Shown one piece after another: positions 1-41,537 of a stretch of DNA of 41,537 bases (its first letter is position 1; each line of letters starts with the position of its first letter). The translations under genes were made by a program, and so were the position numbers. Under the pieces are notes generated by a model. The model was not told the DNA's origin and did not search any database. It saw only the letters and a list, made by a program, of their open reading frames with translations. This stretch comes from Azospirillaceae bacterium (lineage in GTDB: Bacteria; Pseudomonadota; Alphaproteobacteria; Azospirillales; Azospirillaceae): NCBI GenBank assembly GCA_028281465.1, contig JANQJV010000402.1, forward strand, positions 1 to 41,537, read 5' to 3'.

Positions 1-89
1 GGACCGCCGCCATCTTGGCGGCCGGCCGCTGGGCGTGGTCCGGGCCGGCTGGAAGCCGGCGGTCCAGCCGGCAAGGAGGCCGGCGCTCC
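1..89. repeat. cluster of three REP-like hairpin units
   Basis: Three related hairpin units lie here. Unit 1 (1-22, +) has head GGACC, stem GCCGCC/GGCGGC and a 5-nt loop. Unit 2 (44-65, read on -) has head GGACC, stem GCCGGC/GCCGGC and a 5-nt loop. Unit 3 (67-89, read on -) has head GGAGC, stem GCCGGC/GCCGGC and a 6-nt loop. A fourth unit lies at 37555-37576. The head is nearly constant while the stems vary in a pairing-preserving way, which is the behaviour of REP/BIME palindromes. No RAYT transposase gene is in the window. Confidence 0.7.
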
Positions 90-182
90 GAAACAGGGCA
101 GCCCGAGGACCGGTCATTGTTTCGGGCCGTTGGTATTAGCCCACCGCTTCGAGCAAAACGGGACGTGATCGCCTGTCGATCA

Positions 183-194
183 TGATCAAGATCA
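183..194. promoter_or_regulatory. FNR/FixK-like palindrome, distal
   Basis: TGATCAAGATCA fits TGAT-N4-ATCA, the core of the FNR/FixK/Anr consensus TTGAT-N4-ATCAA. The outer bases do not match. It lies about 970 bp before rnfA, so it may serve a gene beyond the left edge or none at all. Confidence 0.25.
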
Positions 195-780
195 CCCAAA
201 CCAGCGACTTGGGTGTCCCTGGAGCCGGCTTACACCCTCCGCTTCGTCCATCCCAACCAAGGCGCGACGAACCGAGTCTTCATTGACGATCGTCGTCATC
301 CCTTGAAGCGCTCGGTTGTCGCCACCGCCAGGCAAGCCAATGCTGTGCGCCTATCAACAGAGACCAGGAAGGACCGAAAGTAATAACGTTTCAGGCACAT
401 CCACAATCCGTGGAGAATTGGCACGACCAAAAAAACAAGGGACACTCTGCCACCCAAGCCGCAAACCGGTGGTTGGCCGACAGGGTGACCAGAAATCATC
501 GATTTCGTCCGAGATAGACCAAGTCAAGACAATATATAGACGACCATCTCCGCATCCAGACCGCCGGATGTGCGATCGCCGCCCCTATTGCCGTCGTGCC
601 GAGGCGGCAGATGTGAGGCAATCGCACCGGTGTTCGGGTCCGTAGCCCCATTGTATCAACCGATCACCGAGCGGGGCTGTTTCGGCGTGCCGGCGTCAAG
701 CGAACGGGATTGCTGCCATCTTGCTGGTTGCTGGTTGGCGACAAGGAGCCGACTGGACGTCGGCGCCGCAGAGGTTTCCT

Positions 781-800
781 AACTCAGGCATGCCCGAGTT
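781..800. promoter_or_regulatory. interrupted 20-bp inverted repeat, possible operator
   Basis: Two 10-base arms, AACTCAGGCA and TGCCCGAGTT, are complementary at 9 of 10 positions and meet at the palindrome GGCATGCC. The repeat stands just before the AT-rich patch carrying a possible promoter, as an operator would. The binding protein is unknown. Confidence 0.3.
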
Positions 801-837
801 GGGTCAAGTATTTACAGATTATGGATTTTGTAAAAAA

Positions 838-867
838 TTGACTACGCTCAGCCGGGTAGATTTGTAA
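838..867 (+). promoter_or_regulatory. possible sigma-70-type promoter
   Basis: TTGACT at 838-843 and TTGTAA at 862-867 are separated by 18 bases in an AT-rich patch of an otherwise GC-rich region. TTTGTAAA occurs twice (827-834 and 861-868), with TTTACA at 811-816, so the promoter may overlap an operator. Transcription would run into the hairpin at 903-935. Confidence 0.3.
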
Positions 868-902
868 ATAGCTACACCAATTTTTCTCGGTATTTCAGTT
901 AT

Positions 903-935
903 CTGTGCGACACCCGGTCGCAGAGGGGTTTTTTT
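903..935 (+). terminator. terminator-like hairpin with T7 run
   Basis: CTGTGCGA (903-910) pairs with TCGCAGAG (918-925) at 7 of 8 positions across a 7-nt loop. It is followed by GGG and seven T (929-935). With the possible promoter at 838-867 this would give a transcript of about 60 nt, or an attenuated rnf leader. Confidence 0.45.
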
Positions 936-967
936 GTCGACACTGTATAGAGCTGCGGCGACATTGG

Positions 968-983
968 CGGCAGGCCGTCTGCT
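968..983 (+). promoter_or_regulatory. possible sigma-54 (-24/-12) promoter of rnf
   Basis: CGGCAGGCCGTCTGCT has GG (969-970) and GC (981-982) with the required 10-base spacing. It keeps GGCA and TGC of the TGGCAC-N5-TTGC consensus but departs from it at the first T, the C of CAC and the first T of TTGC. TGT-N10-ACC at 863-878 is one base short of the NifA site TGT-N10-ACA and lies at a plausible upstream distance. Rnf operons serving nitrogenase are NifA/sigma-54 controlled in some purple bacteria; the assignment here is inference from weak matches. Confidence 0.25.
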
Positions 984-1074
984 GGAATCCGTCCGAACCA
1001 CGTATGACAGTTGTGACTAGACAGTTAGAATGATGAATGCATAGGCAGGATGCGAACGAACTATGCACCGGCAA

Positions 1075-1092
1075 AAATGATCGAGATCATTT
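1075..1092. promoter_or_regulatory. FNR/FixK-like palindrome upstream of rnfA
   Basis: A perfect inverted repeat has 8-base arms, AAATGATC and GATCATTT, separated by GA. Inside it is TGAT-N4-ATCA, the core of FNR/FixK-type sites, although the outermost consensus T/A pair is swapped. The centre is about 84 bp before the rnfA start. Oxygen-responsive control of an Rnf/ferredoxin module would make sense, but the regulator is not visible. Confidence 0.45.
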
Positions 1093-1167
1093 CGCGCTTG
1101 CGGCATGGTTTGGTTTCTTAGCAAGCAGACGAGAATTGGAACTCCGAACGGAGGCTCAGGTGCTGCG

Positions 1168-1749
1168 ATGCAGGAGCTGGGGTTGGTGTTGATCGGCACC
1201 GCGTTGGTCAACAACGTGGTCTTGGTGAAGTTTCTCGGACTGTGCCCGCTCATCGGCACGTCGGGCAAACTCGACACGGCCGTGGGCATGGCCATGGCCG
1301 CGAGCTTCGTGCTTACCCTGTCGGCCGGCCTCGCATGGGCGATCGAGGCCATGCTCTTGGCACCATATGGTCTCGGTTACCTGCGCACAGTCACCTTCAT
1401 TCTGGTGATCGCTGCTGTCGTGCAGTTCACCGAGATGCTGGTTCGGCGGGTTTCGCAACCGTTGTATCGCGCACTTGGCATCTATTTGCCCTTGATCACC
1501 ACCAATTGTGCCGTCCTGGGTGTCGCCTTGCTCAACGTCAAAGCCGGCAACGGATTTCTTGACAGTGTGCTTTATGGCTTCGGTTCGGCGCTCGGCTTCG
1601 GGCTCATCCTCGTCATCTTCGCCGGGTTGCGCGAACGGCTCGAGCTGGCCGATGTGCCGGCTGCCTTCGCCGGGGCCCCAATCGCCTTCGTCGTTGCTGG
1701 CCTGTTGTCCCTGGCGTTCATGGGCTTCGCCGGCATCGGCACACCATAG
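1168..1749 (+). CDS. rnfA: Rnf complex membrane subunit RnfA
   Basis: RnfA is an integral membrane subunit of the Rnf complex, which couples NADH:ferredoxin electron transfer to ion flow across the cytoplasmic membrane. The 193-residue product has the family's exact usual length and about six hydrophobic segments. It opens [16 protein letters not shown] with the conserved [13 protein letters not shown] stretch, and [14 protein letters not shown] follows near residue 110; each half carries a cysteine expected to help bind the intramembrane iron centre shared with RnfE. The frame is open upstream to 1105, but the ATG at 1168 matches the family's N-terminus and has GGAGG at 1150-1154. It is first of seven tightly packed rnf genes; rnfB follows after 12 bases. 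Confidence 0.95.
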
Positions 1750-1761
1750 GAGACCGATGCC

Positions 1762-2433
1762 GTGCTGACCGCCATCCTCAGCCTCACCCTGCTGGGCGCC
1801 GGCTTTGGCCTGCTGCTGCGCCTGTCGGCTCGCTGGCTTGCCGTCGAGGGCAATCCTCTCCAAACGGAGCTGGAAGCGTTGCTCCCCGGTTCGCAATGTG
1901 GCCAATGCGGTCTGGCCGGTTGTCGGCAGGCGGCCGAGGCTTTGATCGAGGGCACGGTGCCGGTCACCGTGTGTCCACCGGGTGGGCGAGCCCTGGCGCA
2001 GACCTTGGCCGAGACCCTGGGTGTGCCGTTCGACCCCGCCGCTGTCGCGGATCCGGAGCCGCGAATCGCCATGATCAACGAGGCCGCCTGCCTCGGGTGC
2101 ATGCGCTGCATCCAGAAATGCAGCATCGACGCCATCGTGGGTGCCAACAAGCAGATGCACACGGTGTTGAACGAGGTCTGCAACGGCTGCGGGAGTTGTG
2201 TCGCGGAATGTCCGACTGGTGGAATCGCCCTGGTTGCTGTGCCTCAGTCGGTCGAAACCTGGCACTGGCATAAACCCGGCCGGACACCGCCGCCGCCGCC
2301 GGCCGATTTCTGGCATTGGCGCCGTCTGCGCTTCCGTCCCGGTCATACCTTGGGCAACCGACCGATCAACCACCCGCCACCGCCGGCTTTGTTGCGCGCA
2401 CAGCCGCAAACCCATGCGGGAGATCGGCCATGA
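1762..2433 (+). CDS. rnfB: Rnf complex ferredoxin-like subunit RnfB
   Basis: RnfB is the iron-sulfur subunit that passes electrons between soluble ferredoxin and the rest of Rnf. The 223-residue product has an N-terminal membrane anchor (about residues 1-25). A four-cysteine Fes cluster domain follows, starting SQCGQCGLAGC (C46, C49, C54), with a fourth cysteine in VCPPGG. Two ferredoxin-type [4Fe-4S] motifs come next: CLGCMRCIQKC from C110 and CNGCGSCVAEC from C140. A Pro/His/Trp-rich tail of roughly 45 residues extends beyond the cluster domain and makes it longer than the roughly 190-residue norm. The start is GTG at 1762, with AGGAGA overlapping the rnfA stop; an ATG at 1757 is out of frame and closes at once. 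Its stop overlaps the rnfC start (ATGA). Confidence 0.95.
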   Translation: MLTAILSLTLLGAGFGLLLRLSARWLAVEGNPLQTELEALLPGSQCGQCGLAGCRQAAEALIEGTVPVTVCPPGGRALAQTLAETLGVPFDPAAVADPEPRIAMINEAACLGCMRCIQKCSIDAIVGANKQMHTVLNEVCNGCGSCVAECPTGGIALVAVPQSVETWHWHKPGRTPPPPPADFWHWRRLRFRPGHTLGNRPINHPPPPALLRAQPQTHAGDRP

Positions 2434-3932
2434 AGCTATTCCGTATCCGCGGAGGCGTTGATGTCGCCCACCGCAAGGAGCTGTCGTCGGAAGAACCGAT
2501 CATGCCGTTGCCACTGCCGTCCCGGCTCTACGTGCCGCTGCGCCAGCATGGTGGTGCCCCGGCCGAACCGGTTGTATCGGTCGGCGACCGGGTCCTGAAA
2601 GGCCAGCTCCTGGCTGCGCCGCAAGGATCGGTGTCGGCTCCCGTGCACGCTCCGACATCGGGCGAAATCCTCAATATCGGGCGGCAGATCACGGCGCATC
2701 CGTCGGCGATTCCGCAGCCGACCATCGTTCTTGAATCCGATGGCTGCGAGGAATGGGTGGATTTGCCGCCACCGATCCGCGATCCATTCGCCGCGAGTGC
2801 CGCCAGCTTGGCCACACGGGTGGCCGACTGTGGCATCGTCGGTTTGGGTGGCGCGGCGTTTCCCACTGCGGTCAAGCTGGACGCCGCGGCAAGAGGCACC
2901 GTCGACACGTTGGTGATCAACGGTGCCGAATGCGAACCTTATCTCACGTGTGACGACCGCATCATGCGCGAGCGGGCGGGCGAGATCATCGACGGTGTGC
3001 GCATCATGGCCCATGCCCTGGGTGCCACGCGTATCGTCATCGCCATCGAACGCAACAAGCCGCAGGCGCTCGATACCATGACCCGGGCGGCCGATACGGT
3101 GGGCCCGGAAATCCTGATCGTCGCCATCCCCGCACGCTATCCCATGGGATCTGAACGCCATTTGGTGCTCCTGGTCACCGGGCGCGAAATTCCAGCCCGA
3201 CGGCTGCCGGCCGACGTGGGCGTGTCGGTGCACAACGTGGCGACCGCGCGCGCCGTGCACCGCGCCGTGCGCGTGGGGGAACCGCTGATCTCTCGGGTCA
3301 TGACCGTGAGCGGGGGTGCGGTGCGGCGCCCACGCAATCTGGAGGTGCCGATCGGCGCCCTCGTATGCGAGTTGCTGGATGCCGCCGGCGGCACAACCGA
3401 AGCACCGGCCCGCCTGCTCGCCGGTGGCCCCATGATGGGGCAGCCATTGCACAGTCTGGTGGTGCCCGTGGTCAAGGGCACCAGTGGGATTCTGGCGCTG
3501 GCAGCTTCCGAAATCCGCACTGCCCCCGAGCAAGGCTGCATCCGCTGTGGCACGTGCGTCAGCGTGTGTCCGTGCGGCTTGGTTCCCATGGAGATGGCGG
3601 CCCTGATCCGCCACGAGAAGCTTGAGCAGGCCGTGGCCGTCGGTCTGCACGATTGCGTGGCGTGCGGTAGCTGTGCCTACGCTTGCCCATCACATATTCC
3701 CCTTGTTCAATACTTTCACTACGCCAAAGGCCGACTGAAGCAACTTGGGCATGAGCAGCGTCGGCGTGACCTGGCCAGGCGGTTGGCGGCCAGTCGGGCA
3801 GAGCGGCTCGAGCGTATCGCGCGGGCCAAACGCGAGGCGGTAGCGGCTCGCAAGGCGGCTGCCGCGGCGAAGAAAGTGGCAGAGGCGCAGGCACATGGGG
3901 ATGGTCCGGTCGGATCGGCAGCCGGATCATGA
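2430..3932 (+). CDS. rnfC: Rnf complex NADH/FMN subunit RnfC
   Basis: RnfC is the peripheral subunit that oxidises or reduces NAD(H) through FMN and two [4Fe-4S] clusters. The 500-residue product starts MKLFRIRGGV. It has the Gly-rich GLGGAAFPTAVKL motif of the flavin/NADH-binding Nqo1-like fold and the INGAECEPYLTCD stretch. Two cluster motifs follow: CIRCGTCVSVCP from C370 and CVACGSCAYACP from C409. The last 60 residues are Ala/Lys/Arg-rich and probably helical, as in proteobacterial RnfC. The frame is open upstream of 2430, but the ATG overlapping the rnfB stop fits the family N-terminus and signals translational coupling; rnfD is coupled the same way at the 3' end. Confidence 0.95.
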   Translation: MKLFRIRGGVDVAHRKELSSEEPIMPLPLPSRLYVPLRQHGGAPAEPVVSVGDRVLKGQLLAAPQGSVSAPVHAPTSGEILNIGRQITAHPSAIPQPTIVLESDGCEEWVDLPPPIRDPFAASAASLATRVADCGIVGLGGAAFPTAVKLDAAARGTVDTLVINGAECEPYLTCDDRIMRERAGEIIDGVRIMAHALGATRIVIAIERNKPQALDTMTRAADTVGPEILIVAIPARYPMGSERHLVLLVTGREIPARRLPADVGVSVHNVATARAVHRAVRVGEPLISRVMTVSGGAVRRPRNLEVPIGALVCELLDAAGGTTEAPARLLAGGPMMGQPLHSLVVPVVKGTSGILALAASEIRTAPEQGCIRCGTCVSVCPCGLVPMEMAALIRHEKLEQAVAVGLHDCVACGSCAYACPSHIPLVQYFHYAKGRLKQLGHEQRRRDLARRLAASRAERLERIARAKREAVAARKAAAAAKKVAEAQAHGDGPVGSAAGS

Positions 3933-5014
3933 CTGCCGAAACGATTACCGAACCGAGTGGGCCGTACGCCCATGCCGACTGGAGCGTACGTCAAATCATG
4001 CTGCGGGTCATGGCCGCCCTTGTCCCCGCCACGGTGTTCAACGCCTGGGTGTTTGGCTGGCCGGCCGTGTTCCTGTTCGCCGTCACGGTGGCGGCGGCGC
4101 TGATCGCCGAGGCCATATGCCTTTGGCTCGCCGGGCGGCCGGTGGGTGCGTCGCTTGCCGATGGATCTGCAGCGTTGACCGCATGGCTCCTCGCTTTCAG
4201 TCTGCCACCTTACGCGCCTTGGTGGATTGGCATGGTCGGTGCCGTGATCGCCATCGTCATCGGCAAACACATCTTCGGTGGGTTGGGACAAAACCTGTTC
4301 AACCCGGCCATGGTTGCCCGGGTGGCGCTTTTGATCTCCTTCCCTGTACCCATGACACTGTACGTGTTGCCCACCGGCTTCGGGCTGTTGGCCGCTCCGC
4401 CCGGGTTTCTGGACGGTTTGGTCATTACATTCGGCGGTCAAGGGATTCCGGATGCACTCAGTGCTGCCACGGCGCTCAGTGCGGTCCAGACGCAGCTCGG
4501 CCTTGGTCAGCCCGCCACAGTGGCGGTGGCGTCGGCCGTAGCACCGTGGCGGATGGCCGCCGGGACGATGGCTGGCAGCCTGGGCGAGACCTCGGCCTTG
4601 TTGCTAGCCGCCGGTGGTGTGTACCTGTTGTGGGCGCGTGTTATCACCTGGCACGTTCCGGTCGCCTTGGCCGGGAGTATGGCGTTGCTATCCGGCTTGG
4701 CCAATGCCATCGATCCGGCACGGTTTCCCGGGGCGGACTTCACGCTCCTGACCGGTGCCACCGTGCTCGGGGCATTCTTCATCGCCACCGATCCGGTGAC
4801 GTCGCCGGTGACGCGGGGCGGTCAGTTGGTGTTCGGGGCGGGCTGCGGTCTGCTGAGCTGGGTCATCCGCAGCTTTGCTGGCTACCCGGAAGGTTTGGCC
4901 TTCGCGATCTTGTTGATGAATGCGGCGACGCCGTTGATCGACCGAGGCATGCGCCCCCGCGTGCACGGCCGCACGCGCCATGGCCGGCCGCTCACGCTCG
5001 AACGATTGCGGTGA
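3929..5014 (+). CDS. rnfD: Rnf complex membrane flavoprotein RnfD
   Basis: RnfD is a polytopic membrane subunit carrying covalent FMN. The 361-residue product has about nine to ten hydrophobic segments. The motif DALSAATALS places the acceptor threonine at T181, corresponding to the FMN-threonine site of NqrB/RnfD proteins. The ATG at 3929 overlaps the rnfC stop by four bases. The C-terminal sequence VIRSFAGYPEGLAFAILLMN is typical of RnfD. The product would sit in the membrane with RnfA and RnfE and pass electrons to RnfG's FMN. Confidence 0.94.
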   Translation: MTAETITEPSGPYAHADWSVRQIMLRVMAALVPATVFNAWVFGWPAVFLFAVTVAAALIAEAICLWLAGRPVGASLADGSAALTAWLLAFSLPPYAPWWIGMVGAVIAIVIGKHIFGGLGQNLFNPAMVARVALLISFPVPMTLYVLPTGFGLLAAPPGFLDGLVITFGGQGIPDALSAATALSAVQTQLGLGQPATVAVASAVAPWRMAAGTMAGSLGETSALLLAAGGVYLLWARVITWHVPVALAGSMALLSGLANAIDPARFPGADFTLLTGATVLGAFFIATDPVTSPVTRGGQLVFGAGCGLLSWVIRSFAGYPEGLAFAILLMNAATPLIDRGMRPRVHGRTRHGRPLTLERLR

Positions 5015-5020
5015 GCCGCT

Positions 5021-5665
5021 ATGGTGAAGCTGCTGCAGGCCGCATGGGGGTTGGGCGCGTTCGCCTGTTCGGCCGCCGTGGTTCTGGTTTCGGTGGACTG
5101 GCTCACGGCTGATGCCATCCGTCAGCGCGCCCGCGAAGACCTGGAAGCGTCGCTGACGCAGGTATTGCCGTCGCAGCTATACGACAACGATCTGCTCGCC
5201 GATACGGTGACCGTTCCGGGTGATGATGGCGGGCCAACGGTCACTGTCTATCGGGCCCGGGCCTCCGGGCGGATCACCGGGGTCGGATTCCAGGTATCCG
5301 GGACCGGTTATGGTGGTCCCATCCGCCTGGTGCTTGGCATCGATCCTGGTGGCCGCCTGCTTGGTGTCCGCGTCATCGCGCACAGCGAGACACCGGGCCT
5401 TGGCGATGGCATCGACGCCGCCAAAGGCGATTGGATTGCGGGTTTCACCGGCCGTGCGCTCGGCGATCCGCCGCTTGAGGGCTGGGCTGTGCGCAAGGAC
5501 GGTGGCACGTTCGACCAATTGAGCGGTGCCACCATCACACCCCGGGCGGTGATCGCCGCTGTGCGCGATGGCCTGCGCTTCTTTGCGGCGCATCGCTCCG
5601 CCATGTTGGCGCCAGCGGCTGACGCCGGGACCGCTGCGGCTCTCGAGGCGGGGAAGGAGGCCTGA
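5021..5665 (+). CDS. rnfG: Rnf complex FMN subunit RnfG
   Basis: RnfG is anchored by one N-terminal helix (about residues 5-27) with the rest outside the cytoplasm. It has a single FMN-binding domain with flavin bound through a phosphoester to threonine. The attachment motif LSGATITP puts that threonine at T171. The stretch ETPGLGDGIDAAKGDWIAGF is characteristic of RnfG/NqrC. It has 214 residues, a usual length. The ATG is six bases after the rnfD stop, and rnfE starts two bases after the rnfG stop. Confidence 0.94.
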   Translation: MVKLLQAAWGLGAFACSAAVVLVSVDWLTADAIRQRAREDLEASLTQVLPSQLYDNDLLADTVTVPGDDGGPTVTVYRARASGRITGVGFQVSGTGYGGPIRLVLGIDPGGRLLGVRVIAHSETPGLGDGIDAAKGDWIAGFTGRALGDPPLEGWAVRKDGGTFDQLSGATITPRAVIAAVRDGLRFFAAHRSAMLAPAADAGTAAALEAGKEA

Positions 5666-5667
5666 CC

Positions 5668-6366
5668 ATGGCAGCCAGCACATCGGACCTGCGGACGATT
5701 GTCGGTGACGGGCTGTGGCACCGCAATGCGGTGTTCGGTCAGATGCTGTCCTTGTGCCCGACCATGGCGGTGACCAACACGGCAACCAACGGGCTGGGCA
5801 TGGGGTTGGCGACGCTGGTGGTGCTCACCGGGTCCAACCTGCTGGTCGCCGGCCTCCGCCGGACCATTCCGACGGATATCCGCATTCCTGCTTTCGTGCT
5901 CGTCATCGCCACCCTTGTGACAGTGGTCGAACTGGTCATGAATGCGTGGCTGCACGAGCTGTTCAAAGTCCTTGGTCTGTTCATTCCGCTGATCGTGGTC
6001 AATTGCCTGATCCTGGGGCGTGCCGAGAGCTTTGCCTCGCGCCACACCGTGCCGGCTGCCTTGGTCGATGCCCTGGCCATGGGCTTTGGGTTTACGGCGG
6101 CGCTGGTGGTGATCGGCGCCGTGCGCGAGCTGCTGGGCAGCGGCACTCTGTTCGCCGATGCGGCCCGCTTGCTCGGCCCGGGTTTCGCCTTTCTGGAGGT
6201 GGAGGTGATCCCGGACTTCGCTGGCGTTTTGGTCATGGTTCTGCCACCGGGCGGTTTTTTGGCCCTAGGGTTTCTGCTTGCGGGCAAACGGTTGCTCGAT
6301 CGGCGCGCCGCGCGCCGGCGGGTCCCGGCTCCGATGGTAACGCCGGCGGCTGGGGCGGCAGAGTGA
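5668..6366 (+). CDS. rnfE: Rnf complex membrane subunit RnfE
   Basis: RnfE is the membrane partner homologous to RnfA; the two pack as inverted halves around an intramembrane iron centre. The 232-residue product begins with the family's DGLWHRNAVFGQMLSLCPTM region. It has six hydrophobic segments, and the motif VNCLILGRAESFA near residue 112 corresponds to the second conserved cysteine region. GGAAGGAGG at 5651-5659 is a strong ribosome-binding site for the ATG at 5668. The stop overlaps the rnfH start. Confidence 0.94.
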   Translation: MAASTSDLRTIVGDGLWHRNAVFGQMLSLCPTMAVTNTATNGLGMGLATLVVLTGSNLLVAGLRRTIPTDIRIPAFVLVIATLVTVVELVMNAWLHELFKVLGLFIPLIVVNCLILGRAESFASRHTVPAALVDALAMGFGFTAALVVIGAVRELLGSGTLFADAARLLGPGFAFLEVEVIPDFAGVLVMVLPPGGFLALGFLLAGKRLLDRRAARRRVPAPMVTPAAGAAE

Positions 6367-6668
6367 TGGGAGTCGGGACCATGACCGCAGCACCGCTGGT
6401 CCGGATCGAGGTGGTGTACGCCACGCCCGCGCGCCAGGTTTGGCTCGACCTGGATGTGCCCGCCGGCACGACGGTGCGCCGTGCCATTGAGCTCTCCGGT
6501 ATTCTCATGCAATGCCCGGAGATCGATCTCGACACGCAGAAGGTCGGCATCCACGCCAGCATCGTCAAACCCGACAAGGTCGTGGAAGCCGGCAACCGCA
6601 TCGAGATCTACCGGCCGATCACCGCTGACCCGAAAAAGGTACCGCGCCGGTCCGGCGGATCGGCGTGA
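6366..6668 (+). CDS. rnfH: RnfH family protein (ubiquitin-like fold)
   Basis: RnfH is a small soluble protein of the beta-grasp UPF0125/RnfH family encoded at the end of many rnf operons; its biochemical role is unclear. The product is about 100 residues. Family features are IEVVYATPARQVWLDLDVP, GTTVRRAIELSGIL, KVGIHASIVKPD and the ending DRIEIYRP-like segment NRIEIYRPITADPK. The ATG at 6366 overlaps the rnfE stop. An in-frame ATG at 6381 would give 95 residues and fits the family's N-terminus equally well, so the start is uncertain by 15 bases. Confidence 0.9.
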   Translation: MGVGTMTAAPLVRIEVVYATPARQVWLDLDVPAGTTVRRAIELSGILMQCPEIDLDTQKVGIHASIVKPDKVVEAGNRIEIYRPITADPKKVPRRSGGSA

Positions 6669-6708
6669 TGCCTCTTGTTTGAATCCATACTGTTAAGGAG
6701 ACTATAGC

Positions 6709-6906
6709 ATGGCTTATCGAATCGATTCGGATCTGTGCACCTCCTGCGAGGCCTGTGCACCGCCGGTTTGCCCCAACGACGCCATCAGCGTCGAAAAGTC
6801 CACATTCGTCATCGACGAGAGCAAATGCTCGGAATGCGAAGGGCATTATGACATGCCGCAATGCGTCGAGGTTTGCCCGATCGAAGACTGCATCGTCCCA
6901 GTCTGA
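6709..6906 (+). CDS. fdxN: two-[4Fe-4S] ferredoxin, FdxN-like
   Basis: This is a 65-residue bacterial-type dicluster ferredoxin and the probable electron carrier between NifJ or Rnf and low-potential acceptors such as nitrogenase. The first cluster motif uses C10, C13, C16 and C21, with four residues between the third and fourth cysteines instead of the usual three. The second is CSEC (C40, C43), eight residues, then C52 and C56 followed by Pro, the long-loop form of Allochromatium/FdxN ferredoxins. C61 supplies an extra cysteine. AAGGAG at 6695-6700 is a good ribosome-binding site. It stands 40 bp after rnfH in the same direction. The fdxN symbol rests on context and sequence type. Confidence 0.88.
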   Translation: MAYRIDSDLCTSCEACAPPVCPNDAISVEKSTFVIDESKCSECEGHYDMPQCVEVCPIEDCIVPV

Positions 6907-7052
6907 TCGGGCCCGCCCGTGGGATGCACCCTGCGCGTCCCGTCAGCGGTCGGGTCGATCACCGGTGCGCTCAACGACGATAGTCGCGGGATGGGCATGG
7001 CGTATCCCTACGAGAATTGCGTCAACCACTTGGAAACTGCGCGAGGCGGATT

Positions 7053-10000
7053 GTGACGGAGACGATCAAAAGGCTTGTCGATGGCAATGAGGCGGCGGCG
7101 TCGGTGGCGTATCGATGCAGCGAGGTGGTCGCCATCTATCCGATCACGCCGGCCTCGCCCATGGGCGAGCTTTCGGACGAATGGGCCGCGCGGCGCGACC
7201 GCAATCTCTGGGGCATGGTGCCCCAAGTGGTTGAAATGCAATCGGAAGGCGGAGCCGCTGGGGCCATCCATGGCGCTGTGCAGGCGGGCACGTTGGCAAC
7301 GACCTTCACCGCCTCCCAAGGCCTCCTTCTCATGATCCCCAATATGTACAAGATCGCTGGGGAGTTGGGGCCGACCGTGGTGCATGTGGCGGCGCGCACG
7401 GTCGCGACCCATGCTCTGTCGATCTTCGGCGACCATTCCGACGTCATGGCGTGCCGGCAGACGGGCTTTGCCATGCTCGCCGCCGCCTCGGTCGAAGAGG
7501 CGCAGGACATGGCGGCGGTCTCCCATGCCGCCACGTTGCGCAGCCGGGTTCCGTTCCTGCATTTCTTCGATGGGTTCCGCACCTCGCATGAGGTCAATGG
7601 CGTGACACCGCTGGGCGACGACACCTTGCGCGCGCTCATGGATGAAACGGCGATTGCCGCCCACCGACAGCGTGCACTCAGCCCCGACCATCCGGTGATC
7701 CGTGGCACCGCACAAAACCCCGACGTCTTCTTCCAGGCACGCGAAGCGGCGGAGCCGTTCTACGAGGCCTGTCCGGCTGTGGTGCAGGACGTTATGGACC
7801 GGCTGGGCGGACTGACCGGGCGTGCCTATCGCCTTTTCGACTACTTCGGTCACCCGGAGGCCGAGCGGGTGATCGTTGCCATGGGCTCGGGCGTGGCCAC
7901 GGCGCGCCGCACTGCCGAACACCTGGCGACAGCCGGCGAGCGGGTGGGTGTGGTGGCTGTACGGCTGTACCGGCCGTTTGCCATCGCCGAGTTCGTCGCG
8001 GCCTTGCCACCCAGCGTACGCGCCATCGCTGTGCTGGACCGCACCAAAGAAGCTGGTGCCACGGCTGATCCGTTGTTCCTGGATGTTGCCGCCGCCCTGC
8101 TGGAAGCCCGCGCGGTTGGCCTGGGGGCTTTCGGTGTCCGGGCCGCTGCCGAGCCGGTGCTGGTCGGAGGGCGCTATGGCCTGTCGTCCAAGGAGTTCAC
8201 GCCAGCGATGGTGCGGGCGGTGTTCGACGAATTGGCCCGCCCGCAGCCGAAGCGGCGCTTCACCGTCGGCATCCGCGACGATGTGCTTGGACGGTCGCTG
8301 GCCGTCGGTCCCGACCTGGATATCGACGATCCGCGCACAACCCGGGCCGTGTTCTTCGGCTTGGGGGCCGACGGTACGGTGGGCGCCAACAAGAACTCGC
8401 TCAAGATCATCGCCGACGAGTCCGGTGCGCATGTCCAGGGCTATTTCGTCTACGACAGCCGCAAGGCCGGCGCATCCACGGTGTCGCATCTGCGCTTCGC
8501 CCCGGTGCCGATCGATGCGCCGTACCTGATCACCTCGGCCGGCTTCGTCGCGTGCCATCACCTGCCGTTGCTGGAACGCATGGATGTGCTGGCGCCGGCC
8601 GCGCCCGGTGCCACGGTGTTGTTGAATGCGCCCGGCACACCGCAGCAGGTTTGGGACGGCCTGCCACAAGAGGTGCAGCAGGCGGCCATCGACAAAGGCG
8701 TTCGTCTTTACACGGTCGATGCGAGTGCCGTGGCGCGCGATTGCGGTCTGGGCCGGCGCATCAACACCGTGATGCAGACTTGTTTTTTCGCCCTCGCCGG
8801 GGTCATGCCGGCCGAGGTGGCCGTCGCACGGATCAAGGACGCCATCACCAAGACCTATGGCCGGCGCAGCGAAGAGGCGGTCCGGCGCAATCACGCTGCC
8901 GTCGATCGCGCCTTGGAGCACTTGTACCGCGTGCCGCTGCCGGACGCGGTGTCGGCGGACCGGTGCCGGCCGCCGCCAGTGCCGCAGGAGGCGCCCGACT
9001 TCGTCCAGCGCGTCACGGCGGCCATCCTGGCCGGACATGGTGATGATCTGCCGGTCAGCGCCTTTCCGGTCGACGGCACCTGGCCGACCGGCACCGGCCG
9101 TTTCGAGAAGCGCCACATTGCCACCGAGGTGCCGGTGTTCAATGCTGACCTGTGCATCCAGTGTAACAAATGCGCCATGGTCTGCCCCCACGGCTGCATC
9201 CGCGTGTCGGTGTGTCCGCCCGAACAATTGGCTGATGCGCCGGACGGTTTCATCAGTCTGGCAGCCCGTGGGATGGATTTTCCGGGTTGGCGTTACATGC
9301 TCGCGGTGTCACCGGGCGATTGCACCGGCTGCACATTGTGCGTGGCCGTTTGCCCGGCCAAGGACAAGGCCAACCCGCGGCGCAAGGCCCTGGAGATGCG
9401 ACCGGTGGCCGAAGTGGCCGACACCTTGGTGCGCGACTTCGACTATTTTCTGACTTTGCCGGTACCGCCGCGCGATCGCGTGCCACCGACGCTGAAACAA
9501 GTCCAGTTGTTCCAGCCGTTGTTCGAATTCTCCGGCGCTTGCGCCGGCTGCGGCGAGACGCCGTACATCAAGCTGATGACTCAGTTGTTCGGCGACCGCA
9601 CGGTGATCGCCAATTCGACCGGCTGCTCGTCGATCTTTGGAGGCAATCTGCCGACCACACCCTACACCACCAACGCCGATGGCCGTGGCCCGGCTTGGTC
9701 GAACTCCTTGTTCGAAGACACCGCGGAGTTCGGTTTCGGCATTCGGTGTGCCTTGGATCAGCTTGGCGACGAGGCGCGGGCCCTTCTGACGCATCTGGCC
9801 CCTCGGTTGGACGCGGCTCTGGTCGACGATCTGTCGGCCCCGAAGGCCGATGAGGCCGGCATCGCCGAGCAACGCGCCCAGGTCGCGGCCTTGCGTGGAC
9901 ATCTGCAGGCCATGGGTGACGATTCGGCGGCGCAGCGTCTGGCAGCCTTGGCTGACCACTTGGTGCGAAAATCGGTGTGGATCGTCGGGGGCGACGGCTG

Positions 10001-10631
10001 GGCCTACGACATCGGCTATGGTGGTCTCGACCACGTGCTGGCGTCCGATCGCGACGTCAACATCCTGGTCATGGACACCGAGGTGTACTCCAACACCGGT
10101 GGCCAGCAATCCAAGGCCACGCCCATGGCGGCGTCGGCCAAATTCGCCATCGCCGGGCGGCCCATGACCAAGAAGGATCTGGGCATGATCGCCATGGCCT
10201 ATGGCCATGTCTATGTCGCCCACGTTGCCTTCGGTGCCCAGGATGCGCAAACGGTGACGGCGTTCCGCGAGGCGGAGTCGTATGATGGGCCTTCGTTGAT
10301 CATCGCCTACAGCCATTGCATTGCGCATGGCTTCGACATGGCGCACGGCCTGGATCAGCAGAAACTGGCGGTGAACAGCGGGCATTGGCCCCTGTACCGC
10401 TACGATCCGCGCTTGCTCGCGCAGGGGAAGCCGCCTCTGGAGATGGACAGCAAGCCACCGAAGGCGCCCTTGTCCACGTTCATGGCCAACGAGACACGGT
10501 TCCGCGTTGTCGAACGCACCGATCCAGAGCGCTTCAAAGCCCTCTTGGCCACGGCCGAGGCGCAGAGCCGCTGGCGGGAACGGCGCCTGCGCTTCCTGGC
10601 CGGTTTCAGCCCCGCCGATGCCGCCGAGTGA
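7053..10631 (+). CDS. nifJ: pyruvate:ferredoxin (flavodoxin) oxidoreductase NifJ
   Basis: This homodimeric enzyme oxidises pyruvate with CoA to acetyl-CoA and CO2 and reduces ferredoxin or flavodoxin using thiamine pyrophosphate and three [4Fe-4S] clusters. The 1192-residue product has the full fused domain order: pyrimidine-binding domain (AIYPITPASPMGE near residue 30), domain II, the gamma domain (GLGADGTVGANKNS), a two-cluster ferredoxin domain (CIQCNKCAMVCP and CTGCTLCVAVCP), and the pyrophosphate domain (ACAGCGETPY, NSTGCSSIFGGN, GGDGWAYDIGYGG). The GTG at 7053 gives MTETIKRLVDGNEAAA, the family's normal N-terminus; a TTG at 7017 would add 12 unusual residues. It lies 146 bp after the ferredoxin, its likely acceptor. 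Confidence 0.96.
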   Translation: MTETIKRLVDGNEAAASVAYRCSEVVAIYPITPASPMGELSDEWAARRDRNLWGMVPQVVEMQSEGGAAGAIHGAVQAGTLATTFTASQGLLLMIPNMYKIAGELGPTVVHVAARTVATHALSIFGDHSDVMACRQTGFAMLAAASVEEAQDMAAVSHAATLRSRVPFLHFFDGFRTSHEVNGVTPLGDDTLRALMDETAIAAHRQRALSPDHPVIRGTAQNPDVFFQAREAAEPFYEACPAVVQDVMDRLGGLTGRAYRLFDYFGHPEAERVIVAMGSGVATARRTAEHLATAGERVGVVAVRLYRPFAIAEFVAALPPSVRAIAVLDRTKEAGATADPLFLDVAAALLEARAVGLGAFGVRAAAEPVLVGGRYGLSSKEFTPAMVRAVFDELARPQPKRRFTVGIRDDVLGRSLAVGPDLDIDDPRTTRAVFFGLGADGTVGANKNSLKIIADESGAHVQGYFVYDSRKAGASTVSHLRFAPVPIDAPYLITSAGFVACHHLPLLERMDVLAPAAPGATVLLNAPGTPQQVWDGLPQEVQQAAIDKGVRLYTVDASAVARDCGLGRRINTVMQTCFFALAGVMPAEVAVARIKDAITKTYGRRSEEAVRRNHAAVDRALEHLYRVPLPDAVSADRCRPPPVPQEAPDFVQRVTAAILAGHGDDLPVSAFPVDGTWPTGTGRFEKRHIATEVPVFNADLCIQCNKCAMVCPHGCIRVSVCPPEQLADAPDGFISLAARGMDFPGWRYMLAVSPGDCTGCTLCVAVCPAKDKANPRRKALEMRPVAEVADTLVRDFDYFLTLPVPPRDRVPPTLKQVQLFQPLFEFSGACAGCGETPYIKLMTQLFGDRTVIANSTGCSSIFGGNLPTTPYTTNADGRGPAWSNSLFEDTAEFGFGIRCALDQLGDEARALLTHLAPRLDAALVDDLSAPKADEAGIAEQRAQVAALRGHLQAMGDDSAAQRLAALADHLVRKSVWIVGGDGWAYDIGYGGLDHVLASDRDVNILVMDTEVYSNTGGQQSKATPMAASAKFAIAGRPMTKKDLGMIAMAYGHVYVAHVAFGAQDAQTVTAFREAESYDGPSLIIAYSHCIAHGFDMAHGLDQQKLAVNSGHWPLYRYDPRLLAQGKPPLEMDSKPPKAPLSTFMANETRFRVVERTDPERFKALLATAEAQSRWRERRLRFLAGFSPADAAE

Positions 10632-10665
10632 CCTGTCAATCTGATTCTGCGCAAGGGGTCTCCCC

Positions 10666-11685
10666 ATGGATCTATCGACCCGATACCTGGACCTCACCCT
10701 GTCGTCGCCGCTCATGCCCGGCGCCTCGCCGCTGGCTGCCGATATGAACACCGTGCGCCGGCTCGAGGATGCCGGTGCGGCCGCCATCGTCGTGCATTCG
10801 CTGTTCGAAGAGCAGATCGTGCAGGACCGGTTGAGCGTGCTGCAAGCGACCGAAGACCCGGCGGAGAGCTTCGCTGAAGCCATCAGCTTTTTCCCCAAGA
10901 GCGATGGCTACCGGCTCGGCCCCGAGGCTTATCTGGAGCATGTCCGGCGCATCAAGGCGGCCGTCGACGTGCCGGTGATCGCCTCCTTGAATGGCCTCAC
11001 CCCGGCAGGTTGGACCGACTATGCCCGGTTGATCGAACAGGCGGGCGCCGATGCGCTGGAACTGAACGTCTATTTCGTCGCTGCCGACCCGACGGTGTCG
11101 TCGGCGGCGATCGAAGATCGGGTGGTCGACGTGGCACGCCGGGTCAAATCCGCGGTCGAGATTCCTGTCGCCGTCAAACTGTCGCCGTTCTTTTCCGCCC
11201 TGCACCACCTGGTGCGCCGACTGCGCAGCGAGGCCATCGACGGCCTTGTGTTGTTCAACCGGTTCTATCAGCCCGATATCGACATCGAGGCCCTGGAGAC
11301 AACGCCGACCCTCGAGCTATCGACACCGGCGGAGCTGCGCCTGCGCCTGCGTTGGCTTGCCATCCTCTCCGCCGAAGCGGACCGGACCGCACTGGCCGTG
11401 AGCGGTGGTATCCATGACGTCGGCGGCGTGCTCAAAGCCGTGATGGCCGGGGCCGACGCAGTGCAGGTGGTCTCGGCCTTGCTGCGCCATGGCCCACAAC
11501 GCTTGGCGCAACTGCGTGCCGACCTGGTTGCCTGGCTCGAGGAGCATGAGTATGAGTCGCTGGCCCAGGCCCGTGGCAGCATGAACCTTGCCCGATGCCC
11601 AGACCCGGTTGCCTTCGAACGCGCCAACTACCTGGCGGCGCTCACAGGTTGGAACGCCGCCAACCGCCCGCTGGACGTGTTGTAG
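10666..11685 (+). CDS. dihydroorotate dehydrogenase-like flavoprotein
   Basis: The 339-residue FMN-barrel protein belongs to the dihydroorotate dehydrogenase-like group often encoded beside nifJ; its substrate is unknown. Visible features are LSSPLMPGASPLAADMNTV at the N-terminus, the barrel strand VPVIASLNG, the segment IPVAVKLSPFFSALHH with the flavin-contacting lysine, and the phosphate-binding SGGIHDVGGVLKAVMAGADAVQVVSALL-type C-terminal part. It has no iron-sulfur motif and no partner subunit, so it is unlikely to be a conventional PyrD with PyrK. It starts 34 bp after nifJ in the same direction and is probably co-transcribed. Confidence 0.88.
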   Translation: MDLSTRYLDLTLSSPLMPGASPLAADMNTVRRLEDAGAAAIVVHSLFEEQIVQDRLSVLQATEDPAESFAEAISFFPKSDGYRLGPEAYLEHVRRIKAAVDVPVIASLNGLTPAGWTDYARLIEQAGADALELNVYFVAADPTVSSAAIEDRVVDVARRVKSAVEIPVAVKLSPFFSALHHLVRRLRSEAIDGLVLFNRFYQPDIDIEALETTPTLELSTPAELRLRLRWLAILSAEADRTALAVSGGIHDVGGVLKAVMAGADAVQVVSALLRHGPQRLAQLRADLVAWLEEHEYESLAQARGSMNLARCPDPVAFERANYLAALTGWNAANRPLDVL

Positions 11686-11783
11686 GACGGACGGCTGGGC
11701 GACCCATGGACGAGTCGTCGACGCGTCCGCTGGCATGGATCGTCGGATGCGCCAGTGCCTGTCCGACGCCTGTGCCACAACCC

Positions 11784-13355
11784 TTAGAAAAGCACCGCCG
11801 GCAGCCACGTTCCCAAGGCCGGGAAGGCGTACACGAGCATCATGCCGACCAGGTTGATGAGCACGAACGGGGCTACGCCGCGATAGATGTCGAGGGTGTG
11901 AATCTCCGGCGGTGCGGCGCCGCGCAGATAGAACAGGGAGAAGCCGAAGGGGGGCGTGAGAAAGCTGGTCTGCAGGTTCATCGCCACCAGCACCGAGAGC
12001 CACAGTGGATCGACCCCCTGAAGCAGCAGGATCGGGGCGACGATCGGGATTACGATGACAGCGATTTCAACGAAGTCCATCACAAAGCCGAGCAGGAAAA
12101 TCAGGACCATGAAAAACAGCAGGGCTCCGGTTTCGCCACCCGGCATGGCCTGAATCACCCCGGCCACCCGCTCGTCGCCGCCCAGGCCGCGGAACACCAG
12201 CGCGAACACGCTGGCACCGATGATGGTGGCGAAGATCATGGACGTGATCTTCAGGGTCTGGGTCAGCACCGGCACTAAGATACCGTTGCGGTGGATCCGC
12301 CAAACCCCAAGGCATAGGCAGACCAAAAATACACAGGCCAGGCCGCCAGCGGCCCAGATACCGGCCACCTCGGCCTCGGTGCTGAGCCGCCGGCCGAGCC
12401 GCAGGTCGAGCAGGGCAGCCAGCCCGAGCATGGTGACGACGGCCCCACCGGCCAGCAACACTGGCAGGCGGGCCCGTGCCGGCTCCAGTTTCAGCGCCGC
12501 GAGCAGGATAGCCACCGCCGCACCGACCGAGGCGGCTTCGGTCGGTGTGGCAATGCCGGCCAGGATCGAACCCAGGACCGCCACGATCAGCAATACCGGC
12601 GGCACCAGCATGGCGATCAGCGCGCCGCGGGCCGGCGTGGCGGTGCCAGTCTCGGACCGGTGCGGAATCGCCGGGGCCAGGTCGGGCCGGAACCAAGCCA
12701 GCAGCAAGGCGAAACCGATGTAGAGGCAGACCAGCATGAGGCCGGGGCCGATGGCGGCGGCGAAGATCTGTCCAACGCTGATGGTCTCCACGCTGAACCG
12801 GCCCATTTCGAACTGCGCCTCCTGGTAGGCGGCCGACATGCGTTCGCTCAAGATAATCAGCATGGTCGAGGGCGGAATGATCTGCCCCAGGGTGCCGGCG
12901 GCGCACACCGAACCGGCGGCGAAGCGGCCATTGTAACCGTGGCGCAGCATGGTGGGCAGGGCGATCAGTCCCATGGTGACCACCGTGGCACCGACGATCG
13001 CCGTGGAGGCGGCCAGGAGTGCCCCGACCAGCGTGACCGACACGGCGATGCCGCCACGCACGGAGCCGAACAGCCGGCCCATCTCTTCCAACAGATCGCC
13101 GGCGATGCGCGAGCGCTCCAAGACCACCCCCATGAGCACGAATAGGGGGATGGCCATGAGCACGTCATTGGTCATGATGCCGAAGATACGGTTGAACAGG
13201 GCCCCCAATAGGTCCCAGTCGAAATGCCCGGTCGCTGTCCCGATCGACGCGAACAACACCGCCAGGCCGGTGAGCGTGAAGACAATTGGGAATCCGAGCA
13301 GGATGGCGCCGCACAAGGCGGCGAACAACATCAGGTCGAGCGGCAGGTCGGTCAC
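11784..13355 (-). CDS. dctM: TRAP transporter large permease (DctM type)
   Basis: This is the large membrane subunit of a tripartite ATP-independent periplasmic transporter, which imports carboxylates or related solutes with a sodium or proton gradient. The 523-residue protein has the paired DctM halves (AIPLFVLMGVVLERS, GTLGQIIPPSTMLII, GFVMDFVEIAVIVIP, NLQTSFLTPPFGFSLFYL), resembling the mannitol/chloroaromatic (FcbT3-like) branch. Between the halves is an insertion of roughly 90 residues with two extra hydrophobic segments (about VLLAGGAVVTMLGLAALLD and GIWAAGGLACVFLVCLCLG), making it longer than the usual 430. The GTG overlaps the dctQ stop (GTGA); the frame runs open to 13532 inside dctQ, but that part is a shadow. 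No binding-protein gene is nearby. Confidence 0.9.
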   Translation of the reverse strand: MTDLPLDLMLFAALCGAILLGFPIVFTLTGLAVLFASIGTATGHFDWDLLGALFNRIFGIMTNDVLMAIPLFVLMGVVLERSRIAGDLLEEMGRLFGSVRGGIAVSVTLVGALLAASTAIVGATVVTMGLIALPTMLRHGYNGRFAAGSVCAAGTLGQIIPPSTMLIILSERMSAAYQEAQFEMGRFSVETISVGQIFAAAIGPGLMLVCLYIGFALLLAWFRPDLAPAIPHRSETGTATPARGALIAMLVPPVLLIVAVLGSILAGIATPTEAASVGAAVAILLAALKLEPARARLPVLLAGGAVVTMLGLAALLDLRLGRRLSTEAEVAGIWAAGGLACVFLVCLCLGVWRIHRNGILVPVLTQTLKITSMIFATIIGASVFALVFRGLGGDERVAGVIQAMPGGETGALLFFMVLIFLLGFVMDFVEIAVIVIPIVAPILLLQGVDPLWLSVLVAMNLQTSFLTPPFGFSLFYLRGAAPPEIHTLDIYRGVAPFVLINLVGMMLVYAFPALGTWLPAVLF

Positions 13356-13870
13356 GGGCGCCGGTCCGGCTGGAGGAGGAACAGAAGGCTGCGCACGGCC
13401 AGCGAAAGGCCCTGCAGGCCGAGCAGAATGCAGAACAGCGGGACCAGCGCCTTGAGCAGGAACACAGCCGGGATACCGCCGACCGACATCGGTCCTTCCA
13501 AGATCAGCCAGGATTGGCGCACGAATGGCCACGTGACCAGAAAGATCGTCGCCATGGTCGGGATGACCAGGAACACGGCGCCGAACAGATCGATCATGGC
13601 TTTGCGATGCGGACCCGCCGAACCATAAAGAATGTCGACCCGGACATGGCCGTCATGCAACGAGGTATAGCCCGCCCCAAGCATGAACAGGGCGGCATGG
13701 AGATACACGGCCGATTCCTGCAAGGCGATGTAGCTGGTGCCAAAGACGTAGCGCAGCAGCACTGTGCCCAGTTGGACCAGCAGCATGGCCAGGGCCAGCC
13801 AACGCACCAGGCGGCCGGTCCATTCGTTCAGACGATCGACGGCATCGGCTACCGCGGATAGGAAAGGCAT
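13352..13870 (-). CDS. dctQ: TRAP transporter small permease (DctQ type)
   Basis: This is the small membrane subunit of the TRAP transporter. The product is about 172 residues with four hydrophobic segments and the typical QESAVYLHAALFMLGAGY and DGHVRVDILYG motifs. The ATG at 13870 gives MPFLSAVADAVDRLNEWTGR, like family members; an in-frame ATG at 13936 would add 22 residues, and neither has a strong ribosome-binding site. The stop overlaps the dctM start, so the two are translationally coupled. The gene starts about 90 bp downstream of the phytochrome gene on the same strand, so co-transcription is possible. Confidence 0.88.
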   Translation of the reverse strand: MPFLSAVADAVDRLNEWTGRLVRWLALAMLLVQLGTVLLRYVFGTSYIALQESAVYLHAALFMLGAGYTSLHDGHVRVDILYGSAGPHRKAMIDLFGAVFLVIPTMATIFLVTWPFVRQSWLILEGPMSVGGIPAVFLLKALVPLFCILLGLQGLSLAVRSLLFLLQPDRRP

Positions 13871-13962
13871 CGATGGAGGCGGGGAACCGAAATGGCGGGC
13901 AAGGAAAGTGTAGCAGTCCGTAGGGGCCACGGCCATGCCGAAAGCCAGCGGTGCCCTCGGCG

Positions 13963-16680
13963 TTAGCGCGGCGCGGCGGCCGGACCCAGGCGGATTTGGT
14001 GACGCCAGCGCGGCAACAGCAGGCGCACGGTGGTGCCGGTCCTGCCGTCACTGGCGATTTCGATCCGGCCGCCATGCAGTTCGATCAAGGCCTTGCTGAT
14101 GGCCAGGCCAAGACCGGTGCCGCTGATCTCCTCGGAGCGCACATCGTTGGCGCGCACGAACGGTTGGAACAAGCGGCTGATTTCCGCCGGCTCGATGCCG
14201 ATGCCGTTGTCTTCCACCGTGATCACCAGGTCGCCGTCGGGCGGCGCCAGTGCGCGCACGCGCACCCAGCCGCCGGCCGGCGTATATTTGCCGGCATTGG
14301 TGATCAGGTTGATCAGGATTTGCCGGATTGCGGAGGCATCGCCGCGCAGCACCAAGGTGTCGCGCGGCATGTCGTGCTCCCACACAAGGCCCTTGTCACG
14401 GAACTGCGTTTCCATCCAGCGCATGATGTCGTCCAAGATTTCGGTCAGGTTGAAATCCTGTTCCTCCAGCATGCGCCGACCGGCTTCCAGGCGGGAAAGG
14501 TCCAGGAGATCCGAAATCAATGACAACAGGTGCTGCCCCGACCGGCCGATGTCGCGGGCGTAGTCGCGATAGATTGAGGCTCCCACCGGTCCCATCAGCT
14601 CCGATTTGATCGCTTCGGCGAAGCCGATGATGGCATTCAGTGGCGAGCGTAGCTCATGGCTCATGTTGGCCAGGAAACGGGTCTTCGCCTGTTCGGCGGC
14701 GTGCGATTGCTCCCGTGCGGCCTTGAGTGCCTCGGTGGTGCGTCGGAATTCGGTGACGTCCTGCAGGCGCAGCAGCAAGAGGCGAGCCTGGTTTGGCCCT
14801 GCCGTTTCGGCAATCACCGTGCGGCTGATGCGCATGGTGCGCAAGCCAATGACATCCGACCAGATCTCCATGTCGACTGGCGGCACCTCGGCATGGTTCA
14901 GGAAGTCCATGGGGATCGCCAGGAGCGGCAGCACGGATTCGACCGGCCGGTCCTCCACCTCCGACGGGTCCAGGTCGAACAATTCGCACAGTCGCTGGTT
15001 GATGTGGGCGACCGTGCACAGACCGTTCGGTTCGTCTCGAATGGTCAGCATCATGTATTCGCTGGTGGCAGCCAGCAGTTCCTCGCGCAGCACCTCGTTT
15101 TGTTCGAAGGCATTGCGGCATGCCTGCACGGCCTGACGCATGGCGGCAGCCCGGGCCGCTTCACTGTTGCCCAGGTGGACGCGGAGCAGGTGGGCGACCA
15201 GGCGCATCAGGGCCACATCGGCATCGGTCCAGTGCCGACATTGGCCGCGCACCTGGTACCGCCAGCGTTCGAACGAGCCGCGCGGGATCAAGCGTTGCTG
15301 GGCATCGCGCTCCACGGCCGCGTGCGGATCGCCGCCCCAATGCACATCGAGGCGCAGCTCGGGTCGAAAGCAGACCAGACAGGCCGATGGGGTGTGGCCG
15401 AGCACGATGGCCAGGACGCCGCAGCACGTCGCCTCCCAAGCCACTGCCGACGGATAGCGAGCACTGATTTGGTTGGACTGGAAAAGACCATCCGGTTCCG
15501 CGGCCTCGGCAACCCAGGCGCTGAACCGGCGCAGGTCGTCGACGCTCGGCGTTGCGCCGCGCCGGAACACATCGTCACCGACCACGAGGGCGGCCCCGGT
15601 GGCACCGAAAAGCTGGGTTAGGCGCGGACTTTGCAGCATGACCCGCACCAGGAAATCGTCTCCGCCCAGGGCAGCGGCATGCAGCATTGTGGCGCGGCGC
15701 CGGCGGCGCTGATCTATCCGCTGGTCACGTTGTACCTCCAGCGCACCCAGGGCTTGGCCGAGCCGGCGCCCGACGGTCCGCGCCGCATCGCGGAGTGCCG
15801 GCCCGATCTGGCGCGGCGTCTGGCTGTGGCAGCTAATGAAGCCCCACAGCCGGTCCGCCACCGGAATGGAGATTGTCAGGGTGCCGGCAACACCGATGTT
15901 ACGGTGATACTGCACGCAAAAACGCGACACGCTGCGCAGGTTCAGCGGGCTCATGTCCAATGGCTCAGTCTGCGCGATTTGGGCAGTGGTCAGCACCTTG
16001 GCATCCGTGGCATTCATGTCCACGACCATGCGCACGCCCAGCAACGTCTGCAGGCGCTGGGCTGGTGGCGGAAAATCATGCGGCGGAAAGCGAAGGCCGA
16101 GCAGGGGCGTCGTTGAGACTGGGCGGTCTTCCGCCACCACCTCGCCGCTTCCGTCCTCGAACAGCCGGTAGACCATGATGTGGTCGTAGGCGACCAGGCG
16201 CATGGTTTCGAGCACGGCGGCCCGCGCCAAATCATAAACCGTGGCGGCCTGGTCGAGCCTGGTTTGAAAGGCTTCGGCCCCAAGCGAGGTGGGCACCGGG
16301 GGCGCCACCGCCGGTTCCAGTTCGAGCAACCAGTGTCCTCGCCAGGCACGTAGGGTGGCATCGAACGCTTGCGGCAGGAGTGGTGGCACGGTTTCGAGCC
16401 GGCAGCGATGGTGATCGCCATTCGCCAGCTCGGATGCCGCACGGGAGAGTTGCTGCACGGCCGCCGTGCCGAATACCTCAGCCAGCGGTCGATCGAGCAG
16501 TTCCTCGGCATAGCGCCCGATCAGCCGGAAGCTGTTGTCGCTGATGTGGGTGATGGAAAAGCGTGGCAGGCTCAGCCCCAGGAGGATGCCGTATCCCTGA
16601 ATCGAGCCCGGCGTATGCACCGGTTCACGACCGCATGCCTCGAAATCGATTTTATGCTCAATGACTATTCTCTGGGACAT
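13963..16680 (-). CDS. bphP: bacteriophytochrome histidine kinase
   Basis: A 905-residue red/far-red photoreceptor kinase. The N-terminal PAS domain has C16 in ACGREPVHTPGSIQ, the position of the biliverdin-binding cysteine. The GAF domain (about 135-315) keeps the Asp of the DIP motif (D202), Tyr (Y258) and the second chromophore His (H285), but the first conserved chromophore His is replaced by Cys (C255, in SRFCVQYHRNIG). The PHY domain has the tongue motif PRGSF (466-470). A PAS domain follows (about 535-650), then HisKA with phospho-acceptor H675 (NMSHELRSPLNA) and HATPase_c (N-box NLITNAGKYTP, DNGIGI, GTGLGLAISKAL). No receiver domain is fused, and no response regulator is nearby. ATG at 16680 follows a palindrome that holds the ribosome-binding site. 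Confidence 0.93.
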   Translation of the reverse strand: MSQRIVIEHKIDFEACGREPVHTPGSIQGYGILLGLSLPRFSITHISDNSFRLIGRYAEELLDRPLAEVFGTAAVQQLSRAASELANGDHHRCRLETVPPLLPQAFDATLRAWRGHWLLELEPAVAPPVPTSLGAEAFQTRLDQAATVYDLARAAVLETMRLVAYDHIMVYRLFEDGSGEVVAEDRPVSTTPLLGLRFPPHDFPPPAQRLQTLLGVRMVVDMNATDAKVLTTAQIAQTEPLDMSPLNLRSVSRFCVQYHRNIGVAGTLTISIPVADRLWGFISCHSQTPRQIGPALRDAARTVGRRLGQALGALEVQRDQRIDQRRRRRATMLHAAALGGDDFLVRVMLQSPRLTQLFGATGAALVVGDDVFRRGATPSVDDLRRFSAWVAEAAEPDGLFQSNQISARYPSAVAWEATCCGVLAIVLGHTPSACLVCFRPELRLDVHWGGDPHAAVERDAQQRLIPRGSFERWRYQVRGQCRHWTDADVALMRLVAHLLRVHLGNSEAARAAAMRQAVQACRNAFEQNEVLREELLAATSEYMMLTIRDEPNGLCTVAHINQRLCELFDLDPSEVEDRPVESVLPLLAIPMDFLNHAEVPPVDMEIWSDVIGLRTMRISRTVIAETAGPNQARLLLLRLQDVTEFRRTTEALKAAREQSHAAEQAKTRFLANMSHELRSPLNAIIGFAEAIKSELMGPVGASIYRDYARDIGRSGQHLLSLISDLLDLSRLEAGRRMLEEQDFNLTEILDDIMRWMETQFRDKGLVWEHDMPRDTLVLRGDASAIRQILINLITNAGKYTPAGGWVRVRALAPPDGDLVITVEDNGIGIEPAEISRLFQPFVRANDVRSEEISGTGLGLAISKALIELHGGRIEIASDGRTGTTVRLLLPRWRHQIRLGPAAAPR

Positions 16681-16682
16681 GA

Positions 16683-16697
16683 CGAAGGTATCCTTCG
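16683..16697 (-). promoter_or_regulatory. perfect palindrome enclosing the bphP ribosome-binding site
   Basis: On the minus strand CGAAGG-ATA-CCTTCG ends two bases before the phytochrome ATG. The ribosome-binding sequence AAGGA lies in its first arm, 10 bases before the ATG. As RNA it would form a tight 6-bp hairpin hiding the site; as DNA it could be an operator. Whether it acts is unknown. Confidence 0.4.
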
Positions 16698-16776
16698 ACC
16701 CCGGCCTGGCCAACACGGGCGCCGAAGGGCGTGCGTGCGGATTATTGCTCGAAGCGTTCTACCGTTTCGCAAATTG

Positions 16777-17346
16777 TCAAAGCAACAGGCTGTCAGCAAG
16801 CGACGAGATGAAGATGGCCAGGATCAGATCAATGAAGACAAGGCCGACTGCGGTTCCGGACGGCAGATTGAGCGCCGTGCGCGTGATGAACCACTGGTAC
16901 ACCAAGATGCCGATCATCACCAAGAGTTCCAGCAGACCAGCCAAGCTTCCCGCCAGCAGACCCAGCTTGGTTAGGGCGAGGAGTGCCATCATCACGGTGA
17001 TCTGTGGCAAGGAGGCCCAGTTGTAGGCGCACAGAAATCCGAAGTAGCGGTCACTGCGCGCCAGCAGCCGGCACAAGTCGATCATGATCACCGCGTAGGC
17101 TGTCCACATCACCACGTAGGTGATGGTTTCGACCGCCAGGAATTGGATCAGCGGCACATCCGCAAGCTCGTCGCCGCTGCGCAGGATGAGCAGGACGACA
17201 TAGGCCGGCAGCACGAACAGTGCGGCATAAAACGACCGGAACGCACCGTCTGGCGACCGGTCGAAATAACCCATGGCGGTTCGGTCAAACAGCGCGAAGC
17301 GGTAGGTGCCGAACAACGCGTAGGCGATCTCGTGCAGCGAGGGCAT
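16777..17346 (-). CDS. small integral membrane protein downstream of dapE (Yip1-like)
   Basis: A 189-residue hypothetical membrane protein with about five hydrophobic segments (roughly residues 40-57, 67-92, 108-130, 132-152 and 164-185). The N-terminal segment LFGTYRFALFDRTAMGYFDRS is amphipathic, and the hydrophobic pattern resembles Yip1-type proteins. It starts two bases after the dapE stop and is probably translated with it. I know of no assigned function; similar genes follow dapE in related alphaproteobacteria. A role in envelope processes is only suggested by its place next to diaminopimelate genes. Confidence 0.75.
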   Translation of the reverse strand: MPSLHEIAYALFGTYRFALFDRTAMGYFDRSPDGAFRSFYAALFVLPAYVVLLILRSGDELADVPLIQFLAVETITYVVMWTAYAVIMIDLCRLLARSDRYFGFLCAYNWASLPQITVMMALLALTKLGLLAGSLAGLLELLVMIGILVYQWFITRTALNLPSGTAVGLVFIDLILAIFISSLADSLLL

Positions 17347-17348
17347 GG

Positions 17349-18506
17349 CTATGGTCCGATGCCGGTGGCGGCCCGTTCAAACAGGGCACGATAAATCTCG
17401 GTCAATGTCTCGAGATCGGCCAAGGGTACGGCCTCGTCGGCCTTGTGCGCCGTAGAGCCGACCAGGCCAACCTCCACCACGGGACACAGAGCCTTGAGAA
17501 ACCGCGCGTCGGATGTGCCTCCGCCCGTGCCCAGCGTGGGCCGATGCCCGGTCTGGCTCTGCACGGTCGTGGCGACCATCTCTGTCAGCGGTCCCGGCGG
17601 TGTCACGAACGCCTCGGCTGACCGTCGCACGTCCAGGGCGTACAGGTCGTCCACCATGGTGCAGGATTGATGCAGCCATGCTGTCAAGCTTGCCGCATCA
17701 TGCCGGTCGTTGAAACGGATGTTGAACGTTGCCGTGACCTGACCGGGGATGACATTGCTTGCCGGGTTTCCCGTGTCGATTCCGGTCAATGCCAGAGTGG
17801 AGGGTGGGAAATGGTCCGTGCCGTCGTCCAGCGTGGCGTTGGCCAGTTCATTGAGACGGCGTACCAGCTTGGGCAATGGGTTGTCGGCCAGGTGTGGGTA
17901 TGCGGCATGGCCTTCCCGCCCAAACACGGTGAGCCGTGCGTTCAGGCTGCCGCGCCTGCCGTTTTTGACTGTGTCGCCCAGCCGTTCGATACTGGTCGGT
18001 TCGCCGACCACGCAGGCATCCGGGACGTCCCCGCGCGCGATGAGCCAGTCCACCATCTTGGCTGTGCCGTTCACCGCATCGCCTTCTTCATCGCCGGTGA
18101 TCAAGAGGCTGATCGATCCGGCGGTCGTGGCCGACGGCTCTGCGAGCCGCGCCACGGCGGCCACGGCCGCTGCCACGGCTCCTTTCATGTCGCAAGCGCC
18201 GCGGCCGATCAGCAACCCGTCGCGCACGATGCCGCCGAACGGGTCGACCGACCACCGGTCGCGGTTGCCGGGTGGCACCACGTCGGTGTGACCGGCGAAA
18301 CAAAGATGCGGTCCGGACCGGTCCCGGTGGGCAAACAGATTGTCGGCCGGCGCTCCGGCCGGGTCGTTGAAGGGGAGCCGATGACACTCGAACCCAAGCG
18401 GGCGCAACAGCGACTCCAGCAGGGTGAGAGCGCCGCCCTCAGCGGGCGTGACGCTTGGGCAGCGGATGAGCGCTTGCGCCACCGCCACCGGGTCGGTTGC
18501 GATCAT
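17349..18506 (-). CDS. dapE: succinyl-diaminopimelate desuccinylase
   Basis: DapE hydrolyses N-succinyl-LL-2,6-diaminopimelate to LL-diaminopimelate and succinate in lysine and peptidoglycan synthesis. The 385-residue M20 metallopeptidase-family enzyme has the zinc ligands in FAGHTDVVPPG (H73; catalytic D75), GRGACDMKGA (D106) and TGDEEGDAVNGT (E140 catalytic, E141 ligand). The C-terminal GTGGGTSDARF and GSTAHKADE regions complete the active site. It follows dapD with three bases between and leads into the small membrane protein after two, so dapD-dapE-membrane protein form one unit. Confidence 0.96.
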   Translation of the reverse strand: MIATDPVAVAQALIRCPSVTPAEGGALTLLESLLRPLGFECHRLPFNDPAGAPADNLFAHRDRSGPHLCFAGHTDVVPPGNRDRWSVDPFGGIVRDGLLIGRGACDMKGAVAAAVAAVARLAEPSATTAGSISLLITGDEEGDAVNGTAKMVDWLIARGDVPDACVVGEPTSIERLGDTVKNGRRGSLNARLTVFGREGHAAYPHLADNPLPKLVRRLNELANATLDDGTDHFPPSTLALTGIDTGNPASNVIPGQVTATFNIRFNDRHDAASLTAWLHQSCTMVDDLYALDVRRSAEAFVTPPGPLTEMVATTVQSQTGHRPTLGTGGGTSDARFLKALCPVVEVGLVGSTAHKADEAVPLADLETLTEIYRALFERAATGIGP

Positions 18507-18509
18507 CGG

Positions 18510-19352
18510 CTAATCGCGCAACAGGTCATTGATGGAGACTTTCGCCCGCGTTTGCGCATCCACCCGCTTGACGATGACCGCGCAATACAGCCCCGGCCCT
18601 GGTGACCCATCGGGCAGCGGCTTTCCGGGCAGAGTGCCTGGCACCACAACGGAATAGGCGGGTACACGGCCGACATGAATGTCTCCAGTGTCGCGATCGA
18701 TGATTTTGGTCGACGCGCCGATGAACACACCCATGGACAACACGGCGCCGCGTTCGACGATGACGCCCTCCACCACCTCCGAGCGGGCACCGATAAAGCA
18801 CTCATCTTCCACGATCACCGGGCCGGCCTGCAGGGGTTCCAAGACGCCGCCGATACCAGCGCCACCGGAGATGTGCACATTGCGGCCGATTTGGGCGCAA
18901 GAACCGACGGTCGCCCAGGTGTCGACCATGGTGCCGGAGTCCACATAAGCGCCCACGTTGACGAAGCTTGGCATCAACACGACGCCGGGAGCGATGTGCG
19001 CCGAACGGCGTACCACCGCCGTGGGCACGGCGCGGAAGCCGGCAGCCTTGAACCGCGTTGCGTCCCAGCCCTCGAACTTCGATGCCACCTTGTCGTACCA
19101 GGTGCTTTGCCCGGGACCCCCATCGATTGGCGCCATGTCGTTGAGCCGAAACGACAGCAACACCGCCTTCTTCAACCATTGGTTGACCTGCCAACCGGAG
19201 GTGGTCTGGGTGGCGACTCGGAATCGGCCCATGTCCAGTCCATCCAAGGCGGCATCCACGGCGGCCCGCACGGGGCCCTCGGTCGACGGACCGAGCGAAG
19301 CCCGCTCCTCCCAGGCCCGATCGATGGTGCTCTGCAGCTCTTCTGGCATCAT
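18510..19352 (-). CDS. dapD: tetrahydrodipicolinate N-succinyltransferase
   Basis: DapD transfers succinate from succinyl-CoA to tetrahydrodipicolinate, the step that commits the cell to the succinylated diaminopimelate route completed by the adjacent dapE. From the ATG at 19352 the product is 280 residues, close to the E. coli 274. It has an N-terminal helical domain, a left-handed beta-helix of hexapeptide repeats ([35 protein letters not shown]) and the C-terminal VVPGTLPGK part. An open extension to 19400 is Pro/Thr-rich and unlike the family. GGAG lies 12 bases before 19352; ATG at 19349 is an equal alternative. Confidence 0.95.
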
Positions 19353-19425
19353 GGTGGTGGTGGTCTCCGGCGCGGGGAAGGCGGGTTGGCAAGAAGCCAA
19401 ACAATGGCGGCCGCCCCGAATGGTG

Positions 19426-20157
19426 TCAATCAGGTGCCATGTGTGGAACAGGCCGGCCGTGTCGCGCGCCGGTCAACACGGCCAGCCACTCTGCCACGGT
19501 GTCGATCTCCACGTCGACATGGGCCTCGGCTTCACGTCGCGGCTGCCGCCAAGCGGCTTTGCCGCGTACCCAGACCGTCCGCATGCCCAGTGCTGCGGCG
19601 GGTTCCAGGTTGTGCGCGATGTCCTCCACCATGCAGGCGCGCCGCGGGTCGATATCGTGGCGGGCCACCAACGCACGGTAAGGGGCTGGAACGGGTTTCG
19701 GCACATACGCCGCTGCCACGATATCGTACACCGTTTCGAAGTGGTCGGCGATGCCGATACGGTTCAGTACGCGATGGGCGTACGGTGCCGAAGCGTTGGT
19801 GTACACGAGCTTGCGTCCTGGCAGCCGGGCCAGTGCCTGTTCCAGCATGGGGCTAGGCGGCACCGGCGTCAGATCGATGTCATGCACATAGCTCAGATAG
19901 TCGTCTGGGTCGATGGCGTGCTCGACCATCAAGCCTTTGAGCGAGGTGCCGTATTGCCGGAACCAATGCTTCTGCCGGCGCCGCGCCTCGTCGTGTGTCA
20001 CCTCCAGTAGGCTGGCAATGTAGCTGCCGATGCGGCGGTCGATTTGGTCGAACAGGTTGGTGGACGCGGGGTAGAGCGTGTTGTCCAGGTCGAACACCCA
20101 GACGTCGATGGCGTTCGGGTCGATCGGTCGGCGCACGGTGGGGGCGGATACGAGCAC
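19426..20157 (-). CDS. HAD-family pyrimidine 5'-nucleotidase-like hydrolase
   Basis: A 243-residue haloacid-dehalogenase-superfamily phosphatase of the SDT1/pyrimidine 5'-nucleotidase type, expected to dephosphorylate small phosphomonoesters. Motif I is [10 protein letters not shown] (nucleophile D23, acid D25), motif II is [14 protein letters not shown], motif III is the lysine in [10 protein letters not shown], and motif IV is [12 protein letters not shown]. The start is a GTG at 20157. The gene sits between the ABC importer and dapD on the same strand, an arrangement known from related alphaproteobacteria. The true substrate cannot be told from the sequence. Confidence 0.85.
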
Positions 20158-20195
20158 GCGCAGTCACCAAAAGGCAGGGGAAAGGTCTGTCCAGC

Positions 20196-20993
20196 TCAAG
20201 CGTCCAACAACAAGGTGTCGTCGTCCAAGGCTTCGCCGCGGGCTCGGTGAAACCGGGTCAAAAGGTCATCAACGGTGAGACCTGCGCGATCGGGGCCGGC
20301 GACATCGTACACCACGCGACCCTCATGCAACATCACGGTACGTTCGCCATGGTCAAGCGCCTGGCGCATGGAGTGGGTCACCATCAGCGTGGTCAGGCCA
20401 TTGTCGTGGACGATCGTCTCGGTCAGGTCCATCACCAGACGGGCCGTGTTCGGGTCAAGCGCGGCGGTGTGTTCGTCGAGGAGGAGGATTTTGGACGGCC
20501 GCAGCGTGGCCATGAGCAGGCTGACGGCTTGGCGTTCTCCGCCGGACAACAGGCCCATGCGGTCGTCGAGACGATTTTCCAAGCCAAGGCCGAGCGCTGC
20601 CAAGTGGTCGCGGAACCGTGTTCGGCGCGGCGCATCTAAAGCGCGGCCAAGGCCGCGCCGAGTGCCACGGCTGTCGGCCAGGGCCAAGTTTTCCTGGATG
20701 CTCAGATTTTCGCACGTTCCGTCCAGCGGGTTTTGGAACACACGGGCAACCAGGCGTGCGCGCCGTGGTGCCGACCAGCGGGTGACGTCGAGGCCGTCGA
20801 TGGCAATTCGGCCGGTGTCGACGTTGGCGTCGCCGGTCAACAGGTTGAGTAGGGTGGATTTGCCGGCACCATTGGAACCGATCACGGTGACGAACTGGCC
20901 TTCCGGGATCGCCAGGTCGACATGGCGCAACGCGACGGCCTGCATGGGCGTGCCGCAGTTGAAGGTCTTGGACAGCGCTTCGGCTTTGATCAT
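20196..20993 (-). CDS. ABC transporter ATP-binding protein
   Basis: The ATPase of an importer encoded with the next two genes upstream. The 265-residue product has Walker A GSNGAGKST (39-47), Q-loop region FQNPLDGTCENLS, signature LSGGERQAVSLLMA, Walker B ILLLDEHTAALDP and switch histidine in MVTHSM. The DEHTAALDP form and the FQNP...TAxNLS region are typical of the family paired with PF04392-type binding proteins. The ATG at 20993 overlaps the permease stop (ATGA). An open extension to 21134 lies inside the permease gene and is not used. Confidence 0.92.
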   Translation of the reverse strand: MIKAEALSKTFNCGTPMQAVALRHVDLAIPEGQFVTVIGSNGAGKSTLLNLLTGDANVDTGRIAIDGLDVTRWSAPRRARLVARVFQNPLDGTCENLSIQENLALADSRGTRRGLGRALDAPRRTRFRDHLAALGLGLENRLDDRMGLLSGGERQAVSLLMATLRPSKILLLDEHTAALDPNTARLVMDLTETIVHDNGLTTLMVTHSMRQALDHGERTVMLHEGRVVYDVAGPDRAGLTVDDLLTRFHRARGEALDDDTLLLDA

Positions 20994-22009
20994 TCTGCAC
21001 CGCCTTTGCCACGCGCCTCGGCATTGGAGGTGGTTGTCGCCAGTGGGGGCCCTGTGGTGCCGGTGTGTGCCGCCGCGTTTCGAACCGGTCCGTTCCGTGC
21101 TATGCCACCGACGGTGGTGCGGCGGCCGATCCAAGCGCCAATCTGGCCGCGCCGGTTGCCCAAGATGAGGGCGGCAGCGACGAGAACGGCGGTGACCAGA
21201 TTGAGATCAGCCGAGGTCAAACCGATGAAGTCCGCATTGAGCGCGGTCGCGACGGCGAGCCGGTAGACCAGCGAGCCAATCAAGCAGCCGAGCACGGCCA
21301 GTGCCACCCGGGTGGATGGCAGCACCACTTCGCCGACGATGACGGCGGCCAAGCCGACCACAATCGTGCCGACGCCAATGGTAACGTCGGCAAAGCCATT
21401 CATTTGCGCAAACAATGCACCGGCAAGCGCGACCAGCGCGTTGCTGAGCGCCATGCCGGCATAGGTGGTGGCATCTGTGCCGATGCCCTGGGCCCGCGCC
21501 ATGCGCCGGTTGGCGCCGGTGGCCCGCATGGCCAGCCCGACCTCGCTGGTCAAGAATGCGATCACGGCCACGGCCACCACCACAACCACCAAAAAGGCAA
21601 ACAGTGGCTTGAGCAGCATCACTGACAGCCCGATGGTCTCAAGCGGCGTCAGCACCGTTGGCTCCATCAGGAGCGCCACGTTAGGTTTCCCCATGATGCG
21701 CAGATTGATGGTGTACAGCGCGATCATGGTCAGGATGCTGGCTAACAGATGTAAGATTTGAAAGCGGAGGTTGAGGGCTGCGGTGACCAAGCCGGCCACT
21801 GCGCCGGCGAGCATGGCGAGTCCGGTGGCAATGTAAGGGTCGGTGCCGCCGACGATGAGTGCCGCCGACACCGCAGCCCCCAAGGGAAAACTGCCATCCA
21901 CCGTAAGATCGGGGAAATTCAGCACCCGGAACGACAAGTATACCCCGATGCCGACCAGGCCGAACACCAGACCGAGTTCGATCGCGCCCAGAAATGCCGG
22001 CCAACTCAC
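20990..22009 (-). CDS. ABC transporter permease
   Basis: The membrane subunit of the importer, 339 residues with eight to nine hydrophobic segments. The opening EIGLVFGLVGIGVYLSFRVL-like segment and FPDLTVDGSFPLGAA are hallmarks of this branched-chain-type permease family, as is LAMRATGANRRMARAQGI in the ATPase-coupling loop. The C-terminal 45 residues are hydrophilic and low in complexity. The start is GTG at 22009, matching family N-termini; no ATG is in frame nearby. A terminator-like hairpin separates it from the binding-protein gene. Confidence 0.91.
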   Translation of the reverse strand: MSWPAFLGAIELGLVFGLVGIGVYLSFRVLNFPDLTVDGSFPLGAAVSAALIVGGTDPYIATGLAMLAGAVAGLVTAALNLRFQILHLLASILTMIALYTINLRIMGKPNVALLMEPTVLTPLETIGLSVMLLKPLFAFLVVVVVAVAVIAFLTSEVGLAMRATGANRRMARAQGIGTDATTYAGMALSNALVALAGALFAQMNGFADVTIGVGTIVVGLAAVIVGEVVLPSTRVALAVLGCLIGSLVYRLAVATALNADFIGLTSADLNLVTAVLVAAALILGNRRGQIGAWIGRRTTVGGIARNGPVRNAAAHTGTTGPPLATTTSNAEARGKGGAE

Positions 22010-22062
22010 CGGGCACCATCCATCACGAGGAGCATCAATTGAGACCTGTCGTTACGCAGTGA

Positions 22063-22098
22063 GAAAAGGGCTCCCCACCACCCGCCGCGCAGGGAGCC
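22063..22098 (-). terminator. attenuator-like hairpin between binding protein and permease
   Basis: Read on the minus strand, GGCTCCC (22098-22092) pairs perfectly with GGGAGCC (22075-22069) across a 16-nt loop, followed by C and TTTT then CTC. The T run is short, so partial termination is more likely than full. Its place would give more binding protein than permease and ATPase, the usual stoichiometry for ABC importers. Confidence 0.5.
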
Positions 22099-22121
22099 GA
22101 TTGCCAAATCATTGGGACCGA

Positions 22122-23093
22122 TCAATAAACCGTCGTGGCGCCGTCGATCAGGTCTTGCGACAGGGTCACCCCCATGCGCTCGGCGATGCCCGGGTTGACA
22201 TGCAACTCAACGATTTCGACGCCTTCGACGGCGATGACGCCGGGCGCCTCACCCTCAAGGATGCGCAGCACCAGTTTTCCGGTCTGACGGCCGACGTCGT
22301 AGTAGTTGAAGCCGACGGCTGCGATGGCGCCGCGTTCCACGCTGTTGGTATCGCCGGCAATGAACGGTACCTGGTTGTCGATGCCGACCTTGACCAGGGC
22401 TTCAAGACCCGACACCACAGTATTGTCCGTGCCGACGTAGAGCGCGTCGACCTTGCCGACCAGGCTCTGGCCGGCTGCCAGGACGTCTGCCGAACGCGGG
22501 GCGGCTGCGGTCACAAGGGTCAGGCCGTGCGCCGGTGCCAGCGCCTGGAGCCGCTCGACCAGCGCCACGGCATTCGCCTCGCCCGGATTGTAGACGATGC
22601 CGACGGTTTCGACGTCTGGCACGATGGCCTGGATCAGTTCCAGGTGCTTGTCGAGCGGCGACAGGTCGCTGACGCCGGTGATGTTGCCGCCGGGCGCGTC
22701 CATGTCGGCAACCAGCTTGGCCGCCAGCGGATCGGTGACCGCGGAGAACACGATCGGAATATCTTGCGTTGCCGAGGCCACCGCCTGGGCCGAAGGTGTG
22801 GAGATCGGCACGATCACGCTCGGTGCCTCGCCGACGAACTTGCGTGCGATCTGCGCCGCGGTGGCTGGGTTGCCTTGGGCACTTTCGTACATCCAACCCA
22901 GGTTTTCACCGGCGACATAGCCGGCTGCCGCCAACTCGTCGCGGATGCCATCGCGGACCGCATCCAGCGCCGGATGCTCGACGATCGCCGTCACCGCCAC
23001 CGACTTGCTGCCATGATGCTCCGCCTCGGCCGTCCCGGCCATGGCCAAAAGGCCGCCAAGGACGGCCACAATCGCTTGCCGAATCCGTGTCAT
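22122..23093 (-). CDS. ABC transporter substrate-binding protein (PF04392 type)
   Basis: A 323-residue periplasmic binding protein. A signal peptide is clear (positive MTRIRQ, hydrophobic core, cleavage likely after TAEA near residue 24). Family features are VEHPALDAVRDGIRDELAAAGY, STPSAQAVASAT, IVFSAVTDPLAAKLV, ITGVSDLSPLDKHLELI, VGIVYNPGEANAV and the GFNYYDVGRQTGKLVLRIL C-terminal segment. Relatives include the TrpX-type proteins of predicted tryptophan importers, but the ligand is not readable here. It is first in its operon and diverges from the antiporter gene at 23452. Confidence 0.9.
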   Translation of the reverse strand: MTRIRQAIVAVLGGLLAMAGTAEAEHHGSKSVAVTAIVEHPALDAVRDGIRDELAAAGYVAGENLGWMYESAQGNPATAAQIARKFVGEAPSVIVPISTPSAQAVASATQDIPIVFSAVTDPLAAKLVADMDAPGGNITGVSDLSPLDKHLELIQAIVPDVETVGIVYNPGEANAVALVERLQALAPAHGLTLVTAAAPRSADVLAAGQSLVGKVDALYVGTDNTVVSGLEALVKVGIDNQVPFIAGDTNSVERGAIAAVGFNYYDVGRQTGKLVLRILEGEAPGVIAVEGVEIVELHVNPGIAERMGVTLSQDLIDGATTVY

Positions 23094-23451
23094 GAGCCTG
23101 CACCTGGGTAGAACTATGGGCCAATCACGCCAGCCGGTGGCCCCGGGCCACGCCCGGCGGGTCTCTCACCGCGGCAAAGCCCAGACATTGCCGCCCCATC
23201 TGCATCGGGTCAAGCGCCGTGGCGCGTTTGCAATGCCCGATCCCTTGGCAGCCCTATGCTCAGGGAGTAGGATCAAGGGGCGCCTTACCGTCCCTGTCGG
23301 TCGCCGATTTCCGGCTCGTGGTCCAGATTGGCTACGGCTCTCGCAATCGTCCCAGGATTTGGATAGTCTTCCCTGCCGCTGTGTCGGTCCGATTGCGGCC
23401 TTGTCCGCTGTGATTTCGCGGCTTGATTACCCCTATTGCCGAAGGTTTTCT
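23094..23451. other. divergent intergenic region between the ABC importer and the antiporter
   Basis: 358 bp between outward-facing starts must hold promoters for both genes. A nested hairpin lies at about 23240-23279 on the + strand: CCCTTG pairs with CAAGGG around an inner CCCT/AGGG stem. It contains GGGAGTAG, reminiscent of the yybP-ykoY manganese riboswitch, but the other conserved riboswitch elements are absent. No -35/-10 pair stands out, and no gene is recognised. Confidence 0.4.
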
Positions 23452-24414
23452 ATGACGATCGCGTTGCTCTTGGTTGGTGGTCTCGTCCTCCTCGTTGTCG
23501 GCGGGGAGACGCTGGTGCGCGGGGCCGTCGGGTTGGCGCGGCGCATGGGGGTGTCGCCGCTGGTCATTGGGTTAACCATCGTGGGTTTCGGAACCTCGGC
23601 GCCCGAGCTGGTCACGGTGGTGCAGGCGGCCATGGTCGATGCGGCTGGGGTGGCCGTGGGCAATGTGGTCGGTTCCAATATCGCCAACATGCTGCTGATC
23701 ATGGGCTTTGGGGCTCTGCTGGTGCCGATCGCCTGTGATCCGGCCGCGATCCGGCGCGATGGTTCGATGGTGGCGGTGGTCACCGTGCTGTGTGTCGGCA
23801 TCGTACTGATGGGCAGCGTCGGCCGGTCCGAAGGGGTGGGTTTGATCGCCCTGCTGCTGGCTTACACGCTGTTCGCCTATTTTAGCGAGAAGAAGCAAGC
23901 CGGCCGCGAGGGCGCGCGCATCACGGCCGAGGCCGACTCCGTGGCGCAGGCCCCCGATGGTTTGCTTAAGACGCTGGCCATCCTGGTGTTCGGAATCGTC
24001 GCCACCGTCATCGGCGCGGGTTTCCTGGTCGACGGTGCGGTCACGCTGGCTCGGGTCGCCGGCGTTTCCGAAGCGATCATCGGCCTCACCATCGTTGCCG
24101 TTGGCACGTCTTTGCCGGAATTGGTCGTCGCGTTGGCCGGGGCATTGCGCGGCGGTGCCGATGTCGCTTTCGGCAACATTCTGGGAAGCAGCATTTTCAA
24201 CGTGCTGGGCATTCTGGGGGTCGCCGCCCTGGTGTCGCCCTTCACGATTCCCGAGCAGATCGGCGGCATCGATATCTGGATCATGCTTGGCGTCACCGTC
24301 GTGTTTCTGGTGTTCGCCGCCACCGGTCGGCGGATTTCAAGGAGTGAGGGAGGTTTGCTCTTAGCGGGCTATGCCATCTACCTGGGGCTGCAAGGCTACC
24401 TGGCATTGGGATGA
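23452..24414 (+). CDS. calcium/sodium-type cation antiporter (CaCA family)
   Basis: A 320-residue inner-membrane cation/Ca2+ exchanger of the YrbG type with about ten hydrophobic segments. The two inverted alpha repeats are plain: GLTIVGFGTSAPEL with GNVVGSNIANMLLI in the first half, and GLTIVAVGTSLPEL with GNILGSSIFNVLGI in the second. The GTSxPE glutamates and the Asn residues of the alpha repeats are the cation ligands. ATG at 23452 follows GAAGG; the frame is open far upstream, but that part lacks family sequence. Which cations are exchanged is unknown. Confidence 0.92.
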   Translation: MTIALLLVGGLVLLVVGGETLVRGAVGLARRMGVSPLVIGLTIVGFGTSAPELVTVVQAAMVDAAGVAVGNVVGSNIANMLLIMGFGALLVPIACDPAAIRRDGSMVAVVTVLCVGIVLMGSVGRSEGVGLIALLLAYTLFAYFSEKKQAGREGARITAEADSVAQAPDGLLKTLAILVFGIVATVIGAGFLVDGAVTLARVAGVSEAIIGLTIVAVGTSLPELVVALAGALRGGADVAFGNILGSSIFNVLGILGVAALVSPFTIPEQIGGIDIWIMLGVTVVFLVFAATGRRISRSEGGLLLAGYAIYLGLQGYLALG

Positions 24415-24464
24415 CAACGGCCTGCAATCCGCTCGCCAGGTAAACTGGGTACTATAGCGCGGCA

Positions 24465-24497
24465 CTTGCATCACCGCAAGATCATGCGTTATGCAAG
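24465..24497. other. two-tier hairpin upstream of the J-like gene
   Basis: CTTGCAT (24465-24471) and ATGCAAG (24491-24497) are exactly complementary, and inside them CGCA (24475-24478) pairs with TGCG (24485-24488) around a 6-nt loop. The structure ends 27 bases before the next start codon and 50 bases after the antiporter stop. There is no T run, so it is either an mRNA leader structure, an operator or a weak terminator. Confidence 0.45.
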
Positions 24498-24524
24498 GTC
24501 GAACGATGCCTCGCGGGGACGTTG

Positions 24525-25247
24525 ATGGCCGCACGCGGTGATTGTGCCACTCCGGTCGGCGCCCAGGCGCTTCACAGCGATCCGGCGGCCACCGGCTTTG
24601 TGTTCCCCAGCCTTCAGGGGCTGGACAGGTGTGCGCATGTCCCGCGTCGGGATGGGTGGTCCGTTCCCTGTTCTGCTGCTTTTGCCGACGCTGTGCGGTC
24701 CCTGGCTTTGCGGCGTGCGGTCAACCCGGCCAAGCTGGTGCACCAGGTGCTCGACTTGACCAATTGGCACGTGTTGCAGAACACGCCGGACCCGGGTCCG
24801 GGGAACCCGGAGGGCTACAATGGCCATGCTCGGGTCACCCTGTGGCTCGATGGGCCCGAAGAGTTGGACGCGGCAACCGTGCGCCGGGCCATGGCTTTGG
24901 CTCTCACCCTGGCTGGCGGTGGCGGGCTGAGCCCAGAGCAGCAAGAGCGGCGGCGCCTGCAGATCCAAGTCGACAAGCTGCACTACCGCAACCGGGCCTT
25001 GATGTCGGCGATCGAGCGGCTCGCCTTCCCGCCCGGGGACCATCCGCCGCAAACCGTGACCGAAGCGGCGGCCATGATCGGCCTGGTGGCCGAGCGGAGT
25101 TTCGATGAACAGCGTGTAACCAAGCGCTTCCGCGAGCTTGCGCCGGTATTCCATCCCGACACGGGCATCCTGCCGTGTAAACGGCGCATGGCGCTTTTGA
25201 TCGAGGCGCGCAACCTGCTGATCCGTCACTTGCGCCGCCGCCGGTAA
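24525..25247 (+). CDS. protein with degenerate C-terminal J-like domain
   Basis: The 240-residue protein has a C-terminal region (about 178-236) that reads like a DnaJ J-domain. A short first helix (EAAAMIGLV) precedes RVTKRFRELAPVFHPDTG, with the HPD tripeptide at 210-212, and then a helix with EARNLLI. The HPD loop activates Hsp70 ATPase in true J-proteins. Residues 1-175 match no family I recognise; residues 130-165 are Gln/Arg-rich and probably helical. There is no signal peptide or membrane segment. ATG at 24525 is preferred; the TTG just before it is in frame. An opposite-strand frame covers the same span but shows no domain. It may be a specialised Hsp70 co-chaperone. Confidence 0.65.
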   Translation: MAARGDCATPVGAQALHSDPAATGFVFPSLQGLDRCAHVPRRDGWSVPCSAAFADAVRSLALRRAVNPAKLVHQVLDLTNWHVLQNTPDPGPGNPEGYNGHARVTLWLDGPEELDAATVRRAMALALTLAGGGGLSPEQQERRRLQIQVDKLHYRNRALMSAIERLAFPPGDHPPQTVTEAAAMIGLVAERSFDEQRVTKRFRELAPVFHPDTGILPCKRRMALLIEARNLLIRHLRRRR

Positions 25248-25387
25248 GGAGTTGGCGGCATACCGAAACCCTCTTCAAGTGGAAGAGGTGGCTGCGCAGC
25301 GAGCCGGTGAACCGGGGCAAAGGGCGTATCATCGGCCATCATCGGCCAATTGCCGGACCGGAGCCCGCATCCGCTCCAATCTACACG
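25248..25387. other. convergent intergenic region with hairpin
   Basis: This lies between the converging J-like gene and metA. CCTCTTC (25270-25276) pairs exactly with GAAGAGG (25282-25288) around AAGTG, a 7-bp stem that could terminate either strand, though no T run follows. Nothing else is seen. Confidence 0.35.
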
Positions 25388-26410
25388 CTACCCCGTGTCG
25401 CCGTCCCGGTGCGGACTGGTGATGGGTTTAGGTTTCGTCGTCGGGGCTGGGGCGCAGGGAGCGGTGAAGGTGGTGCGTTCCCAAATCGGGCGGATGTGAC
25501 CGATGTCGCTGCGGTCGAACGGGGTCGCCTGGTAGACGGCGTTGATCCAGTTGGCGAACAGCAGGTGAGCGGACGAGCGCCAGTGGTTGACCGGGTCGTT
25601 GCTCGGGTCGTCGTCCGGGAAGTAATACCGCGGCAGATCGATGCGGCGGCCGGCACGCAGATCACGCATGTATTCATCGCGCAGCGTGCCCGCATCGTAT
25701 TCCAAGTGATTGAAGTTGAAGAAGCGGAAGCGGGTGCGGTCGTCGACAAGGCAAACGCCGGCCTCTTCGCTGTCCATGAGGATGCGCAGGTCGGGGTGGT
25801 CGAGCACATCCTCCCGGCGCACTTCGGTGTGCCGGGAGACGGGGACCGAGACAACATCGTTCATGCCCACCAACAATGGCGAACTGCGCTTTGTCACCCG
25901 GTGCGGATACACGCCGAACATCTTGCCACCAAGTGCGTGTTTCGGCACGCCATACCAATGGTACAACGCCGCCTGTGCGCCCCAGCACAAGGAAAAGGTG
26001 CTGAACACGTGGTTGGCCGCCCAGTCGAGGATTTCTGTCAATTCGCGCCAGTACAGTACCTCTTCGAACGGCATTTGTTCTACCGGAGCACCGGTGATGA
26101 TCAGCCCGTCGAACTTTTGTTTCCGCACATCGTCCCAAGTCCGATAGAAGGCGCGCATATGGCTTTGTGGTGTGGATTTACCTTGGTAGCTCGCTGTGGT
26201 CAGAAGCACGAGTTCAACCTGCAACGGCGTGGCGCCTAGCACACGGGCGAGCTGGGTTTCGGTCTTGATCTTTTCCGGCATCAGGTTGAGCAAGGCGATG
26301 TGCAGCGGCCGGATATCCTGGCGAACGGCGTCCTTTTCGCGGATCACGACGACGCCTTCGTCCTCCAGCACCTGGCGTGCTGGCAGATCATTGGAGATGT
26401 TGATCGGCAT
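25388..26410 (-). CDS. metA: homoserine O-acyltransferase MetA, predicted acetyl-CoA-using
   Basis: MetA acylates homoserine, the first committed step of methionine synthesis. The 340-residue protein has the catalytic cysteine C142 in FSLCWGAQAAL and the catalytic H235 and E237 in NHLEYD. Residue 111 is Glu (GAPVEQMPFEEV). In this family Glu111 goes with acetyl-CoA use, as in the Bacillus cereus enzyme, and Gly111 with succinyl-CoA use, as in E. coli, so O-acetylhomoserine is the predicted product. A tail of about 30 Pro/Thr-rich residues extends past the E. coli end. The gene starts 43 bases after the P-loop ATPase stop and is probably co-transcribed with it, leaving no room for a SAM riboswitch of its own. 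Confidence 0.93.
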   Translation of the reverse strand: MPINISNDLPARQVLEDEGVVVIREKDAVRQDIRPLHIALLNLMPEKIKTETQLARVLGATPLQVELVLLTTASYQGKSTPQSHMRAFYRTWDDVRKQKFDGLIITGAPVEQMPFEEVLYWRELTEILDWAANHVFSTFSLCWGAQAALYHWYGVPKHALGGKMFGVYPHRVTKRSSPLLVGMNDVVSVPVSRHTEVRREDVLDHPDLRILMDSEEAGVCLVDDRTRFRFFNFNHLEYDAGTLRDEYMRDLRAGRRIDLPRYYFPDDDPSNDPVNHWRSSAHLLFANWINAVYQATPFDRSDIGHIRPIWERTTFTAPCAPAPTTKPKPITSPHRDGDTG

Positions 26411-26453
26411 GGCGGCCGACGGGTCCTTTTCGATTCCGAGGGTCTGGGGAAGG

Positions 26454-27455
26454 TCAGATGGGCACCGGCCGTGCTGCCACCGCCCGAGTCACCAGGCTGG
26501 TGAAGTCCTCCAGGAATTGGGTGTCGGTCACGTGGTCGGCGGTGATGCGGCGCACGTCTTCCAGCGAAATGGTAATGCCGATGGCATCGGCCAACGCTTT
26601 GTAGCGCGGCACCCGCTCGCGGAGCAGGCGTGGAAAGGCATAGCGCGAAAAGCTCGCCGGGTGGATTTCTGCCGGATCCGCCAGATCGTAGCGGCGCATG
26701 AAATCGTCCACCATGCGCGCCAACACCTCCGGGCGGTAATAGATCGGCTTGGGGTCGGCGGCATTGCGGTCAAGCAGCGTGGTTACATGGGTGTCGCTCG
26801 CCTCCACATAGATCAGCAGCGTCTCGTTGCGCAAAACCTGCAGGGTCGGGTCGTCGGCATCGACATGCCAGCGGCCAGGTGTAACCTCGGTCATGGCGAC
26901 GATCTCGCACAGGCTGCCCGAGGCGTCGTTGATGAAGTGGGGGTAGCCATAGACGTGCTGGGCTTTGATTTTGAACTCGCCGATGTCGTGGGTGGCGTCG
27001 ATTTCCGCCGCGCGGTGCAGGTGTTGCCGGCGGGTGAATTCGCCGAGGTCGCGGCCGACGCCGTCGAAATAGGTCGTGGTCGGCGCCTCTTCGCCCGGCT
27101 TGAGATTGGGGCGGGCCGCCAGACCCAGGCCGCCGAGATATTTCGATAGCGGTTCCAGGTTGTGGAAGGTGATCTTGTGTTTGACGGTGATCGAGTCGGA
27201 ACGCAGCAGGCCTTGCAAAGCCAAGATATCCGGTTCGCGATCGTCGATGCGTCGGCCCAGTCGGAACACCATGGCCTTTAGGTCATCATTGATTCGGTCG
27301 CCCAGATAGTGCGTACCGATGCGGTAATCGACCGAGTAATGGAACCATTGCGAGCTTGGCAGCCGGCTTGCCAAGCGGGTTTTGCCTACGCCGGACATCC
27401 CCATGAGCGTGATCGACTTGTGATCGCCGAAGAAGCGGTCGATCAGACTGTTCAT
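26454..27455 (-). CDS. P-loop ATPase of unknown function upstream of metA
   Basis: A 333-residue cytosolic protein. The Walker A motif GMSGVGKT (19-26) is at the N-terminus, followed by SSQWFHYSVDYRIGTHYLGD, which resembles the nucleotide-kinase-like layout of P-loop proteins annotated only as ATPase in proteobacteria. Later segments include YGYPHFINDASGSLCEI and YVEASDTHVTTLLDRN. I cannot assign a substrate. The ATG at 27455 has GGAGG nine bases upstream; an ATG at 27464 directly abuts the same GGAGG, and open frame to 27554 is unsupported. It is followed by metA on the same strand. Confidence 0.75.
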   Translation of the reverse strand: MNSLIDRFFGDHKSITLMGMSGVGKTRLASRLPSSQWFHYSVDYRIGTHYLGDRINDDLKAMVFRLGRRIDDREPDILALQGLLRSDSITVKHKITFHNLEPLSKYLGGLGLAARPNLKPGEEAPTTTYFDGVGRDLGEFTRRQHLHRAAEIDATHDIGEFKIKAQHVYGYPHFINDASGSLCEIVAMTEVTPGRWHVDADDPTLQVLRNETLLIYVEASDTHVTTLLDRNAADPKPIYYRPEVLARMVDDFMRRYDLADPAEIHPASFSRYAFPRLLRERVPRYKALADAIGITISLEDVRRITADHVTDTQFLEDFTSLVTRAVAARPVPI

Positions 27456-27464
27456 GTGGTCCAT

Positions 27465-27677
27465 CCTCCCCCGGCACGATCCTCGTGGGATTGTTATAGT
27501 TGCCGGGTCGGCACGCAAGCGGCAACGCAGACGGTCCGCCGTTCGGTTTGGCAATCGGGCGGGCGGCGCATCGCCGCACTGGGCAGTGCCGGCCGTCGAA
27601 GCTAGGCTCGGCGCATCGGGTCGCGTCCGCTTCTGGGGCCGCGACCGCTCCTATCCGCCTCAAACCAACCGGATGCC
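27465..27677. other. divergent intergenic region with long hairpin
   Basis: This lies between the diverging ATPase and meaB genes. GGTCGCG (27619-27625) and CGCGACC (27640-27646) form a 7-bp stem; on the minus strand this is headed by GGAGC (27651-27647), as in the REP-like units elsewhere, though the loop is much longer. No gene is seen; promoters for both flanking genes must lie here. Confidence 0.4.
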
Positions 27678-28670
27678 GTGAGCGCTACCACATCCACCAC
27701 CGATCTCGACGATCTCGTCGCTGGCGTCCGCGCTGGTCACCGTGCCCTGCTCGGCCGAGCCATCACGCTGATCGAGAGTAAGCGGCCAGACCATCAGGAA
27801 TCGGCCCAGGCCCTCCTGACCCGGTTGATGCCGCATACCGGCCACTCGCACCGCGTTGGCATCACCGGTGTGCCGGGCGTCGGCAAGAGTACTTTCATCG
27901 AAGCCCTCGGCACGCGGCTGGTCAAGGCTGGCCACAAGGTCGCCGTGCTGGCGGTCGACCCGAGCAGCCGTCGCACGGGCGGCAGCATCCTGGCCGACAA
28001 GACACGCATGGAGACCTTGTCCAACCATCCCCGGGCGTTCATCCGTCCGTCACCCTCGGTCGGCACCCTCGGTGGGGTGACGCGCACGACGCGGGAGACC
28101 ATGGTGGTGTGCGAGGCCGCCGGTTTCGACGTTGTATTGGTGGAAACCGTCGGCGTCGGCCAGTCGGAAACCACGGTGGCCGACATGGTTGATTTCTTCC
28201 TGGTCCTGATGTTGCCCGGCGCTGGTGACGAACTGCAGGGCATCAAGAAGGGCGTTCTGGAACTGGCTGACATGATTGCGGTGAACAAAGCCGACGGCGA
28301 CAACGGGGTGCGGGCCCGCCAGGCCGCTGGGGACTACAACAACGCCCTGCGCCTTCTGCAGCCGGCCAGTCCGACCTGGACACCGCCGGTGGTGATGTGC
28401 AGCGCCCTGGAGGGCACCGGTCTCGATGAGGTATGGACCAAGATCGGCGATCACCATCGGGCCTTGACCATGTCCGGCGAACTTTCCGACAAACGCCGGG
28501 CCCAGCGCTGGCGGTGGATGTGGAGCATGCTGGAGGATCGCCTGTTCACCCGGCTCAAGCGCGATCCGGCCGTGGCCGAGAAGCTGCCGATCTTGGAACG
28601 TGCGGTCATGGATGGCACGGTGACTCCGGTCCGTGCCGTCGATGATCTCCTGGCCACGTTTCGGGGGTAG
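27678..28670 (+). CDS. meaB: methylmalonyl-CoA mutase-associated GTPase MeaB
   Basis: MeaB (ArgK family) is a G-protein chaperone that protects adenosylcobalamin-dependent methylmalonyl-CoA mutase and gates cofactor loading. The 330-residue product has Walker A GVPGVGKST (about 64-72), VLAVDPSSRRTGGSILADKTRM, FIRPSPSVGTLGGV, the switch segment VETVGVGQSE and the guanine-specificity motif NKADGD. The start is a GTG at 27678; an upstream ATG at 27673 is out of frame. No mutase gene is nearby, so the partner is elsewhere. Its 3' end overlaps the convergent truA by 65 bp. Confidence 0.94.
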   Translation: MSATTSTTDLDDLVAGVRAGHRALLGRAITLIESKRPDHQESAQALLTRLMPHTGHSHRVGITGVPGVGKSTFIEALGTRLVKAGHKVAVLAVDPSSRRTGGSILADKTRMETLSNHPRAFIRPSPSVGTLGGVTRTTRETMVVCEAAGFDVVLVETVGVGQSETTVADMVDFFLVLMLPGAGDELQGIKKGVLELADMIAVNKADGDNGVRARQAAGDYNNALRLLQPASPTWTPPVVMCSALEGTGLDEVWTKIGDHHRALTMSGELSDKRRAQRWRWMWSMLEDRLFTRLKRDPAVAEKLPILERAVMDGTVTPVRAVDDLLATFRG

Positions 28671-29454
28671 GGCGGACGCCACGGGTATTCATTTCGGCGA
28701 TTTCGACAGGTTCGTCGGGATACACCGCGGCAGCGAAATACAGCCCGTCCGCAGGGGCGGTGGCACCGGCGGCCGACCGGTCGCGGGCGTCCAGGATACG
28801 GCGGACGGCGTTGATGTCCCAGGTGCCTGTGCCGACGCGGGCGAGCGTGCCCACCATGTTCCGTATTTGGTGGTGCAGGAATGAGCGGGCGGCGGCGGCG
28901 ATCTCGATTTCGTCGCCACGCCGGCGGACATCCAGCCGGTCAAGCGTTTTGATCGGCGATCTGGCCTGACAGTGGCTGGCGCGAAAGCTGGTGAAATCGT
29001 GCTGTCCAACCAGCGCCTGTGCCGCTAAATGCATGGCGTTCGCGTTGAGCGGCGAGCGGATATGCCAGGCCCGGCCTTGATCCAGGGTCAATGGCGCGCG
29101 CCGGTTGACGATGCGGTAGACATAGCGCCGGCCGACCGCCGACAGCCGGGCATGGAAGCTGTCCGGCACGGTTTCTGCGCGTAGCACGACGACTGGCCAA
29201 GGGCGGCTGTGATGGTTGACGGCGTCACGCACTGTTTCGGCCGTCACCGCTTTTGCCAGATCGACGTGTACCGTTTGGGCCAACGCGTGCACGCCGGCGT
29301 CGGTGCGTCCGGCCGCATACAGGCGCACGGTTTCGCCACTGAAGTGGGCAAAAGCGTCTTCGAGCACTTGCTGCACCGACGGCCCGTTCTCCTGGCGCTG
29401 CCAGCCGACGAAAGGTCGGCCGTCATACTCCAGCCGCAGCTTCCATCGCGCCAT
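28606..29454 (-). CDS. truA: tRNA pseudouridine(38-40) synthase TruA
   Basis: TruA isomerises uridines 38-40 in the anticodon arm of many tRNAs. The 282-residue protein has the catalytic aspartate D52 in AAGRTDAGVHA and typical segments FHARLSAVGRRYVYRI, HDFTSFRASHC and FLHHQIRNMVGTL. The roughly 25-residue tail (from about RGVRPTPETW) lies largely in the overlap with meaB and is not part of the usual fold. It is the last of def-fmt-truA, ten bases after fmt. Confidence 0.95.
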   Translation of the reverse strand: MARWKLRLEYDGRPFVGWQRQENGPSVQQVLEDAFAHFSGETVRLYAAGRTDAGVHALAQTVHVDLAKAVTAETVRDAVNHHSRPWPVVVLRAETVPDSFHARLSAVGRRYVYRIVNRRAPLTLDQGRAWHIRSPLNANAMHLAAQALVGQHDFTSFRASHCQARSPIKTLDRLDVRRRGDEIEIAAAARSFLHHQIRNMVGTLARVGTGTWDINAVRRILDARDRSAAGATAPADGLYFAAAVYPDEPVEIAEMNTRGVRPTPETWPGDHRRHGPESPCHP

Positions 29455-29464
29455 GGCAAGCCGA

Positions 29465-30409
29465 TCAGGTCGCTGCGGTGGCCAGGACCTGGCCGGGTTG
29501 CAGGGCGCTGCCGCGGAGGAAGGCGGTGCCGTCTACCGCCGCGCGGCCGGCCCGCTGCACGCGGATCAGCCGCAACGAGCCGTGACCACAGGCCACGGTG
29601 AAATCCGGGGCGAGGATGGCGCCGGGTGGCGCCGGTGAGCCGGCCGAGGGCTGTGGCGATGCCTCAAGCACCTTGATGCGGCCGTCGCCGGCTTCGAACC
29701 AGGCGCCAGGCCAAGGGGTGAAGGCACGGACTTGGCGGTCGAGGACGGCGGCATCGGCTTGCCAGTCGAGGCGTCCTTCATCCCGTTCCAGCTTGGCGGC
29801 ATAGGTTACCTTGTCTGCGGGCTGCGGCATCGGCTCCAACCGCCCGGCTGCCAGGTCTTCAAGGGCCGTCACGATGAGGCGGCCCCCCAACGCCGCCAGG
29901 TGGGTGTGCAAGGCGGCGGCGGTGGTCCGCCCATCGATCGGCACCGCCTCGCGATGCAGCATGGCACCCGTATCCAGACCGGCGTCCATCTGCATGATGG
30001 TGATGCCGGTCTCCGTGTCGCCGGCCTGGATGGCGCGCTGGATCGGTGCCGCTCCGCGCCAGCGTGGCAATAGGGATGCATGCACATTCAGGCAACCATG
30101 CCGTGGCGCATCCAGGATCACTTGCGGCAGGATCAGGCCATAGGCTGCGACCACGGCGACGTCCAGGTCGAGTGCACGGAATTCCGCTTGGGCCTCGGCC
30201 GGTTTGAGGGATTTGGGCGAGCGCACCGGCAGACCGTGCCGCTCGGCAAAGGTTTGTACCGGCGACGGCTGCATCTTGTGGCCGCGGCCGGACGGCCGTG
30301 GCGGCTGGCAATAGACGCAGGCCATCTCGTGTCCGGCGGACAGGAGAGCATCCAGACTGGAGACGGCGAAATCGGGTGTGCCCAGGAAGGCGAGGCGTAG
30401 ACGCGGCAT
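29465..30409 (-). CDS. fmt: methionyl-tRNA formyltransferase
   Basis: Fmt formylates initiator Met-tRNA with 10-formyl-tetrahydrofolate. The 314-residue protein has the catalytic N108 and H110 in [18 protein letters not shown] and D146 in MDAGLDTG, plus the N-terminal [11 protein letters not shown]. The C-terminal domain binds the tRNA. It lies 22 bases after def and ten before truA on the same strand, the standard initiation cluster. Confidence 0.96.
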
Positions 30410-30431
30410 GGCGGCTCGGTGGCTGGATCGA

Positions 30432-30956
30432 TCAGGCGGCTTCCGCGCCCTTTCGGCCTTTCTTCAGCTTGCGCAGAATCATGTCGCGCTTGAGCTTGGA
30501 AAGATGGTCGACGAACAAAACGCCATTGAGATGGTCGATTTCGTGCTGCAGACAGACGGCGAGCAAGTCCGTGGCTTCGATCTCGCGGCTTTGATTGTCC
30601 TGGTCGAGATAGCGGACGTGCACCGAGGCCGGGCGGGTGACGTCGGCGTACAGATCCGGAAACGACAGGCAGCCTTCGTTGTGGGTTGAGGTGTCTTTCG
30701 ACGCCCACAGAACCTCCGGATTGGCCAGGCACATGGGGGCCGACGGTTCGTCCCGCCGCGCCACGTCGAGAACGATCACCCGTTCCAAGATGCCGATTTG
30801 TGGCGCTGCCAAGCCGATGCCGTCGGCATGATACATCGTATCGAGCATGTCCTTCATCAGGCGGTTGATCCGTTCGTCAACGGCATCGACCGGAGTGCAC
30901 AGCTTGCGCAGTTCAGGGGCTGGGGCAATCAAAATCGGCTTGGTCGGCATGGTCAT
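30432..30956 (-). CDS. def: peptide deformylase
   Basis: Def removes the N-formyl group from new proteins. From the ATG at 30956 the product is 174 residues, the usual length. It has motif 1 [10 protein letters not shown] (47-56), motif 2 EGCLSFP with metal ligand C96, and motif 3 QHEIDHLNG with ligands H139 and H143 and catalytic E140. An in-frame ATG at 30950 is possible; the open extension to 31130 crosses the divergent promoter region and is not used. Confidence 0.96.
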
Positions 30957-31031
30957 GCGGTGCACGGCTCGGACGAAATGGGCTGACAGGACATATGGAT
31001 TTCTGCAGGGAGCGTCAAGCAAGTGCCCTCG

Positions 31032-31062
31032 GTCCGATCCCTTGGCTGGTGGCCAAGCGGAC
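31032..31062. other. strong hairpin in the def/aminomutase divergent region
   Basis: GTCCG (31032-31036) pairs with CGGAC (31058-31062), and CTTGGC (31041-31046) pairs with GCCAAG (31052-31057), leaving a 5-nt loop and a 4-nt bulge. It lies between two outward-facing genes, about 80 bp from each, where operators or leader structures are expected. No T run follows. Confidence 0.4.
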
Positions 31063-31140
31063 ATGATTCTGCTTATGGTCGGCTCGAATTTCGGGTCGGC
31101 CTGGACCGGTGCCGGGTGACCAAGCGGCACATCCCCTGCG

Positions 31141-32244
31141 GTGAGGAATGCCTTGAAGACATTGCGTCGATTGGAAGAGCTGGTGCTGGCCGGATTGGTT
31201 CAACGCGGATCATTGCCGGCCCTGCGCCGCGTCGCCGCCCAGTATGACGTTGCCATCACACCGGACATGGCGGGTCTAATGAATCCGAAGGACGTGGCGG
31301 ACCCAATCGCCCGGCAGTTTGTGCCTTCGGCCGCGGAGGCTGTTCTGTCTGCCGAGGAACGCGCCGACCCGATCGGTGATGACGTGCACGCCCCGCTGCC
31401 CGGCATCGTGCACCGCTATCCCGATCGGGTGTTGTTGAAACCGGCCCATGTTTGCCCGGTCTATTGCCGTTTCTGCTTTCGGCGCGAAGTCGTTGGGGGG
31501 GCCGGTGCCGGCACGTTGTCCGAGGCAGCCTTGACGGCGGCTCTGGATTACGTGCGGGATCGGCCGGCCTTGTGGGAAGTGATCGTGACCGGCGGCGATC
31601 CACTGGTTCTGTCACCCCGCCGTTTGGCCAGGATCGTTGCGGCCCTGGCGGCGATGGAGCACATCAAGGTCGTGCGTTTCCACACGCGTGTGCCTGTGGT
31701 GCAGCCCACTGTGGTGGATACGACGCTCGTGCGCGCGCTGCGTGCGGAGGGGATCGCCACGTATGTCGTTCTGCACGCCAACCACATTCGGGAACTGACG
31801 CCACGGGCCCGGGCGGCCTGTGCGCGGCTGGTCGATGCTGGAATTCCCCTGCTGAGCCAAACCGTGTTGTTGCGCGGCGTCAACGATGACGCCGAAAGCC
31901 TGGCGGCGCTGCTGCGCGGTTTCGTGGAATCCCGGGTCAAGCCGTACTACCTGCACCATCCCGACCTGGCGAAAGGGACCGGCCATTTCCGCCTCACGCT
32001 CGAGGCGGGGCGAGCGCTGGTCAAGCACCTTCAGGGCCGGTTGTCCGGAGTATGCCAGCCGACCTATGTGCTCGACATTCCCGGAGGGCACGGAAAGGTC
32101 CCGGTCGGTCCCGATTTTGCCACGCCGCTGGCCCGTGGCGGTTGGGCCGTTGAGGATCGCAACGGCTGTTACCATACCTATCCACCAGCATCCAGGACTT
32201 GGGCGGAGAGAGAGCCGTCGAACGGGGAACGCGAATTCTCCTAA
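31141..32244 (+). CDS. lysine-2,3-aminomutase-like radical SAM enzyme (EpmB/KamA family)
   Basis: A 367-residue PLP- and SAM-dependent enzyme. The [4Fe-4S] motif is CPVYCRFCF (C105, C109, C112). IVTGGDPLVL follows, then HTRVPVV, and the PLP-binding lysine is K319 in DIPGGHGKVPV. Length lies between EpmB (about 340), which makes beta-lysine for elongation factor P modification, and KamA of lysine fermentation (about 415), and the EF-P role is more usual in proteobacteria. Neither epmA nor efp is in the window. The GTG at 31141 lacks a ribosome-binding site; TTG at 31153 has GAGGA five bases upstream and may be the real start. Confidence 0.88.
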   Translation: MRNALKTLRRLEELVLAGLVQRGSLPALRRVAAQYDVAITPDMAGLMNPKDVADPIARQFVPSAAEAVLSAEERADPIGDDVHAPLPGIVHRYPDRVLLKPAHVCPVYCRFCFRREVVGGAGAGTLSEAALTAALDYVRDRPALWEVIVTGGDPLVLSPRRLARIVAALAAMEHIKVVRFHTRVPVVQPTVVDTTLVRALRAEGIATYVVLHANHIRELTPRARAACARLVDAGIPLLSQTVLLRGVNDDAESLAALLRGFVESRVKPYYLHHPDLAKGTGHFRLTLEAGRALVKHLQGRLSGVCQPTYVLDIPGGHGKVPVGPDFATPLARGGWAVEDRNGCYHTYPPASRTWAEREPSNGEREFS

Positions 32245-32450
32245 AATGGTCAATGAATATTTGAAGGGCGATGGGCGTCAGAGCTTTTATTGACGTTCGG
32301 TTCCCATTATATCATCGGAAGGTGGGGGCATTCCGTCGATCGTGCTCGCAGTTCACCACTCCGTCCCACGGTGATGCCGGCCCGCGGGGCGGTGGCGGGC
32401 TTCGTGGCCGGAAGGCTCTCCCACCGGCGCACTCATGAAAGGGGGAAGAT
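32245..32450 (+). promoter_or_regulatory. promoter region of the OmpA-family gene
   Basis: This 206-bp gap holds an AT-richer patch. TTGAAG (32261-32266) and TTTTAT (32285-32290) are 18 bases apart and could be -35/-10 elements. AAAGGGGGAAG just before 32451 is a strong ribosome-binding site. No other gene is seen. Confidence 0.35.
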
Positions 32451-33248
32451 ATGCGCACCACAGCCAATTGGATGATCGTTGGAACCGCCGGCGCTGCCAT
32501 GGCCGCCATGGTTTGGGCCGGCTCCGCAACGGCGCAGCTTCTGGGCAAAGAAGCAAGCGAATGCGAGATCGCCGCCAGCCTGGGCGTGCAGAAAGAAGAC
32601 TGTCTGAGCGCGGCTCCAAAGCCGGGGGTGCGGACGCGCGGTCTGGCCATTGGTAACATCGACCAGATGCCGGCTCCGCCGCAGCCCGCGCAGCCGGCCC
32701 CGGCGGCTTCCGCCACTGCGGCGGTGCCACCGCCGCCGGCCCCGGCCGCTGCCACCACCGCTGCGGTGCCACCGCCGCCCGCCCCGGCCCCTGCGCCAGC
32801 GCCGGCGCCGATCGAACCGGCGGTCGTTGCCTCGCCGCCACCGGCTCCGGCCGTCCCGGCCGCTCCAGCACCGCAGCCGGCGGTGACCCGCGCCGAACCG
32901 CAGGAGTTTCGGGCGGCATTCCAAATCAATTTCGAATTCGGCTCGGACCGTCTGACTGCCGAAGCCATGCAGATTCTTGATCGCGTTGGCTCGGTCATGG
33001 GGGCCGGTTCGGCAGCCCAGGTGCGGTTCCGCATCGTTGGCCATACCGACAGTGTCGGACGGTCATCCTATAATCAGAGTCTTTCGGAACGTCGTGCGGC
33101 CTCGGTGAAACGCTATCTCATGGATCGCCACAGTGTTGCCGCATGGCGTCTAGAGTCGCTCGGGATGGGCGAGAGCCAGCCGCTCAATCGGGCCGATCCA
33201 GCCGACGGGATCAACCGCCGGGTGGAAATCATCAACATCGGCGCATAG
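32451..33248 (+). CDS. OmpA-family outer-membrane/periplasmic protein
   Basis: A 265-residue exported protein. The signal peptide ends near AGSATA (about residue 28). A short cysteine-containing region (ASECEIAASLGVQKEDCLSA) follows, then a Pro/Ala-rich linker (about 74-145) containing a 42-bp tandem repeat (32721-32737 recurs at 32763-32779). The OmpA_C peptidoglycan-binding domain (about 150-265) has INFEFGSDRLTAEA, VGHTDSVGRSSYNQSLSERRA and RRVEI. No beta-barrel region is present, so the protein would bind peptidoglycan through its C-terminus with the linker spanning the periplasm. There is no lipobox. A single-gene unit ending in a clear terminator. Confidence 0.9.
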   Translation: MRTTANWMIVGTAGAAMAAMVWAGSATAQLLGKEASECEIAASLGVQKEDCLSAAPKPGVRTRGLAIGNIDQMPAPPQPAQPAPAASATAAVPPPPAPAAATTAAVPPPPAPAPAPAPAPIEPAVVASPPPAPAVPAAPAPQPAVTRAEPQEFRAAFQINFEFGSDRLTAEAMQILDRVGSVMGAGSAAQVRFRIVGHTDSVGRSSYNQSLSERRAASVKRYLMDRHSVAAWRLESLGMGESQPLNRADPADGINRRVEIINIGA

Positions 33249-33277
33249 CCAGCCAATCCAGGTCAGGTGAACACAAG

Positions 33278-33310
33278 GGGGCGGCGCCCGCTGGGAGCCG
33301 CCCCTTTTTT
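33278..33310 (+). terminator. rho-independent terminator after the OmpA-family gene
   Basis: GGGGCGGC (33278-33285) pairs perfectly with GCCGCCCC (33297-33304) around an 11-nt loop, followed directly by six T (33305-33310). It lies 30 bp after the stop codon. Confidence 0.92.
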
Positions 33311-33360
33311 GTGCTCTTCCGGCGGTGCCTGCGCCGGCGGCCGGGTCTGTGCTTCTGAGG

Positions 33361-33406
33361 ATCGGTCTACGGAACCGACGCCCCCGTGCTTTGGAGAATT
33401 GGTCTA
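33361..33406. repeat. imperfect direct repeat upstream of the antiporter
   Basis: ATCGGTCTA (33361-33369) recurs as ATTGGTCTA (33398-33406), 37 bp apart, within similar flanks; a related ATCGGTTAAGCT occurs at 36899-36910 before another gene. The copies may be half-sites for a regulator. The similarity is short and could be chance. Confidence 0.3.
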
Positions 33407-33440
33407 AGCTGACGGCCTCTGGCTCTTATCGGATCAGCCC

Positions 33441-35942
33441 ATGACCGGCGTTGTCCAAACCCTCTTCGCCATGGCCGGCCTTCTCGCTTTGGTCAGCGTT
33501 CTGCAGCCGCTCGCTGAACGGGTCAAGCTACCGTTCACGGTTTTGCTTGCCTTTGCCGGGGTTCTGCTCGGTACGGCCAGCCGGCTGCACGATGGTATCG
33601 AGATGGGGTTGCTCAGCGATTTTCTCGGCGCGCTCGCCGGCTTCGAACTGAGTTCTCAGGCCTTCCTATACATTTTCCTGCCGGTTCTTCTGTTCGAAAT
33701 GACCCTGGCGATCGACGTCCGGCGACTGCTCGACGATTTGGCACCGATCCTGCTGTTAGCTGTGATCGCCGTTCTGGTGAGCACCTTCGTCGTCGCTCTG
33801 GCCTTGTGGCAGGTCGCCCCGGTCGGGCTGATCGCGTGCCTGGTGCTGAGCGCAATCGTCGCCACGACTGACCCGACCGCCGTCATCGCGATCTTTCGTG
33901 ATCTGGGCGCGCCGCGCCGCCTGACCATGCTCGTGGAAGGGGAATCCTTGCTCAATGATGCGGCCGCCATCGTGCTGTTCACCCTTTTCCTCGGTATGCT
34001 GGTCGGCGCCCGGGAGACTGGAGTGGCCGCCGGGATTCTCGCCTTCGGCCAGAGTTTTGCCGGCGGACTGAGCGCCGGCTACGTGTTCGGCCGATTGTTG
34101 TGCTGGCTGGTCAAACCTTTGCAGGATCAGCCATTGTCCGAGGTGACGTTGACGGTGGCGTTCGCCTATCTGTCCTTCATCGTGTCGCAACACTCTTTGG
34201 GCGTATCGGGTGTGGTTGCGGTCGTGACCACGGCGCTCGTCACCGGCTCGGTCGGGCGAACACGCCTCTCTCCAGAAGCATGGCACGCCATGGAAACGGT
34301 CTGGCGCCAACTTGGCTTCTGGGGATCGTCGATGATCTTCCTGTTTGCCAGCATGCTGGTGCCACCAATCTTGGTTGCGGTGCGCGGCTGGGAGCTGGTC
34401 GTGCTGGCGGTTTTGGTGGTCGGCGCGTTGGGCGCGCGCGCGATCGTGCTCTTCGGTCTGATGCCGCTCCTCAGTCGGGCCGGCTACGGGCAGCAGGTCA
34501 GCACCCCGTACAAGGCGGTCATTCTGTGGGGCGGCCTGCGCGGTGCCGTCTCGTTGGCCCTCGCGCTGAGCTTGACCGAGAACCCGGCGGTCCCCGAAGC
34601 GGTGGCGCATTTCATTGTGGTGCAGGCGACCGGCTTCGTTCTGTTCACGCTGTTGGTCAAAGGGACCACGCTGCGCATTCTGCTCCGTCTGCTCGGATTG
34701 GACCAACTGTCCCCTGTGGACCGGGCCATTCGCCACCGTGCCATGGGTTTGTCCTTGGCCAGCATCCGTGATCACGTAAAAGCCGTGGCGCGCGACGAAC
34801 AAATTCCGCCGGACGTCGTCGAGCGCAGTCTGCACCCCTACGATCAACGCCTCGATGCGCTCGACAAGGCCGTGGCTGCCGAACCGCGGCTCGACTTGGA
34901 CAGCGGCACGCATGTGGGATTGGCGATTCTGGTGATCCGGGAGGAAGAGGCCTATCTCGACCACTTCAAACAGGGCGTGGTTGGGCGTCCCGTCGTTGAG
35001 GTGCTGACAGAGCGGGTTTCTTGGCTTTACGATGGATTGAAAACGGGCGGCCGTGATGGGTACGAGACGCAGGCGAGACGGGCGCTCGGTTTCTCGCGCC
35101 ATTTTCTGTGGGCGATGCGTTTGCAACGGCGGCTTGGGCTGCGCGGTCCGTTGGCGTTCCGCCTATCGGTGCGCTACGAGGCCTTGCTGGTCAATCGTAT
35201 GGTCCTGCGGGCCTTATCGGTGTTCACCCGGCAACGGCTTGCGCCGTTGCTTGGCCCGACCGTCGGGCGTGCGCTCAACGATATCCTCGAGGCGCGGTTG
35301 CGTCTTGTTCAGGATGCGCTGATGGCGCTGATGGCCCGATACCCGGACTATGCCCCGGTGCTGCAGCACCAGCACTTGGGCCGTATCGCGCTCCGCCAGG
35401 AACTGGTCGAATACGAGATCATGCACTCGGAATCCTTGATTAGTACGGAGGTCTTTGACGATCTGCGCCGGAGTGTCCGCATCCGGACGCGGGCATTGGA
35501 ACAGCCACCACAGCTCAACCTTGGCTTGGCCGCCACGGAGTTGATCGATCGGGTGCCCTTGTTCCACGGGATTGGCGCGGTCCGGCTCGGCGAGTTGGCC
35601 AAGCTGTTACGCGTGCGACTGGCGCTGCCGGGCGAGGTGCTGTTGCGCCGTGGTGATCGGGGCGGTACGATGTTTTTCATTGCTGCTGGAGCTGTACGGG
35701 TTACGGCTCCGGGGTTGCACGGCGAGATCGACCTTGGGTCTGGTGATTTCTTTGGTGAACTGGCCTTACTGACGCGGCAGCCACGGACCGCCGACGTGGT
35801 GTCTCTCGGCTATTGCCATCTCTTGGAATTGGATGAACCGGACTTTCGGCGACTGATCGAGGCCGACGCGGCGCTGCGCAGCCACATTCTCCAGGTTGCC
35901 GAAGCGCGCAGCACCGCCCGCAAGGGCGTGGCGGGAAAGTGA
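33441..35942 (+). CDS. CPA1 cation:proton antiporter with C-terminal cyclic-nucleotide-binding domain
   Basis: An 833-residue inner-membrane protein. Residues about 1-415 form a Na+/H+ exchanger of the CPA1 family with about twelve membrane segments, the ion-binding motif TTDPTAV (D144) and ESLLNDAAAIVLF (N172, D173). Residues about 420-690 form a long, mainly helical cytoplasmic region. Residues about 700-820 are a cNMP-binding fold with PGEVLLRRGD and the phosphate cassette FGELALLTRQPRTA, including the arginine that contacts the nucleotide phosphate. Cyclic-nucleotide gating of exchange is therefore plausible; this layout recalls eukaryotic SLC9C and plant SOS1-type exchangers. The start at 33441 has no strong ribosome-binding site. 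Confidence 0.9.
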   Translation: MTGVVQTLFAMAGLLALVSVLQPLAERVKLPFTVLLAFAGVLLGTASRLHDGIEMGLLSDFLGALAGFELSSQAFLYIFLPVLLFEMTLAIDVRRLLDDLAPILLLAVIAVLVSTFVVALALWQVAPVGLIACLVLSAIVATTDPTAVIAIFRDLGAPRRLTMLVEGESLLNDAAAIVLFTLFLGMLVGARETGVAAGILAFGQSFAGGLSAGYVFGRLLCWLVKPLQDQPLSEVTLTVAFAYLSFIVSQHSLGVSGVVAVVTTALVTGSVGRTRLSPEAWHAMETVWRQLGFWGSSMIFLFASMLVPPILVAVRGWELVVLAVLVVGALGARAIVLFGLMPLLSRAGYGQQVSTPYKAVILWGGLRGAVSLALALSLTENPAVPEAVAHFIVVQATGFVLFTLLVKGTTLRILLRLLGLDQLSPVDRAIRHRAMGLSLASIRDHVKAVARDEQIPPDVVERSLHPYDQRLDALDKAVAAEPRLDLDSGTHVGLAILVIREEEAYLDHFKQGVVGRPVVEVLTERVSWLYDGLKTGGRDGYETQARRALGFSRHFLWAMRLQRRLGLRGPLAFRLSVRYEALLVNRMVLRALSVFTRQRLAPLLGPTVGRALNDILEARLRLVQDALMALMARYPDYAPVLQHQHLGRIALRQELVEYEIMHSESLISTEVFDDLRRSVRIRTRALEQPPQLNLGLAATELIDRVPLFHGIGAVRLGELAKLLRVRLALPGEVLLRRGDRGGTMFFIAAGAVRVTAPGLHGEIDLGSGDFFGELALLTRQPRTADVVSLGYCHLLELDEPDFRRLIEADAALRSHILQVAEARSTARKGVAGK

Positions 35943-35958
35943 AACAGAGGGTCGGTTG

Positions 35959-36840
35959 ATGACTGCCGGTGATGCCGATCGTGGCCAGCCATGGGTCGCG
36001 GCCATGCCCTTCGTCTTCGTCGTGCTTTGGAGCACCGGGTTCATCGGGTCCAAGCTTGGGGCGCCGCACGCTGAACCATTCACTTTCCTGGCACTACGGT
36101 TCGCCATCGTCGCCGGCCTGATGGTGCTTTTGGCGGTGTTCACCGGCGCCCATTGGCCGCGCGGATGGACGGTCACCGCGCGCATCGGCCTGGCCGGCTT
36201 GTTCATTCACGGTGTCTATCTGGGCGGCGTTTTCGTGGCCATCGACCGGGGGCTTCCAGCCGGGCTCACGGCCTTGATCGTGGGACTGCAGCCGATCATG
36301 ACGGCGCTCGTGGCGGGGCCGTTGCTAGGGGAGCGCGTTTCGGCGACGCACTGGCTGGGGTTTGCCCTCGGTTTCATCGGTGTGGTCCTGGTTCTGTGGC
36401 CGGCCCTGTCGTTTTCCATCGATGACCTGTCCAGTTTGCTGGCAGCGTGTGCAGGGCTCTTTGGCATCACGTTGGGCACATTGATGCAGAAGCGCTACGG
36501 TTCGGAAATGGATCTGCGCAGCGGCGGCGCGATTCAGTTCGGAGTCAGCGCCTGTGCGCTCTCGATCCTGGCTTTGGGCCTGGAGACCCGGGAGATCGAA
36601 TGGACCGGTGCCTTCATCTTTGCCTTGGCTTGGCTTGTCCTTGTGTTATCGTTCGGCGCGATTACGCTTCTGTTGCTGCTGATCCGTCTTGGCGCGGCCT
36701 CACGTGTGACCAGCCTGTTTTTTTTGGTGCCGTTTGCCACGGCAGCGATCGCCTGGCCGGTGTTTGGTGAGGCCCTGTCGGGGCTGGCGGTGCTTGGTTT
36801 CGCTGTCACGGCGATCGGTGTTGCTTTGGTCAATCGGTGA
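35959..36840 (+). CDS. EamA-family (DMT superfamily) transporter
   Basis: A 293-residue membrane protein with ten hydrophobic segments in two EamA repeats. The opening VFVVLWSTGFIGSKLGAPHAEPFTFLALRF and the GLQPIMTALVAGPLLGERV segment are characteristic of drug/metabolite exporters. The second repeat has FLVPFATAAIAWPVFGEAL. ATG at 35959 is chosen because the open frame back to 35896 lies inside the antiporter gene. It starts 16 bp after the antiporter stop and is probably co-transcribed. Substrate unknown. Confidence 0.9.
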   Translation: MTAGDADRGQPWVAAMPFVFVVLWSTGFIGSKLGAPHAEPFTFLALRFAIVAGLMVLLAVFTGAHWPRGWTVTARIGLAGLFIHGVYLGGVFVAIDRGLPAGLTALIVGLQPIMTALVAGPLLGERVSATHWLGFALGFIGVVLVLWPALSFSIDDLSSLLAACAGLFGITLGTLMQKRYGSEMDLRSGGAIQFGVSACALSILALGLETREIEWTGAFIFALAWLVLVLSFGAITLLLLLIRLGAASRVTSLFFLVPFATAAIAWPVFGEALSGLAVLGFAVTAIGVALVNR

Positions 36841-36886
36841 CCGGTGGCTGGGGGTGGCTGTGCCGCCGCGGTGCCGATGGTCAAGC

Positions 36887-36915
36887 TTGACAGTAAGGAT
36901 CGGTTAAGCTCTGTT
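36887..36915 (+). promoter_or_regulatory. possible promoter of the small hypothetical gene
   Basis: TTGACA (36887-36892), a perfect -35, is followed 17 bases later by TCTGTT (36910-36915), a weak -10. It overlaps the 10-bp palindrome TCAAGCTTGA (36881-36890). A start of transcription near 36922 fits the ATG at 36964 rather than earlier in-frame starts. Confidence 0.4.
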
Positions 36916-36963
36916 CGGGCAACCTTCGGCCATGGGCTGCGACGGCCCGACGCGGAGACGGGG

Positions 36964-37356
36964 ATGGGTGTGTCGGCGGATTTATCATTGTCGCTGGACG
37001 ACAACCGAACCTTGCAGGCCATCGGAATCTTAGCTGATGTGCTGGACGGTTTATCTGGGCCGAGCGTACTTGATACCGTTCTCGTATCTAAGGCGCTCCG
37101 CCAGGTTATTGCCACACGATCCCGGCCCGCCTACGATTTTGCCTCTCGTGCCTTTTCCACTCTGGAACCTGATATCAAACGCCAGGTGGCGCACGACGCC
37201 GACGTGGCGGCCCGGGAGGCTGTTGAGCTGCGAGGTCGCGTGGCGGGCTTCTTGCGCGATGCTCCCAAACGGCCGGTTCGGGACTCAGGGTCAAGTCTTC
37301 TCAATGCCTTGAACACGCGGACGCGGCGCCCGTCGAAACGCGAGCCCGACGGCTAA
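36964..37356 (+). CDS. small hypothetical protein
   Basis: A 130-residue soluble protein I do not recognise. It appears largely helical (LDDNRTLQAIGILADVLDGL, SKALRQVIATRSRPAYDFASRAFSTLEPDIKRQV, DVAAREAVELRGRVAGFL) and ends in an Arg/Lys-rich tail. It has no signal peptide, membrane segment or cysteine. ATG at 36964 follows GGAG and a possible promoter; a GTG at 36844 is in frame, but that extension is Gly/Ala-rich and precedes the promoter. Coding is supported by a sustained frame and composition only. Confidence 0.6.
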   Translation: MGVSADLSLSLDDNRTLQAIGILADVLDGLSGPSVLDTVLVSKALRQVIATRSRPAYDFASRAFSTLEPDIKRQVAHDADVAAREAVELRGRVAGFLRDAPKRPVRDSGSSLLNALNTRTRRPSKREPDG

Positions 37357-37619
37357 TCGCTCCACCTCACTGGCGATCGGATGCGTTCGGCGACCGTCGT
37401 TTTCGTGCAGTCGGCGACGATCTCACCGTCGATACAGCAAATCCCAAGCAGATGACTTCAATCTGCAACGACGATTTGCGGCAAGAACAAGTCGCTAACA
37501 AGAAACGAACGGTGCCGTTGGGCAAACGGGTCCATCCGGGGAGGCCTTTGTGTGGGAGCGCCGACGCCTCGTCGGCCTCGTGTGCACGCCGGTGCGGGGG
37601 CCGCCGCTCGGCCGGGCAA
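37357..37619. other. convergent intergenic region with a REP-like unit
   Basis: 263 bp between two converging genes. It contains the REP-like hairpin at 37555-37576 and no recognisable gene. No T-run terminator is seen, so the hairpin may serve as a transcription barrier. Confidence 0.5.
37555..37576 (+). repeat. REP-like hairpin unit, fourth copy
   Basis: Head GGAGC, stem GCCGAC/GTCGGC and a 5-nt loop, 22 bp in all, the same layout as the units at 1-89. Its stem differs from the others but with a matching change on both arms. Confidence 0.65.
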
Positions 37620-38588
37620 TCAACCAAATCGTGGATCAACCGGACCGGCTCTGAGCCCCTGCCCGCTCAACGGCTCCACGTCGACCTGAACGGTGAGAAC
37701 GTGCTGGGCCCCGCCTTGCACAACGCCGCGCACCGGGCTGACGTCGTGGTAGTCCCGTCCCCAGGCAAGGGTGATGTAGTCGGTGTCGGCCAGGCGGTCG
37801 TTGGTCGGGCAGAAGTCGACCCAGGTGCCGTCGCCGCACCACACCGACGCCCAAGCATGGCTGACATCTGCGCCAACCAGGCGTGGCTGCCCGGGCGGGG
37901 GCAGCGTGCGCAGGTAACCGCTGACATAGCGTGCCGGTAGCCCCATAACACGCAGGCAGCCAATGAACAGGTGAGCGAAATCCTGGCAAACGCCGCGCCG
38001 GTCAGCCAAGACCTCCTCGAGCGGCGTCGCGACCGTGGTCGCCGTTGGGTCGAAAGTAAAGTCGGCATGGATGCGCGCCTGAAGGTCGCGGGCCGCCAGG
38101 CCGACTGGCCGACCGGCGAGGAACGACGGCGCGGCATAATCGGCTAGCGCAGCATCGAGCCGAACGTATGGACTGTCGCAGACATAGGGGTCGACGGCCC
38201 CGGCCGGGAAGCCAACGCTGCCATGGCCAACCCGCAGCCGGTCGCGCATCCGCTCCCAGATCGGCGTGGTGGCCAAATCGGGGACCGGCGCCGCGAAGAC
38301 GGTGATCTCGCTTTCGGCGGTGATGGCGAGCTGACGATGCGGTGCACGGACTTCGAGATAGGTCACCGGATTGCTGAAGAAATCGGCAAAATCTAACCGT
38401 TGCGCCGGTATCGGATCGATCACCACGGTACTCCGACGGATGCGCTGGCGTCCGTGGCCACGGGCCTGAAGGTGCGTCATGTGATGCGAGAACGATACCT
38501 CATCGCCATAGGCATAGCGCGTGGTGTGCCGGATGCGGTACGTCTCGGCCACTGCGTGGCGTGGCTCAGGCGCTTCGGGCAAAGGCAT
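37620..38588 (-). CDS. transglutaminase-like cysteine peptidase family protein
   Basis: A 322-residue cytosolic protein with an N-terminal Bact_transglu_N domain (YRIRHTTRYAYGDEVSFSHH, about 15-100) and a transglutaminase core. The catalytic triad is visible: C201 in RRGVCQDFAHLF, H244 in DVSHAWASVW and D258 in WVDFCPTND. In bacteria this family is encoded with ATP-grasp and alpha-E proteins and is predicted to cut or cross-link peptides; no product has been established to my knowledge. The ATG at 38588 overlaps the end of the ATP-grasp/alpha-E gene by 23 bp, so the two are co-expressed. GTG at 38552 is a non-overlapping alternative. Confidence 0.9.
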   Translation of the reverse strand: MPLPEAPEPRHAVAETYRIRHTTRYAYGDEVSFSHHMTHLQARGHGRQRIRRSTVVIDPIPAQRLDFADFFSNPVTYLEVRAPHRQLAITAESEITVFAAPVPDLATTPIWERMRDRLRVGHGSVGFPAGAVDPYVCDSPYVRLDAALADYAAPSFLAGRPVGLAARDLQARIHADFTFDPTATTVATPLEEVLADRRGVCQDFAHLFIGCLRVMGLPARYVSGYLRTLPPPGQPRLVGADVSHAWASVWCGDGTWVDFCPTNDRLADTDYITLAWGRDYHDVSPVRGVVQGGAQHVLTVQVDVEPLSGQGLRAGPVDPRFG

Positions 38589-41130
38589 GGCTGAAATAGG
38601 CGTGTGCCAGGATGTTGGAGACATCCGGCATGGTTGCGTCCAACAGATCGAGTACCTCCCGCAAGGGTTCGGGCGCGCGCAGCAGGTCCGGTCTTTGCAA
38701 GGCCTCGCGGGCCTGCGCCACCAGAGTGCGCGCCGCCTCCATGGGACCACCGGCGGCGCGCGACGCCACCTGTGGCTCGGGCAGATGGTCGAAATGCCGA
38801 TGCAGCAAATTCAGTTGATACGCCATGCCGCGTGGATTGGCGTCGAAACGCACCAGCAGTTCCAGGACTGAAGCCCACTGCGCCGTCGTGAAATAGCGCT
38901 GTCGATAAGCCATGACGCTCTCGAATAGCTCCAAGACCAAATCCAGCACGGCCGTATCGGCATTGCGCCGCTGCAGCGCCGGGTCGGCCACCTTGAGACC
39001 GCGCAGCAGTCCGACGCCGTGCAAGGTTCGCTCCAATCGATGGCCAATGTCCAGGAACCGCCATCCGGCGCCGCGGATCATGCTCTCCTGCTCCAGCCCG
39101 GCCAACGCAGCCAGGCTGACCATCAAATCGTCCAGGCGCAGCAGCAGAGCGGCCAGGTCCGAAGGCCGGGGGGCCGATTGGCTCAACCGATCGATCTGTG
39201 CAACGACACGCCAGAGGTCGAGCGACAGACGGTCACGCACCGAGTGGGCCGCCCGATAGAGACGCAGGATATTGGCACGCAAGCTGTTCGGGTGCTGGCC
39301 GTCGAACAAGGCCGCATGTAAGGCGACGCGCACAGTCCGGTCAACGGCGCTGCCCCCGGTGGCGGCCAGATCTTGAGGAACCATGCCGAACCAGGCCATC
39401 AAGCCGAACAAATGCCGCACCTCACCCCGTGTGCCGGGTTGGTCGGGATCGTGCAAGCGACCATGAACCGCACGGAGCAGGCGCACCCACCCTTCGGTCC
39501 GCTCGGCGTATCGGCCGAACCAGAATAGTCCGTCGGCAACCCGACTGGGAAGATCGGCACCGAGCATACGTCGGCGCGTCACCGGGAGATCGACCAGGCG
39601 GGCCCGCCGGACCGGATGCAGGCGCCCAAGATCCGCCGTCGCCGTGCGTTGCCCGGTCAGAACCCAGGTGTCCTTGCTGCGTCCGCCGTGCTGCATGGAC
39701 ACCACCGGCGATTGTTCGGCCTGGGAAAGCCTCGTCAACCCCCCGGGCATGGCGAGAAAACCATCCGGGCCACGCGCCACAAACACGCGCAGAGTCATGG
39801 GCCTGGGTTCCAGCCGGTCGTTCTCCCAGGTCGGGATCGTTGATAGGGCGATCGGTTCCTGGCCCACAAAATCCCACGGCCGTCGCTCCAACCGCTCAAG
39901 CAACGACGCACGCTCGGCCGACGGTAGATCAGCCGGAAACACGGGTTCGACCGCTAAGCCACGGTTGGCCGGCTTGAGGACCAGACGATCCAGATGGGCT
40001 CGCAGATGACTGAGACCGGCGCCGTGGCCGCCCCACCACGTCGCTGCTCCCGGCAAAACAAGATCCTCCCCCAAAAGATGCCGGCACAAAGAGGGCAAGA
40101 AAGCGAGCAGTGCGGACGATTCCAGAATGCCGGTGCCCAGCGCATTGCACACCGCCACATTGCCCGACCGGGCCGCCTGGGTGAGCCCAGCAACGCCGAG
40201 CACGCTATCCGACCGCAGCTCCAGCGGATCACAGAAATCGTCGTCAAGGCGGCGCAGGATCACATCGACGGGTTCCAAACCCTGGAGCGTCTTCAGGTGG
40301 ACGCGGCAATCCCGAACCAGAAGATCGGCACCCTCGACCAGCGTCAACCCCAGGTGCCGGGCCAGGAAGGCATGCTCGAAATAGGTCTCGTTGTATGGGC
40401 CGGGAGTTAAGAGAACGGCGCGGAGGTCGTCGCCACGCGCACCGAGCCGATACAGGCCATCGCGAGCTGCCGTGAAGAACGGCACCAGCCGCACCACGTC
40501 ACAAGCACGGAAACTGTCGGGCAGGACCTGGCTTGTGACGATACGGTTCTCCAGCGCATACCCGGCGCCACTAGGGGTATTGGTTCGGTCCGACAACACC
40601 CACCAGCACCCGTCGCGCCGGCGTACCAAATCCGCGCTATACAGGAACAGCCAAGCATCACCGGCCGGGCGCAGACCATGTGCCGGGCGCAGAAAGCCGG
40701 GATCACCGTGCACCAGGCGCGGCGGCAACCGCCCAGACCGCAGCAAAGACTGTGGCCCGTACAGGTCGGCGGCCACGGCATCCAGCAGGCGGGCGCGTTG
40801 CAGTACACCGGCCTCAATGTGTCGCCATTCGTCGGCCGACAGCAGCAACGGGATCAAATCGAGCGGCCACAGGCGCTCCAGGCCGCGCTGGTCGTCGTAA
40901 ACGTTATAGGTAACGCCGTTTTGCCGGATCAGACGCAGCGCCTCATCCCAGCGCTCGTCCATCACAGCTTTGGTCAACGGTCCGGCCGAGCCGATGAAAC
41001 GCTGCCAATGCGGCCGGATATGGCCATGCCCAGCCACCATCTCGTCGTAGACGTCCAGTGGCACCGGCGATGCGTCCACACCCGGAGTCTCGGCCGGACC
41101 GGCAAGATGCTGGGGCTGCGAGTCGTCCAC
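38566..41130 (-). CDS. fused circularly permuted ATP-grasp (type 2) and alpha-E protein
   Basis: An 854-residue fusion. Residues about 1-510 are a circularly permuted ATP-grasp domain (YDEMVAGHGHIRPHWQRF, LDLIPLLLSADEWRHIEAGV, LLTPGPYNETYFEHAFLARH, NALGTGILESSALLAFLP, LVLKPANRGLAV), a predicted ATP-dependent carboxylate-amine ligase. Residues about 525-854 are an alpha-E domain (LPSRVADGLFWFGRYAERTE), an all-helical module of unknown activity. The two are often separate neighbouring genes; here they are one polypeptide. With the overlapping transglutaminase they form the core of a predicted peptide-tagging or peptide-synthesis system. The start is a GTG at 41130, so translation may be modest. 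Confidence 0.9.
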   Translation of the reverse strand: MDDSQPQHLAGPAETPGVDASPVPLDVYDEMVAGHGHIRPHWQRFIGSAGPLTKAVMDERWDEALRLIRQNGVTYNVYDDQRGLERLWPLDLIPLLLSADEWRHIEAGVLQRARLLDAVAADLYGPQSLLRSGRLPPRLVHGDPGFLRPAHGLRPAGDAWLFLYSADLVRRRDGCWWVLSDRTNTPSGAGYALENRIVTSQVLPDSFRACDVVRLVPFFTAARDGLYRLGARGDDLRAVLLTPGPYNETYFEHAFLARHLGLTLVEGADLLVRDCRVHLKTLQGLEPVDVILRRLDDDFCDPLELRSDSVLGVAGLTQAARSGNVAVCNALGTGILESSALLAFLPSLCRHLLGEDLVLPGAATWWGGHGAGLSHLRAHLDRLVLKPANRGLAVEPVFPADLPSAERASLLERLERRPWDFVGQEPIALSTIPTWENDRLEPRPMTLRVFVARGPDGFLAMPGGLTRLSQAEQSPVVSMQHGGRSKDTWVLTGQRTATADLGRLHPVRRARLVDLPVTRRRMLGADLPSRVADGLFWFGRYAERTEGWVRLLRAVHGRLHDPDQPGTRGEVRHLFGLMAWFGMVPQDLAATGGSAVDRTVRVALHAALFDGQHPNSLRANILRLYRAAHSVRDRLSLDLWRVVAQIDRLSQSAPRPSDLAALLLRLDDLMVSLAALAGLEQESMIRGAGWRFLDIGHRLERTLHGVGLLRGLKVADPALQRRNADTAVLDLVLELFESVMAYRQRYFTTAQWASVLELLVRFDANPRGMAYQLNLLHRHFDHLPEPQVASRAAGGPMEAARTLVAQAREALQRPDLLRAPEPLREVLDLLDATMPDVSNILAHAYFSHAFARSA

Positions 41131-41537
41131 GCGAGAGGCCCTGCTGGCAAGTGTCGGTGGGGCGTCGATGCGACCGGACGAAGGGCCGGTGCCACACCAC
41201 TATGCGCCAACCCTTGACGTCCAGGCCACACCTCAATGATCGCGCCTGAGGCGGATTGGACGGAACTGGACGATGGCCCGGGGAGAGTCATGGGCCGTTC
41301 TGAAAGCCCAGCACACGCGGCACACGTCCCGCGGTCACGGAGGCAAAACCAAACGGGCGCTCCGTCCGACAGCGTTTGGCGTGCTCACGGAGCCAGAGAG
41401 GGACCTGGGCCGAGTGAGGTCTCCATTCTGGTGTCGTTCATTGGACTAACAAGAAACTAAGCTTGGCGTGTCCAAATATAGTAGCAAAAGCAAACTTCGC
41501 TGCTATATATGCGCTCGGAAAACTGGACTGTTTCATC
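41131..41537. other. upstream region of the ATP-grasp operon, to the window edge
   Basis: About 400 bp without a recognisable gene. CCAAACG (41349-41355) pairs with CGTTTGG (41373-41379). The last 80 bases turn AT-rich and contain the hairpin at 41476-41508. The promoter of the minus-strand ATP-grasp/transglutaminase unit should lie here, but no clear -35/-10 pair is seen. Confidence 0.4.
41476..41508. other. AT-rich stem-loop at the right edge
   Basis: ATATAGTAGC (41476-41485) and GCTGCTATAT (41499-41508) pair over ten positions with one G-U wobble around a 13-nt loop. It stands out because the surrounding chromosome is GC-rich. It could be an operator or part of an RNA leader of a gene beyond the edge. 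Confidence 0.4.

Follow-up and report, generated by a model that had tools for sequence, protein, structure and literature searches.

A conserved ATP-grasp/Alpha-E fusion with a probably degenerate ligase site in an Azospirillaceae genome

The question raised by this locus is whether a circularly permuted ATP-grasp domain, fused to an Alpha-E domain and encoded in overlap with a transglutaminase-family gene, is a working ligase, as originally predicted, or a protein of another kind. The window, i.e. the whole stretch of DNA analyzed, is the entire contig C115 (41,537 bases) of a genome of 6.33 Mb in 426 contigs with an estimated completeness of 97.5%, and 407 bases of this contig lie upstream of the fused gene. 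The latter lies on the minus strand at 38566..41130 and encodes up to 854 amino acids from a GTG start at 41130, with alternative in-frame starts at 41079, 41064 and 41040; its nearest named relatives, from Azospirillum, are 55-57% identical. The ATP-grasp domain spans residues 25-492 (39655..41058, minus strand), with residues 94-468 matching CP_ATPgrasp_2 over positions 1-373 of 374 at an E-value of 2.1e-143, while the Alpha-E domain (PF04168, E 2.6e-60) spans residues 527-846 (38593..39552, minus strand). The second gene, on the same strand at 37620..38588, matches Bact_transglu_N (1.9e-22) and Transglut_core (3.1e-19). Its longest open reading frame begins with GTG at 38750; since the domain starts well inside this frame, we favor the ATG at 38588 as the likely start, so that this gene and the fused gene preceding it overlap by 23 nt. 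With these profile matches and overlapping reading frames, the fusion and its overlapping transglutaminase-family gene are real, as had been described.

Near-complete profile coverage, combined with a fold of the glutathione synthetase/GspS type, places the window domain in PF14403/PF04174. Namely, the predicted structure of the fused protein is confident (pLDDT 86.6, pTM 0.86), and VIA-align comparisons of this model yielded a Z of 39.0 for 3n6x (447 residues aligned at 3.3 A), about 24 for human and yeast glutathione synthetases, 23 for YgiC and 20-21 for Gss, i.e. the glutathione synthetase/GspS/YgiC fold. The Alpha-E part, when modeled alone, is all-helical (pLDDT 91.3) and has both ER motifs of its family, W537..R540..E543-R544 and G696..E700-R701, which are conserved in fused and split Alpha-E proteins alike. 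A Foldseek comparison of Alpha-E with solved structures returned no match at E <0.1. The best VIA-align hits were cytochrome bd and similar bundles, with a Z of about 10 at an rmsd of 7 A, a score too low to be relied on for helical bundles, and no solved structure was thus a convincing match.

According to the model and the alignment, the fold of the fused ATP-grasp domain is retained although the chemistry expected of it appears to be lost. We aligned 116 fused and 37 split (standalone) ATP-grasp sequences together with 3n6x. In the split proteins, the glutamate and the asparagine of the E-x-N metal site are both invariant (37/37 each), whereas 0 of the 116 fused proteins have both. In the window protein, S180-D181-R182 (40585..40593, minus strand) occupies this position, both residues being gone, and the arginine at 182 is found in 111 of the 116 fused proteins. 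The glycines of the Gly-rich ATP loop, 100% conserved in split proteins, have also disappeared from the fused set: residues 384-395 of the window protein (VLKPANRGLAVE; 39946..39981, minus strand) form a degenerate loop that reads KPANRGLAVE where split proteins have KPVGESGGYG, and the loop lysine, kept in the window copy as K386, is retained in 64 of the 116. In other words, the window protein has neither the E-x-N metal site nor the combination of lysine and Gly-rich loop expected of an active ligase. Such a loss of ATP-grasp catalytic residues on alignment was what the original prediction had itself named as speaking against it, and its reading of the fused domain as a ligase is not supported. 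What is more, the loss is not spread evenly. Counting the split-invariant polar or glycine positions that are retained in at least 80% of fused proteins, one obtains 1/11 in the Lys/Gly-loop region, 4/9 around E-x-N and 10/21 in the C-terminal ATP motif, compared with 10/14 in the N-terminal and 18/23 in the central region; the loss is therefore concentrated where nucleotide binding is expected. When the profile of the split proteins is set against E. coli Gss, YgiC and YjfC, their conserved aspartate, glutamate and asparagine align, in a match that is weak (P 0.048), with D318, E330 and N332 of Gss, which we take to be its magnesium ligands. Together with the shared fold, this alignment tentatively suggests that the lost glutamate and asparagine are metal ligands.

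Could the fused domain still be an active amide ligase, with a metal/ATP site rebuilt from D167, D181, K386, R448, K486 and D487? The very strong family-profile match, the retained fold and the several charged residues kept in the C-terminal ATP motif are all consistent with this possibility. That said, the joint absence of glutamate and asparagine across the whole fused set, the near-uniform replacement of the asparagine by arginine, the vanished Gly-rich loop and a lysine conserved in only about half of the sequences speak against it, and we consider it unlikely. As the window copy does retain Lys386, Arg448, Lys486 and Asp487, weak nucleotide binding is possible. At the same time, the fused family has invariant positions of its own, including R112, D122, R196, E252, D269, R293, D301, N329, R448 and D487, so the fused form is under constraint and not in decay, a sign that it has kept some non-catalytic role.

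How old is this form? A search with a single peptide pattern already yields 587 or more encoded relatives of the fused protein, and the 80 relatives that we retained span Acidobacteria, Verrucomicrobia, Planctomycetes, Myxococcales and Proteobacteria, among others; within the class, 41 of the 241 genomes sampled have the fused form. In a tree of 93 ATP-grasp domains, made by a quick method and with long branches for some fused sequences, a single branch with a support of 100 divides fused from split proteins. Because the two forms fall on the two sides of one branch, the fused protein is, as far as its sequence tells, an old pseudo-ligase lineage and not a new fusion, and the fusion is a less distinctive feature of this locus than had been supposed. 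The gene pair belongs to a widespread and already described bacterial gene set, and RefSeq gives fused proteins of this kind the name "circularly permuted type 2 ATP-grasp protein". Such proteins are already noted in Pfam, whose entry for PF04174 we take to state that ATP-grasp forms without activity are often found joined to the N-terminal side of Alpha-E, and our result is therefore a confirmation and a measurement rather than a discovery.

If the fused domain is not the ligase, then which protein is? The usual gene order is TG-DUF2126, fused gene, transglutaminase: DUF2126 lies upstream of the fused gene in 31 of 40 alphaproteobacterial loci and 64 of 80 named loci, and the transglutaminase lies downstream in 40/40 and 79/80, respectively. 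Among the 241 genomes, DUF2126 is present in 34 of the 41 with the fused form as against 5 of the 200 others (Fisher p 4e-29), seven of the 41 having no DUF2126 match. According to an earlier description (PMC2588565), DUF2126-type proteins combine a transglutaminase-like domain and a carboxylate-amine ligase domain in one fusion. They are strongly conserved here, with a mean column identity of 63% vs 42% for the fused proteins, and a comparison of the DUF2126 protein with PDB sequences gave a convincing match for the transglutaminase domain only. In the present genome, TG-DUF2126 is found, with a full profile match, on contig C195, which is 4.36 kb long and has repeats at both ends; no 12-mers are common to this contig and the end of the window contig. 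The fused domain, devoid of the residues that would hold magnesium and ATP, is thus probably a non-catalytic helper of the DUF2126 ligase encoded elsewhere in the genome, as judged from these comparisons. At seven loci, a relative of metallopeptidase PF15887 adjoins the genes; the PF15887 profile matches nothing in this genome and, likewise, nothing in control genomes.

The grouping of ATP-grasp, Alpha-E, transglutaminase and the proteasome-like Anbu into one set, for which Iyer and colleagues predicted a role in the synthesis or modification of peptides (PMC5666114, PMC6376114), bears up well, and the literature searched names no product, in keeping with the original prediction. The emphasis on Anbu is not supported: no Anbu gene was found in the window, as had been stated, and none near the 40 fused loci of the class, where TG-DUF2126 is the regular neighbor; in the named loci, Anbu lies inside the flank in 10 of 80. 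In this genome, the Pfam profile PF00227 retrieved only HslV, Anbu scoring only 32 bits and passing in no single stretch, and the absence of Anbu that this had implied was overturned when a protein query located the gene on contig C292 (C292:38780-39556). This Anbu gene is an orphan, no other member of the set being present in 16 kb. Several of the Anbu genes sampled across the class come immediately after a split Alpha-E gene, and split Alpha-E also occurs in 40 of the 41 genomes with the fused form (p 2e-17). It has also been shown that the split ATP-grasp protein of Yersinia bercovieri (YbATP-grasp) releases phosphate from ATP in vitro (PMC6376114). A rival view is that the fused protein serves the split, active ATP-grasp/Alpha-E enzyme rather than DUF2126, as a subunit with a regulatory or structural part in hetero-oligomers of pseudo-ligase and ligase. 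Its co-occurrence with the split genes would fit, as would the fact that the split pair directly adjoins the fused operon at six loci (L020, L028, L030, L046, L052 and L053) as well as in Caballeronia. However, the fused gene adjoins DUF2126 and transglutaminase more often than it adjoins the split pair, in this genome the split pair lies on a different contig (C98), and no complexes were detected between Anbu and the other proteins of the Y. bercovieri split operon (PMC6376114). We regard such a subunit as improbable, and a partnership with DUF2126 as the better supported arrangement.

The genome encodes a second transglutaminase on contig C190. The transglutaminase-family protein of the window deserves separate discussion. 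Its cysteine nucleophile, in the motif GVCQDFAH (codon 37986..37988, minus strand), aligns with GVCRDFAH of 3isr, and its catalytic histidine lies in the motif SHAW (codon 37857..37859, minus strand); both are conserved. The third position of the triad, by contrast, is aspartate in 115 of 121 aligned proteins and cysteine in six, and the window protein, reading WVDFCPTN where the family has WxxxDPTN, belongs to the latter (TGC, 37809..37811, minus strand). Consequently, while the transglutaminase-like profile match stands, the triad is not intact as had been claimed. The other five proteins with this cysteine are all from Azospirillaceae, namely four from Azospirillum (L066-L069) and one from a further genome of the same family (L014). 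As aspartate and cysteine codons are two substitutions apart and the change is common to independent genomes, a sequencing error is unlikely. The replacement may have weakened or altered the chemistry of the Azospirillaceae protein, and it represents a small, lineage-specific oddity that can be tested.

In M. tuberculosis, Rv2567 is presumably the fused ATP-grasp/Alpha-E protein of a DUF2126 operon, and we take Rv2569c to be the counterpart of the transglutaminase-family protein of the window. Rv2569c has been reported to be a protease with serine-type inhibition (PMC11081392), which raises the possibility that the transglutaminase-family protein is a protease or amidase and that the operon degrades or remodels peptides, e.g. 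for nitrogen recovery, rather than building them. In line with this, expression of the split genes BCAM1233/1234 falls 8- to 9-fold in a study of the Burkholderia cenocepacia NtrC regulon (PMC5491218), in P. putida Anbu goes up when nitrogen is limiting (cited in PMC5666114), and a zinc metallopeptidase joins some loci. The listing of split genes in the NtrC regulon and the co-variation of the domains with urea metabolism, seen in metagenomes from the sea (PMC3597751), make a nitrogen-related role possible. Nevertheless, the regulatory data concern the split type, serine-type inhibition is at odds with a Cys-His transglutaminase fold, and the operon encodes a conserved predicted amidoligase, DUF2126. 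Moreover, no sigma-54/NtrC-type site was found just upstream of the window fused gene or upstream of any of 118 fused genes of relatives, the small counts elsewhere giving no clear excess. For these reasons, a primarily degradative operon seems to us rather doubtful. A further idea, still more speculative, is that the Azospirillaceae second operon is mostly non-catalytic, the pseudo-ligase and the aspartate-less transglutaminase forming a peptide-sensing or scaffold complex that would control the DUF2126 ligase and the orphan Anbu; we think this quite improbable.

The reading that we prefer, and to which we would assign a probability of roughly 55%, is that the window encodes a conserved, catalytically degenerate ATP-grasp domain (a pseudo-ligase) joined to Alpha-E, within the operon type TG-DUF2126, fused gene, transglutaminase, where it would have a non-catalytic binding role. 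Most likely, it would serve the DUF2126 system as a subunit that binds substrate or provides a scaffold. In such a mechanism, the pseudo-ligase would bind a peptide or gamma-glutamyl-type substrate, a product or a partner enzyme without ATP chemistry and present the bound molecule to the DUF2126 ligase, which would form the amide bond, and to the transglutaminase-family protein, which would cleave or transfer the amide. Alpha-E, in turn, could be a docking platform common to fused and split modules. The suggestion that Alpha-E acts directly on the product of the ligase would lose much of its force if the fused ATP-grasp domain makes no product. Sets of ATP-grasp, Alpha-E, transglutaminase and Anbu occur in many bacterial phyla, and if the fused form is indeed a pseudo-ligase with a TG-DUF2126 partner, the search for the active ligase moves to DUF2126 and the split ATP-grasp proteins. 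The result also cautions against treating the fused protein as a ligase in assays.

How does the locus compare with systems that are already known? Gss, YgiC/YjfC and eukaryotic glutathione synthetase have the overall fold of the window domain (Z 20-25) at about 8-16% identity, but where Gss has E330 and N332 the window protein has S180 and R182. The closest solved structure, 3n6x, a putative glutathionylspermidine synthase of Methylobacillus flagellatus with 33% identity, groups with the split proteins in the tree and retains E161 and N163, the crystallized chain being without Alpha-E. With the Anbu operon (split ATP-grasp, Alpha-E, transglutaminase, Anbu), the window has in common the ATP-grasp fold, the Alpha-E ER motifs and a transglutaminase; in that operon, however, ATP-grasp is a separate gene that retains E-x-N and the Gly loop, with Anbu adjacent, whereas the window has a fused protein without E-x-N and no adjacent Anbu. 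DUF2126 operons differ in that this genome has DUF2126 on another contig and a transglutaminase with cysteine for the triad aspartate. The fused protein of the Caballeronia DUF2126 operon (WP_206470820.1), with TG-DUF2126 upstream and a transglutaminase downstream, has the same architecture and the same family-wide loss of E-x-N as the window protein.

In the genome under study, the gene for the TG-DUF2126 amidoligase, which is the usual upstream partner of the fused ATP-grasp/Alpha-E gene, was found on a separate contig of 4.36 kb (locus L010, G000:C195:1-4360), both ends of which carry related repeats that also occur where the window contig begins. On the 3' side lies a short ORF that, as judged by eye, resembles a remnant of an IS3-type transposase.

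The same genome also carries an orphan gene for the proteasome-like peptidase Anbu (L065 8550-9572, G000:C292), which was missed when the genome was searched with the PF00227 profile. On yet another contig, the split ATP-grasp/Alpha-E pair is followed by an ORF (L002 2479-3240, G000:C98) that, again by eye, looks like a member of the N-degron pathway's Bpt/arginyl-transferase family.

As for the surroundings of DUF2126 operons in relatives, in a genome of the same family the DUF2126 and fused genes are separated by an ORF of 672 aa (L014 11132-13150, minus strand), which is lipoprotein-like and contains a CASCH haem motif. In Caballeronia, a putative zinc-binding metallopeptidase (L149 1240-2301) is flanked by a split pair on one side and a DUF2126 operon on the other, and proteins related to it are direct neighbours in a further 7 loci.

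Within the window, a 170 aa ORF (36844-37356, plus strand) lies between an EamA transporter gene and the transglutaminase-family gene, and had no match in either Pfam or NCBIfam. In the transglutaminase-family protein itself, the triad Asp position (window 37809-37811) is occupied by Cys, a substitution seen in 6 of the 121 aligned proteins, namely, only in the window protein and five Azospirillaceae relatives. The mycobacterial counterpart of this transglutaminase-family protein is Rv2569c. The latter has been described as a serine protease (PMC11081392), and yet its fold family is Cys-His based.
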